From Oligoflexales bacterium (lineage in GTDB: Bacteria > Bdellovibrionota_B > Oligoflexia > Oligoflexales > RGVZ01): a stretch of 64,000 nt of DNA. The position numbers and the translations under genes are program-made. Shown piece after piece: positions 1 through 64,000 of this stretch. The DNA is taken from the NCBI GenBank assembly GCA_947494335.1, contig CANLUT010000001.1, forward strand, positions 725,649 to 789,648. The letters run 5' to 3'. The number at the start of each line of letters is the position of its first letter. Position 1 is the stretch's first letter. The notes below the pieces were generated by a model, which saw only the letters and a list, made by a program, of their open reading frames with translations, did no database searches and was not told where the DNA came from.

Positions 1-104
1 TTATTTTTGTCGTCGTGTTTGCTCACGGCGAACTCCTTTGGAAGTCCAAGACGCCCGAGTTGGCGCGGTATTGCGCGAAACTAGCCCTGCTCCCATGTTT
101 TGAC

Positions 105-110
105 TATAAT
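105..110 (+). promoter_or_regulatory. possible -10 element (TATAAT) upstream of the NlpC/P60-like gene
   Basis: A perfect TATAAT hexamer lies 40 bases before the chosen ATG at 150. A TG pair sits two bases upstream of it, close to an extended -10 arrangement, but I see no convincing -35 hexamer at the usual distance. It is therefore a weak promoter call based on a single hexamer. Confidence 0.35.
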
Positions 111-149
111 ATCGGTAAAACCCCGACTTTGTTGAGAGGAGGCGTGCAA

Positions 150-917
150 ATGTCAGTTGTGCTCTGTAACCTCCTGATTAGTTTGAGCTTATTTGTTGCT
201 GGTCATGCCTTTGCCTCTGATGCTGCAGGGGAATTAAGAGGTTATCAGCAGGCCTTACGAGTCGCTGGGGAGGATATGCTTGAGAATCTTGAGGTGTCCT
301 ATGTTTACGGGGGCAACAAAGTTGGCGACTCTCAGACCTGTGATACTTGCAACCGCTGCTTGGAAGCAAAACGACCGGCACCCAAAGAGCGCTTCAAGTT
401 ATGCAGCGTTTGCACTGGGTGTAGCCTAGACTGTTCTCATTTTGTGCAGCTGGTGTTTAACAGAGCCAATTTGGGTTTTCCCTATTTGACGTCAACTCAG
501 ATGCTTGAGCTGGATGCATCCACTCTCGGGAAAAAATACAATCTTCGTCCAGTGTCCATTTCAGCTGAGGGACTTCTTGCAGGTGACCTGTTGGTTTACC
601 GCGGCCATGTCGTCATTGTAGAGACCGTTCATAGCTCAGAGTCGGCCGACATCGTCCACGCGACCGGAGGGAAGGACATTAGGCTACCAGGGCAGGGAAT
701 CCAGAGGGAGCGGTTTGTTCGAGTAGGTCATTTCCGTGGCGAGCTTTTGCGGGTGCTGCGCCATGTAACAATGGATCAGCTGTGGCGTGCCAGCAAAGGA
801 GCCACCCGTAACGCGTCATCAAGGACTTTGGATTCATCACCAAATGAAAGTCAGCCTGCGAAGCGATTCAAAATGCGGCGTGTTGAAAAGCAAAGGGACG
901 CCGCCGCTGTGCGCTGA
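150..917 (+). CDS. exported NlpC/P60-like cysteine peptidase with cysteine-rich insert
   Basis: The ORF track opens at 15, but the ATG at 150 has a strong ribosome site (gagagga) and starts a clear signal peptide (MSVVLCNLLISLSLFVAG). The mature protein contains an NlpC/P60-type core: a catalytic-looking Cys in SLDCSHFVQ (residue 95) and a His in YRGHVVIVE (about 153). Such enzymes usually cleave peptidoglycan stem peptides in the periplasm. Just before the nucleophile lie two CX2CX2C clusters (residues 64-70 and 85-91), not part of the standard fold, which may bind metal or form disulfides. The last 50 residues are basic and probably disordered. It precedes efp but is separated by about 150 bases. 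The family call is by motif only. Confidence 0.72.
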   Translation: MSVVLCNLLISLSLFVAGHAFASDAAGELRGYQQALRVAGEDMLENLEVSYVYGGNKVGDSQTCDTCNRCLEAKRPAPKERFKLCSVCTGCSLDCSHFVQLVFNRANLGFPYLTSTQMLELDASTLGKKYNLRPVSISAEGLLAGDLLVYRGHVVIVETVHSSESADIVHATGGKDIRLPGQGIQRERFVRVGHFRGELLRVLRHVTMDQLWRASKGATRNASSRTLDSSPNESQPAKRFKMRRVEKQRDAAAVR

Positions 918-1066
918 ATAAATTTAGAGCAATTCATGCTTGTTCTACAAAAATTGAGACCTTAGTGTTTGGCGTCTATTGCCACGGCCCCAAATTTTAG
1001 GGTACCTTGATGGTCCCATTTATCAGAGCCATCATCTTGGCAGCCAGTGATGCTGAAGGAAGCCGT

Positions 1067-1630
1067 ATGTACTCAACACAGGATTTTCGCAAAGGTCTAA
1101 AAATCGAATATAACGACAAGGCATGGTCCATTGTCGAGTTCCAGCATGTTAGCCCGGGTAAAGGAAACGCTTTTGTCCGAACCCGCTTGAAGAATCTCGA
1201 GACTGGTCAGGTCGTTGAAGTCACATTCAAGTCTGGTGACAAAGTCAATGTGCCTGACGTCGAAACCCGCGAGATGCAGTACTTATATAATGATGGGGAT
1301 CGCTGGTCGTTTATGGATGTCTCCAACTATGAGCAATTCTCTCTAAGCCAAGACGAGATTGGAGACGCACGCTACTACATTATCGAGAATGGCAATGCGC
1401 GTGTCACCTTCTTTAGAGGCCGTGCCGTTGCTGTTGAAGTGGATAATCATGTGGACTTGAAGGTGGTTGAGACCCAACCTAACATCAAAGGCGACACCTC
1501 CGGAGGCGGCGGTAAGCCGGCTAAACTTGAAACAGGTTTGGTGGTGCAGGTTCCGTTCCATATTAAAGAGGGTGATGTTCTTCGTATTGACACCCGCACC
1601 AACGAGTATCTCTCTAAAGTGCAGAATTGA
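1067..1630 (+). CDS. efp: translation elongation factor P
   Basis: EF-P binds between the P and E sites of the ribosome and rescues stalling at polyproline. The sequence shows the full 187-residue family length when started at ATG 1067, which has gaaggaag just upstream; the longer track start at 1007 adds 20 residues absent from the family. The N-terminal KOW-like domain carries the loop SPGKGNAF, where Lys32 corresponds to the lysine that EpmA beta-lysylates in Escherichia coli. The two OB-fold domains follow, ending in the conserved DTRTNEYL. No modification enzyme gene is visible in the window. It is followed in the same direction by accB and accC with no terminator between, suggesting one transcript. 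Confidence 0.95.
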   Translation: MYSTQDFRKGLKIEYNDKAWSIVEFQHVSPGKGNAFVRTRLKNLETGQVVEVTFKSGDKVNVPDVETREMQYLYNDGDRWSFMDVSNYEQFSLSQDEIGDARYYIIENGNARVTFFRGRAVAVEVDNHVDLKVVETQPNIKGDTSGGGGKPAKLETGLVVQVPFHIKEGDVLRIDTRTNEYLSKVQN

Positions 1631-1687
1631 TCTTTAAGCACGTTACTTGGTTGATTTCTTGAAACAGCAATAGCTTATAGGTGGATC

Positions 1688-2179
1688 ATGGATTTGAAAA
1701 ACATCGAGCAGTTAATGGAACTCATGCGCAAGCAAGGGTTCAACCACGTCAAAGTCGAGTCTAAAGACCAAAAAGTTGAAATTACGATGCAGGCTCCCGT
1801 CACGGCTTCTACCATGGCGGGCATGCCCATGATGGGCGCTCCGATGATGGGAGCGCCGATGATGTCTGCGCCGATGTCAGCTGTTCCGCAGCCCCCGGCT
1901 CCCAAAGCAGACACTCCCTCCGGAACTGCAAAGTCTTTTGCATCCGGTCATATACTGAAGTCACCGTTTGTCGGTACATTTTACCGCTCATCAAGTCCAG
2001 GTTCTGATCCGTTCGCTGATGTTGGAGCGCGCGTGAAAAAAGGCCAGACACTTTGTATTATTGAGGCGATGAAGCTCATGAACGAAATTGAAGCGGACCG
2101 CGATGGTGTTATCCGCGAGATTTTGGTTGAGAATGGTCAGCCAGTGGAATTTGATCAAGCTTTGTTCGTGATTGAATAA
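1688..2179 (+). CDS. accB: biotin carboxyl carrier protein of acetyl-CoA carboxylase
   Basis: AccB carries biotin between the biotin carboxylase and carboxyltransferase parts of acetyl-CoA carboxylase, the first step of fatty acid synthesis. The C-terminal biotinyl domain is clear: the attachment motif EAMKLMNE has its lysine at residue 129, 34 residues from the end as expected. The N-terminal helix is joined by a mobile linker that is unusually rich in methionine ([16 protein letters not shown]) followed by Pro/Ala. The linker is encoded by three 15-base near-repeats. ATG 1688 is preceded by taggtgg. accC follows 11 bases later, the usual accBC arrangement. Confidence 0.95.
1829..1873 (+). 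repeat. three 15-base in-frame repeats in the accB linker
   Basis: Three consecutive copies of ATGATGGGCGCTCCG-like units encode Met-Met-Gly/Ser-Ala-Pro inside the flexible linker of AccB. Copies differ at third positions and one codon. Repeat number could vary between strains without disturbing the reading frame. Confidence 0.8.
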
Positions 2180-2190
2180 GGGTACCCGCC

Positions 2191-3525
2191 ATGAAAAAGG
2201 TACTAATCGCCAATCGTGGTGAGATTGCAGTGCGCGTCATACGCGCCTGTCAAGAGCTCGGTCTGCGAACCGTTGCAGTTCATAGTCTTGCCGATCGTGA
2301 TGCGCTGCATACAAGAATCGCCGACGAGAGTATATGTATAGGCCCAGGCCCAAGCCCAAAAAGCTACCTTTCGATTCCTGCCATTATGAGTGCGGCGGAA
2401 ATTGCGGGAGTCGATGCGATCCATCCTGGGTATGGGTTTTTGTCTGAGAACGCCAAGTTTGCAGAGATTTGTGAAAAGTACGGCGTAAAATTCATCGGCC
2501 CAAAGTCCCAGCACATTCAGGCTCTCGGAAACAAGGTGGAGGCTCGCGCGTTCGCTGAGAAAGCTGGAGTGCCAATGCTACCCGGTAGCACGGGCGCCGT
2601 GCAATCATATGAGGAAGCGGAAAAACTGGCAAAAGAGATCGGTTTTCCGATGATTATCAAGGCGGCTGCAGGTGGTGGCGGTCGAGGTATGAAGATTGTT
2701 CGTTCCAAAGACGAGTTGGCAAAACAGTTCGACCTTGCGCGCAGTGAGGCCCTTGCGGGCTTTGGTAATGCTGATGTTTTCATTGAGCGTTATTGTGAGC
2801 GTCCTCGTCACGTAGAAGTTCAGCTCGTAGCTGACGAGCATGGAAACGCAGCCCATCTAGGTGAGCGTGATTGTTCCATTCAGCGTCGACACCAAAAGCT
2901 TCTGGAGGAAGCGCCGTGTCCAATTATGACGCCTGGACGTCGTAAGGAAATTGGCGACACCGCAGTACGACTCGCTAAGGCAGTCGGTTATCAGAGCTTG
3001 GGAACCGTCGAATTCTTGATGGATGAAGACGGTCGCTTCTACTTCATGGAAGTGAACACCAGAGCGCAAGTTGAACACCCAGTCACGGAAATGATTACCA
3101 ATGTTGATTTGATCAAAGAGCAAATCAATATTGCACGTGGGCATAAGCTATCTTTTGATCCTAGTAAGATTGAATTGCGAGGCCATGCCCTCGAGTGCCG
3201 GATCAATGCTGAAGACCCTGAGTCTTTCGCACCATGGCCAGGCAAAGTGACGGCTTACCATGAACCTGGTGGGCCGGGGGTTCGAGTTGACGGCATGTTA
3301 TACGCAGGATTCACCGTCCCATCTCTTTATGACTCCATGGTGGCAAAGCTGATCACTTGGGGTCGTGACCGAGACGAATGCTTGGCGAGAATGCGTCGAG
3401 CTTTGCGTGAAATGAAAGTCGATGGAATTCGCACAAATATTCCGTTCCATCAGAAGGTACTGGACGATAAACGCTTTGTCGCAGGCGATGTTTCGACCAA
3501 ATTTTTGCAGGAATGGGGTGTCTAA
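2191..3525 (+). CDS. accC: biotin carboxylase subunit of acetyl-CoA carboxylase
   Basis: AccC uses ATP and bicarbonate to carboxylate the biotin on AccB. At 444 residues it has the normal length. Visible signatures in order are the N-terminal MKKVLIANRGEIAVRVIRA, the ATP-grasp glycine loop GGGGRGMK, the bicarbonate/biotin region ERDCSIQRRHQKLLEEAPCP and the metal-binding EVNTRAQVEHPVTE. It is preceded by accB by 11 bases and followed by a strong intrinsic terminator, so it closes the efp-accB-accC transcript. Carboxyltransferase genes accA and accD are not in the window. Confidence 0.97.
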   Translation: MKKVLIANRGEIAVRVIRACQELGLRTVAVHSLADRDALHTRIADESICIGPGPSPKSYLSIPAIMSAAEIAGVDAIHPGYGFLSENAKFAEICEKYGVKFIGPKSQHIQALGNKVEARAFAEKAGVPMLPGSTGAVQSYEEAEKLAKEIGFPMIIKAAAGGGGRGMKIVRSKDELAKQFDLARSEALAGFGNADVFIERYCERPRHVEVQLVADEHGNAAHLGERDCSIQRRHQKLLEEAPCPIMTPGRRKEIGDTAVRLAKAVGYQSLGTVEFLMDEDGRFYFMEVNTRAQVEHPVTEMITNVDLIKEQINIARGHKLSFDPSKIELRGHALECRINAEDPESFAPWPGKVTAYHEPGGPGVRVDGMLYAGFTVPSLYDSMVAKLITWGRDRDECLARMRRALREMKVDGIRTNIPFHQKVLDDKRFVAGDVSTKFLQEWGV

Positions 3526-3556
3526 AAGCGGTTTCATTTGGGATTTAAGAAGAGTG

Positions 3557-3586
3557 AGGGGTAGGCAAAAATTGCCTGCCCTTTTC
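3557..3586 (+). terminator. intrinsic terminator after accC
   Basis: A 9-bp stem (GGGTAGGCA with TGCCTGCCC, one G-T pair) closes a five-base loop and is followed by TTTTCT. It lies 32 bases after the accC stop and before the next gene. Confidence 0.85.
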
Positions 3587-3650
3587 TGCGTTTAAGGATG
3601 TGGCAGAAGTTTCCGAGACACTAGAAGGTTTAACAGGGGGGCAACGGTCA

Positions 3651-4883
3651 ATGAGTCCAGGTCTGATGCGCATGCTTCAGCTGATTGACATCAACACGAA
3701 TGATTCGATGTTGGTCGACCGATTTCTTGTGTTAGCTGCTGACATGCCGGAGCATGAAAAACTTGAAGCAACCCTTAAGCTCGCGCGTACGCTGCTAAAA
3801 AAGGCGCCTCGAAAGGCCATGGATGTTGCTTGGATGGTTTATAATTCCTCGTTGCGAGATGGCGAAAGCCTGGACTTGATTGCCGAAGCCTTTGAGAAGC
3901 TGGGTAAGCGGGCCAAAGCCGACGTGATCCGGTCTGAGCTAAAACGAATTAATAACGCGAATCTTTCGCCAGAAGTCAGAAATCTTGCTCGCCTCACGGT
4001 GGAGGAGCACGTCACCACAACGCTTGCGGAAAAAATTCAGGATCCGGACCAAAAAATTCCGATAGCAGTTGATTTATCTAGTGATTCGCCAATGGCGACG
4101 CTAAATCTCGAATCTTTGCTTGCACCGCAGCCATCAGCAGTGCCAGCTGATCCTTTGATCGCTTCAAAAGAAACTCCGAAGGTGTCGATTTTACCAGCAA
4201 GCCCCCAGCAAACAATATTGATAGAGCCATCACCGAAACCACTTAGCGCTCTGCCAAAGTCAGCACAGGTGACTCCTGTCTTAGATTTAAATGACAGGGA
4301 TGCGTCAAAAGTTGATTCTGTGGCATTGCCAAGTGCAGGCTTACCAGCGGCTATACCACCCAAAGAGCCGTCAAAAGTCATGGTGGATGTCAAAAGTAAA
4401 AATGTTAAGAAGCTATCTTCTTCGCAAACCCGAGCCTCTCAGGCTGGAATACCTCTTGAATCGTCGACAACGATGATCGCCTTTGAAAAACGCTTTCCCA
4501 GATTGGAAGAACTGGCAGCTGATGAAAACTGGGAGCGACTTCTACACCTGATGCAAGAGTGGTTTCCCCACGCCGATGATCCCGAGCTTTTGGGGTTATT
4601 TGAACGGTTTGGTCTGGAGCGAATCGACATCCGATTTGCGGAGTTATGGGTTGAGATTTTAATTGCAGCCCAGCATGAGCGCCGCGCCATTCGCTATATG
4701 GTCACCAGATTGTCAGAAGAGCCGCATTTGGCTTGGGCTCGGATGTTTCTGCCTAAAATACAAAAAATAGTCAGCCGCATGGATCTCATGCCGGTCGACT
4801 GGCGAGAGTCTGAGGGCGTTCTGACCCTCAGGGACCGCATTGCCCAGGCAAAGCCTCGTTTTGGTTGCTATTGGGCGGCCTAA
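3651..4883 (+). CDS. hypothetical protein, helical N-terminus with Pro/Ser-rich linker
   Basis: I do not recognise this protein. The track start is GTG 3600, but ATG 3651 has a better spaced ribosome site (aggggggc) and begins MSPGLMRMLQLID. The first 120 residues look like helical repeats similar in feel to TPR or HEAT, then comes a long Pro/Ala/Ser/Lys linker of about 150 residues, then a second helical, acidic domain of about 140 residues ending in GCYWAA. There is no signal peptide or membrane segment. It sits between the accC terminator and the Bat operon promoter, so it is probably its own transcript. Confidence 0.7.
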   Translation: MSPGLMRMLQLIDINTNDSMLVDRFLVLAADMPEHEKLEATLKLARTLLKKAPRKAMDVAWMVYNSSLRDGESLDLIAEAFEKLGKRAKADVIRSELKRINNANLSPEVRNLARLTVEEHVTTTLAEKIQDPDQKIPIAVDLSSDSPMATLNLESLLAPQPSAVPADPLIASKETPKVSILPASPQQTILIEPSPKPLSALPKSAQVTPVLDLNDRDASKVDSVALPSAGLPAAIPPKEPSKVMVDVKSKNVKKLSSSQTRASQAGIPLESSTTMIAFEKRFPRLEELAADENWERLLHLMQEWFPHADDPELLGLFERFGLERIDIRFAELWVEILIAAQHERRAIRYMVTRLSEEPHLAWARMFLPKIQKIVSRMDLMPVDWRESEGVLTLRDRIAQAKPRFGCYWAA

Positions 4884-4891
4884 AGTCCAAC

Positions 4892-4919
4892 TTGAAAAAT
4901 CTGTGCTCTGCAATAAAAT
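4892..4919 (+). promoter_or_regulatory. sigma-70 type promoter of the Bat operon
   Basis: TTGAAA and TAAAAT are separated by 16 bases, a near-consensus housekeeping promoter, 33 bases before the MoxR start codon. It lies just after the stop of the preceding gene, so the Bat operon is likely transcribed independently. Confidence 0.7.
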
Positions 4920-4951
4920 AATCCCGATAATTCAGTAGTTTGGGAGGTTTT

Positions 4952-5935
4952 ATGAGTTCGTCGGTTGCTGATGGCCTAGTACAGTTTTCTGAACGAGTCG
5001 AGCGGCTCCTTTCAGGTTTTTCGTCGAGGATTGTTGGTCAATCAACTGTTGGCCAGAGGCTTTTAATGGCGTTGATCGCAGACGGACATGTTCTTCTTGA
5101 AGGGCTGCCTGGCCTGGCCAAGACAACCGCCATCAAGACGATCAGTGAATTAACTGGGCTGCGATTTTCTCGTATCCAGTTTACGCCAGATCTGCTTCCA
5201 GCTGATGTCACTGGTACTCAAATCTACGACCCCAAGCAGGGAACCTTTCATGTTCGCAAGGGGCCGCTTTTCGCAAATCTTGTTCTTGCAGATGAAATCA
5301 ATCGTGCGCCAGCCAAGGTGCAGTCGGCATTACTCGAGGCTATGCAAGAGCGGCAAGTGACGATCGGTGGCGAGTCTTTCGCCCTCGAACAGCCATTTTT
5401 GGTGATGGCAACCCAGAATCCAGTGGAACAAGAGGGAACCTATCCTTTGCCTGAGGCTCAGGTGGATCGTTTCATGTTCAAAGTTAAAGTGGGCTATGGT
5501 ACCGAGCGCGATGAGATAGAGATGTTAAAACGTGCCAGTCTAGGAACGCTGCAGGCGAACCTGCAGCCGGTGCTATCGCGCGCTGACATTATTGAAGCTC
5601 GGCAACTCTTGGCGCGAGTTCGCGTTTCAGAAAAAATTCATCAATACATCGTCAATCTTGTCTTTGCTAGCCGTGAACCAGCGCGGTACCGCATTCCTGA
5701 ACTGTCTCAAATGATTGACACCGGGGCCAGTCCGCGAGCCAGTCTTTTCCTCGAGCGTGCAGCGCGCGTTAATGCAATGCTGCAGGGGCGTGATTTTGTG
5801 ACGCCTCAAGACGTAAAAGATATAGCGATGGATGTGCTCAGGCATCGCATTACCCTTAGTTATGCTGCTGAAGCGGAGTCGATGACGACAGACCAGGTCA
5901 TCAGAAAAATCATGGATCGTGTTGAAGTTCCCTGA
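4952..5935 (+). CDS. MoxR-family AAA+ ATPase of the Bat operon
   Basis: MoxR proteins are AAA+ chaperone-like ATPases that typically act with von Willebrand factor A (VWA) proteins. The sequence shows Walker A GLPGLAKT, Walker B VLADEINRAP and sensor ATQNPVEQEGTYPLPEAQ, with the C-terminal lid domain, in 327 residues. The track start is TTG 4940, but ATG 4952 has the ribosome site gggagg immediately upstream. It heads a series of seven same-strand genes with short gaps or overlaps (DUF58, BatA, BatBC, BatD, BatE), the classical aerotolerance cluster layout. It is probably cytoplasmic. Confidence 0.95.
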   Translation: MSSSVADGLVQFSERVERLLSGFSSRIVGQSTVGQRLLMALIADGHVLLEGLPGLAKTTAIKTISELTGLRFSRIQFTPDLLPADVTGTQIYDPKQGTFHVRKGPLFANLVLADEINRAPAKVQSALLEAMQERQVTIGGESFALEQPFLVMATQNPVEQEGTYPLPEAQVDRFMFKVKVGYGTERDEIEMLKRASLGTLQANLQPVLSRADIIEARQLLARVRVSEKIHQYIVNLVFASREPARYRIPELSQMIDTGASPRASLFLERAARVNAMLQGRDFVTPQDVKDIAMDVLRHRITLSYAAEAESMTTDQVIRKIMDRVEVP

Positions 5936-5952
5936 TAGGGCGGCGAGAGTCT

Positions 5953-6846
5953 ATGTTATCACCTGAAATCATCGCGCGTATCAAAGCATTGGATCTTCGC
6001 GGGCGTCACGCTGCCACAGATTTGATGGCCGGTGATTATGCTAGCGCCTTTCACGGCCGTGGTATGGAGTTTCATGAGGTTCGAGAATACGTTCCGGGTG
6101 ATGATGTGCGGGGTATCGACTGGAACGTGACGGCAAGGATGAATCAGCCCTTTATCAAGGTTTTTCGCGAAGAGCGGGAGCTGACGCTCATGTTGCTTGT
6201 TGATGTCAGTGCCTCCTTGGCCTCTGGTAAACGGCGTTCCAGGCGGGACGCTGCTGCCGAGGTTGGTGCGGTACTGGCCTGGCTTGCCATTAAAAGTAAC
6301 GACCGGGTCGGTTTGATGTTGTTTGGCGATAGTGTCGAGTTGTTCGTCCCTCCCAGAAAAGGACGGGGACACGTGTGGCGTATCATTCGTGATGTTCTGA
6401 CCTGGCCCAGCCACGCTAAAGGAACAAATATCGGTGGCGCTTTGGATCGCCTTGGTCAGATGCTTCCAAGACGCGCAGTTTGTTTTGTTATTTCGGATTT
6501 TCTATCGCAGAACTTTGATTCCTCTTTGGCCCGTGTCGCAAGACAGCACGATCTGACCTGTATTCAGATGGCTTGTGAACCGATGGATGGTGTGACGAAT
6601 GGTCTTGGTGCTGGTGTCATAACAGTGACTGATCGGGAGACCGGTGACATCCTCGAAGTGGATGCATCTGATCCAATCCTTCGATCGAAGTTAGAGAGGC
6701 TTCAGACAGAACGCCATCAACAGATGGACGAGCGGCTGCGTAAGTGCGGCGCTGATTTTTTTGAAGTGTCATCCGATGAAAATATCGTTGATCCAATTGC
6801 GGCCTATCTGCGGGGGCAAAACGCGGGTCGAAGGCGGGTGCAGTGA
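5953..6846 (+). CDS. DUF58 family protein of the Bat operon
   Basis: DUF58 proteins have a degenerate VWA-like fold and are always found beside MoxR in Bat clusters. The signature YVPGDDVRGIDWNVTARM, followed by PFIKVFREERELTLMLLVDVSASL, is clear. The putative MIDAS motif reads DVSASL rather than DxSxS followed by Met, so metal binding is possible but not certain. The protein is 297 residues without signal peptide. It begins 17 bases after MoxR and its stop overlaps the next start by four bases (GTGA), indicating translational coupling. Confidence 0.93.
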   Translation: MLSPEIIARIKALDLRGRHAATDLMAGDYASAFHGRGMEFHEVREYVPGDDVRGIDWNVTARMNQPFIKVFREERELTLMLLVDVSASLASGKRRSRRDAAAEVGAVLAWLAIKSNDRVGLMLFGDSVELFVPPRKGRGHVWRIIRDVLTWPSHAKGTNIGGALDRLGQMLPRRAVCFVISDFLSQNFDSSLARVARQHDLTCIQMACEPMDGVTNGLGAGVITVTDRETGDILEVDASDPILRSKLERLQTERHQQMDERLRKCGADFFEVSSDENIVDPIAAYLRGQNAGRRRVQ

Positions 6847-7526
6847 GTCCTGCCGCGAAAAAACCTGAAAAATTGGGTCAACATGTCCCATCCACCACGG
6901 AAGCCCTGACGGGAGTTCCTCCCCATGGGATAAAGGGTGCGATGCCAAAAGTTTTCATATCGTCTGAAACGATTATTTTAACAGCGACGGTCATACTTTT
7001 GGTGGCCTTGCTGACTGCGGGTAGCGTCTCATTATGGCTGAGATATCGTCGGCGAAAGACGTCACCGGCTCTGGTTTCGGATGTCCAGGATGCAGACCGT
7101 TTATGGATAGAATTGAAAAATGCAGTTAATGGGATGCGTACGCCGAGCGCATCGGAACTCAGTACGTCGACGATCGTCAATCAATTTACGAGTGACGTCA
7201 GTTTGCTGGCGCGTCGCGGCGTCGAAATCCGCACTGGAAGCCCCATTGCAGAGCGGACAACCCAAGAAATTGAAATGATGTTGAAGAGCGGAGCTTTGCG
7301 GTTGCCCGTGGTGTCGGAGCAGGAGTTTCGAACGATCCTGGAAACACTTGACTCTGTCCGCTTTGCGGGCCAACCGATAACATCTCAAGAAGCCGAGTTT
7401 ATGCTTGAGTCGCTCAAAACATGGATTGATGCCCTGGCTGCTGATCAGATGAGAGCAGACGGACAGGCGCATTTGACATCTCTGCCTGTTGATGACAAGG
7501 GAGGTATTCGTGTTTTCGATACCTGA
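6843..7526 (+). CDS. single-pass membrane protein of the Bat operon (DUF4381-like position)
   Basis: The protein has one hydrophobic segment at about residues 39-61 (IILTATVILLVALLTAGSV) followed by RYRRRK, which predicts the C-terminal 160 residues on the cytoplasmic side. In many Bat operons a DUF4381 protein occupies this slot between DUF58 and BatA; the assignment here rests on position and layout, not on a clear motif. The GTG start overlaps the DUF58 stop. Its own stop lies inside the next ORF, whose likely start is GTG 7510. Confidence 0.75.
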   Translation: MSPAAKKPEKLGQHVPSTTEALTGVPPHGIKGAMPKVFISSETIILTATVILLVALLTAGSVSLWLRYRRRKTSPALVSDVQDADRLWIELKNAVNGMRTPSASELSTSTIVNQFTSDVSLLARRGVEIRTGSPIAERTTQEIEMMLKSGALRLPVVSEQEFRTILETLDSVRFAGQPITSQEAEFMLESLKTWIDALAADQMRADGQAHLTSLPVDDKGGIRVFDT

Positions 7527-8562
7527 CCAAGTCGAACGCTGGCTAAACGTCTTTGACAATTTTTTCGACGGATCTCCTTTGTTTTTTCTAAATCCGGCTT
7601 GGCTTTTGCTGATGCCGCTAGCCTGCTTGCCTTGGGTGATTGATCGCCTTCGTCGTCGCAGCGCGGTTCCTATTTCAAGTATCGACATGATGATTCCCCG
7701 AGATGTTAGACGAAGACCGTCTTTGCTTCGGCACGCCGGCTGGCTTTTGCGGGGGCTTTGTATGCTTCTGGTTGTGTTTGCCTTAGCTCGGCCTCAAGTC
7801 GCTCATCGTGATGGAGCGCGGGTCAGTAATGGCGTTGATATTATGTTGGCTATTGATACCTCGGGTAGCATGCGCGCGCGTGATTTTGAAGTTCGTGGCC
7901 AAAGGCCAGATCGCTTAGAGGTTATCAAAGCTGTCATTGCTGATTTTATTGATGCACGAATTGATGATCGCATTGGTATGGTGGTGTTCGGCAGTGAGGC
8001 GTACACGCAAGCGCCGTTAACTTTGGATCATGAGATTTTGCAAAAATTTCTCGAGCGGATTCAGATTGGTATGGCAGGTGATGGGACAGCCATTGGTGAC
8101 GGCCTTGCAACTGCTGTCAAACGTCTTAAGGAGGCTCCAGGTAAAAGCCACGTTGTAGTGTTGCTGACAGATGGCGCAAACAATGCTGGTCGAATTGATC
8201 CGGTGGCGGCAGCTCAGGCGGCTAAAGCCCTAGGGATTCGGGTGCACACGATTGGTGTGGGGAGTGATGGGATTGTGCCGGTTGTTCAGAACGGTCGTGT
8301 TTTCCACATCAAGGCCGACATCGATGAGGTCACGTTGAAGTCCATAGCCGATACAACAGGTGGGGTCTATCGTCGTGCGGTGGATACGGACGCTTTAGTC
8401 AACGTGTACCGAGAGATTGATAAGCTTGAGAAGGTTCGTCGGGAGCAAAAAGACCGCCGTCAAGGACGCGATGTATTTCCGACGTTGATCTTGGGGGCGG
8501 TGTTCTGCCTTTGCTTGGAAGCCTTATGGCGGATCTCCCGATTCAGGAGGTTGCCAGCATGA
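7510..8562 (+). CDS. batA: BatA, membrane-anchored VWA protein
   Basis: BatA is an inner-membrane VWA protein linked to oxygen tolerance and envelope stress in Bacteroides, Leptospira and relatives. The track starts at 7489, but GTG 7510 follows aagggaggt and is the likelier start (350 residues). Two N-terminal membrane segments are followed by a VWA domain with an intact MIDAS: DTSGSM, the Thr of GDGTAIGDG and LLTDGANN. A third hydrophobic stretch lies near the C-terminus (TLILGAVFCLCLEALW). Its start overlaps the preceding gene by 17 bases and its stop overlaps BatB by four, suggesting coupled translation. Confidence 0.93.
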   Translation: MFSIPDQVERWLNVFDNFFDGSPLFFLNPAWLLLMPLACLPWVIDRLRRRSAVPISSIDMMIPRDVRRRPSLLRHAGWLLRGLCMLLVVFALARPQVAHRDGARVSNGVDIMLAIDTSGSMRARDFEVRGQRPDRLEVIKAVIADFIDARIDDRIGMVVFGSEAYTQAPLTLDHEILQKFLERIQIGMAGDGTAIGDGLATAVKRLKEAPGKSHVVVLLTDGANNAGRIDPVAAAQAAKALGIRVHTIGVGSDGIVPVVQNGRVFHIKADIDEVTLKSIADTTGGVYRRAVDTDALVNVYREIDKLEKVRREQKDRRQGRDVFPTLILGAVFCLCLEALWRISRFRRLPA

Positions 8563-10313
8563 CAGGATTGCTGCCGCAGATCTCATGGCTTGCCGTAGGT
8601 AATTTGCTGGGGCTTATTGCCGTTGTTGTGGTGATTCCGCTCCTGGTACTGGGCTTTAGGCGGATTAAACGTAGACTGGGAGTAGCTCAGTTGTCAGTTT
8701 CAGATGCTAGCCAGATTTGGTCGACAAGTCCTGGTTTTGCAGTCATCAGAGGTATTTTGTTTGTTCTAGCTCTTGCTTGCCTTGTTATTGCCAGTGCTGG
8801 TCCACGTTGGGGTTGGACATGGGTTGAGAGTAAGCAGTCTGGGGTGGATATCGTGGTTGCTGTTGACGTGTCAAAAAGTATGTTGGCTCGTGATCTTGAT
8901 CCGAACAGACTTGAGAGAGCTCGTCGCATGATGATTGATTTGCTGGATGTGACCTATGGCGATCGTATCGGTCTGGTCGTGTTTGCAGGTGCGGCTTTTG
9001 TTCAATGCCCTTTGACCGTTGATCATGGCGCCATGCGCTCTTTTGTTGATGGCCTCAGCACCGATATGATTCCAGTTGGTGGCACTGATTTGGCTGGTGC
9101 TTTACGAGAGTCGCTCAACGCTCTCGATGCCGGAGGCGAGAAGCAGGGACTTGGTAAATTAATCGTGCTCATGACTGATGGCGAAGATCATATTGGCGGA
9201 ATCGATACAGCCTTGGCGGAAGTTGTGGCATCCAAGGCTAAAGTTGTCACCGTGGGACTGGCGTCGTCCGAGGGTGCTCCCGTGGTTGATGATGCTGGTG
9301 GTTTTATTAAAGATCAACGAGGAGACGTTGTCGTCAGTCGTCTGAATGAAGAGCCGTTAAAGAAAATTGCTGAGGCTACAGGTGGGGTCTATCTCAATGC
9401 CTCGCGTGCAAATGATTCGATTGCGACCTTTTACCAGGACGTGATTCGCGCAAAGGGTACCGTTAGGGAAACTCAAGCCAAACGGGAGCGTCTCTGGTAT
9501 GAGCGATTTCAATGGGTGGCCGCAGTGGCCATGATTCTTCTATTGATTGAGAATTTTATTCGAGACGTCCGGCCACCATCCGCGGCTGGTATTGTGTTTA
9601 TATTGATGTGCTTTTTCCCATCCCATCAATCCCAGGCCGCAGATTCGGCGCGAGAGCGATATAATGCAGCAGTCGCTGCATTCGAAGCTGGAGATGCAGA
9701 AAATGCACGCAAGGAGTTTTTAGAGCTTGCGCAGAACGGTGACGGCGAAGAAAAGCGTCGCTCTCTCTATAATGTTGCCAATATTTTGGCTGCGTCTGGT
9801 CAGCTCGACGAGGCGGTCAAATTTTACGAAGACGCCTTAGCCATGAACTATCAGGATCAGCAGGTACGCGATAACTTAGCTTGGGCAAAAAAGAAGTCAG
9901 AGTCAGCTAAAAGCGACAAAAGTGACAATCACGAAAAGAATCAAAGCAAATCAAACGAGCAGAGAAACAAAGATGACGGAAAACAAGATCAGTCAAAACA
10001 ACAACAGGAACAGACGCAGGATCAGCAGTCTTCGAATTCGGAGTCGAAAGAGAATAAAGAGTCATCAAAGTCGACGAATGATCAACCCAAGCCCTCCGAA
10101 GACGAGCAGACAGCAAACCAGCAACAGAAGACGCAGTCAGGCAATAAACAAGAGTCCGGGCAGCAGGCAGATGCGTCTAAAGCTAAGGATATTTTGACCC
10201 CTGAAGAGGCTGAAAAGCTTTTAAGGGCAGCCCCCGATGATCGTCGAACATTTGTGCCCATATTCCGCTCGGGGAAGACGCCGCCTCCAAGTCGTCAGGG
10301 AAAAGACTGGTGA
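8559..10313 (+). CDS. batB: BatB-BatC fusion: VWA domain, TPR and charged linker
   Basis: The track start is at 8511, but ATG 8559 follows caggagg and overlaps the batA stop as ATGA. The N-terminal half is BatB: two membrane segments, then a VWA domain with DVSKSM and LMTDGEDH. After a further membrane span (VAAVAMILLLIENF) and a second hydrophobic segment, the chain continues as BatC: two TPR-like repeats (about residues 365-450), a low-complexity Gln/Lys/Ser/Asn/Glu tract of some 90 residues, and the typical BatC tail LTPEEAEKLLRAAPDD. BatB and BatC are often separate proteins; here they are one 584-residue chain. The TPR part should be periplasmic. Confidence 0.9.
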   Translation: MTGLLPQISWLAVGNLLGLIAVVVVIPLLVLGFRRIKRRLGVAQLSVSDASQIWSTSPGFAVIRGILFVLALACLVIASAGPRWGWTWVESKQSGVDIVVAVDVSKSMLARDLDPNRLERARRMMIDLLDVTYGDRIGLVVFAGAAFVQCPLTVDHGAMRSFVDGLSTDMIPVGGTDLAGALRESLNALDAGGEKQGLGKLIVLMTDGEDHIGGIDTALAEVVASKAKVVTVGLASSEGAPVVDDAGGFIKDQRGDVVVSRLNEEPLKKIAEATGGVYLNASRANDSIATFYQDVIRAKGTVRETQAKRERLWYERFQWVAAVAMILLLIENFIRDVRPPSAAGIVFILMCFFPSHQSQAADSARERYNAAVAAFEAGDAENARKEFLELAQNGDGEEKRRSLYNVANILAASGQLDEAVKFYEDALAMNYQDQQVRDNLAWAKKKSESAKSDKSDNHEKNQSKSNEQRNKDDGKQDQSKQQQEQTQDQQSSNSESKENKESSKSTNDQPKPSEDEQTANQQQKTQSGNKQESGQQADASKAKDILTPEEAEKLLRAAPDDRRTFVPIFRSGKTPPPSRQGKDW

Positions 10314-10327
10314 AAGGACGAAACGAT

Positions 10328-12121
10328 ATGGTTCGGTTTTTGCAAAATTTAGTTTTTCTTTTCTTCGTGCTGTTTGCGCAAACTCTCCTCGGCGGAACGT
10401 TGACCGGGGAGCTCGATCGGCAACAGACGAGTCTTGATGAGTCTTTTTGGCTCACCGTCACGATTGAAGGATCCTTGGACGGAGATGTTCTCGAGCCCGA
10501 GACCAAAGACTTCGAAATTCAACGTACCGGCCAGTCTACGAATATTTCGATTATGAATGGTAAAATGTCGAAGCAGACGCAATATACTTATGAGTTAAGG
10601 CCTCTAAAGGAAGGTTCATTACTGATTCCTCCATTTCGTGCGCGTATTGATGGTCAGGACTTAGCAACAGAGTCTTTACCAGTTGTGGTCAAAGGCGGTA
10701 CACCATCGCCCGCAGAAAAGGGGCAAGTTGGCGAGGCGTCCAAGCTTTTATTTGTCGAACGTGAGATTCCCAAGAGTGCGCTGTATGAGGGCGAGGCGGT
10801 GATCTCAAAGGTGCGATTGTTTTTCAGAGCCAGACTGACTGGGGCGACCCCAGTGCGGGAGGCGAGTCCCGATTGGCGCTTGATTCCTGTCGACGGCCAA
10901 AAAAATGCCGAGGTCATCCGCGACGGTGTGCGATGGTCCGTCATTGAAATGCACGAGGGTTTGATTCCTCTAAAAGCAGGACCTTTGAAGGCCCCTCCTT
11001 TTGGTATCAATGCAACCTGGATTCAACAATCCAAGCGACCACAGAGTCCACGTAGTATCTTTGACATGTTGCAAGGCGGATCACTGGGCTTTGGAGAAGA
11101 GGTGAGTCGTAAAATCCTGTCTGCGCCTCTAACGCTGACAGTCAAACCATTGCCAACACCAAAGCCGCAAGGTTTTGCTGACATCGTGGGGGCGTTTACA
11201 GTCAAAGCAGATGTTTCCAAACGTAGCCTTAGCGTTGGCGAGACGTCGACGGTCACCGTTGAGCTGAAGGGCCAAGGTGCCCTTGACCGCATGGCAAGCC
11301 TCAACCTGAACATTGCCGGTGCCAAGATCTATGCTGATAAGCCTTCGCTTAAAGAGTCTGTCGAGGCGGGAGCCGGGCTTGTCTCGACCAAGGTTTTCAA
11401 GTTTGCTGTTGTCCCGCAAGTTACTGGTACTCTTGATTTGGGAAAGATACAGGTGGCGAGCTTCAACCCATTCACTGAAGCCTACGACCGGTTATCTGCA
11501 GAGTTGGGCGCTGTGACAGTGAGTCAGTCGGCAGTCGCAGCCAGTCAATCATCGCCACCGCAGCAGGTACCGCTGGATAGCAATTTATCTGCCAGTCAAT
11601 CTAACCATAACCAACCACCTGTTACGACCCCACCAGATTTGTCGGCCACCAAGCTGGGAGACCATGAAGGTACCTCAAAAAAATCCTGGTTTTTAACGCC
11701 ACTGGCACTGGCTTTGGAGTTATTGATTCTCGCTCTGATAGTTTCCGTTTGGTTGTTTGGTCGTTCATGGCAAAACGTGAGAGATGAGCGGAAAATTGTA
11801 GAAGAGGTCACACGGACCTATATTACGGATGCCTTAACTGAGTTGGAGCGTGGAGGGCAAGCCTCGGTTCAAGTGGCTCTCGATGCCTTGAAAAAGCAGC
11901 TTGCCGGTAAAGGCCAAGATCCAGGTGCAATGACATCGGCGGATTTGCTCAAAGCGGCCGATGGTCATGGGTTGAACTCTGAATTACGCGAATCATTAAA
12001 AAGACTGTTAACGCTCCAAGACCGCGTCGTCTATGGAGGAGATTTAGCAATGGAGGCCTCGCCATCCATGGTCGCTGATTTACAGAGCTTGTTGAAATTT
12101 TTTCAAGCGAAAGGTGTTTGA
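10328..12121 (+). CDS. batD: BatD-like protein with N-terminal signal peptide and C-terminal anchor
   Basis: BatD proteins are large periplasmic beta-rich proteins anchored by one C-terminal helix. ATG 10328 follows aaaggacg and begins a signal peptide (MVRFLQNLVFLFFVLFA); the track start at 10310 would lengthen it by six residues. The body contains repeated beta-sandwich-like segments, including the family phrase QTQYTYELRPLKEGSLLIPPF. A Ser/Gln/Pro linker precedes the anchor (LALALELLILALIVSVWLFG), leaving a helical tail of about 115 residues in the cytoplasm. It lies between batBC and batE and overlaps batE by one base. Confidence 0.9.
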   Translation: MVRFLQNLVFLFFVLFAQTLLGGTLTGELDRQQTSLDESFWLTVTIEGSLDGDVLEPETKDFEIQRTGQSTNISIMNGKMSKQTQYTYELRPLKEGSLLIPPFRARIDGQDLATESLPVVVKGGTPSPAEKGQVGEASKLLFVEREIPKSALYEGEAVISKVRLFFRARLTGATPVREASPDWRLIPVDGQKNAEVIRDGVRWSVIEMHEGLIPLKAGPLKAPPFGINATWIQQSKRPQSPRSIFDMLQGGSLGFGEEVSRKILSAPLTLTVKPLPTPKPQGFADIVGAFTVKADVSKRSLSVGETSTVTVELKGQGALDRMASLNLNIAGAKIYADKPSLKESVEAGAGLVSTKVFKFAVVPQVTGTLDLGKIQVASFNPFTEAYDRLSAELGAVTVSQSAVAASQSSPPQQVPLDSNLSASQSNHNQPPVTTPPDLSATKLGDHEGTSKKSWFLTPLALALELLILALIVSVWLFGRSWQNVRDERKIVEEVTRTYITDALTELERGGQASVQVALDALKKQLAGKGQDPGAMTSADLLKAADGHGLNSELRESLKRLLTLQDRVVYGGDLAMEASPSMVADLQSLLKFFQAKGV

Positions 12122-12834
12122 TGCTACCGCCCGACTTCAATGCGACATTTAACCAGGCGATTGAGACCAAAGATTGGTCTCTGGTGATTATGTTGGGGGA
12201 AGAGGCGGTGGCAGAAAATGCTGCATCAAACGCAGTCTTGTATAACCTCGGATTGGCGTACTTAAAACAAAATAAGCCGTCCATGGCAACATCGGTTTTT
12301 TTATCTGTGCCTTCAGATCAGCGAGATCTTAAGACATCTGATGCGCTCAGTGAGTCGCTTCGTTTATCAACGGGGTCGATGGATGACTTGTCTCTAGGTG
12401 CACACGGTTTGAAAGGGAGTTTGGTGACCGCGGCTGCAGCCATACCTGCAAATGGGATTCAGGCTATTTTTATGGCTGGCTTGGGTTTTTTGATTGTGGC
12501 TTTGCTAACGATTGTTTTTTCTCGAGCTACACGTTGGCGCAGATGGTTGCAGATATCCCTCGTCTTGGGGGTCTTACTTAGTACTTTTGGCGGCGCTGGC
12601 TTTGCGTTAAATCGATGGTACAGTGGCAACTGGGGCGCCATTATTTCTGATGGTGTCGCACCCTTGATGTCATCACCTATAGAGTCATCTTCAGTGGTTG
12701 CGAACTTAAAACCAGGGTATCCGGTTTTTGTTTTGGGTGCAAAAGAGGGACCTTGGTTGCGTATTTGGGATGCTGATGGGCATGAGGGATGGATTAAGTC
12801 TCTTGATGTGCGCGTCATCGCTGCCCAACGTTAA
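12121..12834 (+). CDS. batE: BatE-like protein: TPR, membrane segments and SH3-like tail
   Basis: The start ATG 12121 overlaps the batD stop (TGATG). The N-terminal third is a TPR-like helical pair (AVLYNLGLAYLKQNKPSMA), followed by two hydrophobic helices around residues 110-170, and a C-terminal bacterial SH3-like domain (ANLKPGYPVFVLGAKEGPWL, then HEGWIKSLDV). This order, TPR-TM-TM-SH3, is typical for BatE. It is the last gene of the operon; the convergent dinB ends only four bases away, with no obvious terminator between. Confidence 0.88.
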   Translation: MLPPDFNATFNQAIETKDWSLVIMLGEEAVAENAASNAVLYNLGLAYLKQNKPSMATSVFLSVPSDQRDLKTSDALSESLRLSTGSMDDLSLGAHGLKGSLVTAAAAIPANGIQAIFMAGLGFLIVALLTIVFSRATRWRRWLQISLVLGVLLSTFGGAGFALNRWYSGNWGAIISDGVAPLMSSPIESSSVVANLKPGYPVFVLGAKEGPWLRIWDADGHEGWIKSLDVRVIAAQR

Positions 12835-12838
12835 ACCA

Positions 12839-13891
12839 TCAGCAAAGATTGGAAACACTGACGCCGATCAGGCGAACTGGTCTTTGTCCTGCCTCGGTTT
12901 TTGTGGTCAGTAGCTCTTTGCAGGTGGATGCGATGATTGCGGCACAATCTTGCATTTCACTTGTGGACTTTGAACGGGTGATTGACTCAAAGTTTGCGTA
13001 CTTAAGCTTTAATGTGATGGTTCGTCCGGTTTTTTCTTCGCGTTGCAATGATTTAGCTACGCTTTCTGATAGGCGATCAACATGAGTGAATAGTTTTTTG
13101 AGATCAAGTTCATCTTTGGCAAGAGTGTCTTCGCGGCCGTAGCTTTTACGCTCCCAGCTGCTGCAAACTGGTCGATGATCAATACCTCGCGATGCTCTGG
13201 CTATCCAGCGCCCCATGGATCCTAGAGACGCTTCCAGTACTTGATGATCGCAGTGCCACAGGTCTTTGCAAATACGAAATCCGAGATCCGCCAGTCGCTT
13301 TTCTGTGGCTGGGCCGACACCATGAATTTTGCGCAGCGGCAACATTTCCATGAAAGACTCAACTTGATGGGGTTGCACGATGGTAATGCCGTTAGGCTTA
13401 TTGATATCGGAGGCTATTTTTGCAACAAGCTTATTCGGTGCAACACCAGCACTGCAGGTTAGGCCGAGCTCCTGGTGAACAGATTGGCGGATTTGGTTTG
13501 CAATCTGCGTCGCAAATAAATTTGGATGATCAGATACATCAAGATAGGCTTCATCGAGAGACAGAGGTTCTATCAGATCCGTGTAGCGCTGAAAAATGGC
13601 TCGGACTTTTGAAGAAATTTCCTTGTATCGGTCAAATCGCGGCGGCAAAAATATGGCATTGGGGCAAAGTTTTGCCGCTAAGGTGGTTGGCATGGCCGAT
13701 TTCACCCCAAATTTTCTTGCTTCATAGCTGGCAGTGCATACAACGCTTCGAGTCCCTGGTTGTCCACCAACAACTACGGGTAATCCTCGTAACTCCGGAC
13801 GATCGAGAATTTCAACGTTCGCATAAAAGGCGTCCATGTCAATATGGACGATCTTGCGAGGCCTTGGTGTGAATTCAGTTGGTTGCTCCAT
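12839..13891 (-). CDS. dinB: DNA polymerase IV (Y-family translesion polymerase)
   Basis: Pol IV copies damaged templates. The 350-residue protein has the catalytic blocks IVHIDMDAFYANVE (first metal Asp), SYEARKFGVKSAMP, SLDEAYLDVSD (Asp-Glu pair) and the helix-hairpin-helix LRKIHGVGPATEKRLADLG. The little-finger domain follows, but no beta-clamp motif is obvious at the end (VRLIGVSVSNLC). The gene is divergent from a 3-methyladenine DNA glycosylase with an inverted repeat between them, so the two repair genes may share control. Confidence 0.95.
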   Translation of the reverse strand: MEQPTEFTPRPRKIVHIDMDAFYANVEILDRPELRGLPVVVGGQPGTRSVVCTASYEARKFGVKSAMPTTLAAKLCPNAIFLPPRFDRYKEISSKVRAIFQRYTDLIEPLSLDEAYLDVSDHPNLFATQIANQIRQSVHQELGLTCSAGVAPNKLVAKIASDINKPNGITIVQPHQVESFMEMLPLRKIHGVGPATEKRLADLGFRICKDLWHCDHQVLEASLGSMGRWIARASRGIDHRPVCSSWERKSYGREDTLAKDELDLKKLFTHVDRLSESVAKSLQREEKTGRTITLKLKYANFESITRSKSTSEMQDCAAIIASTCKELLTTKTEAGQRPVRLIGVSVSNLC

Positions 13892-13899
13892 GCATTCAT

Positions 13900-13924
13900 G
13901 ATACCATACAAAATTATGGGTATC
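13900..13924. promoter_or_regulatory. inverted repeat between dinB and the glycosylase gene
   Basis: GATACCATA and TATGGGTATC form arms that match except for one extra G, spaced by six bases (CAAAAT). It lies between the start codons of the divergent dinB and AAG-family glycosylase genes. It does not match the Escherichia coli LexA box or the TTACN3GTAA type I recall for Bdellovibrio. It is a candidate operator only. Confidence 0.4.
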
Positions 13925-13936
13925 CAGTTTGAGACG

Positions 13937-14563
13937 ATGATGTATTCACAAATTCCGATGAGCTTTTATGAGCGACCCGCGGTCGTTGTGGCTCAAGAGC
14001 TTCTCGGGTGCAGACTCATCGTAGAGAATCCTGGTCAAGAAGCCATCGGTGGACTCATCGTTGAGACGGAAGCCTACACCACAAATGACCCTGCTTGTCA
14101 TGCATGGCATCTTGAGCAAAAGCGGAAGATGAACCCGAATGCCTCAGGCAAAGGAGAGGAGCTTTTTGGGGCTCCTGGATTTACATACATCTACTTGAAT
14201 TATGGTATGTACTGGTTACTGAATGTGGTCACTGATCCAATCGGGACCCCAGGTGCGGTGCTCATCAGAGCAGTTGAACCCTGCATTGGTGAAGAGCAGT
14301 TTTGGAAAAATCGACCAAACGTGAAGAAGCGCGAGGATCTCGCCAACGGTCCAGGTAAACTCACTCTGGCGATGGGTATTGATCAACGGTATCATCAGAT
14401 GTCACTCGCTGAGGGCCCGCTGCGCTTGCTACAACCTCGACACCGTCGTGTCGAGGTGGCGACATCCGGCAGAATAGGTATCAGTCAAGGAGTCGACCTT
14501 CCCTGGCGATTTTTCATCAAAGATTCAAACTTTGTCTCTCGTTCAAAACCATCTCTGACGTGA
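13937..14563 (+). CDS. AAG/MPG-family 3-methyladenine DNA glycosylase
   Basis: This enzyme removes alkylated and deaminated purines. The core reads YERPAVVVAQELLGCRLI, GGLIVETEAY (catalytic Glu), ACHAWHL, YIYLNYGMYWLLNVV and LANGPGKLTLAMGI, all typical of the eukaryote-like AAG family. The track start at 13844 overlaps dinB; later ATGs at 13937, 13940 or 13958 fit the domain better, and 13937 has a weak gag upstream, so the start is uncertain. It is divergent from dinB. Confidence 0.92.
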   Translation: MMYSQIPMSFYERPAVVVAQELLGCRLIVENPGQEAIGGLIVETEAYTTNDPACHAWHLEQKRKMNPNASGKGEELFGAPGFTYIYLNYGMYWLLNVVTDPIGTPGAVLIRAVEPCIGEEQFWKNRPNVKKREDLANGPGKLTLAMGIDQRYHQMSLAEGPLRLLQPRHRRVEVATSGRIGISQGVDLPWRFFIKDSNFVSRSKPSLT

Positions 14564-14664
14564 TGGAGTGCGTCCTCGTCTTTCTCTGGTATCTTATTTT
14601 CTAATGACCTAACATAACAGGGCGTTGTATTGGCCGTCGAACTCAGGGAACAGGAGTCTGCGAG

Positions 14665-15984
14665 ATGCTTTTGCGATTTTCTCCATGTCGAGCCCTTTTG
14701 ATTTATATGTTCGTTGCGATTCTTTCTGGGGAACGTTTAGGAATAGCTCAAGGCCTTGATACAAAAACAGAGTCTCCGCTGGCGTGTACAACGCTCGGGG
14801 ATTTGGTGGCTGAATCAGCGAATGTTTCGGAGGCGTTGAAGGCCCAGAGTGCCGATGCATTGATAGCTGTCGAGCAATACGAGGCTGCAAAAGCGGCGGT
14901 CAAGCCAACTCTCAAAGCCACGGCGGCCGTGGTGAAACAAGATCAATCAAAATCTAAAGTTAACGTTAGCGACGAAGCCTTTCCAACCACAGCTAAATTG
15001 ACGCTCAGTCAGCCTCTTTTTGCAGGGGGCGCTGAATATGCGGCTTTGCGCAGGGCTGAACAGCAGGCAAGCCAAGGTGCAAAGCAGCAGGAGGGAGTAA
15101 GGATAAAAGTTGCTCGCGATGTCATCTCCAAGGCTTTTCAAGTTTTAATCGCCCAGGCTGAGCTTAAGTCAGCATCCGAACTGAGAGAGTTATCCCGGAG
15201 GCGGCTTAAAAATATCCAGGGACGTGTTGCTATCGGACGTTCAAAGTCTGCAGACGGCCTTGGCGCGGAGGTTCAGGTCGCCAATGCTGATGCGCAATAC
15301 GAAGTTGCAAGACTTGGATTGGATAGTGCTGTTCGTCAGCTACAGTCCGCCACTGGCAAAAATGTGCAAACCGTATGTGAGCCTGTAGGAAAGCCCCCGC
15401 TAGCAATTAAATCATGGGACGAATTACGTAGTCGCGTCCATCAGCGCCCGGATATTCAAGCAGCGGACCTTGGTGTCACGATCGCTGATGAGAACATAGC
15501 TATCGCCCGAGCAGGTCATTTCCCGGTGTTGGATATTGGTGGTAATTATTACGTGAAGCGTCCCGAGTCGCAGAAAGCATCTGGCAACTGGGACGTCACG
15601 CTTTCAGCATCGCTGCCGCTTTATTCGGGAGGTCTGGTGTCTGCAAAAGTCAGTGAAGCCGTGGCAGGAGTCCAGAAGCAGAGGGCTTTAAGTGGGCAGT
15701 TAAAGCGTTTGGCCGAGGATGAAGCGCGGGAGCTTTGGGAGGTCGTAACAACCGGGCTGCTGCAACTGAACTCTCTGGAAGATGCGGCTAAAAAATCAAC
15801 CCAATACTATCAGATCATGGCTAGTGATGAGCGCAAAGGACTTGCGAGCAGCCTTGAGACGTTGCAAGTACTGAATGCATCCATTGATGCTCAGCGTGCG
15901 GCTCAGAAGTCAAAATACAAATATGGGGAGAGCGTGAGACTGCTGCATTTGGTCTTAGGTGATCTCGAGGGAGCATCGCGATGA
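14665..15984 (+). CDS. TolC-family outer membrane efflux protein
   Basis: The protein has an N-terminal signal peptide (LLIYMFVAILSGERLGIAQG) and two similar helical halves typical of outer membrane efflux proteins, each with long coiled-coil segments rich in Ala, Glu, Gln and Lys. ATG 14665 is preceded by aggag. Its stop overlaps the start of an RND transporter (ATGA), so the two are translationally coupled and probably form one export path. No periplasmic adaptor gene lies in the operon. Confidence 0.9.
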   Translation: MLLRFSPCRALLIYMFVAILSGERLGIAQGLDTKTESPLACTTLGDLVAESANVSEALKAQSADALIAVEQYEAAKAAVKPTLKATAAVVKQDQSKSKVNVSDEAFPTTAKLTLSQPLFAGGAEYAALRRAEQQASQGAKQQEGVRIKVARDVISKAFQVLIAQAELKSASELRELSRRRLKNIQGRVAIGRSKSADGLGAEVQVANADAQYEVARLGLDSAVRQLQSATGKNVQTVCEPVGKPPLAIKSWDELRSRVHQRPDIQAADLGVTIADENIAIARAGHFPVLDIGGNYYVKRPESQKASGNWDVTLSASLPLYSGGLVSAKVSEAVAGVQKQRALSGQLKRLAEDEARELWEVVTTGLLQLNSLEDAAKKSTQYYQIMASDERKGLASSLETLQVLNASIDAQRAAQKSKYKYGESVRLLHLVLGDLEGASR

Positions 15985-18900
15985 ATATTTCTGAAATCTC
16001 GATTCGTCGACCGGTATTCGCATGGATGCTGATGATCAGTTTGATCTTGTTTGGTGCGCTCGCGTTTCGCGGCATGGGTATCAGTCAGCTACCGGATGTG
16101 GACTTTCCAGTGGTATCCATATCCACGTCACTTGAGGGCGCTTCCCCTGAAGTTATGGAGTCAGAGGTTGTAGACCTGATTGAAAATGCAGTTATTTCAG
16201 TCGAAGGAATCACATCCATATCCAGTACAATGCGGCCAGGATCTGCATCGGTCAGTCTTGAGTTTGACCTCGAAAAGAACCTTGATGTTGCTGTTCAAGA
16301 GATTCAGACCAAGTTGGCACAAATTCAAAGGCGTTTTCCGAAGGACACTGATGTACCAAGCGTATCGAAGTCAAATCCAGAAGATCAGCCTATTATGTGG
16401 CTGGCGGTTTCATCAGATAAAATGGCACCTCGCGATCTGATGGCTTTTGTTAGTAACCAACTTCGCACCAAATTTTTGACCGTGCCAGGGGTCGCTGATG
16501 TCAATATCGGCGGACTTGTGGATCCCGCGATGCGGGTTGATCTTTCACAAGCTAAATTGTCAAGATTTTCAATGACCGTTTCGGATGTTATTGCAGCCAT
16601 AAAATCAGAGCACCTTGAAGTTCCTGCTGGTCGCATTGAAAGTAAGGACAAGGAGCTTTCCATACGCTCGATGAGTGAGGCTAGTTCTGCGGAGGAATTA
16701 GGAGCGATTCCCATCGCCCGACGTGGCGGAAGTCCGGTTTTCAGCCAGATCTATCTGAAAGATTTGGCGCAGGTTGAAGACGGCTTGGCTGATGCGCGCC
16801 GTCGAAGTCGCGCTATGGGGGCGCCAGCGGTTGGGTTCGGAATCAAAAAGCAACGCGGTTCTAACGCTGTGGCCGTTGCGAAGGCCGTGAAGCAGCGGAT
16901 CACTGAACTGAAAATGAGTCTTCCCGAGGGGATGGATATTGCCGTCAATTTTGATTCGACGAAGTTTATTGAAGAAAGTATCGATGAGCTGAATTTGACG
17001 ATCGTACTAGCGGCGATATTCACGGCTTTTGTCTGTTGGTTGTTTCTTGGATCCATGTCCGCGACGATTAACGTCATCTTAGCGATACCAACCTCAATTA
17101 TTGGATCGTTTATCGTGCTCAAGTCGCTGAATTTTACTTTGAACTTATTTACGCTCCTTGGGCTTTCTTTGGCCATTGGAATTGTGGTTGATGACGCCAT
17201 TATGGTGCTTGAAAACATCGTGCGCCACCGGGAGATGAAGAAGGGCAAGGTCCGCGCAGCGCGTGATGGCGCTGTTGAGATCGGTTTTGCTGCATTGGCA
17301 GCTACGGTCGCTGTTGTGGCCATCTTCCTGCCTGTAGCTTTCATGAAGGGTGTGATTGGAAAGTACTTTTTTCAGTTTGGGGTCACCATTTCTGTGGCCG
17401 TTTTATTGTCCCTGGTTGAGGCTTTGACTCTTGCGCCTATGCGTTGCTCGCAGTTTCTATATGTGGGCCCCCGCAAGACGAAGCTTGGACAAGGCATCGA
17501 GATGATCTTGCAAAAGTTAGCGTCTCTTTATGGTGCGATTTTGCCAAAAGCACTTCAGCATCGCTGGCTCGTTCTTATTGTTAGTGGCTTGATTTTTGCT
17601 GGTAGCCTCATGCTGGTGAGACCCCTTCGCAAAGAGTTCGTCCCGCCACAGGATCAAGGGTCACTTTTAATTCGTCTGAAAACACCCGAAGGCTCTTCAC
17701 TGAATCATATGGATCGAAAAATGGCAGAGGTTGAAGCCAAGGTTGCAGGCATGCCAGATGTGGCGCGCTATTTTGGGTCAGTCGGTGGCTTTGGCGGAGG
17801 TGACGTGAGCTCCGCCGTGCTTTTTGTCACTCTTAAACCCTTAGCTGAGCGATCGATTGACAGCACTCTTAAGAAGAAGCTGAGCCAACAAGAGTTTGCA
17901 GTTAAGTTGCGTAATGACCTAAAGGAGATTAAGGGAGTTCGCGCATTTGTTCAGGATCTATCGCTAAGTGGTTTTGGTGGGCGACGGGGGTATCCCGTGG
18001 AATTTAGCTTAAAGGGGCCTGACTGGACGACACTAACGGAGAAAGTTAAAACGGTACGGGAGTTGATGGAAAAATCTGGGCTTGTGACAGATGTTGATAG
18101 TGACTTCCGGGGGTTTGTGGATGAAGTTCACGTTAAGCCAGATCGACGGAAGGCTGCGGAGAGGGGTATCAGTGCCGCAGATATCGGAGAAACGGTCGGC
18201 GCTTTGTTTGGTGGAGCTACTGCAGGTTCATTCACACGCGGCGGCAACAGATATGATGTGCGGGTCCGGTTGACTGCGAATGAACGTGCAGATCCTGACG
18301 ACATTCGGAAGATTATGTTGCGCAACAATCGTGGAGAGCTTGTTCCGCTAGGTGATGTTGCCTCCATTGCTGTGGAAAAGGGTGTTACCAGCATCACGCG
18401 GCAAGATCGCGAACGGGCCATTGCTGTTTACGGGAATTTAGCTCCGAAGGTTTCTCAGGCCGACGCGATTGCAAAGCTACAGGCAGATATCGCAGCTATC
18501 TTACCTGAGGGTTACCGGATTGTGGCTGGTGGCAGCTCCAATTCATTTGCAGAGGCATTCGGAGGCCTGCGTTTTGCGCTGTTGTTAGGGATTGCTGTGG
18601 CTTACATGGTTTTAGCCGCGCAGTTTAATAGTTTTATTCATCCGATCACGGTTCTTCTTGCGCTTCCATTTTCCATCACGGGTGCGTTTCTTGCGCTCCT
18701 ACTCATGGATCAGAGTTTAAATATCTACAGTGCAATTGGAATCATTCTGCTCACGGGTATTGTGAAGAAGAATTCCATTTTGTTGGTCGACTTCACGAAT
18801 CAAAAGCGCGAGGAAGGCTTGGGTGTCAGGGAGGCTTTGATTGAAGCATGCCCAACGCGTCTGCGTCCGATTCTTATGACGTCAATCTCCACAATTGTGG

Positions 18901-19073
18901 CTGCAATTCCTGCGGCCATGACATTTGGTCCTGGCGCAGAGTCTCGGGCACCGATGGCCATTGCAGTCATTGGGGGAGTTCTGGTTTCTACGGTATTAAC
19001 GCTTTTGGTTGTGCCGTGCTTTTACAGTTTTATGCCAGGCTCATTTCAGCGCGAGTCAATGGATTTAAATTAA
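15981..19073 (+). CDS. RND-family inner membrane efflux transporter (AcrB/HAE1 type)
   Basis: The 1030-residue length and two-fold layout (TM1, large periplasmic loop, TM2-6, repeated) are those of AcrB-type proton-driven pumps. The first half shows the proton relay aspartates in GIVVDDAIMVLENIVRH; the second half has the matching lysine in GIVKKNSILLVDF. The N-terminus ISIRRPVFAWMLM and QLPDVDFPVVSIS are family hallmarks. It overlaps the TolC-family gene by four bases. The substrate cannot be read from sequence. Confidence 0.94.
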   Translation: MNISEISIRRPVFAWMLMISLILFGALAFRGMGISQLPDVDFPVVSISTSLEGASPEVMESEVVDLIENAVISVEGITSISSTMRPGSASVSLEFDLEKNLDVAVQEIQTKLAQIQRRFPKDTDVPSVSKSNPEDQPIMWLAVSSDKMAPRDLMAFVSNQLRTKFLTVPGVADVNIGGLVDPAMRVDLSQAKLSRFSMTVSDVIAAIKSEHLEVPAGRIESKDKELSIRSMSEASSAEELGAIPIARRGGSPVFSQIYLKDLAQVEDGLADARRRSRAMGAPAVGFGIKKQRGSNAVAVAKAVKQRITELKMSLPEGMDIAVNFDSTKFIEESIDELNLTIVLAAIFTAFVCWLFLGSMSATINVILAIPTSIIGSFIVLKSLNFTLNLFTLLGLSLAIGIVVDDAIMVLENIVRHREMKKGKVRAARDGAVEIGFAALAATVAVVAIFLPVAFMKGVIGKYFFQFGVTISVAVLLSLVEALTLAPMRCSQFLYVGPRKTKLGQGIEMILQKLASLYGAILPKALQHRWLVLIVSGLIFAGSLMLVRPLRKEFVPPQDQGSLLIRLKTPEGSSLNHMDRKMAEVEAKVAGMPDVARYFGSVGGFGGGDVSSAVLFVTLKPLAERSIDSTLKKKLSQQEFAVKLRNDLKEIKGVRAFVQDLSLSGFGGRRGYPVEFSLKGPDWTTLTEKVKTVRELMEKSGLVTDVDSDFRGFVDEVHVKPDRRKAAERGISAADIGETVGALFGGATAGSFTRGGNRYDVRVRLTANERADPDDIRKIMLRNNRGELVPLGDVASIAVEKGVTSITRQDRERAIAVYGNLAPKVSQADAIAKLQADIAAILPEGYRIVAGGSSNSFAEAFGGLRFALLLGIAVAYMVLAAQFNSFIHPITVLLALPFSITGAFLALLLMDQSLNIYSAIGIILLTGIVKKNSILLVDFTNQKREEGLGVREALIEACPTRLRPILMTSISTIVAAIPAAMTFGPGAESRAPMAIAVIGGVLVSTVLTLLVVPCFYSFMPGSFQRESMDLN

Positions 19074-19114
19074 AACGAAATCTTTACACCTTTTTTAATT
19101 TTATAAAGAACGCA

Positions 19115-19143
19115 CCAGCTAATATTTTGGAAATATCAGCTGG
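19115..19143 (+). promoter_or_regulatory. hairpin over the fabH ribosome binding site
   Basis: CCAGCT pairs with AGCTGG and, after one A-C mismatch, ATATTT pairs with AAATAT around a three-base loop: 12 of 13 positions pair. The last two stem bases are the first bases of the gggag Shine-Dalgarno of fabH. There is no T-tract, so it is not an ordinary terminator. It could be an RNA control element or a DNA operator. Confidence 0.5.
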
Positions 19144-19154
19144 GAGTCTTAGCT

Positions 19155-20153
19155 ATGGCAATTAATGCACGCATTACTGGTACGGGTCATTGTGTTCCAA
19201 GCCGTGTTGTGACGAATCATGATCTTGCGAGGTTAATGAATACCTCTGATGAATGGATTCAACAGCGCAGCGGTATTAGTGCAAGAAGACATGTTGATGA
19301 CGGCATAGCGCCGTCCGATATCGGCGTTGAGGCTGCATTGAAGGCTATTGAAGCAGCAGGTCTTAAACCGAATGACATTGATCTACTTCTTGTAACGACG
19401 CTGTCGTCTGAACATACGTTTCCAGGAACAGCGGCATTTATTCAAAGAAAGCTCAATATTGGTACCATCCCTGCGTTTGATCTAAGGGCACAGTGTTCTG
19501 GGTTTTTGTACGGACTATCTGTCGCCAAGGCATTTGTGAACAGTTGCCAGTATAAAAGAGTTTTGTTGGTATCCGTTGAAGTTCAGTCCCGAGCACTCGA
19601 TTTCTCAGATCGTGGCCGGGACACAGCGGTACTATTTGGTGACGGCGCTGGAGCAGTTGTTGTTGAGCCTAGTCTTGATGTCGAGCGTGGTATCATGTCC
19701 GTCTTGCTTCACAGTGAGGGCGAACACGCAGAACGCCTCTGGGTTGAGTATCCAAGTTTGGCAAAATCCCCCCATGTAAGTCCTGAAATCGTTGCAGAGG
19801 GTGGCGTTCATCCTAAAATGGATGGAAAATTTGTTTTTAAGCATGCGGTCACTAGACTCCCGGAAGTCATTCAAGAGACCTTGGCGTCCCTGAGTCTAAC
19901 CACGCCTGACATTGATTGGTGGCTGTTTCATCAGGCTAACTTGCGCATTAATGAACATGTCGCTGGATTGATGAACATTCCGATGGAAAAATGTCCCTTC
20001 AATATTGATCGTTATGGCAACTGTTCGTCAGCTTCGATTCCGATCCTACTTGATGAGATGGTCCGTCGTGGGGACATAAAAAAAGGTCAACTTATTGGAC
20101 TTGCAGCTTTTGGGTCTGGATTCACGTGGGGAGGTGCGGTGTTGCGATGGTAG
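19155..20153 (+). CDS. fabH: beta-ketoacyl-ACP synthase III (FabH)
   Basis: FabH condenses acetyl-CoA with malonyl-ACP to start fatty acid synthesis. The catalytic triad is readable: Cys in DLRAQCSGFLYGL, His in WWLFHQANLRI and Asn in YGNCSSASIP. Length 332 is normal. ATG 19155 follows gggag. A long stem-loop precedes the start. It stands alone rather than in a fab cluster, and could therefore be a FabH paralogue with another acyl specificity. Confidence 0.88.
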   Translation: MAINARITGTGHCVPSRVVTNHDLARLMNTSDEWIQQRSGISARRHVDDGIAPSDIGVEAALKAIEAAGLKPNDIDLLLVTTLSSEHTFPGTAAFIQRKLNIGTIPAFDLRAQCSGFLYGLSVAKAFVNSCQYKRVLLVSVEVQSRALDFSDRGRDTAVLFGDGAGAVVVEPSLDVERGIMSVLLHSEGEHAERLWVEYPSLAKSPHVSPEIVAEGGVHPKMDGKFVFKHAVTRLPEVIQETLASLSLTTPDIDWWLFHQANLRINEHVAGLMNIPMEKCPFNIDRYGNCSSASIPILLDEMVRRGDIKKGQLIGLAAFGSGFTWGGAVLRW

Positions 20154-20224
20154 ATTTGAATGATCTACAGTAGACACCTGACGCTCTACTGACAATGAAC
20201 AACTCGTACCCTCGGGTCGCATTC

Positions 20225-20584
20225 CTAGCGAAATTGCAAGGGTACCTGCGCTGCTACGTATTGGCCCTTGTAAATGACCCTGACATCAACCGTGGTGTGT
20301 GTGTCCCATGTTGGTCGATTGATATAGATGCCTCTTATCGTTGGTATTCCAGGCTGCGCCACATAGCTGTTTGGCAGCGGTAGCCATTTGTTCCCTGCGA
20401 CACGAATAGAAACGTCAGACACATCTTTTGACGCGTAGACATACATCATCGAGCCCTGAATAACGGCAAGCCAATTTAGCTCGCTCAGGAGACTGCTGTT
20501 ACTGGTGGGAGTAGGTGACGATGTTGATGGAGTCGTTGGATTCGTTGGATTCGTTGGATTCGTAGATGATGTTCCTCCTTGCAT
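20225..20584 (-). CDS. doubtful short hypothetical protein with Asn-Pro-Thr repeats
   Basis: The 119-residue ORF begins with a Thr/Pro/Ser-rich stretch encoded by a 9-base tandem repeat and continues into a beta-rich tail (YINRPTWDTHTTVDVRV) resembling part of an exported beta-sandwich. A stop codon lies eight codons upstream and no signal peptide is present, and the spacing of the purine-rich stretch to the ATG is poor. It may be a real small gene or the remnant of an exported protein that lost its N-terminus. Confidence 0.4.
   Translation of the reverse strand: MQGGTSSTNPTNPTNPTTPSTSSPTPTSNSSLLSELNWLAVIQGSMMYVYASKDVSDVSIRVAGNKWLPLPNSYVAQPGIPTIRGIYINRPTWDTHTTVDVRVIYKGQYVAAQVPLQFR
20533..20559. 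repeat. three perfect copies of a 9-base unit
   Basis: TCGTTGGAT is repeated three times without change, encoding Asn-Pro-Thr-like units on the minus strand in the doubtful ORF at 20225-20584. Such repeats can vary in copy number by slippage. Confidence 0.85.
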
Positions 20585-20817
20585 CCTTTTTGCCGTCTGA
20601 AGGCGTTATCGGCAAGACTTCTGTCATTTAAAGGTATGTTCCCGCAATTCTTAAAGAAACTGGGTTTTAACGGGTGGCCTGATGTATGTGCCTAAATTGA
20701 TTGAATAAAAGCTGTTTTCGTTAGAGGGGTTTACAGTCAAAATTTTGAGATTTAGCTTTTAAATTTTCATAAACCATTATAGAGAAGGCGGGATTCTAAT
20801 ATTAGGCCACTATTTTT
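20585..20817. other. intergenic stretch upstream of darP
   Basis: No convincing gene is seen here. It contains a likely promoter for darP near the right end and, on the minus strand at 20606-20613, an isolated GCCGATAA matching a sigma-28 -10 element but without a good -35 partner. Confidence 0.5.
20745..20773 (+). promoter_or_regulatory. probable sigma-70 promoter of darP-nadE-pyrE
   Basis: TTGAGA and CATAAA are separated by 17 bases in an A/T-rich stretch, about 45 bases before the darP start. The -10 is imperfect. Confidence 0.45.
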
Positions 20818-21339
20818 ATGATAAATACGTCCTTTAATCACAACGATGACATTCAGCCAACTCGTGCTGAATTGAAGCGACGTATGGATCGTTTGCAGGA
20901 TTTGGGAAAGCGATTAACGGAACTCACTCCTGGCAAGCTACACAGGATCGACCTACCAGAGAAGTTAAGAAGCGCTGTGAATGAGGCTCAAAGATTGACA
21001 GCCATGGGGGCAAAACGGCGCCAACTCCAATATATAGGTCGGATCATGGAAGAGTTTGACGCCGCTGCGATTGCGCGTGGACTCAGAGACATTGACTTGC
21101 CAGCTCGATCAACTGCTTCTGCGTCAACTGATTCGGAAGCGATGATGATGGCCCAAGTCATAATTGATGGCGATGACGATGCCCTCTATGCGGCTTATGG
21201 TTCCCAACTCAGCCCTCAAGATTTACAGCGCCTGCGTCAGGCTGTTCGGCTCTCAAAGAAAGCGATAGCCTCGGGCGCTGAAGCAGCCATGGAAATAGCG
21301 AAACTAGCCAAGATGTGTTCCAATTTCACAGGCGTTTGA
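20818..21339 (+). CDS. darP: DarP/YjgA-like (DUF615) ribosome-associated protein
   Basis: DarP (YjgA) promotes late 50S ribosomal subunit assembly in Escherichia coli. The phrase PTRAELKRRMDRLQDLGKRL and the following EAQRLTAMGAKRRQLQYIGR are characteristic of DUF615, and the length of 173 is right. The protein is highly charged and helical, with no signal peptide. It starts a probable three-gene transcript with nadE and pyrE. Confidence 0.85.
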   Translation: MINTSFNHNDDIQPTRAELKRRMDRLQDLGKRLTELTPGKLHRIDLPEKLRSAVNEAQRLTAMGAKRRQLQYIGRIMEEFDAAAIARGLRDIDLPARSTASASTDSEAMMMAQVIIDGDDDALYAAYGSQLSPQDLQRLRQAVRLSKKAIASGAEAAMEIAKLAKMCSNFTGV

Positions 21340-21382
21340 TCTGGTTTCGTGGTAAGACAGGTGATCGGGATTCGTTGGGAGT

Positions 21383-23377
21383 ATGCCTGTGAAACTAGTG
21401 AAGGTGGCTGCATCTGTTATCAATCAGACCCCATTTGACTGGTCTGGAAACCACGAACGTATAAGATCTGTCTTGCGCAATGCGCGTCAACAAAACATTT
21501 CAGTTCTATGCCTCCCTGAGCTTGCTATCAGCGGCTACGGTTGTGAAGACGCGTTCTACATGCCGCACCTGGCGGCCCGCTCCTGGCAGATGCTTTCGGA
21601 TCTCCTGCCAGAATGCAAAGGCCTGGTGGTCAGTCTTGGTCTTCCTTTTTTTCATCGTGGCGCACTTTTTAATGCTATTGCGGTTGTGGCCGACGGCAAA
21701 ATAGTCGCGATCGTTCCTAAAAAACTATTGGCTGGAGACGGCGTCCACTACGAACCTCGCTGGTTTAAGCCTTGGCCGTCGGGCGTGATCGAAACGATCG
21801 AGATCGGTGATGACAAGGTCGTCGTGGGCGATGTCTACGTTAATTGCGGTGGAATCAAGATCGGTTTTGAAATCTGTGAAGAAGCTTGGGTTGCAAATCG
21901 TCCGGGGGCAACGCTTGCTCGCCTTGGCGTTGATATCATGATGAATCCTAGCGCCAGTCACTTTGCATTTGGAAAGCGCCAGATTCGTGAGCGCTTTGTG
22001 GCTGAAGGTTCGAGGGCTTTCAACGTTGCGTACCTTTATGCAAACCTTCTAGGAAATGAAAGTGGGCGCATCATTTTTGATGGTGGCGCGATGATTGCTT
22101 CTGAGGGGAAAATCGTTGGCCGAGGGCCACGATTTGGCTATCAGGATTTTATTACAACCATTGCCGTTGTAGATATTGATCTAAATCGTATGAATAGAGC
22201 AAGGTCGGGGTCTTTTCAGCCTTTGATAGGCGAGGAAACAGGGCACAGTGTCGATATTGATTTTGACTGGCCGGAGATTGATGGACCGGCCTCATCAGAG
22301 GCTGAGTTTGCTGATGGGTGGGAGTTAGCTGCGGAGCTGAAGGCTGAGGAATTTACCCGCGCTGTGGCTCTCGGCTTGTTTGACTTCTTGCGCAAGAGCA
22401 GGCTGCATGGTTTTACGATTTCTATTTCTGGTGGAGTCGATTCTGCCGCTGTGACAGCATTGGCAGCAATGTCGATCAAGTTAGCGGACTCCCAAATTGG
22501 CATGTCTGGCGTCAAAGAACGGTTAGGCTATATTGCAAAAATTCACAACTGCCACTCGGTTTCAGACGTCGTGAGAAGCTTAATATCTTGTGCTTATCAA
22601 TCCACGAACAATAGTAGTGATCTTACAGAGGATGCCGCAAAGTCAGTATCTGAAGCGTTAGGGGTCGAGTTCTATGATTGGACTGTGGATGAGCTAACGG
22701 AGACGTATAAGTCGATTGTTGGTCGTGCCACGTCGACTGAGTGGGACTGGAAGACGCACGACACAACATTGCAGAACATTCAGGCTCGCGCGCGTGGTCC
22801 ATCCATCTGGATGCTGGCAAATCTTAAAAACCATTTACTGCTCGCCACCTCCAATCGGAGTGAAGCGGCAGTTGGCTATGCGACCATGGATGGAGATACC
22901 TGTGGTGGTTTGTCACCTTTGGCTGGGATTGATAAAGCGTACCTTCGTCGGTGGCTGGTGTGGCTTGAAAAGACCGGACCATCGGGTCTTGGACCGGTGC
23001 CAGCCATGGCAAAGGTCAATCAGATTCCTCCGACCGCAGAGCTACGCCCGGCTGCCATGCATCAAACTGATGAGGCAGATTTAATGCCGTACGATGTGTT
23101 GGATCTGATCGAACGTGCGGCCATTCGTGATAAAAAATCACCGCGAGAGGTTTACTCGACGGTGACTGGGAAATTTCCTGGCGCAACCAGCGAGCAGAGG
23201 AAGCTTTGGGTCAAGCGTTTCTTTATGCTTTGGTGTCGTAATCAATGGAAGCGTGAGCGATATGCGCCTGGTTTTCATTTGGATGATGAGAGCCTTGATC
23301 CGAAAACGTGGTGCCGATTCCCGATCCTGTCTGGGGGATTTCTCGAGGAGTTGCAGCAATTGGACGGAGTGAAATAA
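21383..23377 (+). CDS. nadE: glutamine-dependent NAD+ synthase
   Basis: NadE amidates deamido-NAD in the last step of NAD synthesis. The N-terminal half is a nitrilase-type glutaminase with the triad Glu (LPELAISGYG), Lys (VPKKLL) and Cys (GFEICEEAW); the C-terminal half is an ATP-pyrophosphatase with SGGVDSAAV and ATSNRSEAAVGY. At 664 residues it matches the two-domain glutamine-using form, so ammonia is channelled between domains. ATG 21383 follows ttgggag. Its stop overlaps the pyrE start by one base. Confidence 0.95.
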   Translation: MPVKLVKVAASVINQTPFDWSGNHERIRSVLRNARQQNISVLCLPELAISGYGCEDAFYMPHLAARSWQMLSDLLPECKGLVVSLGLPFFHRGALFNAIAVVADGKIVAIVPKKLLAGDGVHYEPRWFKPWPSGVIETIEIGDDKVVVGDVYVNCGGIKIGFEICEEAWVANRPGATLARLGVDIMMNPSASHFAFGKRQIRERFVAEGSRAFNVAYLYANLLGNESGRIIFDGGAMIASEGKIVGRGPRFGYQDFITTIAVVDIDLNRMNRARSGSFQPLIGEETGHSVDIDFDWPEIDGPASSEAEFADGWELAAELKAEEFTRAVALGLFDFLRKSRLHGFTISISGGVDSAAVTALAAMSIKLADSQIGMSGVKERLGYIAKIHNCHSVSDVVRSLISCAYQSTNNSSDLTEDAAKSVSEALGVEFYDWTVDELTETYKSIVGRATSTEWDWKTHDTTLQNIQARARGPSIWMLANLKNHLLLATSNRSEAAVGYATMDGDTCGGLSPLAGIDKAYLRRWLVWLEKTGPSGLGPVPAMAKVNQIPPTAELRPAAMHQTDEADLMPYDVLDLIERAAIRDKKSPREVYSTVTGKFPGATSEQRKLWVKRFFMLWCRNQWKRERYAPGFHLDDESLDPKTWCRFPILSGGFLEELQQLDGVK

Positions 23378-24048
23378 TGCCAGGACTTCATGCGCTCCAA
23401 AGTCGGTTTTTAGATTTATTGCTCAGCAGCGGAGCGCTCAGATTTGGTGAATTCATGACCAAATCCGGACGTCAGTCTCCCTACTTTATTAATACCGGTG
23501 CTTTTGATCATGGCCGGTTATTGGGTGACGTAGCTGCATGTTACGCGCAGCTCATTCGTTCAAAGTTTAAAGATCAAATTCATCTATATGGACCTGCGTA
23601 CAAGGGTATCACGTTAGCCGCTTCGACTGCAGTTGAGCTATCCAAATCCAGCGGCGATGAGATCCCCTTCACATTTAATCGCAAGGAAGCCAAAGACCAC
23701 GGAGAAGGTGGGGTTTTTGTTGGGCGGCCATTGGTGTCTGGTCAGTCTGTTATCGTAGTCGAAGACGTGATGACAGGTGGTACGAGCATTCGAGAAACAA
23801 TGGCTTTATTGCGTCCACGGAATGTCACGATTCGTGCAGTTATCATCGGGATCGACCGACAAGAGCGCGGCGTTGGCGAAAGACAGGCATCATTAGAGGT
23901 GCAGGCTGATTTTGGATGCCCTGTTTATTCAATTCTAACCATCGACGATATTGTTCAGGCGCTGTGGAATCAGGAGCGCTTGGGAAAAATCTGGATTGAT
24001 GGACAGATCAAATCGCGTATTGATCGCTATCGGGCCGATTGGGGATGA
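23377..24048 (+). CDS. pyrE: orotate phosphoribosyltransferase
   Basis: PyrE joins orotate to PRPP in pyrimidine synthesis. The PRPP-binding loop VVEDVMTGGTS is clear, as are GEFMTKSGRQSPYFINTGAF and the flexible-loop FNRKEAKDHGEGG. The track start at 23308 lies inside nadE; ATG 23377 overlaps the nadE stop (TAATG) and gives a normal 223 residues. Coupling with NAD synthesis links two PRPP-related pathways, though the sequence shows no regulator. Confidence 0.95.
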   Translation: MPGLHALQSRFLDLLLSSGALRFGEFMTKSGRQSPYFINTGAFDHGRLLGDVAACYAQLIRSKFKDQIHLYGPAYKGITLAASTAVELSKSSGDEIPFTFNRKEAKDHGEGGVFVGRPLVSGQSVIVVEDVMTGGTSIRETMALLRPRNVTIRAVIIGIDRQERGVGERQASLEVQADFGCPVYSILTIDDIVQALWNQERLGKIWIDGQIKSRIDRYRADWG

Positions 24049-24086
24049 AGCGTTGGCGGCGAGTTCAGTCTCATGATGTCATTGCC

Positions 24087-24296
24087 CTATAAATTAAGTA
24101 GCTGTTTAACGTCGTTATCAATCGCATCGGCGAGTGCTGAGAGCTGAATCGCTAATTTATTTTTTTTGCCCTTACTGGGCTCATGTCTGTTATTCGCATC
24201 ATGGTTAGTAGCATTGGAGGATGCTGTTGAGCCTTTGATAAGCCTCAATCCATGACTGCCTGTTGGTGGATTTTGTTTCGGGTTTTGGCCATCCAT
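24087..24296 (-). CDS. small hypothetical hydrophilic protein
   Basis: A 69-residue ORF on the minus strand has a good ribosome site (gggag) seven bases before its ATG. The product is Asn/Lys/Ser-rich at the N-terminus and ends in a short amphipathic helix (KLAIQLSALADAIDNDVKQL). It shows no signal peptide. It lies alone between pyrE and a divergent transporter. I do not recognise it. Confidence 0.55.
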   Translation of the reverse strand: MDGQNPKQNPPTGSHGLRLIKGSTASSNATNHDANNRHEPSKGKKNKLAIQLSALADAIDNDVKQLLNL

Positions 24297-24449
24297 GGCT
24301 GTACTCCCATTGCATTAAGATTCTCTGTCAACTAAGGTAGACTTCGAGTTTCTACCGCAACCATTTGCTGAATATATCGGATCCTGTCTCTTGGTCTTAA
24401 CCCTGAAAAATTTGCCTAGTATGACCAAGGTTTGTAGCAAGGTGTTGTT

Positions 24450-25688
24450 ATGAGCGCAAAAGCTGTCGGTTCTGCGATCGGGATTAATCTTTTCGCCATT
24501 GTTTTAGGTATTATTTTCGGAGATTTACTGGGGCCTAAGGCTTCAGCTTTAGCCTTTTTAGGTTGGTTTCCTGTGGCGATCATGAAGGGGTTGGCCTCTC
24601 CGCTGCTGTTTTTGGCCATTTTACATGGAATGATGAGTGATGAAATTTCCGGGCGTGGTGCTCGTCGTCTTTTCATCACCTGCGGCATCAATGCGCTGGC
24701 CGCCATGTCGATTGCTATGCTTCTTGTGGATTTACTCAAGCCTGGATTGTCGCTGACTCAATTGGTCCAAGGGGTGATGAATCACTCGAGTGATGTGGCG
24801 GTAGCTCCCGTAAAACAAGTGACGTGGTATGAGGCTCTGAAATCTCTTATTCCCGAGTCGGTACTCGGCCCTTTTGTCAACAATAACGTACCTGCGATTT
24901 TAGTGTTGGCCCTTTTGTTTGGATTTGCCGTGCGAAGAGCAGGGCTGAGTGAGGCGGTTCCTGAGGTTTGGTTTTTGAGGCTGCGTAACGTCGTGCAGGT
25001 AGCATTGTCCATTGTTGCGCAAATGATGATGGTCTTAATGACTATCATGCCGATTGCTATCTTTGCAGCGGTAGCCAAAGCCACAGGCGAGCATGGAGTC
25101 GGTGTTTTCAGAGGTCTTGGCTACTATGTTGTCATTTGTATTGGCGGCATGATTTTGCAGATAGCGATCATTTATCAGGCGTGGATCCGTCTTTGGGCAG
25201 CGCGATCGCTGATGCAGTTTTGGCGAGCCGCTCGCAGACCTGTGGTGTTTGCGTTCGGTGTTAACAGTAGTCTAGCGACCTTGCCGGCGACGCTGGCTGC
25301 TCTGAATGATCTTAATGTTAAGCCTGGGTCATCCAGACTTGGCGCATGCATCGGTACGAATTTTAACAACGATGGAATCTTGCTTTATGAAGTGGCTGCG
25401 GTGATGATGCTGGCGCAGGCCGCTGGATTAGATTGGTCAATAGGGCACCAGCTATGGATTGCTATGGTCTGCGTGCTGGCCACGTTCGGTGTCGGTGGTT
25501 TTCCGGAGGCTGGTATCATTGCTTTGGCTCTGGTCTTGTCAACAGCTGGTCTGCCTGCAGAAATTCTGCCGCTTCTACTACCTGTCGATTGGGTCGTAGC
25601 ACGGATGCGCAGCGCTACCAATGTGGTCAGTGATATGACGGTATCATTGGTGATAGATGCAGAGTCCGGCAGTCAAAAGTCAACTTAG
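24450..25688 (+). CDS. DAACS-family sodium/proton:dicarboxylate or amino acid symporter
   Basis: The chain has about eight membrane helices and re-entrant hairpins typical of GltP/DctA proteins. Readable features include the N-terminal FPVAIMKGLASPLLFLAILHG, the first hairpin serines near FGVNSSLATLPATLAAL and the TM7 region GTNFNNDGILLYE, in place of the usual NMDG. The Asn-rich sequence there (NFNNDG) suggests an altered cation or substrate site. Length 412 is normal. The substrate cannot be fixed from sequence. Its stop overlaps by four bases with the convergent gene. Confidence 0.85.
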   Translation: MSAKAVGSAIGINLFAIVLGIIFGDLLGPKASALAFLGWFPVAIMKGLASPLLFLAILHGMMSDEISGRGARRLFITCGINALAAMSIAMLLVDLLKPGLSLTQLVQGVMNHSSDVAVAPVKQVTWYEALKSLIPESVLGPFVNNNVPAILVLALLFGFAVRRAGLSEAVPEVWFLRLRNVVQVALSIVAQMMMVLMTIMPIAIFAAVAKATGEHGVGVFRGLGYYVVICIGGMILQIAIIYQAWIRLWAARSLMQFWRAARRPVVFAFGVNSSLATLPATLAALNDLNVKPGSSRLGACIGTNFNNDGILLYEVAAVMMLAQAAGLDWSIGHQLWIAMVCVLATFGVGGFPEAGIIALALVLSTAGLPAEILPLLLPVDWVVARMRSATNVVSDMTVSLVIDAESGSQKST

Positions 25689-26920
25689 TGCGTGATTTGG
25701 CATCTTGTGGCATTGAATTCAAGCAAACTGCAAAGCTTGCCAATGGGTGCGTAGTCGCCAATGAATTTATCTGCCGCATATTCGTCCGCGTCCCTTCCAG
25801 GCCAACCAACTTGCCAAACCGGAATTTTACTTAAATCACCAGCGAATTGGCTTGTCGGCAAAAGATTTCGATAAATCATGATGGGGATTGTCCCTTTTAC
25901 TCGCTCCAAATAATGGGCGCGAACGGGGAGTTGCTCTGGTTTTCGTGACGCAATCACAATGGTGACAAATCCAGATTCATCGACCTTTGCGTTGCTATCG
26001 GACACGCAACCTGACGTGGTTGTTGAAAGGGCTGAACCGACGCAGAACGACCAATAGCGGACGTCAAAGAGGCTAGGTCTATCGAGGTCGTCAATAGATC
26101 GCGCAGATCGCGGGGCTTTGAATTTTATTACGGCGACATCTTCGTTGGCGCCACGCATTTTTAAGCGGGCAGAAACGTAGTTTGTATCCCGATTCGCATA
26201 CAGTCCCATGCCGTTGTGGTGAACAAAGCGGATGTTTCCGTTATCGTCGGGTCCAGGTGGCAGATTTGCTGCTTGTCCGATCCCTTGAGGTGCTTTGGGC
26301 ACTTCAATCGTAATGGCCTCCGGGCAAGCCATCGATGCACCTGTCCGGGCGTCGAATGTTTCTATTCGCGGCAATGCAACTGCTCCGGTTGCTCCGGGCC
26401 CGTCTTTGGGATCATAGATGCGGTACCAGATTTCGCGATAAAGCTCTGAGTCCGATACAGAGTTTGACCCAAGGGCTATTGACTCTTGAGTTATGATTTG
26501 CTGTTGTGGGTCAAACCAAAGTGTGTAGCTATCAAAACCCTGCCACAATCCAGTTTGAAATGGATTGTCGTAGCCGATGTCGGACTTGATCTCCTGATCT
26601 GAGATCCCTGCGACGCTATCCATTTTATTTGGGTCGTAAAGGTTGTAGCCCATGTAACGCCCATTAGGGAAAACACCGCTGATGCGAATGTGGATCGGTT
26701 GACCCTTTGATAGTTTAAACATGTATCGGTAGTAGGAAACCTGCGTATCGGGAAAGGCTCCTTCATCGCCAGGCTTTTGGGAGAACCTGGTCCATTGGGC
26801 TGAGCAGTCTGTAGCTGTTGCTCGCACAGATGTTGATGGTTGAGCTGATACGTTTTCGCACGCAGCTAAACTGATTGTTATCGCGGCTGCGCTCATTAGC
26901 AATTGTATGGATCGGTCCAA
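25685..26920 (-). CDS. hypothetical lipoprotein
   Basis: Translation probably starts at TTG 26920, preceded by aggggg. The N-terminus is a lipoprotein signal with lipobox LAAC (Cys 21), so LspA and acyl transfer would anchor it in the envelope. The remaining 390 residues are beta-rich and contain phrases such as YMFKLSKGQPIHIRISG and YREIWYRIYDPKDG that suggest a carbohydrate- or lipid-related beta-sandwich, but I recognise no family. It is convergent with the symporter and has a 178-base upstream gap with no clear promoter. Confidence 0.8.
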   Translation of the reverse strand: MDRSIQLLMSAAAITISLAACENVSAQPSTSVRATATDCSAQWTRFSQKPGDEGAFPDTQVSYYRYMFKLSKGQPIHIRISGVFPNGRYMGYNLYDPNKMDSVAGISDQEIKSDIGYDNPFQTGLWQGFDSYTLWFDPQQQIITQESIALGSNSVSDSELYREIWYRIYDPKDGPGATGAVALPRIETFDARTGASMACPEAITIEVPKAPQGIGQAANLPPGPDDNGNIRFVHHNGMGLYANRDTNYVSARLKMRGANEDVAVIKFKAPRSARSIDDLDRPSLFDVRYWSFCVGSALSTTTSGCVSDSNAKVDESGFVTIVIASRKPEQLPVRAHYLERVKGTIPIMIYRNLLPTSQFAGDLSKIPVWQVGWPGRDADEYAADKFIGDYAPIGKLCSLLEFNATRCQITH

Positions 26921-27098
26921 GGCAGGCCCCCTAGCTCAAAAATTACGCACTCTCATGGAGCCCGGACTATCACTGCGCTCGAGGCGTGTCTAGAAGTTTG
27001 TAGCTGCGGCGCCCTGATACACTGATTAACGCTAGCTAGGACGTTGCTATTACGTTTCCTAATGATTGAAACTATTGGCTGAGTGAGTCAGTACAGGA

Positions 27099-28181
27099 CT
27101 ACTTGCCCTCGCGGTAAGGTTGGCCTCGCGCAATAACCTGTTTGGGTGACTTCGGAGTCTGTTTTTCAATGCCCCCAGAGGTACAAACCAAATAGTCAAA
27201 AAAGCCTTTATAACGCTCTTTGCCCTCTTCCCTAACTGGGCGTCCCACGACTACAGCAGTTTCATCAGCGGCTAGTTGCATGGCAGGTGAAGCAAATGCA
27301 AAAAGGCTACCGGCATGCCGAGACCGATTCATGCCCAGCTCTTCGTCGATCCACTGAGCAAGAGGCGGTTGCTCCCACTCTCCCTCGCTGTAGCACCAGT
27401 CTTTCGGACGATCTAGCATCGGGCAGTGATTGCTGTGAGGACAGGGGTAGAGGGCCTCGTAGCCTGCGGCACATAGAGTGTCGCGTAACTCCATCGCCGG
27501 ACGGGACATGTGTTCGAGCGCAGGTTCAGCAATAAACAGCAACGCCTGCTCATTTCTCTCAACATGCCGACTCATAATTGAAAGTAGTTTTCGACGCGCG
27601 GGGTTGTTGCGTGTCAGCTCGTTCCAAACGTAACCAAGCAAGTATATATGCACCGTATCTTCGCCGGGTCGGCTACAGAACTGTTTAGGGTCGAGGTCTT
27701 CAATCACTCGTCGGCTAGTTTTGGCAGTCAGTCCAGATCCAGCAGCCAGTAACTTTGCAGCATCAAGGAGTGGGCCGCTGCCATCAATTAGAAAATACTC
27801 AGCATCAATGCCCAGGGCTAATGACATGGCACCAGATCCGCATCCGATATCATAGACGCGAACTTTCTTTTGTTTGAGCTTTTTCCGCCAACCATGCCTT
27901 TTGTCGGAGCGTTCAAACAACTCCGCTGCCCTTGCCATGTTGGCTAAGTGAAAGCCGAGCAAGTAGGCCACAACCGACTGTTTGTTATTGAGAAGTTTAC
28001 GCGATAGCTCATCGCGACGCTGCGTGTAGATTTCCCAGATCTCTTGGACCGTTGGCTTTGCTGCTTTGAAGATGGCCTTGAATACAACGTCTGATCGCCT
28101 TCCCCGGGGGTCAAAGCCTTTAGGGAGACGACCGAGCTTGTTGACGGTGGCGACAAATACCTGAAATGGGTCTGATTTCAT
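27099..28181 (-). CDS. Rsm22-like small ribosomal subunit methyltransferase
   Basis: Rsm22 proteins are SAM-dependent methyltransferases associated with mitochondrial-type and bacterial small ribosomal subunits. The SAM motif I reads VYDIGCGSGAMSLALG. Downstream is the family cysteine signature PCPHSNHCPMLDRPKDWC, which binds a metal (Fe-S or Zn). Length 360 fits. ATG 28181 follows aggaatt. It is divergent from lipA, and the upstream end of the lipA ORF overlaps it. Confidence 0.82.
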   Translation of the reverse strand: MKSDPFQVFVATVNKLGRLPKGFDPRGRRSDVVFKAIFKAAKPTVQEIWEIYTQRRDELSRKLLNNKQSVVAYLLGFHLANMARAAELFERSDKRHGWRKKLKQKKVRVYDIGCGSGAMSLALGIDAEYFLIDGSGPLLDAAKLLAAGSGLTAKTSRRVIEDLDPKQFCSRPGEDTVHIYLLGYVWNELTRNNPARRKLLSIMSRHVERNEQALLFIAEPALEHMSRPAMELRDTLCAAGYEALYPCPHSNHCPMLDRPKDWCYSEGEWEQPPLAQWIDEELGMNRSRHAGSLFAFASPAMQLAADETAVVVGRPVREEGKERYKGFFDYLVCTSGGIEKQTPKSPKQVIARGQPYREGK

Positions 28182-28276
28182 TGATTAATTCCTGTAGAGT
28201 CCGTGCTTTACGAGAGGCCTTGGGAGTGATAAGAACGAGGATTCAAAGACGACCACTTGCTGTGAAAGCGAATGCC

Positions 28277-29218
28277 ATGAATTCTAGTGACAAAACACCT
28301 GCAGATGCCAATCGCTCCCTTCATATCGGAAAACCTGCCTGGCTGAAAACACCGATTCCAACCGGCGAGACCTATTTTAACATTAAACGTGATCTTCGGG
28401 ACCGCAAACTCTACACTGTTTGTGAGGAAGCCAAGTGCCCCAACATCGGCCAGTGCTGGAACACAAACACAGCAACCTTTATGGTGCTGGGTGAGGTTTG
28501 TACACGGGGCTGCCGTTTTTGCAACGTCAAAACAGGAAATCCAAACGGTTGGCTAGACCATGACGAGCCGCGGCAGGTCGCCGAAAGTGCCGCGCTGATG
28601 AAGCTTAAGTATGTGGTTATCACGATGGTTGACCGCGATGATTTGCCAGATGGTGGCGCTGCGCACGTTGCTAAAGTTATCCGCGAGGTGCGTACCCAAA
28701 ACCCCGGAATTGTCATTGAACTTCTCGCAGGCGACTTTAGAGGAAGTGATGAGGCCCTCAAGACCATTTTAGCAGAACGCCCTGATGTTTATGCTCACAA
28801 TATTGAGACCATTGAGCGTCTTTCTCCGCGGGTTAGAGATGCGCGGGCCAATTATTGGCAGTCTGTGAAGGCGCTGCAGCGCGTGCGTGAAGTTGCAGAT
28901 TACCGGGTTTACACCAAAAGTGCGATCATGCTGGGATTGGGAGAAGAGGAGTCTGAGGTGCGTAAAAGCCTCGAAGACTTGCGTGAGGCTGGTGTTGAGT
29001 TCGTTACCATTGGACAATATATGCGGCCCACCAATAAGCACCTATCCATCAAACGCTTTGCGCATCCTGATGAATTTAAGCGTCTCGGTGACTACGCTGA
29101 GCAAATCGGATATCTAGCAGTGGCATCGGCTCCGCTTGTCAGGTCCTCATACAAAGCCCACGAATACTACGCGAAGGCGCTCGAAAAAGTTGCGGCCCAT
29201 GCGTCGCGTCCCTCCTAG
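28277..29218 (+). CDS. lipA: lipoyl synthase
   Basis: LipA is a radical SAM enzyme that inserts two sulfurs into protein-bound octanoate. The auxiliary cluster motif CEEAKCPNIGQC and the radical SAM motif CTRGCRFC are both intact, followed by YVVITMVDRDDLPDGGA; the conserved Arg-Ser-Ser near the end reads VRSSYKAHEY. The track start at 28166 lies inside the divergent Rsm22-like gene; ATG 28277 gives a normal 313 residues. lipB is not seen nearby. An acyltransferase follows with overlap. Confidence 0.95.
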   Translation: MNSSDKTPADANRSLHIGKPAWLKTPIPTGETYFNIKRDLRDRKLYTVCEEAKCPNIGQCWNTNTATFMVLGEVCTRGCRFCNVKTGNPNGWLDHDEPRQVAESAALMKLKYVVITMVDRDDLPDGGAAHVAKVIREVRTQNPGIVIELLAGDFRGSDEALKTILAERPDVYAHNIETIERLSPRVRDARANYWQSVKALQRVREVADYRVYTKSAIMLGLGEEESEVRKSLEDLREAGVEFVTIGQYMRPTNKHLSIKRFAHPDEFKRLGDYAEQIGYLAVASAPLVRSSYKAHEYYAKALEKVAAHASRPS

Positions 29219-30089
29219 AAGCAGTAAGGCGAGCAGCTGGAGATTTGATTTGAAGCTATTAAGATTACTCGCCGGTATTCCGCCAAAGCTCCTGCCGTTT
29301 TTTGTTTGGTGTGTTTATTGGTTGAGCTATCCGTTTGCAGCCAGAGATCGCCGCGTCATCCAAGCCAATATTGCTAAAGTCTTCGGCTTGCCGTCCCATT
29401 CCGAGTTTTCGCGCGCTTTCGTCAGGCAGAATCAACAAATGCAGGCACTGATGATGCTGGAAACCCTGCGTTATCTCTTTCGTCCCGATACACTCGTTTT
29501 AAAAGGTCTCGAAGAGGGCAAAGAGAAGCTGCGCAAGGCGTCTCAGGATTCAGGGGTGGTTATTATTACGGCCCATCACGGTTCCTGGGAACTTGCAGGA
29601 CATGGTGCAGCGCTTGGCTTTGACCGTGATTTTTTTGTCTTAGCCAAGCCGAGCAAAGCAAGCTGGCTAACTCCTATTTTAGATCAAATTCGCGAACGTT
29701 TACGGATGAAGGTTCTGTGGACAGATTCAAAATCTCTATTAAGAGATATGATGGCCATTGCTCAGCGCAAAGAGCATCTCGGATTTGTTATGGATCAGCG
29801 GCCTCTGAACAAACAGGGCGGTCATCCGTGCGTGTTTCTCGGAGTCGATGGTACACAAATCGTCAGTGGTCCGGTGATGATGGCGATCAAAAAGAATATG
29901 CCCGTATTTAGCGTGTACATGATGCGCGTTGGACTTGGGGCCTATCAATTCTACTGTAACGAAGTTTTGCCGCCAAATCATGGGCGGACCGATGAGCTTG
30001 AAGTGGCGCAGCTGATGGCTGACAATATGTCGAACATGATCCGACGATATCCAGAGCAATGGTCTTGGAGTTATCGTCGGTGGAAATGA
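29199..30089 (+). CDS. LpxL/HtrB-like lysophospholipid (lipid A) acyltransferase
   Basis: This family adds secondary acyl chains to lipid A. The HX4E catalytic motif appears as AHHGSWELAG, followed by the phosphate-binding FVMDQRP and GVDGTQIVSGPVMMA. One N-terminal hydrophobic segment (FFVWCVYWLSYPFAA) would anchor it to the inner membrane. The start is uncertain: ATG 29199 overlaps lipA, while TTG 29250 has a better ribosome site (ggag) and still covers the domain. It may be cotranscribed with lipA. Confidence 0.82.
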   Translation: MRRVPPRSSKASSWRFDLKLLRLLAGIPPKLLPFFVWCVYWLSYPFAARDRRVIQANIAKVFGLPSHSEFSRAFVRQNQQMQALMMLETLRYLFRPDTLVLKGLEEGKEKLRKASQDSGVVIITAHHGSWELAGHGAALGFDRDFFVLAKPSKASWLTPILDQIRERLRMKVLWTDSKSLLRDMMAIAQRKEHLGFVMDQRPLNKQGGHPCVFLGVDGTQIVSGPVMMAIKKNMPVFSVYMMRVGLGAYQFYCNEVLPPNHGRTDELEVAQLMADNMSNMIRRYPEQWSWSYRRWK

Positions 30090-30153
30090 ATAATGCGCTC
30101 TTGTCTATTTTAAGAGGTTAAACGGACCTTCCCGACGGCCTGGTCCAACTTAT

Positions 30154-30639
30154 ATGACAGACATTAAACAAAAAATTCTAGAGCATCTGATTGCTGATTT
30201 AACGAGTGAGCGCGATATTATTGCTCGGGCGGCGGAAACCGCTCAGATTGAGGCCACGCATCCTGAGGCAAAGCCTGAGAATCAATACGACACAAGAAGC
30301 CTTGAGGCGTCGTACCTGGCAGGTGCCCAATTAGCTAGGATGTCGGAGCTGACGGCTAAAATCGAATGGCTCAGAAACATGGAGCTTCGTAGTTTTACTC
30401 GAGATGACCAGATTGCTCCTTCGGCACTGGTGCAATTGGATTCTCAAGGAAAGATCAGGAACTATTTTGTGACGGCTTGGGTATCCGGCTACAAGTATAA
30501 AATTGAAGAAAAAGAGATCCACGTCATATCTCTCCAGTCTCCATTTGGTGCCGCCATAAACAGCAAAAAGACTGGTGATTTCGTTACTGTGGTGATCGGC
30601 AACCAAGACCGAGAATTTGAGATTCTCAACATTAAATAG
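30154..30639 (+). CDS. GreA/GreB-like protein
   Basis: The 161-residue protein begins with a helical N-terminus and ends with a GreA/GreB-like FKBP-type domain (ITVISLQSPFGAAI-like segment, here IHVISLQSPFGAAINSKKTG and DFVTVVI). The central phrase NQYDTRSLEASYLAGAQ is typical of a Gre-related family distinct from true GreA. It may bind RNA polymerase but lacks the usual long acidic coiled-coil, so cleavage stimulation is uncertain. ATG 30154 is preceded by only a weak site. Confidence 0.7.
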   Translation: MTDIKQKILEHLIADLTSERDIIARAAETAQIEATHPEAKPENQYDTRSLEASYLAGAQLARMSELTAKIEWLRNMELRSFTRDDQIAPSALVQLDSQGKIRNYFVTAWVSGYKYKIEEKEIHVISLQSPFGAAINSKKTGDFVTVVIGNQDREFEILNIK

Positions 30640-30653
30640 CTCGAAAGAAAAAT

Positions 30654-31016
30654 TTAGGATTTTTTCACAAATTCTGACTTTAAATTCATGGCGCCAAAAC
30701 CGTCGATTTTGCATGCGACGTTGTGGCCATCTGATGAGTCGATCAGTCGGATGTTTTTAACTTTGGTTCCCACCTTTACCGATGACGAGGAGCCTTTTAT
30801 CTTAAGATCTTTGATTACCGTTACAGAATCACCATCCGCAAGCTTATTTCCAAATGCGTCCTTAATAATTTCGTCATCGTTAGAATCTGTCTCGATCGGC
30901 TCATTTGAGCCAGAATCAAGAGACCATTCGTGGCCGCAACTGGCACAGTTCCAAAGTCTCCCGTCGTGGTAGGGGTGTTCGGAATCACATTTTGGACAAT
31001 GGGTTGGGTCTGACAT
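30654..31016 (-). CDS. phnA: PhnA/YjdM family zinc-ribbon protein
   Basis: Despite its name this family is not needed for phosphonate use in Escherichia coli. The track start at 31058 is 14 codons too early; ATG 31016 follows aagga. The zinc ribbon reads [13 protein letters not shown] then CASCGHEW, followed by the conserved beta domain [17 protein letters not shown] and [11 protein letters not shown]. Length 120 is normal. It is convergent with the GreA/B-like gene and divergent from the HutD gene. Confidence 0.92.
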
Positions 31017-31164
31017 GGCTTGATCCTTGTTGAAGTCGCATAAAGGCTGAAGTAGCAAATGGACGTTACTCCGTCAGTAAAATTCGCACTATCGGTGTAC
31101 TGGAGTCTTTGAAAAGTCTGCTAAAGTAATCACAACGCCTCAACGATAGGGAGTTCAACAACGG

Positions 31165-31752
31165 ATGCACAAACTGACGTCGGAACAGTTCAAAGTCATG
31201 CCATGGAGGAACGGCCTGGGTTTCACCACGGAGCTTTATCGCTTGAATAGTGGCGACGATATGATGTTTCGAATTTCCATGGCAAAGGTCAACGAGTCAG
31301 GCCCATTCAGTGATTTTTCCGGCTATGACCGTACACTGGTTAATCTTGGTCCGGGAGTTATGAATTTGACAATGAATGCTGGGCTAAAGTCAGTTCTAAG
31401 TCCATTACAAGTAATTCATTTTGACGGATCATGGCCTGTGCATTGCGAGGTGACGGCTTCGTCTGAAGATCTAAATATTTTTTGCCGTCAGAGTCGCTAT
31501 TTTGCGTCGACATGTATCCACCTACTGGCAAAACCAGAATTTATTCCTTTGTTGCCAGTTACAGGCCTGTTTATCCTGGTACTCGAGGGTCAGCTTTGCG
31601 CGCAAGATGCGGATGGTCGAGAGATCCTGATTAATCGCCACGAAGCTCTATTACACGAGCCTGACAGCAAGCGTGGTCATTCGCATTTGATGCTGGTGAG
31701 CGCGTCTGATACGATTTGTTCTGTAGCGGTGATTTCTTTTAGGCCCATCTAA
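31165..31752 (+). CDS. HutD/Ves family cupin protein
   Basis: HutD proteins have a double cupin fold; in Pseudomonas HutD is thought to limit histidine use, while Ves in Escherichia coli is cold-induced. The N-terminal signature KVMPWRNGLGFTTELYRL and FSDFSGYDRTLVNLGPG are clear. No other hut genes are present in the window, so a link with histidine breakdown is not supported here. Length 195 is normal. Confidence 0.85.
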   Translation: MHKLTSEQFKVMPWRNGLGFTTELYRLNSGDDMMFRISMAKVNESGPFSDFSGYDRTLVNLGPGVMNLTMNAGLKSVLSPLQVIHFDGSWPVHCEVTASSEDLNIFCRQSRYFASTCIHLLAKPEFIPLLPVTGLFILVLEGQLCAQDADGREILINRHEALLHEPDSKRGHSHLMLVSASDTICSVAVISFRPI

Positions 31753-31806
31753 AGCATGATAAAATCTTGGTATTGATGCGGAACAATAACACTGAGGTTC
31801 ATGTTT

Positions 31807-32193
31807 ATGCGATCATTCATCATTGCCTTGATCCCGACATTTTTTTATTCAACATTACAAGCAGCTCCGACGTTAGAATGTACACACTACATCTACTCAG
31901 GAATGCCTTTTGTAACAATTAAGATGACCGTGGATCATGACGGTCACATCCAACGACTGGCTGATTTGTCACATTATGGAAACACGCAACAAATCGCTGT
32001 GGTCGAAAATCCGACGCGAGATGACGAGCTCTATCATCTGACGGTCGACGCTGATCGGCCCGGTCAGGAACTATATCTAGAGATATATAAGCAAGCTGAT
32101 GCTGCTTTCAGTGCCTCCTATAACGCCAAGCTCATCAATCCACAATCTCCTGCCATGAAGGAAATGCTCGGCAACTGTGCCGAAGAGCGCTAA
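31807..32193 (+). CDS. hypothetical secreted protein
   Basis: Two ATGs, 31801 and 31807, fit; gaggt upstream favours the second. The N-terminus is a signal peptide (MRSFIIALIPTFFYSTLQA) and the mature part of about 108 residues has two cysteines (ECTHY and GNCAEER) that probably form a disulfide between its ends. I recognise no family. Confidence 0.65.
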   Translation: MRSFIIALIPTFFYSTLQAAPTLECTHYIYSGMPFVTIKMTVDHDGHIQRLADLSHYGNTQQIAVVENPTRDDELYHLTVDADRPGQELYLEIYKQADAAFSASYNAKLINPQSPAMKEMLGNCAEER

Positions 32194-32340
32194 ACAATTT
32201 TATATATAGTTTTATAAAAATTTATCAAATAATAAAATTTATTAGAAACTCAAAATCATGAAATGATTGAGATTTATCGATTTTTAGAGCTTGTGTATCT
32301 GCTCGCACCCTTTGAACCCTATTACCAATCTGTGGTAGAA
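32194..32340. other. AT-rich intergenic block with small inverted repeat
   Basis: About 60 bases of almost pure A/T follow the stop of the preceding gene, then AATCAT-GAA-ATGATT forms a short inverted repeat at 32254-32268. The block could act as an UP element or a binding site. I could not pick a unique promoter within it. Confidence 0.4.
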
Positions 32341-32376
32341 CTCCCGGAGTGACCAGGCGCGTGGTCTACGGGAGGA
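32341..32376 (+). promoter_or_regulatory. hairpin that buries the ribosome site of the next gene
   Basis: CTCCCG pairs with CGGGAG and, inside a small internal loop, GACCA pairs with TGGTC around a six-base loop. The right outer arm is the Shine-Dalgarno (GGGAGGA) of the lipoprotein starting at 32383. The stem has 11 pairs in two blocks. This is the layout of a translational switch or RNA thermometer. Confidence 0.6.
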
Positions 32377-32382
32377 ATTGTT

Positions 32383-33357
32383 ATGAGACAGTTGAAACAG
32401 TTTGAGTTGGGGTCTTTGGGCATCCTTATTTGCGCATCGCTGATAACAGGGTGCGACTCCCATGCAACCCATCAGCCGACAGTAGAAAACGAACAGCAGA
32501 CGACGTCTGACGAAGGCTTGCCATCGGACTCAACCCAAGGACCTGGTGATCAGGGCCAAGGCGGTAACATGTCTGACGGCGCGCGGGGTGAGGGCGTCGA
32601 TTTTGACTGGCGAACCATTGCGCGCATGACGGAAGTTTCAGTGATTGGATTCACCGGAGACAATTACGGTAGTGCGTTTTTTCAAGAAATTTTAAGCCGA
32701 GCTCAGCCTAAGCTTTTTGATGAACCGGCCACAACAGCGCACGAGACGTTGCATATTGTTCATAGTGACATGAGGCAAAAGACCTCTGCTAAAGACGGTT
32801 TCTTTTATCATCGTGACGGCAAAGGTATCTACATTCTTGATCCAAAAGACAACCTTGCCGATGTAAAAAATCACATCGGTTCGTCATACCAGAAGATGGC
32901 CCAATTTAATTACGACACGTATTTGGTGAAGCAGTTACAGTACTGGAAGAATACTCATTATCTGATGGATGAATGGACATGTTTTTTAGCCACGGCGAGA
33001 ACAGCCATTGAGGTTCAAATGGCTGGTAAGTGGACTGAAAAGTTTGCGGGAAATAATGTTGATCCCCTCGAGGGTCTCGTGGATCTGATGTACTTTAACG
33101 CGGCATCACTTGTTTCTATCAAGAAAGTAGATCCTGATTACCTGAAGTCTAATCAGCAGTACAAAGCTGCGTTCGCAATGAATATGGAAGAAAGTATCGC
33201 GTGGATTAAAAAGGCCGCTACGGTCTCTTATTGGGACAAGTCGGAGGCTTTTGCAAAATTAGCAAATCTGCAGAAGGCAGACGACGGCGCGGCTATCCGA
33301 GCTGCTATTAAAGAACTGTTGGGCGAAGCATGGGCCAAACGCGTTCTCGGTATTTAA
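32383..33357 (+). CDS. lipoprotein with HExxH motif, possible metallopeptidase
   Basis: The lipobox LITGC (Cys 24) marks a lipoprotein, followed by a disordered Gln/Gly/Asp-rich linker to about residue 75. A HETLH motif (residues 120-124) matches the HExxH zinc signature of many metallopeptidases; a candidate third ligand Glu lies in MDEWTCFLATARTAIE (197 or 210). The second half is helical. I do not recognise a named family, so peptidase activity is inferred from the motif alone. Its ribosome site is sealed in a hairpin. It is convergent with the cupin gene. Confidence 0.7.
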   Translation: MRQLKQFELGSLGILICASLITGCDSHATHQPTVENEQQTTSDEGLPSDSTQGPGDQGQGGNMSDGARGEGVDFDWRTIARMTEVSVIGFTGDNYGSAFFQEILSRAQPKLFDEPATTAHETLHIVHSDMRQKTSAKDGFFYHRDGKGIYILDPKDNLADVKNHIGSSYQKMAQFNYDTYLVKQLQYWKNTHYLMDEWTCFLATARTAIEVQMAGKWTEKFAGNNVDPLEGLVDLMYFNAASLVSIKKVDPDYLKSNQQYKAAFAMNMEESIAWIKKAATVSYWDKSEAFAKLANLQKADDGAAIRAAIKELLGEAWAKRVLGI

Positions 33358-33366
33358 TTCTGGATG

Positions 33367-33879
33367 CTAGTCCGAAAGGCGCGATATCCAGTCGTGCGTT
33401 TCGGCGCTGGTATCTGCAAACGATTTCATAAGTTCTTTTTTTGATGCTAACTCAAAATCTGTAAACTCAAAGCCAGGTGAAACAGTGCATCCGACTAGGG
33501 TGTAGCCATGGGTTGTTGGGCCTTCATGCAGTGCACCAAACCATGTGTTTTTTGGAATGATCACCTGCGGTTTGGCATCCCCGAGTCCAACTGGTCCGAC
33601 AACCTCTCTCCGGATCGTAGCTTCAGTTGAGATCATGACCACGGTAATCGGGTCACCCTGGTGGAAATGCCAGATCTCGTCAGACGCCAGTCGATGAAAT
33701 TTTGAAATGTCTCCGTGAGGCATTAGGAAGTAGATGCTCGTGCCGGCTGAGCGTGGTCCAAGATCGTTGAATTGACCTTTTTCAGAGGCGCGATAGGTTT
33801 CCACGTAATAACCACCCTCGGGGTGAGGAATCATTTGAAGTGCGGAAATGACGTCCTGGAAATTATGGATTCTGGTCAT
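33367..33879 (-). CDS. DUF985 cupin family protein
   Basis: The cupin core is clear: PHPEGGYYVETYR, SIYFLMPHGDISKFHRL, DEIWHFHQGDP and NTWFGALHEG. The family resembles yeast YML079w; its ligand is unknown. Length 170 is normal. Its start overlaps the DUF454 gene stop by four bases, so it is the last gene of a three-gene minus-strand operon with DUF454 and a flavodoxin-fold reductase. Confidence 0.9.
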   Translation of the reverse strand: MTRIHNFQDVISALQMIPHPEGGYYVETYRASEKGQFNDLGPRSAGTSIYFLMPHGDISKFHRLASDEIWHFHQGDPITVVMISTEATIRREVVGPVGLGDAKPQVIIPKNTWFGALHEGPTTHGYTLVGCTVSPGFEFTDFELASKKELMKSFADTSAETHDWISRLSD

Positions 33880-34262
33880 TGGTTTTTACTCCCGGTTGCT
33901 GGCGATGATGGCCTCGTCCAAATGAAAAGCAGGACCAACGATATGACGATCAGAATTATGATTTTCAAATGGTCTGGTATGGTTTTGATAAAAAAAAGCG
34001 GAAAAGAGGCATTCACCACGATCAGACAAGTTGCCAGAATTTTTGCGGGTCTTCGGATGACTCCATTAGTTTGCCAGTCAATAATCGGTTGACTAAGTTT
34101 TGGGTGTGTCATCAGCCAAGTGTGAAAACGCACTGAACTTTTAGCAAAGCAGCCAGCCGCCAGCAGTAAAAAGGGAGTGGTTGGCAAAATTGGAGTGACG
34201 ATGCCGATCACTCCAATAGCTACGAAGATCCATCCTAGCACGATGTAGATAGGTCGAAGCAT
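33876..34262 (-). CDS. DUF454 (YbaN-like) inner membrane protein
   Basis: The 128-residue protein shows the family phrase GVIGIVTPILPTTPFLLLAAGCFAKSS, with FHTWLMTHP, and has three to four hydrophobic segments. The function of YbaN proteins is unknown. It lies between the flavodoxin-like gene and the cupin gene in a short minus-strand operon. Confidence 0.9.
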   Translation of the reverse strand: MLRPIYIVLGWIFVAIGVIGIVTPILPTTPFLLLAAGCFAKSSVRFHTWLMTHPKLSQPIIDWQTNGVIRRPAKILATCLIVVNASFPLFFIKTIPDHLKIIILIVISLVLLFIWTRPSSPATGSKNQ

Positions 34263-34278
34263 CTTGATCGGACCTTGA

Positions 34279-35007
34279 TTACTTCTTTGAAGCGGCTTTC
34301 TTTTTAGCTGTCGAAGCGGACTTCTTTTTTAACGCGGTCTTTCTTTTGGCAGGCTTGCGCACGGCCTTTTTTTCGGCCGGCGTTGTTGGTTTTGTATTTG
34401 TCGAGGCTAGTCGATCGCCGGCGGAAAGAGCCATAACGAGGGAGTCTTCGATTTCGGTTAGCACAGCCAAGCGATCTTTGTCACTCATGCCAGGTACCTC
34501 TCCCAGCACAATCATACCAGCATCGTCACAGCCGCAAAAACTCCAAACATTGTCCCCCATGGTCATTGCCATCGCGTCCATCAAGCCGCTATTCTCGTAC
34601 TCATCAACGGCGGCACCCATCGTCGTGATCAGCTGAACTTTCTTGCCAGTAAGCAGAGGTTGAATGCCATCCTTAGGCGAGTGCTTGTAAGCAAATCCGT
34701 TTAGCAGTACCCGGTCAATCCATCCTTTTAAGATGGCCGGATAACCTGTCCACCATAAAGGGAAGACGAGTGAAATCAGATCTGACTTGGCGATTATTTT
34801 TTGCTCTTGAGCAACGTCGGCGGGTGTTTTGCCACTACGGATCTCTTGAAAATCTTCGGCAGAGAGAACCGGATTAAAATTCATTTTGTAGAGATCTCTG
34901 GTCACCACGGTGTTGCCAAGGTCGGAAGACAGCTGGCCCAAATGATCACAAATGGTGGCTGAAAAGCTTTTGGGGTTTGGATGAGCGTAAACGATCATGT
35001 GCTGCAT
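34279..35007 (-). CDS. NAD(P)H-dependent quinone reductase-like flavoprotein with Lys/Ala tail
   Basis: The first 195 residues match the flavodoxin_2 group (NQO1, MdaB, KefF): MIVYAHPNPKSFSATICDHL, DLISLVFPLWWTGYPAILKGW and FMN-site ITTMGAAVDEYENSG. These reduce quinones with two electrons using FMN or FAD. Unusually, the last 40 residues are a Lys/Ala/Thr-rich basic tail (AKRKTALKKKSASTAKKKAA) similar to histone H1-like nucleoid proteins, not seen in typical members. A low-affinity nucleic acid or membrane surface contact is possible. It heads the operon with DUF454 and DUF985. Confidence 0.85.
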   Translation of the reverse strand: MQHMIVYAHPNPKSFSATICDHLGQLSSDLGNTVVTRDLYKMNFNPVLSAEDFQEIRSGKTPADVAQEQKIIAKSDLISLVFPLWWTGYPAILKGWIDRVLLNGFAYKHSPKDGIQPLLTGKKVQLITTMGAAVDEYENSGLMDAMAMTMGDNVWSFCGCDDAGMIVLGEVPGMSDKDRLAVLTEIEDSLVMALSAGDRLASTNTKPTTPAEKKAVRKPAKRKTALKKKSASTAKKKAASKK

Positions 35008-35102
35008 GGGGGCTTCCTTGTGATGGCATTAGAAGAGAAGAAATCGTAACACCAAACCCTTGAATCTGCTACATTGTTAGAGGACAGATCTGTGCTTGAC
35101 CC

Positions 35103-35816
35103 ATGTGGAGGTTTTCGTTGAATCCAAGCCGATGGCAAATTCCGAAAAATTTGCGACCGATCATGGAGCTTTTGGAGGTCGCAACTTGCTGCACCGCAGT
35201 CGTATTCACCGATGCGACCAGTTCATCTATTATTTTGGGTGGGGTGATAGCCATCGCTGGTGCTCTATTGTTCACCTGGGCCGGAGGCTACCAGCGTATG
35301 GAGCGCGAAGGGGTGTTGACCCTTGGAGGTCCATACCGATTTGTTCGACACCCTTGGATCCTGGCCCGATTTCTGATGGTTTTTGGTATTATTTTGATGG
35401 CCCGTCTGCCTGTGCTTTTTTTGATCGCAATGGTGGGACTAACTCCCTTATACAGGCGCTTGACTAAGATGGAGTATCAATATCTCTACACGCAGTTGGG
35501 CCCATTGGCAGCCGAGTACAGGGCCTTTGTGTCCGGTTTTATGCCTCAATTTTCACCGGCGAAGTTGCCTAGTTATGGTCGAGGTGGGGTCGAAGACCAC
35601 TTTTCTTGGCGGCGTGCGCTTTGGAAGCGCCCTGGTCGCGGTTGGCTCGCGATATTGGGGGTTGGCGTCACCTTTATCGTCATGGCAGTATGGTTGGAAC
35701 AGTGGGCTCCCGTTTGGGTTTTCAGGCTGGTCACATCCGTAGTAGCGGTAGCTGCGATTTATTGGCTGATAAAAGACCGCGCTCAGTATAAAAGACGGAT
35801 GCTCGTAGAAGTTTAA
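35103..35816 (+). CDS. isoprenylcysteine methyltransferase-like membrane methyltransferase
   Basis: The signature GGPYRFVRHPWILARFLMVFG and the later MEYQYLYTQLGPLAAEYRAF belong to the ICMT/PEMT-like superfamily of membrane SAM methyltransferases. At least four hydrophobic segments precede and two follow this core. The substrate may be a lipid or protein; bacterial members are mostly unassigned. The start is not supported by a clear ribosome site. It is divergent from the flavodoxin operon. Confidence 0.72.
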   Translation: MWRFSLNPSRWQIPKNLRPIMELLEVATCCTAVVFTDATSSSIILGGVIAIAGALLFTWAGGYQRMEREGVLTLGGPYRFVRHPWILARFLMVFGIILMARLPVLFLIAMVGLTPLYRRLTKMEYQYLYTQLGPLAAEYRAFVSGFMPQFSPAKLPSYGRGGVEDHFSWRRALWKRPGRGWLAILGVGVTFIVMAVWLEQWAPVWVFRLVTSVVAVAAIYWLIKDRAQYKRRMLVEV

Positions 35817-35846
35817 TGTTCCCATTCCTGCATAAGGGTTTTAGCC

Positions 35847-37022
35847 ATGTCATTGCCACGCACCTCTCCTTATTCTGATTTTTACAACGTCGATGGATTA
35901 TTGACGGAGGAACAACGCCTTGTTGCGACATCCGTGCGCGACTTTGTCAGCCGCGAGCTGAATCCGGTCATTGGTCAGCACTACATGGATGAGAAGTTTC
36001 CTGTCGAGAAAATTAAATCATTTGGTGAGTTGGGTGTTCTTGGCGGTAACTTGAAAGGATACGGCCTCGCTGGCATGGACCAAATTAGTTACGGACTTGT
36101 CATGAAAGAACTTGAGCGATGTGACTCAGGAGTGCGCAGTTTTGTGTCGGTACAGGGTGCGCTCGTGATGTATCCGATTTATGAATACGGTAGTGAAGAG
36201 CAAAAAAATTATTGGTTACCAAAGCTTGGTCGCGGTGAGGCAGTAGGATGTTTTGGATTGACGGAATCATACGGTGGTTCCGACCCAGGGAAGATGAAGA
36301 CAAACGCTGTTCTAAAGGGTGACAAATGGATTTTGAACGGCTCAAAAATGTGGATCACCAACGGTAATCTTGCGGATGTCGCCATTGTTTGGGCTAGTAC
36401 ATCGGAAGGTGTCCGTGGCTTTGTGGTTCCAACTAACAGCAAAGGATTTACGGCTCGAAAAATGACCGGAAAACTCTCGCTGAGAGCGTCTGTAACGTCT
36501 GAGCTCTATTTCGATAACGTTGAACTCGACAAGGGCGCCATGCTGCCAAAGTCCACGGCTGGGATTAAGTGCGCTCTTTCTTGTCTAACACAGGCGCGTT
36601 ACGGGATTGCCTGGGGTGTACTAGGGGCGGCTGAGGCTTGTTTTGATGAGGCTGTCAATTATGTCAAGGATCGCATGATTTTTGATAAACCACTGGCTGC
36701 TAAGCAGTTGATCCAGATGAAGTTGGCGAAAATGTCTGCTGCACTAACACAAGGCCAGCTTCTGGCTCTGCGTCTCGGACAATTGAAACAGGCGGGAGAG
36801 ATGCACCATTCGCAGGTCTCTATGGCCAAGCAGAATAACTGCCAGCTCGCCCTTGAAACGGCGCGCACTTGTCGAGATATGCTCGGCGGAAACGGCATTA
36901 TGATTGAGTACCAGACAATGCGTCATATGTGTAACTTGGAGACAGTATTCACATATGAAGGAACTAATGACGTGCATCTGCTGGTCGTTGGACAGCAGAT
37001 TACTGGAATTCCTGCATACTAA
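35847..37022 (+). CDS. gcdH: acyl-CoA dehydrogenase, glutaryl-CoA dehydrogenase type
   Basis: The FAD-binding acyl-CoA dehydrogenase fold is complete at 391 residues. GCFGLTESYGGSDPGKM, the active-site Glu in TFTYEGTND-like TYEGTNDVH and especially the Arg-Ser in VRSFVSVQGAL match glutaryl-CoA dehydrogenases, where that Arg binds the substrate carboxylate. Role would be oxidative decarboxylation of glutaryl-CoA to crotonyl-CoA. ATG 35847 has only a weak ribosome site. Confidence 0.88.
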   Translation: MSLPRTSPYSDFYNVDGLLTEEQRLVATSVRDFVSRELNPVIGQHYMDEKFPVEKIKSFGELGVLGGNLKGYGLAGMDQISYGLVMKELERCDSGVRSFVSVQGALVMYPIYEYGSEEQKNYWLPKLGRGEAVGCFGLTESYGGSDPGKMKTNAVLKGDKWILNGSKMWITNGNLADVAIVWASTSEGVRGFVVPTNSKGFTARKMTGKLSLRASVTSELYFDNVELDKGAMLPKSTAGIKCALSCLTQARYGIAWGVLGAAEACFDEAVNYVKDRMIFDKPLAAKQLIQMKLAKMSAALTQGQLLALRLGQLKQAGEMHHSQVSMAKQNNCQLALETARTCRDMLGGNGIMIEYQTMRHMCNLETVFTYEGTNDVHLLVVGQQITGIPAY

Positions 37023-37034
37023 GGAGTTAGGATC

Positions 37035-37547
37035 ATGGCTGCACGATGGATTGTGCCCGTAGCTTTGGCCGCAATGCCCCTGATAGATGGCTGTCGCATG
37101 TCGAATCTAGGTAAAGATTATCCCGAATCCACCACCGTCACAGGTGGGGCAGATGCGGCAACACAGAAGCCACCAGTCATTCAGCCACAGCGACAGGCAG
37201 CAGTCGGTACGACGTTAGCGGTAACCGTTGATGATGAAGGGCGCCTTCGCGAAGAATTGACTTTACGTCTTGATTACTTCCCGCCGCCTCGTCCTGATGG
37301 GGTATCGATTCCAACCTGCTATCAGGAAATTGCTGGTCACCTGATTGTCGGGCGGATTTTCTGTGAGGGTAACGGTAATATAGCGGCTGATGTGATCGCC
37401 AGTCAGGTGAATCAACAATGCTACACGGCAACGCCAGTTCGCAAGCTTGCAGCTAAATCATCTGTTGTCTTGGTTGGGTGTAAGGGGGCGGCTCGGATCC
37501 AAACCTATCGTTATGAGCCAGATCTGAAGCTTGAGGTTTTGAAATAG
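37035..37547 (+). CDS. hypothetical lipoprotein
   Basis: It starts 12 bases after the dehydrogenase with a good ribosome site (aaggag). The N-terminus MAARWIVPVALAAMPLIDGC ends in a lipobox (Cys 20). The mature part has four further cysteines in a beta-rich region (PTCYQEIAG, RIFCEGNG, QQCYTAT, VGCKGAA) likely forming disulfides. I know no family. It is followed by a bidirectional terminator. Confidence 0.7.
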   Translation: MAARWIVPVALAAMPLIDGCRMSNLGKDYPESTTVTGGADAATQKPPVIQPQRQAAVGTTLAVTVDDEGRLREELTLRLDYFPPPRPDGVSIPTCYQEIAGHLIVGRIFCEGNGNIAADVIASQVNQQCYTATPVRKLAAKSSVVLVGCKGAARIQTYRYEPDLKLEVLK

Positions 37548-37565
37548 GTTTGTTTTTAAATTAAA

Positions 37566-37595
37566 AAAAAACGGGGCCAGAGTGGCCCCGTTTTT
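37566..37595. terminator. bidirectional intrinsic terminator
   Basis: A stem of at least nine GC-rich pairs (ACGGGGCCA with TGGCCCCGT) around a three-base loop is flanked by A-run on the left and T-run on the right. It separates the lipoprotein gene and the convergent thioredoxin-like gene and would work for both. Confidence 0.92.
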
Positions 37596-37610
37596 CGTAT
37601 ATGATCTGCA

Positions 37611-38105
37611 TTACTCGCAAGTCGTTTGCAACGCGCGCTCAACAAATCCACGAATCTTACCAGCTGCGCCATCCCAGGTGCCAACGTGATTGCCAACCAT
37701 CTCACCTTTGCAGTTAACAACAAACACTTGTGGAACGCCACTGGAGGTGCGGAGTGCGTTGTATACGCGTCGTCCCGTGTCCTGGATAACAGGGTGGTTT
37801 GGTTCATGGCGAGCGATCCATTCAGCATAGTCAGCGTCATTGGTGTCAAGGCCTAGGTCTAACACCTGAACGCGAGCATTAGCGGAATATTGAGTCGCCA
37901 AAGCGTCAACAGCAGGGGCGTTCTCGTTACAGTAGCCACAGCTCAGGCGATAGGCTTCAAATACAAACACGCCGTTTTTATGCTCGGACATTTTGTAAAT
38001 GTCTCGGGAATCGCTGTTTTTTAGTGGGAATTCATACATCGGAATTGAGGCTGCAGTTGCAGCAGTTGCCACAAAAAACGAGGCAGCAAGTAAAAGTCGT
38101 AGCAT
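37611..38105 (-). CDS. periplasmic thioredoxin-like protein
   Basis: A signal peptide (MLRLLLAASFFVATAATA) is followed by a thioredoxin fold with active-site CGYC in FEAYRLSCGYCNENAP and the cis-Pro region SGVPQVFVV. It probably acts as a periplasmic thiol reductase or oxidase, like TlpA/ResA. The CxxC spacer Gly-Tyr does not decide direction. Cysteines also occur in VVNCKGE and at the C-terminus (TTCE). Length 164. Confidence 0.82.
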   Translation of the reverse strand: MLRLLLAASFFVATAATAASIPMYEFPLKNSDSRDIYKMSEHKNGVFVFEAYRLSCGYCNENAPAVDALATQYSANARVQVLDLGLDTNDADYAEWIARHEPNHPVIQDTGRRVYNALRTSSGVPQVFVVNCKGEMVGNHVGTWDGAAGKIRGFVERALQTTCE

Positions 38106-38382
38106 GGGTGTTTTCTCCTCAATGAGTCCATAAAATGGGCTTGTTTATTATTGGTAAAAGGATAACTGAGTCATCCGGGGATTTCCAAGAGAAAGATTCT
38201 TATGGATGGGAAATTAATAAAAAATACCCAATTTCGGTGGGTATACAGGGCCCTGTCTGTTTGTAGGATGATGATCTTCACCAAACCAGTTCAGATATTT
38301 CAGTGCTCGTCGATACACCAAGGGTACGACTGGGGAATGTGGATCGTCTGCAGGACTGAGTCGGGATTTGGAATAAAGGTGC
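38106..38382. other. intergenic stretch with two small inverted repeats
   Basis: ACCCA-N7-TGGGT at about 38226-38242 is followed at 38245-38256 by the perfect 12-base palindrome ACAGGGCCCTGT. No promoter is obvious and no short ORF with a good ribosome site is present. These repeats lie 125-160 bases upstream of a large TPR gene. Confidence 0.45.
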
Positions 38383-40713
38383 ATGGATCAGCGTTGCCGC
38401 GACCAACTAGAATTTGCCAATAAGCTAATCTTCGTAAAACAGTACGAAGAGGCTGATCGGGTCCTTAGAGACATCTTGCTGTCTAAGCAGGGTGCCGAAG
38501 AGTCTTTAGTCCATTTGCGCCGTATTGAGCTTATGAGTCTGATGGGGCGTGTCCATGAACTAAAGGCTCACTACACTGAATTGGCCCATTCCTCTGAGGA
38601 TGATGGATTAGCTCAAACGTGCTTGATTCTGAGCGGTATGTTTTCAGACCCGTCAAGTGCAAGCGAAGCAATGAACGAGCTCCACGGTCTTGCGCAGCAA
38701 TACGGGCCCTCTCCGTTGCTATTTTTTGCGATGGCGTTTGGCGCTGAGCAGCAAGGTAATAACGAACGCGCCAAATATAATTACCAACAGTCTCTAGCCC
38801 TAGATCCGCAATGGTATCCCAGTCTTTTTGGCTTAAGTCAGGTGCATTTTAACATGGGTGATGAGGCACATGGTGATCAATATTTCCATCAGTTTGAACT
38901 GATGGCGCCGTATAATCTTTACGGTAATTTTGAAACCCATCGTCGCCTTAGCCAGGAATTTACAGAATTGGGGCGATTCGACGAAGCGGAACGAGCGATT
39001 CAAGCGCTCACCATGTGGTGGTACGACAACCGCCGGTACGTTCCAAGCCACATTGAAATATTTGAACGTCTTGCAACCGCAAGAATTAGTGATTTGAGAG
39101 GAGATCAAACTCAGGCTCTTAAGCGTCGTAGCGAGGCGAGGGCTCTAACCGACGATCTGCTTAATCAATCGACGGTTGAGGAAGATGCTCTGTATTTTGT
39201 TGCCCGTATCCTGACAGAGTATGGCGAAGAGGCAGCCGCGTTCCAGGCATACAAGCAAGTGTTGAAAGTGGCAGGTAACAACCCCTCCGTTGTGCAAAAA
39301 GTGGGTAGCCACTTCCTTGGTAGTGGGGAGTTTGAGGCTGCAAAAGAACTTTTTGAACACGCTTATAAGCAGCATCCCGATAACTCAGAGATCCGTTTTT
39401 GTTTGCTTGTTGCAAGACTCAAATCAGCAGGTGTAAGTGTTGAAGAATATCTGATCGGCCGCGAGCGGATTCGTCAGCTTGCCGATGTTGGTGACAAGGT
39501 CGAGTTTCTATCTTTGTTGAACGCTCTGCTGTCGCGATTCAATGGCGACTGGGACGTTCATTTTCATCTGGCAGAGCTGTTTCTACGCATGGGGCATGAG
39601 AAGAAAGCCGGCCAGCACTACGCCAAAATGTTTGAGTTAGACCCCCTTGGTCAGAACTCACGTCTACGCTATGCAAACTTCCTGATGAACTCTAACGAGC
39701 CAGACAAAGCCATGGACGTCCTGCTATTGATTGACACTCCGAAAGGTGTCATGAGTGATGTTGACGCGGAAGTGCAGTGGCTCAAGTCCAGTTATTACGA
39801 ACGCAAAGGAGAGTGGAAGTCCAGCATGGAAATGCTGACGCCATTACTCGCACGTGATCCATGGAACATCACCTATCTCATTCATGAAATTCTTTGTCAG
39901 ACCGGTCTACTGGAGGGCGCAAATGCTGTTCAGGCAGCCCATGATCATTGGGCGAAAAAGCTCGCAAGTAACGACGAAACTCGGGTCAACTGGAGTGAGT
40001 TTGCAAACGATACTCTGCGCATTTCGAGAGAGCATTCTTATCAATTGGCTTATGCGCGGGCAAAACTTCAGTTCCTGTATATGCGAGGTAGCGAGCAATC
40101 GCTGCGCTCTGTGGTTCGTGAAGCATGTCAATATGACGCAGGCAAAGGTGCGCGTGAACTTCTAAGGTTGGTTAATACAAACTTCGATCATCCGAGTGTC
40201 TATTGGGGGCTTGGCCTTCTCTACAAGGAACTTTGGCAACTGGAAGTTGCGTCAATGTGGTTTGAATTGACACTAGGTCTTACAAATCTGGATGATCGGC
40301 TGAAGTCATTGGTTTATCTAGATTTGGCGGATTCCTATATATGGCGAAACGTGAACCTGCCCAAATCCGTGGAGTATATCAAACTGTCCCTTGAGCTTTC
40401 AGCGCGTAATGGGCAGCAAGATCGTCGTGCTTTGATGATTATGGGGCACGCTTTGCTCCGGCAAGGACATGTTCGACAGGCGCAAGCATATCTCGATCAG
40501 ATGCGCGATCAGTCTAACGAATTCGAAGTTCAATATCTGACTGGACTTGTGCAGTACCGTAACGGTCAGCAATTGCGGGCCAATGAAATTTGGAAACCTC
40601 TGCTTAAATTTAAGACAGAACAAATGCGTGAATACCGCATCAAACAAGAGATTCTGCGATATTACTTCGAAAAGACGCCTTACACGCCGCGCGATTTCTC
40701 GAAGGCGAATTGA
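38383..40713 (+). CDS. large TPR-repeat protein
   Basis: The 776-residue protein has helical repeats throughout, many with TPR character (WYPSLFGLSQVHFNMGDEA, WDVHFHLAELFLRMGHEKKA). It has no signal peptide or membrane segment and should be a cytoplasmic scaffold. I do not recognise a closer family. ATG 38383 follows a weak aaagg. It is followed by a small zinc-finger-like gene and another TPR protein. Confidence 0.78.
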   Translation: MDQRCRDQLEFANKLIFVKQYEEADRVLRDILLSKQGAEESLVHLRRIELMSLMGRVHELKAHYTELAHSSEDDGLAQTCLILSGMFSDPSSASEAMNELHGLAQQYGPSPLLFFAMAFGAEQQGNNERAKYNYQQSLALDPQWYPSLFGLSQVHFNMGDEAHGDQYFHQFELMAPYNLYGNFETHRRLSQEFTELGRFDEAERAIQALTMWWYDNRRYVPSHIEIFERLATARISDLRGDQTQALKRRSEARALTDDLLNQSTVEEDALYFVARILTEYGEEAAAFQAYKQVLKVAGNNPSVVQKVGSHFLGSGEFEAAKELFEHAYKQHPDNSEIRFCLLVARLKSAGVSVEEYLIGRERIRQLADVGDKVEFLSLLNALLSRFNGDWDVHFHLAELFLRMGHEKKAGQHYAKMFELDPLGQNSRLRYANFLMNSNEPDKAMDVLLLIDTPKGVMSDVDAEVQWLKSSYYERKGEWKSSMEMLTPLLARDPWNITYLIHEILCQTGLLEGANAVQAAHDHWAKKLASNDETRVNWSEFANDTLRISREHSYQLAYARAKLQFLYMRGSEQSLRSVVREACQYDAGKGARELLRLVNTNFDHPSVYWGLGLLYKELWQLEVASMWFELTLGLTNLDDRLKSLVYLDLADSYIWRNVNLPKSVEYIKLSLELSARNGQQDRRALMIMGHALLRQGHVRQAQAYLDQMRDQSNEFEVQYLTGLVQYRNGQQLRANEIWKPLLKFKTEQMREYRIKQEILRYYFEKTPYTPRDFSKAN

Positions 40714-40810
40714 CCGGCCAGCCAAAAAATTTATTGACACAAGTACTCAGGTATGGAAAAACCTTGGTCGAGCATAAGTGCACATTTTTGATTTAAGCGT
40801 CTGGAGGTTC

Positions 40811-40913
40811 TGCAGCGATCGCTGCAAAGAACTGAGGAAGCGGCTACTGGGTCCTTTGGACGTCAGTCGTCTGAAACGATGTTAGAGACAAGAGAGTCCC
40901 ATGGAACGGGACT
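40811..40913 (+). promoter_or_regulatory. structured 5' leader of the small cysteine protein
   Basis: Three hairpins can be drawn in about 100 bases: a 16-base perfect palindrome TGCAGCGATCGCTGCA (40811-40826), a small GTCC-TTT-GGAC stem near 40852, and AGTCCC-N7-GGGACT (40895-40913), followed by the gggagga ribosome site. The stretch could be a leader RNA or an operator-rich region. It matches no riboswitch I can recall. Confidence 0.4.
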
Positions 40914-40937
40914 GTCAAAGAGAGGGAGGATTCTTAC

Positions 40938-41258
40938 TTGAAAACCACTGTGTCAAAGTCCAAAGTATCGACAATTGCATTTAACACTTTTTTTACTAAC
41001 TGCTGTTCTGCATGCGAAGGGCAGGTAAAGAGCGTTCGTCGCGAGTTCAGCGATCAAGCTTGGGCTGCTTTAGTCGCCTGGAAAGAGGTTGAGAGCCGCG
41101 CAGTCGACGCTCCACTTTGCAATGACTGCTACTACAACTTCCGGGATGTATTGATTGAACGTGCCGACGAGATGCGCCTGATGGCTGGTCATGTCGTCGC
41201 AAAAACGGCCGTCGCTGGTCGAGATCGCGCCGCTGGCGCAAAGGTCGCTCGCGCTTGA
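40938..41258 (+). CDS. small protein with two CxxC pairs, probable zinc binding
   Basis: Translation starts at TTG 40938, seven bases after a strong gggagga. The 106-residue protein has CSAC near residue 25 and CNDC near residue 64, a four-cysteine arrangement that could hold one zinc. The rest is helical and basic, ending in an Ala/Arg/Lys tail. It has no signal peptide. A terminator follows. I do not recognise the family. Confidence 0.7.
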   Translation: MKTTVSKSKVSTIAFNTFFTNCCSACEGQVKSVRREFSDQAWAALVAWKEVESRAVDAPLCNDCYYNFRDVLIERADEMRLMAGHVVAKTAVAGRDRAAGAKVARA

Positions 41259-41310
41259 GTTGCGTTAATTTGAGTTTCTAGGTTTGGAACTTTATTAAAT
41301 ATGTTCAAAG

Positions 41311-41349
41311 ACCCACAGTCGTCAGTTGATGATGACTGTGGGTTTATTT
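41311..41349 (+). terminator. intrinsic terminator
   Basis: ACCCACAGTC pairs with GACTGTGGGT (10 pairs) around a 13-base loop, followed by TTATTTT. It lies about 50 bases after the small cysteine protein gene. Confidence 0.85.
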
Positions 41350-41388
41350 TACCCAGAAAGCACTCCTAACCGGCAGAAAATTCCCCTG

Positions 41389-41415
41389 TAAAGTAATCCG
41401 ACACCCCTCCGATGA
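41389..41415 (+). promoter_or_regulatory. sigma-28-like promoter of the TPR/EVE-like gene
   Basis: TAAAGTAA and TCCGATGA are separated by exactly 11 bases; the sigma-28 consensus is TAAAGTTT-N11-GCCGATAA, so 12 of 16 positions agree. It lies 55 bases before the likely ATG at 41470. Confidence 0.45.
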
Positions 41416-41469
41416 CGTCTCTGTTAGTCGTCAACTTTGCCGCACGGTGCAAATATTTTGGGGGTAGCC

Positions 41470-42981
41470 ATGTCTGTTGGAGTTCAGCGTCTTCTCGAAG
41501 CTCAATCCGTAAATGTCGATTTCAGCGATGAGGGTTTATCGTCGGATTATATGGTGGTCCTCAACCATATGTGGAATGGCCGTTTTGACGCGGCTGCTGA
41601 CCATGCATCAAGCCTTCTTGCTGGCGAAGACGATCATCCTTCGACAATCCGGCTGTACAGGGCGTGGATTGAGGCATTGAATGAGCTTGAAGACCAGGAT
41701 GGACTCGTCGTTCTTGGCGACCATCTTTTAGCTCTTGGTCGGACTGATGAGGACCTAAAGCAAACCTTCTTGGCACTTCGTGGCATCATTCATCTTTATT
41801 TGGATCAAGCGCCTGCGGCGCGTCTTGTTTTGCGCGCGATTCATGGACGCGAGACTAATCCGTATTGTCTAGAGTTTGAGCAAATGTGTGCGCGCCGGGG
41901 ATTTGACAATGCCGCCGAGTTTGCCATATCGCACTCGAGAGTGAAAATGGATGACTGGTTTCATTGGAATACCCTGATTGCAGATCTTTCGGTTTTTGGC
42001 CCCTCCGACGAACTACATGAAGTGCTTAACCATTCGCATCGGGCATTTCCGGGCTCTCCGGCACTGGATCTGGCAAACATGCACCGCGCGATTGACTCTG
42101 GCTATTGGCCAGGGGCGCAGGCTTCTGCCAGCAGGCTCCATGGTAATTTTCCTGATCATCGTGACTACGGCTTTATGGCGGCATTCAGCGCCTACCAGGC
42201 TGGCGATTCGCAATTGGCATTGCAGACGCTTCGTGGTTTGGGCGAGTTCTTAAACACGACTGATGCGGATGTTTTGCACTTAACCGGTGAGATTCTGGCC
42301 AAGCAAGCATTGGAATTGGACAGTGAATCGATGGCTCGTACGGCCATACAGAAGCTTGATCTTGCTGCTCGCTTGTATCGTCGTCAAGGAAAGCCTGTTG
42401 ATCATGCTTTGTCTTTGATTCAAAAACTTGAACGTCAGATTGTTTCCGAGAGTAATCATCAGCTCGAGTCTGATGCTTTGAGAGCCCCGCGCAGTTGGAT
42501 GATCATGCTGACGCCCTCTCAGTATGCAAATCTTTCAACCTCCGGTGATCAAGAAATCGCTTCCCTGCATCGACCTATGGGGCGTGAAGCAATGCCGGGT
42601 GATGTGGTGCTATTTGTAACAAAGTCATCCCATATCGCCAAACAGCCTGCCCAGTCGAATCAGGAGTGGCGAATTGTTGCTGTGTATCGAGTGACGACGC
42701 GTCCTTTCTGGCATCCAACCAATCGTTGGCAGAATGGTCTTGAATTGGTCGATCGTCCTGATGCCCCGATTCCAGTGGATGCTAAGGATGTCGGTAGTGA
42801 TTGGAATGTTCGCGGTAAAAAATACAGTCTTCCGCGAGGTCACCACGCCCGCTACGGGGTCTACGAGTTGGACGACAGTGCGATGGACATCGTCGTATCT
42901 GCAGTAAAACGCAGAAGTGATGGAATTGTTCATGATGTTGAGCGTCGGAACGCAGATCAATCTAAAAAGGACTCGGTATAA
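41470..42981 (+). CDS. TPR protein with PUA/EVE-like C-terminal domain
   Basis: The track start at 41437 lacks a ribosome site; ATG 41470 follows tgggggt. Residues 1-335 are helical TPR-like repeats. The last 150 residues start with RSWMIMLTPSQYANL and contain PGDVVLFVTKSS, EWRIVAVYRVTTRPFW and RWQNGLELV, a pattern of strands resembling EVE/PUA-like domains that read modified bases; this is inferred from pattern alone. There is no signal peptide. The exported protein that follows is 45 bases downstream. Confidence 0.72.
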   Translation: MSVGVQRLLEAQSVNVDFSDEGLSSDYMVVLNHMWNGRFDAAADHASSLLAGEDDHPSTIRLYRAWIEALNELEDQDGLVVLGDHLLALGRTDEDLKQTFLALRGIIHLYLDQAPAARLVLRAIHGRETNPYCLEFEQMCARRGFDNAAEFAISHSRVKMDDWFHWNTLIADLSVFGPSDELHEVLNHSHRAFPGSPALDLANMHRAIDSGYWPGAQASASRLHGNFPDHRDYGFMAAFSAYQAGDSQLALQTLRGLGEFLNTTDADVLHLTGEILAKQALELDSESMARTAIQKLDLAARLYRRQGKPVDHALSLIQKLERQIVSESNHQLESDALRAPRSWMIMLTPSQYANLSTSGDQEIASLHRPMGREAMPGDVVLFVTKSSHIAKQPAQSNQEWRIVAVYRVTTRPFWHPTNRWQNGLELVDRPDAPIPVDAKDVGSDWNVRGKKYSLPRGHHARYGVYELDDSAMDIVVSAVKRRSDGIVHDVERRNADQSKKDSV

Positions 42982-43026
42982 GTCTGTTCAGATGTTTCGT
43001 CTCGGTTAACTCTTTTAGAGGTGTCT

Positions 43027-44178
43027 ATGAAACGCGCGAATTCCAGTCTTATCACTTCTGTTGTTTGCCTAGTCTGCACGTCCGGAGCATTTGCTGAGGA
43101 TGGCATGCAGGAGGCGGTCGCCCTAGATGCGGAGATGACTGTTGCTGCAGAGGAGTCAACCACTCAAAGTGAGGATTCGGCAAAGTCAAAGGTGACAGAT
43201 GGAGGGGGCGTACGAGAAGAGGCGCCAGCAGTTGTTGCGAAGGTTGCAGACACAAAGCCGCAAATTCCTGCCGATGCTATTGTAAGTCAGGGTGAGCGAT
43301 TTGCTATTGATGATAAGGGTTTTAGTATTGTTTCCCCCCAGGGGTGGGTTGTCCGTAAAAACTTGCCGCGTACGAGTCTTCTGATGCAGGCGCAGGTTTC
43401 TGGGTCTGAGTATCCTCGCAACATAGCAGTTGTGCGGTTTAAAGAGCCAAAATTTATCTCTGCTGATTCAGCACAACAGTTTGCCGAACATTTGTTGGCA
43501 TCGTTTCCTAGGGTTTCTAGCACAATTGAAGGCTACAGTCTGCGAAGCCATGAGGCCATTAAGATGACCGATGGTCGCGAAGGGTGGATGTTCTACACAG
43601 AGTATTCTGATGCAGGCCGTAAGATGATGCAGGCACATGTTCTTGTAAGCAGTCAAACAAGCCACTACTTGGCTACATTTACTGATGTCGCGGAGCATTT
43701 TGAAGGAGCCCCAAATGGTGAGCAATTTCTCTCGGAAGCTTGGTCTGCGATGACCTCTATCGAGCTTGACTCGCCAAGTCCGGCGGCTGGATTTGGTTTG
43801 CGTGTCATGGTCGGTGGACTGATTGGTATGGCATTGCTAATGTTGCTTTCAACTATTGCGCGTAAGTTTTTTGCCAAGCGATATTACCGGTCTGTAGCAG
43901 ATGCGGATGAATCCTTTGATCCGCCGACTGGGAGTGCTACTGAAATATCGAGCCTCCCGTCAAAACCCTTAGTATCAGTTGCCTCCGGAATCAGCGGTGT
44001 GGCGGAAAAAACGGAGTATACCGACGACATGATCGATGAGGTTGTCGAAAAAACAGTACGTAGCGGTTTTTCTCGTATCGTCAAAATGAGCACAAAGTCA
44101 GCGGTGAGCACTCCTGAAGATGAAGATCTCCATTTTTCTTCACAGAAGCCAACGAACGAGTTCAAACGGGGAGCTTGA
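43027..44178 (+). CDS. exported, membrane-anchored protein, DcrB/PsbP-like
   Basis: ATG 43027 begins a signal peptide (MKRANSSLITSVVCLVCTSGAFA). After an acidic Ser/Glu/Ala linker, residues 95-245 (FAIDDKGFSIVSPQGWVVRK, then GREGWMFYTEYSDAGRKMM) resemble the DUF1795/DcrB or PsbP alpha-beta fold. One membrane helix follows (VMVGGLIGMALLMLLST), then a 100-residue cytoplasmic tail. No catalytic motif is seen. Its 3' end overlaps mtnA by 17 bases in convergent orientation. Confidence 0.7.
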   Translation: MKRANSSLITSVVCLVCTSGAFAEDGMQEAVALDAEMTVAAEESTTQSEDSAKSKVTDGGGVREEAPAVVAKVADTKPQIPADAIVSQGERFAIDDKGFSIVSPQGWVVRKNLPRTSLLMQAQVSGSEYPRNIAVVRFKEPKFISADSAQQFAEHLLASFPRVSSTIEGYSLRSHEAIKMTDGREGWMFYTEYSDAGRKMMQAHVLVSSQTSHYLATFTDVAEHFEGAPNGEQFLSEAWSAMTSIELDSPSPAAGFGLRVMVGGLIGMALLMLLSTIARKFFAKRYYRSVADADESFDPPTGSATEISSLPSKPLVSVASGISGVAEKTEYTDDMIDEVVEKTVRSGFSRIVKMSTKSAVSTPEDEDLHFSSQKPTNEFKRGA

Positions 44179-45190
44179 AATTTGGCCCGCGGTGTACGCC
44201 GTGCTCGGTGACGATAGCGTAAATTAATTCTGCAGGTGTTACGTCAAATGATGGATTCCAAACACTTGCATCAACCGGCGCAATTGAGATGCCTTGGACT
44301 TCCTTCAGCTCTTTTGCTGGCCGCTCCTCAACCGGAATGTCTTTTCCAGAATTGATCTTAAAATCAATGGTCGCCTTTGGAGCCGCTACGACAAACGGTA
44401 TATCGTGATGCTTGCATAAAACAGCAAGTCCATAGGTGCCAATCTTGTTGGCGGTATCACCATTGCTGGCAATACGATCGGCTCCGACCACAACCATGTC
44501 AACTTGCCCCAGTTGCATGAGATAGGCAGCCATGTTGTCTGTGACCAACTTGTAGGGGATTTTGTCCTGACCAAGTTCAAATGCGGTTAGACGAGATCCC
44601 TGAAGATAGGGCCTAGTCTCGTCAACCCATACGGTGCGAATATGGCCCCTTTGGTGCATTGATCTTACGACGCCAAGCGCCGTGCCATACCCAGCGGTGG
44701 CGAGACTTCCAGTGTTGCAATGGGTCAATACATTTGCCGGTTTTTTGATGATGTCAGCTCCATGATCACCAATCGCACGGCAAGTTCTGATATCGTCCTC
44801 ATAGAGAGCATTTGCCCTACGGGCGATATCATGGATAACGGTTTGCATTGGTGTCGTCGGGGTAAATTTTACGACTGTTTTTTGCATTTCAGCCAATGCG
44901 TAAAACAGATTGACGGCCGTGGGACGGGTTTTTGCCATGCGATCGAGGGATAAATTGAAATTTTTTTCGTAGTCTTTCCAGGTACTCAAATGTTGATGAT
45001 TCATGGCATCTATCGCTATACCGTAAGCAGCAGCGCATCCGATAGCGGGAGCACCACGAACAACCATGTCCTCAATGGCTTTGGCCACGGACTCCATTGT
45101 GTGGCAAGCGATCCAAATTTGTTCATGGGGTAAGCGTTTTTGGTCAATAAGTTCAAGATTCGATTCGTTGAATTTCATAGCACTAAACAT
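44162..45190 (-). CDS. mtnA: S-methyl-5-thioribose-1-phosphate isomerase
   Basis: MtnA converts methylthioribose-1-phosphate to methylthioribulose-1-phosphate in methionine salvage. The catalytic Cys lies in LTHCNTGSLATAGYGTALG, the Asp in VVGADRIASNGDTANKIGTY, and RGAPAIGCAAAYGIA is conserved. Length 342 is normal. ATG 45190 follows gagga. Other salvage genes are not nearby, so it stands as an orphan here. Confidence 0.95.
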   Translation of the reverse strand: MFSAMKFNESNLELIDQKRLPHEQIWIACHTMESVAKAIEDMVVRGAPAIGCAAAYGIAIDAMNHQHLSTWKDYEKNFNLSLDRMAKTRPTAVNLFYALAEMQKTVVKFTPTTPMQTVIHDIARRANALYEDDIRTCRAIGDHGADIIKKPANVLTHCNTGSLATAGYGTALGVVRSMHQRGHIRTVWVDETRPYLQGSRLTAFELGQDKIPYKLVTDNMAAYLMQLGQVDMVVVGADRIASNGDTANKIGTYGLAVLCKHHDIPFVVAAPKATIDFKINSGKDIPVEERPAKELKEVQGISIAPVDASVWNPSFDVTPAELIYAIVTEHGVHRGPNFKLPV

Positions 45191-45281
45191 GTTAGCATCC
45201 TCGAGGCGGCTTGATAGGCAGGAACCGAAGGTACACTCCGGCTGCTGAACTTGGTCAAAAGTTTGCGTCAGAGGCTAGGGT

Positions 45282-45782
45282 TTAGCTGACTGGTGTTTTT
45301 CGTTCAATCGTGAAATGAGCCAAAATTAAAGTAATGACGCCAAGCATGATCGCGACATCAGCGATATTGAAAATATTTGTCGCAAACCAACTGCCCGGTA
45401 TGCCAACCCATAGGAAGTCGACAACGTAGCCGTGAGTTGCTCGATCGATCAGGTTTCCAACTCCGCCAGCAATGACCAGGCTATAGCAGGCTACCATGTA
45501 GTTTTTGAGTTCATTGGAGGTTACGGTGTACCATGCAAGACCGCCAAGAAAGACGAATGGTAGGACGGTTAATAGCCAAAAACGCCAAGTATCACTAAGC
45601 GTCGATCCCATGCTTCCCCAAGCTCCAGTGTTCTCCGCGTAAATCAGCAGTGCGTGGCCTCCAAAATAGGAGATTGAGGGCACGTCTTTGAGTGCTGCAA
45701 TAGCCCAGGACTTTGTCCATTGGTCGATGCCGATAATAAGGATGGAAATAACGGTAAGGAGGAGGACGCGGCGATAGGTCAT
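45282..45782 (-). CDS. lspA: lipoprotein signal peptidase
   Basis: LspA is the aspartic peptidase that cuts lipoprotein signal peptides before the lipid-modified Cys. The family phrases are all present: DQWTKSWAI, NTGAWGS, GGVGNLIDRATHGYVVDFL (first Asp) and FNIADVAIMLG (second Asp), with four membrane helices. ATG 45782 is preferred to the GTG at 45800. At least four lipoproteins in the window would be substrates. Confidence 0.95.
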   Translation of the reverse strand: MTYRRVLLLTVISILIIGIDQWTKSWAIAALKDVPSISYFGGHALLIYAENTGAWGSMGSTLSDTWRFWLLTVLPFVFLGGLAWYTVTSNELKNYMVACYSLVIAGGVGNLIDRATHGYVVDFLWVGIPGSWFATNIFNIADVAIMLGVITLILAHFTIERKTPVS

Positions 45783-45934
45783 GTCAGAATCAGGCCTCAC
45801 GGTAACACGAACAGATTAAGTGACAATTCCGGGAATTTTATCAGTTGGTTAAGGAATTTGGTATCTTAAACATCCCGGAGTGGTTGAAAAAACGATAAAA
45901 AACAGGGGCATGAGCCATGTGTTCAGGGGGTTGC

Positions 45935-45961
45935 TAAAGTTTTTGGTTGGACTCCCGATAA
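45935..45961 (+). promoter_or_regulatory. near-perfect sigma-28 (FliA) promoter
   Basis: TAAAGTTT is followed after exactly 11 bases by CCCGATAA: 15 of 16 positions agree with the consensus TAAAGTTT-N11-GCCGATAA. The predicted start of transcription falls near 45968, about 48 bases before the ATG at 46016. Confidence 0.72.
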
Positions 45962-45974
45962 AGCTTTTAAGGTA

Positions 45975-45987
45975 GGGGCGAAGCCCC
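45975..45987 (+). promoter_or_regulatory. GC hairpin in the leader of the 54-residue gene
   Basis: GGGGC-GAA-GCCCC forms a five-pair stem close to the predicted 5' end of the transcript. It is 14 bases from the ribosome site and does not cover it, so it may stabilise the message. Confidence 0.5.
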
Positions 45988-46015
45988 GGAAACCATATAG
46001 GAGGAGGGATTTACC

Positions 46016-46180
46016 ATGGGTGACCGTAGTCCAAAGGACAAAATGAAGAAACAAAAGCAGCATGATAAGGATGCCGTCAAACAGCAGCAGCACAAGCAGG
46101 AAAACATGATGAAGAATCGTCGTGATCAGGGTAAGCCTGAAGACCAGCAGGGTGGAGATCAGTATAAAAAAGCTGGTTGA
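46016..46180 (+). CDS. 54-residue hydrophilic protein (MGDRSP type)
   Basis: This gene is below the ORF track cut-off. ATG 46016 follows an excellent ribosome site (aggaggaggg). The product begins MGDRSPKDKMKKQKQHDKDA and is made almost wholly of Lys, Gln, Asp, Glu, Asn and His, without hydrophobic residues, so it is likely disordered. Similar short proteins starting MGDRSP occur in diverse proteobacteria and are unassigned as far as I know. It has its own sigma-28-like promoter and its own terminator, so it is a monocistronic unit. Confidence 0.85.
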   Translation: MGDRSPKDKMKKQKQHDKDAVKQQQHKQENMMKNRRDQGKPEDQQGGDQYKKAG

Positions 46181-46208
46181 TCAGATCCGGTTATTTGTTT
46201 CAGCGAAT

Positions 46209-46242
46209 ACGGGCGGCAGCGATGCCGCCCGTTAGTGTTTTT
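46209..46242 (+). terminator. intrinsic terminator after the 54-residue gene
   Basis: GGGCGGCA pairs with TGCCGCCC around GCGA; flanking AC and GT extend the stem to ten pairs. It is followed by TTAGTGTTTTT. It lies 29 bases after the stop. Confidence 0.85.
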
Positions 46243-46374
46243 AGCCACGTCAAGTCGCGGAAGATGCAGCTTTTATTCTTGGTTCGAGTGGTCGTTCGTG
46301 GTAGGACTTCGAGTCCGAATGAAGCCGATGTGATTAATAAGCAGGCAGACCCTGTGATAGACCTGAGACGTTGA

Positions 46375-48168
46375 ATGACCAAAGACGCCGAAGTCAAACA
46401 TACAAAAAGCCGCGCCCCCTCCAAGTCTGGAGAGCGCGATAACAAGCGACCTCCGTCCAAGCGCCCAGTTAAGCCCCGCAAAAGTGCTCGACCACTGCCG
46501 CCAGGCGGTGTTGGTGGTGGTCTTGATCCCAAGTTAAAAAAGATCGTGCACGAAACACTCGAGCGCTCGACGTTCATTGTTTTCGACATTGAGACCACTG
46601 GCGGTAATCCGGAACGTAACGGGATCACTGAAATTTGTGCATTAAAAATCAGGGACGGACAGATTGTTGACCGTTTCTACAGTCTGGTGAATCCCATGAT
46701 CAGCATTCCTCCGATCGTGCGTCGCATGACCGGAATCACCAATCAGATGGTCGCCGAAGCGCCAGTCATTCATGAAATTTTTCCTGATTTCATTGATTTT
46801 ATTGCGGACCACATCCTCGTCAGTCACAACACAATCGGGGATCTGATATTCCTTCGCTACTTCGCTAAAGAGACTGTAAAGCAGGATCTCAACAACTTTT
46901 TCCTGTGCACACACCTTCTCGTGGAAAAACTTTGTCCGGAGGCCCCGGATAAGTCACTTAAGGGCCTAAGCCGCCATTTTAATTTGTCCGGTGATAGCTT
47001 TCATCGCGCTGAGGCAGATGCGGTTCAGACATGGGAGTTGTTCAAAGTTCTTGAGCGAAAACTGCGTGACCGCGGCATTTCTAAGGTCGAACAGGCGATA
47101 AGGTTGCAGGGGGACTTGGATTCATCTCTGAGGCTCGGTTGGGCGATCGGGGCTGATAAACTACGGGGTCTTCCTCAAGGGGCTGGAGTTTTTTACCTCT
47201 ATGACCACGAGCGCCGTTTACTTCTTGTAAGTGGAGCCGTCTCTGTTCAGCGGGACGTAGAAAAGTTACAGCATTACGATTTGATTCCACGCCAGATTTT
47301 AAAGCTTGTTTTGCGCAGTTATGATCTTCAGGCTTCCCGCACTCCAAGTATCTTTGGAGCATTGATGGCAGAGTGTGACGGACTCGATAAACACAAATTA
47401 TCTGTGGATCCGAGTATTCTTCATCAGCGTCTTATCAACGTAATTGGTATCTACGAGGACCGCGGAGGTGGGCTGCGTTTGGCCGTCGGTCCTATGGAAG
47501 AGGGTATCGTTCAAGTCTTTGGCCCGGTCAAAGACAGGAAACGAGCAACTGAGTTTGTAGATGAGTTGGCTGCGACACTGGGTGAGAAGAATACCCGAAA
47601 CGGAATGTTGCTGGCTCAGGAACATAGATCACTTGTGGCAGGGGCTCTATCAGGCACACTACCTGAGCTGTTACGCAAAGTGGAAAAGAACCTTTGGTCA
47701 TTGAGAATCATGTTCTGGCGCAAGAAGGCCATGGAAAATCAGCGCGATCGTTTGGAGAAAATTCAGAATCTTCTCAATATGGACGGTGTTGGCGCCTCAC
47801 CTTGGCGCAACGTTTTGCAGCTGCACGGCCTGATTGTTGTCCCTGATGAGTCAACCTCAACCTGGGTGCTTCATCCGATTGTATGTGGTAAGCCGCAGCC
47901 GTCACATCAGGTTCGTGGTGACTGGAGACAAAGGCTGACGCAAGGTGGATTTGGTAAGCGCATTGTGAGTCGCATCTACAAGGAAATGCGGGCGCCTAAG
48001 GATGCTCCAGCTATGACCAAGATAGAAGTGGCAAGATTGAATGCAGTTCTCTGGTGGCTACAACACGGTAAAGGTCGGGATGGCGGGACTTTTGTTGATA
48101 TCGAGCAACTGGAAGCCATGCTCAAGAGCAAACAAGGGGAGCTCGCCCCGGAAGGAATCGTTGAATGA
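46375..48168 (+). CDS. DnaQ-type exonuclease fused to a degenerate GIY-YIG/UvrC-like region
   Basis: After a basic, disordered N-terminal 45 residues, a DEDDh 3'-5' exonuclease domain is complete: FDIETTG (Asp71, Glu73), SHNTIGDL (Asp156) and HRAEADA (His210, Asp215). It is followed at residue 266 by LPQGAGVFYLYD and LLLVSGAVSVQRDV, which align with the GIY-YIG start of UvrC/Cho but lack the GIY tyrosine and the YVG motif, so that nuclease is probably inactive. The last 280 residues are unassigned helical sequence. Its stop overlaps the znuA start by four bases. The ribosome site is weak. Confidence 0.85.
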   Translation: MTKDAEVKHTKSRAPSKSGERDNKRPPSKRPVKPRKSARPLPPGGVGGGLDPKLKKIVHETLERSTFIVFDIETTGGNPERNGITEICALKIRDGQIVDRFYSLVNPMISIPPIVRRMTGITNQMVAEAPVIHEIFPDFIDFIADHILVSHNTIGDLIFLRYFAKETVKQDLNNFFLCTHLLVEKLCPEAPDKSLKGLSRHFNLSGDSFHRAEADAVQTWELFKVLERKLRDRGISKVEQAIRLQGDLDSSLRLGWAIGADKLRGLPQGAGVFYLYDHERRLLLVSGAVSVQRDVEKLQHYDLIPRQILKLVLRSYDLQASRTPSIFGALMAECDGLDKHKLSVDPSILHQRLINVIGIYEDRGGGLRLAVGPMEEGIVQVFGPVKDRKRATEFVDELAATLGEKNTRNGMLLAQEHRSLVAGALSGTLPELLRKVEKNLWSLRIMFWRKKAMENQRDRLEKIQNLLNMDGVGASPWRNVLQLHGLIVVPDESTSTWVLHPIVCGKPQPSHQVRGDWRQRLTQGGFGKRIVSRIYKEMRAPKDAPAMTKIEVARLNAVLWWLQHGKGRDGGTFVDIEQLEAMLKSKQGELAPEGIVE

Positions 48169-49118
48169 TCAATGTGAGTAAGATTGCAAAACATTTAATC
48201 CTGCTCGGTTTAATGCTGCGTTCTGTGGTGTCATATGCTGAGGTTGCGACTACGAAGCCAGTAGTGGCCGTCTCCGTGGAGCCGTTAGCTTTGATTGTTC
48301 GTGAGATTTGTGCAGAGGTTTGTGAGGTCTTGCCTCTTGTTCCGAAGGGTGTGTCCGAACATTCTTGGCAGCCTGGTCCAAAAGATATTGTGAAGGCTAA
48401 AAGTGCTGTGGCTGCGGTTGGCATAGGACTTGGTTTTGATGAAGCCTGGTTTAAAAAGATCGGATACGACGAAACAAAGTTACTCCTCTTGGGTAAGGGG
48501 TTGGATCCAATGCCATGGTGGAGTGATGATATGGGCGCCGCAAAGAAAGAAACCCATAATCATGGATCGAAGAAGAAGTCTGATCATGCGGACCACCATG
48601 ATCACCAAAAGTTGACGGTCGACCCACATGTTTGGATTGATGCGCGGAGGATGAGTTCTGCCGCGACATTGATTAGCTCCCATTTGGCAAAATCTGTTCC
48701 TGCCGGTGCTGCGGGATTTCAAGATCGCGCCCGAGTCGTTGCAGATCGTTTGCTTAAATTACAGCTGGATGTGGAAACAAGACGTAAGACTTGGAGAACT
48801 CGCCCGGTGGTGATGTTTCACGATTTAGCCGGCTATTTTGCTCGCAGGTTTAGCCTGCCAGTTTTGGCTGTATCTGTCGGTAACGGCGGCCATGACCTGT
48901 CAGCTAAAATGATTGCTGATGTTTCAAAGCGATTTAAGGGAAGTCGCGTTGCTGCGATCTTGGTCGAACGTGAGGACGGAGCTGCTAAAAGTCTGGCGCG
49001 TGAGTTGAATACTACGGTAAAAGTTGTCGATTTTAGTGCAGCCAAAGCCTATCAGAACTGGGATCAGTGGTATCTTCACATCGCGTCATCGTGGGAAGAT
49101 GTTCTGAAATCTCCATAG
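48165..49118 (+). CDS. znuA: zinc ABC transporter substrate-binding protein
   Basis: ZnuA binds zinc in the periplasm for ZnuBC. A signal peptide (HLILLGLMLRSVVSYA) precedes an N-lobe with the conserved metal His in GVSEHSWQPGPKDI. A His/Asp-rich loop (HADHHDHQKLTVDPHVWID) follows, as usual for zinc-type proteins, then FHDLAGYFARRF. Manganese or other metals cannot be excluded. ATG 48165 overlaps the exonuclease stop, suggesting coupling. Confidence 0.9.
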   Translation: MINVSKIAKHLILLGLMLRSVVSYAEVATTKPVVAVSVEPLALIVREICAEVCEVLPLVPKGVSEHSWQPGPKDIVKAKSAVAAVGIGLGFDEAWFKKIGYDETKLLLLGKGLDPMPWWSDDMGAAKKETHNHGSKKKSDHADHHDHQKLTVDPHVWIDARRMSSAATLISSHLAKSVPAGAAGFQDRARVVADRLLKLQLDVETRRKTWRTRPVVMFHDLAGYFARRFSLPVLAVSVGNGGHDLSAKMIADVSKRFKGSRVAAILVEREDGAAKSLARELNTTVKVVDFSAAKAYQNWDQWYLHIASSWEDVLKSP

Positions 49119-49130
49119 GGCTTTTGCATT

Positions 49131-49964
49131 ATGCATGATCACCCACCATATCAAGACCATTCCCACGCTATAGAAAAGCTCGTAGCAGGGGGGAATATAT
49201 TTACGCCAGCCGGTGATGCTGAACGGGTTTTGGAGTGGCAGAATGTTTCCCTGGAGTTTGAAGGGCGGCAGGTCTTACACGACATCAGTGCTTGGGTCCA
49301 GGCTGGTGAGTTGACCTGTTTGTGCGGATCCAATGGCGCGGGTAAAACGCAGCTTATTCGTCTCGGTTTGGGCTTTAGTCGTGCTGCTGTTGGACAAGTT
49401 CGTTTATTTGGACAGGACCCAGCAAAGACTAGGCATCTGATTGGCTATGTTCCGCAACAAAAGGCATTCAATCGCAATTTTCCGGCAACAGTTGAAGATT
49501 TACTGATTGCGGCTTTGCGAGGTTGCTGGCCGCTATTTTGTCGCAAGCGTGAACGCGCCATGGCCGCTGAGAGCTTGCAGCGCGTTGGTGGTTTGACACT
49601 GCTCGACAAGGATATTAGCGTGCTGAGTGGCGGTGAGCTGCAAAGGGTCTTCGTGGCCAGGGCGCTCATACAGAATCCAAAAATGCTGATTTTAGATGAG
49701 CCTCTGGCAGCCATTGACACCAAGGGTCGCGCTCAGCTTATGGACCTTATGGAGGGATTGCGGGCAGAAAGACAACTTTCGATCTTGCTGATTACCCATA
49801 GTGAACCAGTTGTCCGTAAACTCGCCGATCGTGTCTTGTTTATTGAAAAAGGTCGCCTCGTAGGTTGGGGTGAGACGAGCGCGATGCTTGCAATCGACGA
49901 ACTTAGAGATGTTGCCTTTTTCGGTCATGATCATGAGTCTGTGATTCATGGCGAGGAGGGGTGA
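49131..49964 (+). CDS. znuC: zinc ABC transporter ATPase
   Basis: The ATPase has Walker A GSNGAGKTQ, signature LSGGELQRV and Walker B LILDEP, with a D-loop and the H-loop His in LLITHSE. A His-containing N-terminal extension (MHDHPPYQDHSHAIEK) is odd for the family and may sense or bind metal. Length 277. It starts 12 bases after znuA and its stop overlaps the ORF of the permease. Confidence 0.92.
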   Translation: MHDHPPYQDHSHAIEKLVAGGNIFTPAGDAERVLEWQNVSLEFEGRQVLHDISAWVQAGELTCLCGSNGAGKTQLIRLGLGFSRAAVGQVRLFGQDPAKTRHLIGYVPQQKAFNRNFPATVEDLLIAALRGCWPLFCRKRERAMAAESLQRVGGLTLLDKDISVLSGGELQRVFVARALIQNPKMLILDEPLAAIDTKGRAQLMDLMEGLRAERQLSILLITHSEPVVRKLADRVLFIEKGRLVGWGETSAMLAIDELRDVAFFGHDHESVIHGEEG

Positions 49965-49966
49965 GC

Positions 49967-50809
49967 ATGGATTGGTCGTCGATGATCATCGAGCCGTTTT
50001 CACATCCGTTTATGCGTGATGCCATGTTGATGGCAATTCTTATTGCCTTTTTATGTGGCAGCCTAGGTGTCCTGCTCGTTCCTAGGGGACTGAGTATGGT
50101 GGGCGATGGTCTCGCTCATGCAACACTTGGCGGTGTTGGTGGCGCTTTGATTTTGGGGTCAACTCCTGAAGCATCAATTTGGGCTGCTATGCCGTTCGCT
50201 ATATTGGTGGCCTGGGGTATTTCATGGCTTGGACGACATGCAAAGTTGGCTGGAGATGCAGCATTAGGCGTCTTTTTTGCGGTTTCTTTAGCTGCTGGCG
50301 TGGCAGCCATTCACACGGCTTCCAGGGCAGGAGTTAATGTCGACATGGAAGGACTTCTTTTCGGTAATATTTTGGCAGTCCAACCACGAGATGTCCGCAT
50401 CGTGTCCATTCTGGCCGTCGTTTGTATATTGATTCTACTTCGATTTGGTCCACGTATTGCCTATGCTGGATTTTATCCTGAAATGGCTGCTTTGAGTGGA
50501 ATCCGTGTGGAGCGCAAAGAGTATTTGTTGATGACGCTGACCGCTGTGGTCACAGTGACGGCAGTGCATGCGGTTGGGGTTTTGCTTGTCAGTGCCTATC
50601 TTGTAATCCCAACGGTGACGGCGCGCTCTGTAAGTAGGCGCCTAGGCCCGATGACGCTAACAACTATCTTTACTGGGGCGATCGGCAGTGCAATCGGTCT
50701 CATTATGTCCTATCATTTTGATATACCCACGGGTGCTGCCATGACGCTTGCGCTGGGTGGCTGTTTTCTCGTAGCACTGGGATTGCGTGGACTAGGTTTT
50801 TCGAAGTAA
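49967..50809 (+). CDS. znuB: zinc ABC transporter permease
   Basis: Eight or nine membrane helices and the phrases LLVPRGLSMVGDGLAHATLGGVG and LLVSAYLVIPTVTARSVSRR identify a ZnuB/MntB-type permease. GTG 49961 overlaps the znuC stop, but ATG 49967, six bases later, has a good distance from gaggagggg. It completes the znuACB set. No Zur gene or clear Zur box is seen in the window. Confidence 0.92.
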   Translation: MDWSSMIIEPFSHPFMRDAMLMAILIAFLCGSLGVLLVPRGLSMVGDGLAHATLGGVGGALILGSTPEASIWAAMPFAILVAWGISWLGRHAKLAGDAALGVFFAVSLAAGVAAIHTASRAGVNVDMEGLLFGNILAVQPRDVRIVSILAVVCILILLRFGPRIAYAGFYPEMAALSGIRVERKEYLLMTLTAVVTVTAVHAVGVLLVSAYLVIPTVTARSVSRRLGPMTLTTIFTGAIGSAIGLIMSYHFDIPTGAAMTLALGGCFLVALGLRGLGFSK

Positions 50810-50845
50810 ATCGTCAGCGGACGGAACACAGGGAGTCGGTTGCGC

Positions 50846-52819
50846 ATGGGGCAGGTTGCATCAAGTACGGATCGAAAGTTTGAGGCAATGAGTCAGTTGA
50901 CGGAAGGTCCGCAGCGTGCAGGAGCTCACGGGCATGGTCACACCTCTATTTGGTGGTTGGCATTTGGCTCATTGGGCGTTGTCTATGGTGACATCGGCAC
51001 ATCGGTTCTCTACTCTATTAAGGAATGCTTTGATCCAAAACATGGTATGCCGCTAACGGAAGCAAATGTTCTCGGCGTTTGTAGTTTGATCATATGGGCT
51101 ATCACATTTGTTGTCTCGATTAACTATATCGTATTTATCATGAGAGCTGACAACAATGGCGAAGGTGGCACCATGGCCCTCCTTTCGTTGATTACACCCC
51201 GTTTTAACCAAAGTGGCACCACCAAGCGGTCAACATCGGTCATTATCATGATGGGCCTTGTTGGCGCTGCCTTATTTGCGGCTGATGGGGCTATCACTCC
51301 AGCTATTTCGGTGTTGTCAGCTGTAGAGGGTATTGCCATTGCAGCGCCAGCCCTGTCATCGGGCGTGATCTGGATTACGGTTGCGATATTAGTTGGTCTG
51401 TTTCTATTCCAAAGTGGTGGCACTGAAAAGGTCGCCAAGTTTTTTGCGCCTGCGATGCTTATTTGGTTCACAGTCATTGGCCTCATGGGCATCCCTCATA
51501 TTTTAAAACACCCCGGAATTTTTGCAGCCTTTAACCCAGTTTGGGGCGTCAAACTTATAATGAACAATGGCTGGCATGGATTCATGATTCTTGGTTCGGT
51601 GGTTTTGGTTATCACCGGGGGTGAGGCTCTTTACGCTGACATGGGACACTTTGGTCGCAGTGCAATCCGTATGGCATGGTTTCCCATCGTGAAACCAGCT
51701 TTGATTTTGAACTATTTGGGCCAAGCGGCTCTCATTTTAGAAAAAGGTACGAGTGTTATCAAAAACCCTTTTTACGCGATGGTTGAGGGATGGCTGGTTT
51801 ATCCGTTGGTGTTAATTGCTACGATTGCCACAGTGATTGCATCGCAGGCTTTGATTACTGGAAGTTTCTCGTTAGCTCAGCAGGCGATTCAGCTTGGATT
51901 CTCTCCACGATTGACAATTAAGCATACATCGGGAGAGACCAAAGGACAGATCTATGTGCCCGAGGTTAATCATCTCTTGATGGTGGTCTGTATTCTCTTG
52001 GTGTTTATGTTCCAATCGTCGTCGGCATTGGCTGGTGCCTATGGAATTTCGGTGATGGGTACGATGATTATCACGTCGTCATTGATGTTTCTCGTAGCTC
52101 GGCGCCGCTGGGACTGGTCGCTTTGGCAGGCTATATTACTCGTGATATTTTTCTTAGTGGTTGAGATCCCGTTTTTCTTGGCTAATTTGCCTAAAATTGC
52201 TCATGGTGGATGGTTTCCAATTGTCATGTGTATAATTGTATTTACGGCCATGACCACATGGAAGAAGGGACGGTCTGCGTTAGCTAAGCGTCTGCAAGCC
52301 AAGTTTTATCCAATTAAGGATTTTGTGAAACGACTGGGTGAGGGGGATATTGAAGTTAAACGGGTGAAGGGTACAGCGGTGTTCATGACGCCAAACCCGC
52401 GCATGACCCCACCGGCTCTTCTTCATCATGTTGAGCACAATCAGGTATTGCATGAGCAAGTGATACTCTTGGCAATCGTAACCGCAGATGTTCCTGTGGT
52501 TCCTACAAAAGACATACTCGAGGTTCATTCCTTCGGAGAAGGCATTTACGAGTTGATCGCTCATTACGGATTTATGCAAACGCCCAAGGTCGGACGCATT
52601 CTCCGTATTGCTAAGGCTCAGTATGGAATTGTGACCGATGAGCGCGACACAACCTACTACCTGGGGCGAGACATTCTTCTAACAGATGGTCCGGAAAAAA
52701 TGTGGAAATGGCGTAAAACATTATTTGCATTCCTTTCTCGAAATTCTGTGTCAGCGACCGCATACTTTGGAATTCCTGCAAACCGTGTCGTTGAGCTTGG
52801 CATGCAAGTCAACCTCTAG
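50846..52819 (+). CDS. kup: Kup-family potassium uptake protein
   Basis: The family phrase GSLGVVYGDIGTSVLYSIKECF is clear, followed by about twelve membrane helices and the long cytoplasmic C-terminal domain with VFMTPNPRMTPPALLHHVEHN. Length is about 658, slightly more than Escherichia coli Kup. Starts at TTG 50840 or ATG 50846 both fit gggag; ATG 50888 is also possible. An N-terminal His-containing stretch (AHGHGHTS) precedes the first helix. Confidence 0.95.
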   Translation: MGQVASSTDRKFEAMSQLTEGPQRAGAHGHGHTSIWWLAFGSLGVVYGDIGTSVLYSIKECFDPKHGMPLTEANVLGVCSLIIWAITFVVSINYIVFIMRADNNGEGGTMALLSLITPRFNQSGTTKRSTSVIIMMGLVGAALFAADGAITPAISVLSAVEGIAIAAPALSSGVIWITVAILVGLFLFQSGGTEKVAKFFAPAMLIWFTVIGLMGIPHILKHPGIFAAFNPVWGVKLIMNNGWHGFMILGSVVLVITGGEALYADMGHFGRSAIRMAWFPIVKPALILNYLGQAALILEKGTSVIKNPFYAMVEGWLVYPLVLIATIATVIASQALITGSFSLAQQAIQLGFSPRLTIKHTSGETKGQIYVPEVNHLLMVVCILLVFMFQSSSALAGAYGISVMGTMIITSSLMFLVARRRWDWSLWQAILLVIFFLVVEIPFFLANLPKIAHGGWFPIVMCIIVFTAMTTWKKGRSALAKRLQAKFYPIKDFVKRLGEGDIEVKRVKGTAVFMTPNPRMTPPALLHHVEHNQVLHEQVILLAIVTADVPVVPTKDILEVHSFGEGIYELIAHYGFMQTPKVGRILRIAKAQYGIVTDERDTTYYLGRDILLTDGPEKMWKWRKTLFAFLSRNSVSATAYFGIPANRVVELGMQVNL

Positions 52820-52845
52820 TGTTTTTAGAGTTGAGAGGATCTGGG

Positions 52846-53226
52846 ATGAGAGAAATTATAACGTTTAAAAGTCTTCCTGCACCGCGGTTCAGATATAGCC
52901 CTTGTGTTAAGACAGGTCCTTTTTACGAGTTTGCCGGTATGATCGGTCTTGATTTAAGCGGCCGGCTTCACAATGGTGGTGTGTCGGGAGAAACAAGGCA
53001 AATTCTTGAAAACCTTGTAAATGCCAGTCATGAAATTGGTTTATCTCTTCAAAATTTAGTATCTGCGACAATTTACACGACCAAGTTTGAGGAATTTCCA
53101 GCAATCAACAAGGTGTGGGAGGAGTTTTTCCACGAGGGGACGCCCCCACCAGCCCGTACATCTATCGGAGTCGCCGCCTTACCGCTCGGAGCTACGGTTG
53201 AAATCTCGTTTCGCCTTTATAAATAA
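52846..53226 (+). CDS. ridA: RidA/YjgF family protein
   Basis: RidA proteins hydrolyse reactive enamine/imine intermediates. The conserved Arg sits in PPARTSIGVAALPLGATVEI and the fold features SPCVKTGPFYEFAGMIGLD and SLQNLVSATIYTT are clear. The track start is at 52819; ATG 52846 follows agagga and gives 126 residues. It is 26 bases behind kup and may be cotranscribed. Confidence 0.9.
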   Translation: MREIITFKSLPAPRFRYSPCVKTGPFYEFAGMIGLDLSGRLHNGGVSGETRQILENLVNASHEIGLSLQNLVSATIYTTKFEEFPAINKVWEEFFHEGTPPPARTSIGVAALPLGATVEISFRLYK

Positions 53227-53362
53227 GCCCCCACCAGGCCCGATTAACCCACTGAAACCCTGACCTCCGCGCACGTAATTTTATGTTTTGCTAAAAACTC
53301 TGTAGAACAGCCCTATCATGTTCTCAGTAATTCTGTCCGATCTCACTCTCGACGGGGGTGTC

Positions 53363-54637
53363 ATGTTTATCTGGCAGGAAGAGCCGCCTGGCTTTAACGA
53401 ACGCGAACATATTCAAGATTACAACCAAGCCATGGGTCGCTATCATCAGACCGCATCGCTTTTGGGGTTATTGGTCTACGATTTTTTCGCCATGGGCGAC
53501 TACTTTGAAACTCCTGCATTGTTTGTTCATCACACCATTGTTCGTCTGGCGGTGGTCACCCCAGCGGTGTTACTGATTGTGTGGATGATGAGCGTTAAAC
53601 GGTTTGTTCAACATCGGCGTTATCTAGTACTTATTGGTGCATTCGTTCTTAGCATGTCAGTTGTGTATTTTGAGTGGAACAAAAATCCAGAGATGCTGCC
53701 TCGCAACCCTATAGGCTTGGTATTTGTCATGATGTTTGGCCTAAGTGCTCTGCGCATGATGCGTCGAGAGGCGTTGATTTACGCTTTATCAATTAATTTT
53801 GCGGTATTGGTTCTTCTAACTGAGGCCAATCCGCCAGCGCAATCATGGTTTTCCTATCTGTTTGTAACAGTGATGGCTTCGCTTCTTGGTCTTGGTGTCG
53901 CGACATTGGTTGAAAATGCATGGCGTCAAAATTTTGCACAAAAAAAGATGATTGAGCTCAGGGAGGCGCAGGCAGCGCATTTGCTTGAGATGGTCTTTCC
54001 AGTTACGATTGCAGAACGACTGAAGGCTGAAAAGAACTCCATAGCTGAGTATTCTGGACACGTGTCGGTGTTATTTGCAGATATTGAAGGATTCACAAAA
54101 ATTTCTGAAAGTTTGAGTCCCGCGACCTTGGTCGCAGGTCTGGATGCCATCTTTTCCCGTATTGATCATCTTTGCTCCATTTGTGGCTGTGAAAAAATAA
54201 AAACAGTTGGTGATTCCTATCTTGCGGTCAGCGGCGTTCCGGTTGCTGCAGAAGACCATGCCGCCCGAGTCTTACGGCTGGCATTGGCTCTGCGCGCTGA
54301 GTCAGAAAATTTATCGCTAGGTGGTCACCCCATAAAATTTAGGATTGGCATCCACTCGGGTCCAGTTGTGGCCGGTGTCATTGGAAAATCACGTTTTTCC
54401 TATGATCTGTGGGGCGATACGGTAAATACAGCCAGTCGACTCGAGTCCACGGCCCCATCGGCATCGATTCAGATCAGTGATGAAACGGCGAAGCTTGTCG
54501 CTGATCAATTCGCAATTGTGCCTCGAGGCGAGGTTGATCTAAAAGGCAAAGGTAGTCGAAAGACGTGGCTTGTCTTGGGTACAAAAGACGAGAAAATGAA
54601 CGTACGAAATGACGATAGCGAAAAAATAGCGTCTTGA
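53363..54637 (+). CDS. membrane-bound class III adenylate cyclase
   Basis: The track start is 53318; ATG 53363 follows acggggg and looks more natural. Five or six hydrophobic segments fill residues 55-190. The catalytic domain has both metal Asp sites (VLFADIEGFTK and KTVGDSYLAVSG), a substrate Lys (CEKIKTVGD) and Asp (YDLWGDTVNTASR), favouring ATP over GTP. It would make cAMP. A weak sigma-28-like sequence lies upstream. No cAMP receptor gene is present here. Confidence 0.9.
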   Translation: MFIWQEEPPGFNEREHIQDYNQAMGRYHQTASLLGLLVYDFFAMGDYFETPALFVHHTIVRLAVVTPAVLLIVWMMSVKRFVQHRRYLVLIGAFVLSMSVVYFEWNKNPEMLPRNPIGLVFVMMFGLSALRMMRREALIYALSINFAVLVLLTEANPPAQSWFSYLFVTVMASLLGLGVATLVENAWRQNFAQKKMIELREAQAAHLLEMVFPVTIAERLKAEKNSIAEYSGHVSVLFADIEGFTKISESLSPATLVAGLDAIFSRIDHLCSICGCEKIKTVGDSYLAVSGVPVAAEDHAARVLRLALALRAESENLSLGGHPIKFRIGIHSGPVVAGVIGKSRFSYDLWGDTVNTASRLESTAPSASIQISDETAKLVADQFAIVPRGEVDLKGKGSRKTWLVLGTKDEKMNVRNDDSEKIAS

Positions 54638-54638
54638 A

Positions 54639-55325
54639 TCAGCGAGGACAGGCTTCTGTGTTTGCCTGTAGCCCAAATTGTCCATCGAAGTTGTCAATGT
54701 TAACATTGATCATACGTTGATTGCTGCTGCGTGTGCCCGCCAAAGATAGTTGAATGTAGTAACCGAGCTCTGCAGGTTTGCTCGCAGTTAGCCTGCAAAT
54801 TCTTGATTTCTGAGCCTTCGATAAGCTTGAGGATTTTGTCATCTCAAACAAGGGTTCATTGATAGCTTCCTGATAACGAAAATTCCTGAAAAGATGCATT
54901 ACGGGACCAATAGGGCTGATGCCTTGACGCCAACGGCTGGACGTGTACGGGCGCTGATGAATGGCACTGACAACATCGATGTAACCAGAGACACCGGTGT
55001 CTTTCATGATGCCGCCAAGAATGGTCGATTGGCTTGACGAGACCGTGTAGCCTTGCGGCACTTTAAGATTTAGAAAAATATAACAGGTACCCCATTGGGA
55101 GCGTACTTTGGGAAGCTGGCCTGTGGGCATATCGATACCGAGTCCGGTCATAGTCAGTGCCATATCCGTGCCAGCACTCGTTAATGCGAAAGACGTATTG
55201 TCACAGCGTACCCCGTTGCCTCGACTTTGAGCTCCGATAAATTGCCAGCTAAGTTCGTTAGCAGAGGAATATTGCCCGAGGAAGGTAACGGTCATTAAGA
55301 TAAGGGTTTTCGCTAGCTTAATCAT
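54639..55325 (-). CDS. secreted DUF4360-like protein
   Basis: The track start is 55373; ATG 55325 follows gaggag and begins a signal peptide (LAKTLILMTVTFLGQYSSA). The mature 205 residues resemble DUF4360: a C-terminal-type phrase WGTCYIFLNLKVPQGYTVS with cysteines in VRCDN, GTCYI, RICRL and EACPR that likely pair. Function unknown. It is convergent with the cyclase, one base apart. Confidence 0.68.
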   Translation of the reverse strand: MIKLAKTLILMTVTFLGQYSSANELSWQFIGAQSRGNGVRCDNTSFALTSAGTDMALTMTGLGIDMPTGQLPKVRSQWGTCYIFLNLKVPQGYTVSSSQSTILGGIMKDTGVSGYIDVVSAIHQRPYTSSRWRQGISPIGPVMHLFRNFRYQEAINEPLFEMTKSSSLSKAQKSRICRLTASKPAELGYYIQLSLAGTRSSNQRMINVNIDNFDGQFGLQANTEACPR

Positions 55326-55681
55326 GACGGGCTCCTCTGTTTGCGATGAAGTCAGCAAGTTCCATGCCGCCATTTAGTCTAAGCATTACTGATAGTTAGA
55401 TATTGATTTCGAGGCCTGTCTCTTGACAGTGTCAAAGAGTTAACGCCCACTCGGGGCGGGAGGATCTTTGCTTAGTCTCCTGCGAAGCCATATGCGTTAA
55501 ATCAAGCAACTTTTGCTGCACCAACCAGGCTCATCAGTCGTGGTTCCATCGGGTCAGGTTGTCTAATGGCTCGTATTATTGCCGAGGTACATCACTTATC
55601 CGCGGGAAAACAGTCATGGCACCGGCATTGCAAGTGACTCTGCGCATTTGCGCGATTAACTTAAAAAACAGGAGAATAGCT
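55326..55681. other. intergenic stretch with a TTGACA palindrome
   Basis: A 13-base inverted repeat TTGACAGTGTCAA (55423-55435) lies between divergent genes, presenting a -35-like hexamer on each strand, but no matching -10 is found at 16-18 bases on either side. It could be an operator. GCGCATTTGCGC near 55642 forms a small stem. I see no gene or RNA with confidence. Confidence 0.4.
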
Positions 55682-56032
55682 ATGGCAACATCAACGCACA
55701 TCCAAAAGCAATTTGAAGCTTTGCATCGGGACGCAGAGAAAGTTTTGGCTTCAATCAATAATCTTTCAAGTGAAATATCAAGCGAAATCAAATCAGCTGC
55801 AGATCCGGGAGCTGCTCTAGATTTGTCAGCGTTGAAGTTTGATCTGAACTCAGTGAAGAAGCGCATTGAGGATACAGGACATGTAATTGCCGGTCGCGCC
55901 AAGGATCTCGACAGCCAAGTTCACAGTCATCCATATGGCTATATTGCAGGTGCACTCGGTGTGGGTGCTCTTGCAGCATGGATGCTCGAGCGGAGAATAC
56001 TGCACTCCCCAACTCACACTGCTAGGTCTTAA
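55682..56032 (+). CDS. ElaB/YqjD-like membrane-anchored protein
   Basis: The track start at 55559 lacks a ribosome site; ATG 55682 follows caggaga. The 116-residue protein has a helical coiled-coil-like N-terminus and one C-terminal membrane segment (YGYIAGALGVGALAAWML), the design of ElaB/YqjD/YgaM proteins, which in Escherichia coli tether ribosomes or protect the membrane in stationary phase. Similarity is in layout; sequence identity seems low. It begins a three-gene group. Confidence 0.72.
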   Translation: MATSTHIQKQFEALHRDAEKVLASINNLSSEISSEIKSAADPGAALDLSALKFDLNSVKKRIEDTGHVIAGRAKDLDSQVHSHPYGYIAGALGVGALAAWMLERRILHSPTHTARS

Positions 56033-56035
56033 GAC

Positions 56036-56443
56036 ATGGTCCAGCCGTTGCAGGCAGTCGAGATCCATTCCTTGCATCAGCAAATGCGGGATATTGCTAC
56101 CGGTATTCATCAATTGGGCGAAGAAATGAGGAATGCTGGTGCAGACGTATCAAAGTCTGACATGGCAAGGGGGATGGAGCAGCTTCAGATTGATCTGATC
56201 CGGCTAAAATCAGCTCTCAGACATCTGAAAGACATTTCATTATCACCATCCAAAAAAAAAGATGATGGCCAATTGCTGCCGTCCTTATTAGGCGGGATGG
56301 CGATGGGTGTTCTGCTCGGAAAGTTTCTGGGCAGCAAGTTGCAGATGGACTTGCTGCCCTTTTTGGTCGGAATGGATCTAGTGCTGGGTCCAGAGCAATT
56401 GAAATCCCGAAAGTCGCAGGAGGATTCCGTCGCAATGTCTTGA
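56036..56443 (+). CDS. small membrane-associated helical protein
   Basis: It starts three bases after the ElaB-like gene. Residues 1-70 are helical and charged, and two hydrophobic stretches follow (LLPSLLGGMAMGVLLGKFLG and LLPFLVGMDLVLG). I do not recognise it. Position suggests it works with its neighbours in an arrangement like yqjD-yqjE-yqjK. Confidence 0.62.
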   Translation: MVQPLQAVEIHSLHQQMRDIATGIHQLGEEMRNAGADVSKSDMARGMEQLQIDLIRLKSALRHLKDISLSPSKKKDDGQLLPSLLGGMAMGVLLGKFLGSKLQMDLLPFLVGMDLVLGPEQLKSRKSQEDSVAMS

Positions 56444-56457
56444 TAAATACTGCACTG

Positions 56458-56649
56458 ATGCTGATGACCTTTTTTTCTTTCAGCTTTTTGCTGATGTCCA
56501 TCGTACTTTGGTTAAGTCGACGTTTTGACATCGATGAAAGCGCATTTATTGTATCTTTTGGATTGGCGGCTCTAGCTTTTGTTTGGAAAAAGTTAGCCAC
56601 AGGTTTCGATCGCAGAAATCGATTTGAGCCGAATTTAAAATATCGGTGA
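56458..56649 (+). CDS. small two-helix membrane protein
   Basis: The track uses TTG 56440, which overlaps the previous stop; ATG 56458 is an alternative. Two hydrophobic segments (MLMTFFSFSFLLMSIVLWL and SAFIVSFGLAALAFVW) are separated by a short charged turn and followed by a basic tail. It is the third gene of the group. Its end overlaps the convergent cardiolipin synthase gene by 15 bases. Confidence 0.55.
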   Translation: MLMTFFSFSFLLMSIVLWLSRRFDIDESAFIVSFGLAALAFVWKKLATGFDRRNRFEPNLKYR

Positions 56650-58071
56650 TAGAATGCGACAGGCGTTCTCAGCCAGTTTTGTATGAATGGGTCGTGAGCG
56701 GTGGGCATCCAGGTCAATGCGCTGAGACATGGAAAGATCTTTCATGAAGAAGTCTTTGGCCTGGATGGCGGTCCCTGGTCCAAATATCAACAAATTCAGT
56801 TCAAAATTCAGTCTAAAGCTACGAATATCCATATTGGCCGAGCCTAAAAAGGTCATCTTCTCATCGATAATCATCATTTTTGCATGCAACACTCGTGGGA
56901 TGTACTCATAGATCTGAACGCCACAGCTAAGTAGGTCTTCATAAAAGGATCTTGAGGCTCTCTGAACCATGGGAGCGTCATTTTTCTGAGGCAAAATTAT
57001 TTGTACTTTAATGCCCTGCATCGCAGCTACCTGAAGTGCGGTATTGATAGCAGGGTCTGGGATAAAGTATGGCGTTGTCAGTAATATTTCTTTCTTTGCT
57101 TGATTAATAGCTGAGAAAATTGCTTGGTAAATTGATTTGAACTCAGTGTCCGGGCCACTTTCTAAAACCTGAATGACGGCATCCCCAGTGTCTCCAGAGA
57201 TGGGAGATGTGGAAACGGGAAGCTCCTCTTCGGTTGTGAAGTGCCAGTCTCCGCAAAAAACATCTTGAAGTTGACGTGTCACGGGGCCTTCGACTTTAAC
57301 TGTGTAGTCTAGCCATTGTGTTGGCGAAAGACTTCCAAGATACTCTTTGCCGATATTAGTTCCGCCGGTGAATGCAATATTGTCGTCAACAAGAAGGATT
57401 TTACGGTGATTGCGAAAATTCACATTAAATCGGAGTGAGAAAAATCGGAAAGGGTGAAATCCAGCGACTTTGGCACCCTTTTTTACAAGCTTGATGAACG
57501 TTCGTTTTTTGAGGAAGAGGGAGCCGAGTGCGTCATACATAATGCGAACTCTGACGCCCCGGTCCAGAGCCGCTTCCAGTGATGAGAATAGCTGATCGGT
57601 GACCTCGTCTGAGTTAATAATGTAGTACTCCAGGTGGACAAAGGTATTGGCCTGATCGATTGCCGATTTCATTTCCCGAAGTGCGACCTCAGGGTCGTCA
57701 ATAATCTCGACTTTGTTGTTTTGTGTTGGAAGATAGTGCGAGGCTTTGCCGGCTATCTTTACGACAGCAGTTTCCTGTGGGTAAAGCGCGTTCAGGGTTT
57801 CCAGGGCTTCTGACGTGAGTTTGGATGTGTCCACTTCATGTCCGCCCAGAGCGGCGCTAATTTCTGCAGAGCGCTTTTGAGCGGTTCGTGCCAAGCGTTG
57901 GCGTCCGAATGTGAGATACAGCAGCGGACCAACATAGGGGAAGACATTGACTGTGAATAGCCAAGAAATAGTACTTGCAGGCTCCCGGCGCTCAAGCAGA
58001 ATTCTCGCAGTGAACCAACTGGATGTCAGAATCCAGGCGATTAAATAAAAAAGAGATTGATTTGATGTCAT
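56635..58071 (-). CDS. cls: cardiolipin synthase (phospholipase D family)
   Basis: Two N-terminal membrane helices precede two phospholipase D HKD motifs: FRNHRKILLVDD (first) and LHAKMMIIDEKMTFLGSANMD (second). Length 478 fits ClsA. The enzyme joins two phosphatidylglycerol molecules. It is convergent with a group of small membrane proteins, which may share a membrane-stress role by inference. Confidence 0.93.
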   Translation of the reverse strand: MTSNQSLFYLIAWILTSSWFTARILLERREPASTISWLFTVNVFPYVGPLLYLTFGRQRLARTAQKRSAEISAALGGHEVDTSKLTSEALETLNALYPQETAVVKIAGKASHYLPTQNNKVEIIDDPEVALREMKSAIDQANTFVHLEYYIINSDEVTDQLFSSLEAALDRGVRVRIMYDALGSLFLKKRTFIKLVKKGAKVAGFHPFRFFSLRFNVNFRNHRKILLVDDNIAFTGGTNIGKEYLGSLSPTQWLDYTVKVEGPVTRQLQDVFCGDWHFTTEEELPVSTSPISGDTGDAVIQVLESGPDTEFKSIYQAIFSAINQAKKEILLTTPYFIPDPAINTALQVAAMQGIKVQIILPQKNDAPMVQRASRSFYEDLLSCGVQIYEYIPRVLHAKMMIIDEKMTFLGSANMDIRSFRLNFELNLLIFGPGTAIQAKDFFMKDLSMSQRIDLDAHRSRPIHTKLAENACRILSPIF

Positions 58072-58115
58072 GATTTAACGCACTGATTTGAGTTAAGAGG
58101 GATTCGAGGTGTTTT

Positions 58116-58150
58116 AAAAAAACACCCGCAGAATCTTAACTGCGGGTGTT
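58116..58150 (-). terminator. intrinsic terminator of the cysteine-repeat lipoprotein gene
   Basis: AACACCCGCAG pairs with CTGCGGGTGTT (11 pairs) around an eight-base loop; on the minus strand it is followed by a run of seven T. It lies 24 bases after the stop. Confidence 0.9.
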
Positions 58151-58173
58151 CTCCATTTCTACTTAAAATGTCT

Positions 58174-58755
58174 TCACTCGCGAGCACATTTGCCATGGGC
58201 ACCGTAGACTCCGGGAGGTGTCTTACAGGTTAGTCCATCCTGGCAGGCCTTAGGCGGGTTGATGCTGTAGTTGCACTCAGCGCCGACACCTCCACCGACC
58301 TTTTGACATTTGCCCGGGGCTCCGGCAATGCCCGGAGGCGTAACGCAGTCAAGACCGCGCTTACAAGCTTTCGGTGGGTAGATGCTGTAATTACATTCAC
58401 CACCTTCTTTTGCTCCAAGATCCTGACACTTGCCAGGGGCTCCTGCAACGCCTGGAGGGGGAACGCAGGTTAATCCCTCCTGACACTCCTTTGCAGGATA
58501 AATAGAGTAGTTGCATTCTTCGCCAATGTCTCCGCCCTCTGCCATGCAGACACCTGGAGCACCGTAAATGCCTTCAGGTGTCACGCACTTCAGGCCGTCT
58601 TTGCATGCTTTGGGTGGGTAGATACTGTCATTGCACTCATCTCCCTTTTCTCCAGCTTCGGCAGAGGTGTCTTTTAGCGTTGCAGCTTTATTCGCCGTCT
58701 TACAGGCTCCAAATAGGGTGCTTCCGGCAATCATCACACTGAGGATGAGGCGCAT
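58174..58755 (-). CDS. lipoprotein made of four 40-residue cysteine repeats (Dickkopf-like)
   Basis: The track start is 58842, but ATG 58755 follows ggaga and starts a lipoprotein signal with lipobox LFGAC. After a short linker come four tandem repeats, each C-x9-C-x5-C-x12-C with the phrase ECNYSIYPPKACKDGLKC-like and GIAGAPGKC, 16 cysteines in all. The pattern resembles Dickkopf N-terminal or IGFBP-like small disulfide domains, which bind partners rather than catalyse. Function unknown. A promoter and terminator frame the gene. Confidence 0.82.
   Translation of the reverse strand: MRLILSVMIAGSTLFGACKTANKAATLKDTSAEAGEKGDECNDSIYPPKACKDGLKCVTPEGIYGAPGVCMAEGGDIGEECNYSIYPAKECQEGLTCVPPPGVAGAPGKCQDLGAKEGGECNYSIYPPKACKRGLDCVTPPGIAGAPGKCQKVGGGVGAECNYSINPPKACQDGLTCKTPPGVYGAHGKCARE
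58177..58650 (-). repeat. four tandem 120-base coding repeats
   Basis: Each unit encodes about 40 residues with the same four cysteine positions. Units 2 and 3 look most alike; unit 1 and unit 4 have diverged (GINPPK-like end, IYGAPGV). The array is a likely site of copy-number change. Confidence 0.85.
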
Positions 58756-58771
58756 ATTTTTATCTCCTGGA

Positions 58772-58799
58772 AATTTAAAATGATCGACTAATGATTCAA
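58772..58799 (-). promoter_or_regulatory. sigma-70-like promoter of the cysteine-repeat lipoprotein
   Basis: On the minus strand TTGAAT and TAAATT are separated by 16 bases. The -10 ends about 16 bases before the start codon, so the leader would be very short. Confidence 0.4.
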
Positions 58800-58930
58800 T
58801 TTTACTTTTGCGATGTCGCCAATTCCAGCGCGTCAAAAACATGGCGACCCTGGATGTAATATTGCTTGATTTCCTAGCCGTCTGGGTAAATTTTTCCCGG
58901 CGGTATTTTCAATCTCAATTAGATTCTGTG

Positions 58931-60229
58931 TCAGTGCGCCGTGCCTTCGATCACTGGATTCTGATTGAACGTCAATGTTTCTTTTACTGATATTGGTGCA
59001 GGGCACTGACCTAACATGCCAGAGCTCCCAAGGCGGATCCACTGATTCATCGGGTACTGTCCTTTTGGAAGTCCACTGTTATTGAAGAAAATGCCAACCT
59101 TGCCTGGATCGCTTTCAGCGATCTCCCATCCCAGGTCTTTTTTGAATTGACCTACATCAGAAACCCAGACAGGGTAGAATCCGCGGGCAACCATCGATGG
59201 TTCGAGGTAAATATCAATGCCGTATGGAAGTGTTCCAATCGAACCACGAAGGCTAAAGGCACAGTTATCTTTACGGCAAAACTTCGAACCTTCTTTTGCG
59301 TAATTCTCCCATCCTTCTTTGATTAATGATGGTTTTGCATCAAGCATGGCGTTTGCATGCGGAGAACGATCGATTGTCGCATTTTCGGTCTGCCACATAT
59401 AGAGCAAGCCGCTTCCGGCGTTCAGACGGGAATGCGCGTCTACAGGAACATCGATGATCGATGGGATGTGGGCCGAATCTCCGTAGAATCCAACCGTCGT
59501 CCCAAGTTTTAGATCGATCTTCATAAATAGGAGTCTCAGGTAAAAATCTATGCTTCCTACCATGCCGACAGGTCCGGATGCGCTTCGCCCAACATAAGAT
59601 TCAACATTTTTGTTTGTGAAGTTTAAAGTGAGAAATCTTTTGATGTCGAGATGAAGAGTCAAGTCTGAGTTCGAGGCGGCAGTAAGGGGCTCTTTCCAAC
59701 CCGTGTCCTTGGCGACAAGTGATTTGTACATTAGTTGGTTATTGGGCAGGTACTGATAATCGTAATGTTGAGATGTGACGGTCTTGAGTTCTGAATTGTG
59801 GTCAACGGGTAGGGTCGTAACAGGTGCGACATCTTCGCAGGCGGTTAAATAAGCAAATTTGCCCGGCTGATTTGGATTTTCAATTTCTAAAGCTTTCTTG
59901 CCAAAGCACGGGGGCGTATCCGTCGCTGCGATTCTTTCTCCAAATGTTTCAATGCGAAGGGAAATTCTGTCAGTCATTGCGAGTGGCTTTGTCGGATTGG
60001 ATCCTGCAAGCACGCCTCGCTGATCAAGCTCGTCAACCTGAATGGGAACTGCAACCCAGGAACGCTTGCCGTCATTGGCACTCACCGCGAATGCGCGAAG
60101 GTTCTGCCTCGCCTTTAAATCCAATGACGATAGCTTTTCAGCCTCTAGGTAAGCAGGGCATCCGATTGCAGTGGCTGCGTTGCTGAGTGTCAGCGTCAAG
60201 CCAAGTAATGATAGAAAACGAGTTTTCAT
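58931..60229 (-). CDS. hypothetical secreted protein
   Basis: ATG 60229 follows gggaggg and begins a signal peptide (RFLSLLGLTLTLSNAATA); the track start is 17 codons earlier. The mature 410 residues are beta-rich with cysteines in pairs (GCPAY, PPCFG, TACED, FCRKDNCAF, GQCPAP). No catalytic motif is seen and I know no family. It may be a surface or periplasmic binding protein. It is divergent from the NTN hydrolase gene. Confidence 0.75.
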   Translation of the reverse strand: MKTRFLSLLGLTLTLSNAATAIGCPAYLEAEKLSSLDLKARQNLRAFAVSANDGKRSWVAVPIQVDELDQRGVLAGSNPTKPLAMTDRISLRIETFGERIAATDTPPCFGKKALEIENPNQPGKFAYLTACEDVAPVTTLPVDHNSELKTVTSQHYDYQYLPNNQLMYKSLVAKDTGWKEPLTAASNSDLTLHLDIKRFLTLNFTNKNVESYVGRSASGPVGMVGSIDFYLRLLFMKIDLKLGTTVGFYGDSAHIPSIIDVPVDAHSRLNAGSGLLYMWQTENATIDRSPHANAMLDAKPSLIKEGWENYAKEGSKFCRKDNCAFSLRGSIGTLPYGIDIYLEPSMVARGFYPVWVSDVGQFKKDLGWEIAESDPGKVGIFFNNSGLPKGQYPMNQWIRLGSSGMLGQCPAPISVKETLTFNQNPVIEGTAH

Positions 60230-60433
60230 GAAGCCCTCCCAAGCAAAACTCAAGAGGGTCTTCGGATGCTTATTGGTCATCTTTAAAACTAATTCAAAAA
60301 AAACAAGAAAAGCGGCAGCTTAACCGTGGCTGCGAAGTGAGTCATTGCTCGACTAGGCAGAATTTGCCTTAAGGTACAGCCGGTTAGTGACGAATCTGTA
60401 TGAAATTCAATAGCGCAGGGAGGCGTTGATATC

Positions 60434-62308
60434 ATGCGACTTGGACTCACCGGAGCTGTCTTTTTTTGTTCTGTTTCAGCTGTTGCTTATGGTTTTGAGA
60501 CGCCTCATGCGTTTAAACAAAAATATCGGCAGTTTATGTCACAGGAGCCGACCATTGCAGAGGACGGTTCAGTGGCTCTTGGTGAGGCGCGCCTATTTTA
60601 TCGTGGAAAACTTCGTGTTTTGTATGTCCAGGGAGATAAGTTTGAAATGGCTTATCAGCACGGAAGGCTGTTGCGTGATGATATTCGACAGGGCGCACTT
60701 CCGCAAACGGCTATGATTGTACGAAACTCCGTATTGAATGCGTTTCCGCTGCCGCCGAATGCGGCGGAGTCAGTCATCAAGACTATAAATCATATTTATG
60801 GTGGACGTATGGTCGACTACGCATCCAAATCTCTCGGCATCAGTGAGCATGAGTTTTTAGCTGATGCTTATGGTATGGCTGAGGGTTCGGGGCTGAGCGC
60901 GGATACTGTGGTCAATGCGTTTACCGGTCCTGAAACTCTGCAAGTCATTTTGGGTGAAAAAGTTGGTGGTGGCAGCTCTTTGCCAGCGCCCCTATCGGTG
61001 AGTGAATGTACTGATTTTGCAGTCCGTTCGTCACGTGGCGATGGCATGATCATAGGGCGAAATACGGACTATCCATTAAACGGTAGTTTTGATCGATTCC
61101 CGACGGTTGTCTACTATCACCCCACAGATGGTGATCAGAAATTTATGTCAGTAACTTCTGCTGGCCTACACACCGCTGGTGTCGTTGGCTTGAATGAGTC
61201 AGGTCTTTTTGTCGGCATTCATACCATTCCGACTCAAGATGTCGGAAAAAATGGATTCCCAGCGTTTTTCATTGGTGAACGAGTTTTACGTAAGGCCAAA
61301 AACTTTGAAGAGGCCGTGCGTATTTTTTCCAGAATGAAGCCGGCTGCTGGTTGGGCATATACACTAGTCAGTACACATGAAAAGCGCTCAGCTGCCATTG
61401 AGTTTAATAATAAAAATTTTGTTGTGAGAGAGTCGCGCTCGGGTGCTCATATCCAGACCAATCACTATATGACTGATGCAATGAAGTCAGCAAATCTTGA
61501 TTTAAACGCAACTGTGAACCAAGATACGCAGGCTCGATATAGGCGAGTCCAAGATTTGTTAGATGCAAATAACTTGAGATTAGATGCAGATGGCGCCGTC
61601 AAGATTCTGGCTGACAAAGTCGATCCGATCACTGGACAGACCCGCGGGCTCGGCAATGTCGTAGCGGTTCACACGACATTGACAAGTGCGGTGGTAGATT
61701 CTCATGCCCGTAAGGTGTACGTTGCAACTGGTACAGCACCGGTTTCATTGACACCTTTTGTGGAGGTTCCAATAGTAGAAGATTTTGATCCGCACTCGTT
61801 TTTAGGGCATGGTTATTCTGTTTTGGAGCACGCCAGTTATCACAGTATGTATCCCGACTTAAGCCGTGCCGAGCAACTTTATATTGAAGCAAAAACTGCA
61901 TACGAAACGGATTTAAATCCAAGAAAATCTGCAGAAATTTTGAAGGACGTCGTTATAGCGGATAAAGACAATCCCGGGTATCAATACATGCTGGCACTCA
62001 TGTATGCCAAAAGTGGTGATTTCTCCTCTGCCGAGGAGGTTTTTAAGGCCGTGGCGGTATCGGGTGATGAACACTATCGACTGGCAAGCAATTACTTTTT
62101 GGGCAGAATTGCTGCCCATCGCGGCGATCACCATACGGCCGAAGGTTATCTAGATAAAGTTGTTCTCAACGCAAGTCCAAGAGACGAAGCGCCCTTGTTA
62201 ACGGCAGCGCGACGGTCCTTGGACAAGGTTAAAAGGTTTAGGTTTTACAGGTTCAATCACAAGTCTTTGGCGATCTTCATGCCCGAGGCTGATGTCGTGC
62301 AGTATTGA
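60434..62308 (+). CDS. exported NTN hydrolase (C45/acyltransferase-like) with TPR tail
   Basis: A signal peptide (LTGAVFFCSVSAVAYG) leads into an N-terminal region of about 170 residues with FEMAYQHGRLLRDDI, typical of C45 peptidase/AAT-like proteins, followed by the likely nucleophile Cys in SVSECTDFAVRSS and GRNTDYPLNG. Such proteins self-cleave to free the Cys and hydrolyse amide bonds of acyl compounds. The last 130 residues add TPR-like repeats (YQYMLALMYAKSGDFSSAEE), not part of the family. ATG 60434 follows agggagg. The substrate is unknown. Confidence 0.8.
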   Translation: MRLGLTGAVFFCSVSAVAYGFETPHAFKQKYRQFMSQEPTIAEDGSVALGEARLFYRGKLRVLYVQGDKFEMAYQHGRLLRDDIRQGALPQTAMIVRNSVLNAFPLPPNAAESVIKTINHIYGGRMVDYASKSLGISEHEFLADAYGMAEGSGLSADTVVNAFTGPETLQVILGEKVGGGSSLPAPLSVSECTDFAVRSSRGDGMIIGRNTDYPLNGSFDRFPTVVYYHPTDGDQKFMSVTSAGLHTAGVVGLNESGLFVGIHTIPTQDVGKNGFPAFFIGERVLRKAKNFEEAVRIFSRMKPAAGWAYTLVSTHEKRSAAIEFNNKNFVVRESRSGAHIQTNHYMTDAMKSANLDLNATVNQDTQARYRRVQDLLDANNLRLDADGAVKILADKVDPITGQTRGLGNVVAVHTTLTSAVVDSHARKVYVATGTAPVSLTPFVEVPIVEDFDPHSFLGHGYSVLEHASYHSMYPDLSRAEQLYIEAKTAYETDLNPRKSAEILKDVVIADKDNPGYQYMLALMYAKSGDFSSAEEVFKAVAVSGDEHYRLASNYFLGRIAAHRGDHHTAEGYLDKVVLNASPRDEAPLLTAARRSLDKVKRFRFYRFNHKSLAIFMPEADVVQY

Positions 62309-62322
62309 ACGCCAACTTTTGT

Positions 62323-63711
62323 TCACTTGATGCCGATCATGTCGGCAATTTTCTTATTAATTGCTTCGAATTCAGCGTCTGGGCCATTGATAGCGGTGAT
62401 GCGCAAATTATTGTTTGAAGCATCAGCTTTTGTCAGACGGAGCGGCAACCATGGAGCATAGTCTTTACGAATCTCCTCCAGGTTGTACTGACGCTTGCCG
62501 GTAACGACCATCGACCACCTTTTTGTAAAAATCTCGCTGAGATCTGCCCTGATCTGACCAGTAGCTGTGTCCACGACATCAAGTCGGTCGGGCAGTGAAA
62601 TTGCTACACCATTATCAGTGACATCTACCTTGACCGGAGCACGAAGGCTCAGATTCTCATAGACTGAACCCAGAGTCTCGACGGATCTGAAGTTGGCGAT
62701 GAGCGTTATAACCTGGTCTTGCATTGTCATGTCGACAGGTGTCTCTCCGCTAAACTGCACAACGATGTCGTCGGGTGAGCCAATAACGTCTTCAGGCGTT
62801 GCGTAATCACCTGATGGATTTAAAATTAAATGCAAAAGTTCCATGTCAGACATCGTAAAGTCTGCAAGGTAGGTTTTGGCGATGTCGCGGATGTACTGTG
62901 GTTTGACGTTGATTAATAGGGCCTCGTCACCCTCAGGTTTAAGTTCCAGCTGATTAGCACCCTCGGCACTTGGTACCATGACGTAGACGGCACCTTTCGT
63001 GCTGAGAAAGCGCGGAGGAATGGGTATCAGTTTTGTTCTGAGCGTCGCATCACGAACCCAGTTTTGCCAAGCTTCGTTGGCTGTTTTGACCATCGGGGCC
63101 GTTACTTGATTAAAGAGATCATTAATCGTTTTGACCGCGCGCTCTGATATCTCCCGCTCGTTTTCAGGAATTTGTTTGGCCATGGCGCGCTCTGCAGCGT
63201 TGCGGCCGAGTCGTTCTTTAATTCTTCTGAAAAGTCCGCCCGCCCAAACATCGATGTTTTTAACTGTGAGTTTTGTTTTTGCCGAGGTGGCGGCAGGATG
63301 CGCGGTAAGCCCTGCGTCGTTTAAAAAGAAACACTTATTAGAGGATGTGTTTGTATTTGCTTCCGCATCAGAGTGGACAAAAATCTGGCCGGGAGCTGAA
63401 ATTGTTGCATCGATATCGCTATGGATCGCGTTTGAGGCATTGATACAAAAACCAAGCCCGTTTTTACCTGTTTGCCACGGCGCAAGGTGCGCATTGCCGT
63501 TGACATTAATGCGAGTGATGATTCTGGTTCGATTTAATGTCGTGTCCAGGTCTTCAGTTCGCTGGATAGGAAGCTTTGAGAGCTTTCTCAGGAATGACGC
63601 TGATACTGCGATTTCAGCGTTTGGCTGCGGTAGTGGGTCAGTTGCAGACAAAAGTAATGCCGCTGCCGCAATGATAATGAGTGTCTTGTTGATGATCGAT
63701 GCGCGTTTCAT
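62323..63711 (-). CDS. hypothetical exported protein
   Basis: ATG 63711 (or TTG 63720) begins a hydrophobic N-terminus (INKTLIIIAAAALLLSA) that is a signal peptide or anchor. The 460 residues are mixed alpha-beta with cysteines only in FCINAS and KCFFLN. The central helical stretch (NEREISERAVKTINDLFNQV) is followed by a beta-rich half. I recognise no family. It ends 15 bases from the convergent hydrolase. Confidence 0.72.
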   Translation of the reverse strand: MKRASIINKTLIIIAAAALLLSATDPLPQPNAEIAVSASFLRKLSKLPIQRTEDLDTTLNRTRIITRINVNGNAHLAPWQTGKNGLGFCINASNAIHSDIDATISAPGQIFVHSDAEANTNTSSNKCFFLNDAGLTAHPAATSAKTKLTVKNIDVWAGGLFRRIKERLGRNAAERAMAKQIPENEREISERAVKTINDLFNQVTAPMVKTANEAWQNWVRDATLRTKLIPIPPRFLSTKGAVYVMVPSAEGANQLELKPEGDEALLINVKPQYIRDIAKTYLADFTMSDMELLHLILNPSGDYATPEDVIGSPDDIVVQFSGETPVDMTMQDQVITLIANFRSVETLGSVYENLSLRAPVKVDVTDNGVAISLPDRLDVVDTATGQIRADLSEIFTKRWSMVVTGKRQYNLEEIRKDYAPWLPLRLTKADASNNNLRITAINGPDAEFEAINKKIADMIGIK

Positions 63712-63763
63712 GGTATTCAAGCCTCTTCTTCAGTCAAATGGTGACGAGGATTATATCTTTTTC

Positions 63764-64000
63764 TTACTTCTTCATGATCGAGCTGATGCCGCGATGTGTG
63801 TACGGCGTTAGATCAGTGCCGTCGAGTCCCTGAGCCCCTTTGCCTGGTTTAAGGGCAACCCGCGCGTGACATTTGTTATTTGAAAAACAGTCTTCGAAGG
63901 TTTTTCGACCTAACGCGATCAGCGTATCTACGGGGGCCGAGCGTCGAGGAATCTTGCGGAAGTCATCCATGGAGCCTTCGACTTTGAAATCGTACCACCA
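63764..64000 (-). CDS. C-terminal part of an unknown protein, cut by the window edge
   Basis: The reading frame stays open from its stop at 63764 to the right edge (residues WWYDFKVEGS precede the Met at 63970), so this is the C-terminal 79 residues of a longer protein. It has one cysteine pair (DCFSNNKC) and a basic end. Nothing can be said of function. It lies 52 bases upstream of the gene at 62323-63711. Confidence 0.6.
   Translation of the reverse strand, partial: WWYDFKVEGSMDDFRKIPRRSAPVDTLIALGRKTFEDCFSNNKCHARVALKPGKGAQGLDGTDLTPYTHRGISSIMKK

Follow-up and report, generated by a model that had tools for sequence, protein, structure and literature searches.

Which sigma factor transcribes a 54-codon reading frame lying between a divergent lspA-like gene and an exonuclease gene, and what might its small, highly charged product do? 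A preliminary description of the window (the whole stretch of 64,000 nucleotides analyzed here, from an Oligoflexales bacterium) had proposed a FliA promoter matching the consensus at 15 of 16 positions with an N11 spacer, followed by a leader hairpin, a strong ribosome site, a 54-residue ORF, and a terminator of its own. All of these elements were located, flanked by two conserved neighbors:

45935..45961 (+): sigma-28 (FliA)-type promoter; −35 TAAAGTTT, 11-bp spacer, −10 CCCGATAA; 15/16 match
45975..45987 (+): leader hairpin GGGGC-GAA-GCCCC, near the predicted mRNA 5′ end
45999..46008 (+): ribosome-binding site AGGAGGAGGG, read directly from the sequence
46016..46180 (+): ORF of 54 aa, MGDRSPKDKMKKQKQHDKDAVKQQQHKQENMMKNRRDQGKPEDQQGGDQYKKAG, MGD[KR][SN]PK family, QH subtype; ATG at 46016, stop codon ending at 46180
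46209..46242 (+): intrinsic terminator; 10-bp stem at 46209–46232, then T-rich tail TAGTGTTTTT to 46242
45282..45800 (−): divergent upstream neighbor, signal peptidase II (lspA)-like by sequence resemblance only; syntenic
46375..48168 (+): downstream neighbor, exonuclease-domain (DnaQ-like) protein, named by sequence resemblance only; syntenic in 5/5 genus members with the locus

The explanation of the locus as a whole that we favor, with moderate confidence, is a monocistronic FliA (sigma-28) transcription unit encoding a soluble accessory protein. FliA-bound RNA polymerase would begin transcription just 3′ of 45961, yielding a short mRNA that carries a small 5′ hairpin and a strong ribosome site, would be translated to a 54-residue soluble protein, and would end at its own terminator.

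Sigma-28 sites in the genome and among relatives

Candidate promoters were scored against the E. coli FliA consensus TAAAGTTT-N11-GCCGATAA at 16 positions. A scan of the whole 3.34-Mb genome retrieved two sites with ≤1 mismatch, one of them the promoter in the window, and 15 sites with ≤2 mismatches; arithmetic with equal base use predicts ∼0.08 and ∼1.8 sites, respectively, by chance. At ≤3 mismatches, 93 FliA sites were found versus 51 for a reversed control pattern. No sigma-70-like promoter passed the scan in 45800–46400. The only other one-mismatch site (G000:C1:1097900-1097926) precedes a 94-aa protein without a Pfam match, a candidate for another uncharacterized FliA target. Several other sites with ≤2 mismatches lie in or near genes that have no obvious motility link and offer few functional clues.

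Absence of a FliA gene had been named as an observation that would speak against sigma-28 control. The gene is present (G000:C2:233983, 273 bits against a curated cutoff of 189.6) in a cluster ordered fliR-flhB-flhA-flhF-flhG(MinD-like)-fliA. Eight flagellin genes are encoded in the same genome. Within the genus, three orthologue groups of flagellin genes display an TAAAGTTT-N11-nCGA element at a fixed distance from their start codons (∼80, ∼52, and ∼61 nt), and no clear sigma-28 site was seen for the other flagellin groups of the genus. The site in the window is a better match than every flagellin site seen.

The promoter is also retained upstream of the orthologous ORFs. Across five genomes of the genus, the element scored 15/16, 14/16, 14/16 (spacer 12), 13/16 (spacer 12), and 12/16, and the AAGTT and CCGAT blocks are invariant in the upstream alignment. 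Markov-resampled upstream regions reached the observed scores at frequencies of <0.0005, 0.0005, <0.0005, 0.005, and 0.017 (2000 trials, spacers 11 and 12 both allowed), with none of the 2000 attaining the score of 15 found in the window; a score restricted to spacer 11 misses two relatives with spacer 12 (G005, and G003 in part). The proposal of sigma-28 control is thus well supported by FliA beside flhF/flhG, by the flagellin motif, and by a promoter kept in five genus members.

Outside the genus, the suggestion that the same promoter might precede homologues fared less evenly. The sister genus encodes a QH-type relative of 59–60 aa in four genomes, and all four place TCAAG-N14-CCCGATC, with a diverged spacer, at a constant distance of 23 nt from the start codon; scoring was adjusted after these sites were seen, and they count as supporting evidence only. 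Among more distant QH-type relatives, one (G044) displays a 12/16 site 47 nt upstream and another (G033) has no upstream sigma-28 site. The promoter accordingly precedes homologues in the genus, does so weakly in the sister genus and G044, and is missing for most family members and for a second paralogue in the same genome.

Of 52 FliA sites in E. coli, 30 fall within genes, most of them without detectable RNA (PMC4183435). Because so many such sites are intragenic and silent, a consensus match alone is not proof of a promoter. The site in the window lies between genes, a short way from a start codon, and is conserved; its intergenic place and conservation answer this objection in part. Transcription of the gene by FliA in the swimming phase is likely, and the 54-residue protein is probably made when cells swim. 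The consensus and spacing are those of the E. coli class 3 sigma-28 genes (PMC4183435), but the product, unlike theirs, belongs to neither the flagellar nor the chemotaxis proteins and matches no known family.

A closer parallel is the regulon of Bdellovibrio bacteriovorus, which belongs to a related lineage. There, 66% of attack-phase promoters carry TTAAG-N16-CCGATA, and FliA, proposed as a global attack-phase regulator, appears to run most of that program, flagellar and nonflagellar alike (PMC3627812). The promoter type is the same (TAAAG-N15-CCGATA here, with N16 in two relatives), and both systems involve nonflagellar, uncharacterized FliA genes and a swimming phase. In the present genus FliA control is predicted from sequence, and the predatory lifestyle is that of Bdellovibrio. 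By analogy, the Bdellovibrio work suggests a reading of FliA control broader than motility.

Coding status and the MGD[KR][SN]PK family

The ORF is encoded in five genus genomes (G000 and G002–G005), in each case between the divergent lspA-like gene and the exonuclease gene, and the other four proteins are 54–74% identical to that of the window. A sixth genus member, G001, is without the ORF; since the orthologous exonuclease gene is also missing there, this absence may be an assembly gap. In all 10 pairwise comparisons of the five members, pS is 0.67–1.00 (near saturation) versus a pN of 0.16–0.35. Because synonymous sites are near saturation and nonsynonymous differences are few, the frame is selected as a protein; judged by these substitution rates, the 54-codon ORF is a real gene under clear purifying selection.

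The N-terminus, MGD[K/R][S/N]PKxKxK, defines a family that we name MGD[KR][SN]PK. An alignment of 20 sequences displays invariant M1, G2, D3, P6, K7, and K11, with the rest variable and lysine-rich; the protein of the window shares these invariant residues, the family length of ∼40–60 aa, and the lysine-rich composition. Profile searches retrieved the family from 22 genomes of the class and also from a second, distant bacterial family whose genomes reach 16 Mb; 13 of the 60 genomes sampled there encode it, in the form of MGDKSPK proteins of 37–45 aa (L132, L135–L146). Because such proteins occur in this distant, large-genomed family, the MGD[KR][SN]PK proteins are, as judged from these matches, not confined to the Oligoflexia class of the window's genome; alphaproteobacterial members presumably exist as well. 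Family members typically possess their own ribosome site, and a terminator-like hairpin often follows the gene. A scan of genome contigs for the short motifs matched 448 stretches, only 6 of which were confirmed.

Neither Pfam, NCBIfam, PHROGs, nor PDB returned a match of meaningful score to the protein, and a text search of PubMed Central open-access articles for the strings MGDKSPK and MGDRSPK returned no paper. Phage and plasmid records searched at the protein level yielded nothing, with low-complexity masking by BLAST as the probable cause, and viral contigs held no match to a degenerate DNA pattern representing the N-terminus. Gene neighborhoods of other family members revealed no shared partner beyond close relatives. 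The spread in the class and in the distant family, together with the lack of a curated-library match, bears out the earlier statement that MGDRSP-type proteins are widespread but unassigned. Proteins of 40–60 residues are poorly covered by annotation, and this family, common to a distant bacterial family and absent from the curated libraries searched, gains a firm regulatory clue in the form of conserved sigma-28 control. The locus is a well-supported candidate sigma-28 target whose protein belongs to an undescribed small-protein family.

A second paralogue is encoded elsewhere in the genome:

G000:C5:105689-105823 (L118:1501-1635): second paralogue, 45 aa, MGDRSPKDKVKQQKAKEVEKAKMAQAMQKAKEEKAGNNPKAMKAG

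Like the gene in the window, it encodes a small, lysine-rich protein with an MGDRSPKDKxK start and has its own ribosome site; a terminator-like hairpin is also present. The differences are its length of 45 aa, a composition rich in alanine and glutamate, the lack of a QH segment, and the lack of an upstream sigma-28 site. Because this shorter second copy lies outside sigma-28 control, the QH-rich copy is most likely the one adapted to the motile or dispersal phase. The shorter paralogue is found in G001 and G003 (L115, L120) between pyrF-like and gamma-glutamyltransferase-like genes (named by resemblance), a neighborhood different from that of the gene in the window.

Possible roles of the protein

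With a GRAVY of −2.45, 15 K+R, and 9 D+E in 54 residues, the protein is nearly the "all-polar" product that had been described. The accompanying claim of disorder stands for part of the chain: AlphaFold2, supplied with a six-sequence alignment, predicts a loose, low-confidence tail but also one confident helix over residues 6–38 (mean pLDDT of 92 for residues 11–20 and 89 for residues 21–30). Models of this kind may contain helices that fold only in the bound state, and disorder is neither proved nor excluded by this predicted helix.

Within the favored reading, the conserved N-terminal ∼11 residues would provide the docking contact with a conserved housekeeping partner, and the charged helix (6–38) and the KKAG tail would form a soluble polyampholyte arm. 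On this view, the protein would not be a part of the flagellum; it would instead serve a core machine as an accessory linked to growth state. The docking mechanism taken by itself, which derives from the conservation pattern, is put forward tentatively. The partner is unlikely to be one restricted to flagellated cells, because the N-terminus is kept in family members, and in a paralogue, that have no sigma-28 site; a role confined to the flagellum is unlikely as well. The ribosome site makes high abundance plausible. More broadly, and as a speculative extension, the MGD[KR][SN]PK proteins could be an undescribed, widespread class docking on a core machine by way of a short N-terminal motif, a class that lineages re-tune through paralogues under lifestyle-specific sigma factors, here with one copy run by FliA for swimming and another serving other conditions. 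The hitherto unassigned family becomes testable through swimming cells, a fliA mutant, and the MGDxSPK residues, with the paralogue as a control.

The preliminary description had suggested a chaperone-like or ribosome-associated factor; that the protein binds ribosomes or RNA during the motile phase is a possible, if doubtful, alternative. Small size, lysine richness, and spread beyond the class would be in keeping with a universal partner, for instance the ribosome, but no match to a known ribosome-associated family or solved structure was obtained, and simple RNA binding is made less likely by the acidic residues that are numerous among the lysines.

Rather unlikely, in our estimate, is a protective hydrophilin- or LEA-like protein that shields the contents of starved, nongrowing swimmers with no specific partner. 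The protein resembles these groups in being small, strongly hydrophilic, charged, and glycine-containing, and the KAKE-rich stretch of the paralogue and the single charged helix are also reminiscent of them. A high glycine content and a high hydrophilicity define the hydrophilins (PMC4190154). The GRAVY values of the five orthologues, −2.15 to −2.64, agree with the second part of this definition. Glycine content, in contrast, lies above the hydrophilin threshold of >6% in two orthologues (9.3 and 7.3%) and below it in the others (5.8, 3.8, and 4.0%), and is therefore not a conserved trait of the family. An invariant N-terminal motif would be unexpected for a partnerless filler, and no LEA family match was found.

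Placement in the FliA regulon with the flagellins could also point to a flagellum-specific part, such as an export chaperone or a FlgM-like anti-sigma factor; FlgM is likewise small and largely disordered. This reading is improbable given that the same N-terminus occurs in members without a sigma-28 site, including the second paralogue, that neither Pfam nor NCBIfam gives a match to the FlgM family, and that the gene lies beside lspA and the exonuclease gene, away from the flagellar cluster.

The transcript and its leader

That the transcript acts mainly as a sigma-28-dependent small RNA, with the ORF secondary, is the most improbable reading: although such RNAs are known (PMC10578931), FliA promoters precede some Bdellovibrio attack-phase small RNAs (PMC3627812), and the unit is short (∼280 nt) with a leader hairpin and a terminator, the protein is kept while synonymous sites are near saturation, the ribosome site is strong, the window holds no Rfam match, and the leader hairpins keep their place rather than their sequence.

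Taken alone, the leader hairpin of the window is ordinary, as 4% of shuffles of the first 42 nt fold as well. All five genus leaders nevertheless fold into a short GC-rich hairpin shortly downstream of the predicted start, in a similar place and with a different sequence in each. The fractions of shuffles folding as well are 0.04, 0.21, 0.08, 0.10, and 0.003 in the five genomes, with the strongest fold in G004. Together, the five leaders suggest a conserved 5′ hairpin, which perhaps protects the mRNA end. Hairpins are also present at that place in the four flagellin leaders that were folded. One flagellin group of the genus (L063, L073, L074, L075) carries a TTCCA-GGG-TGGAA-type hairpin directly after its sigma-28 site, kept in four genomes.
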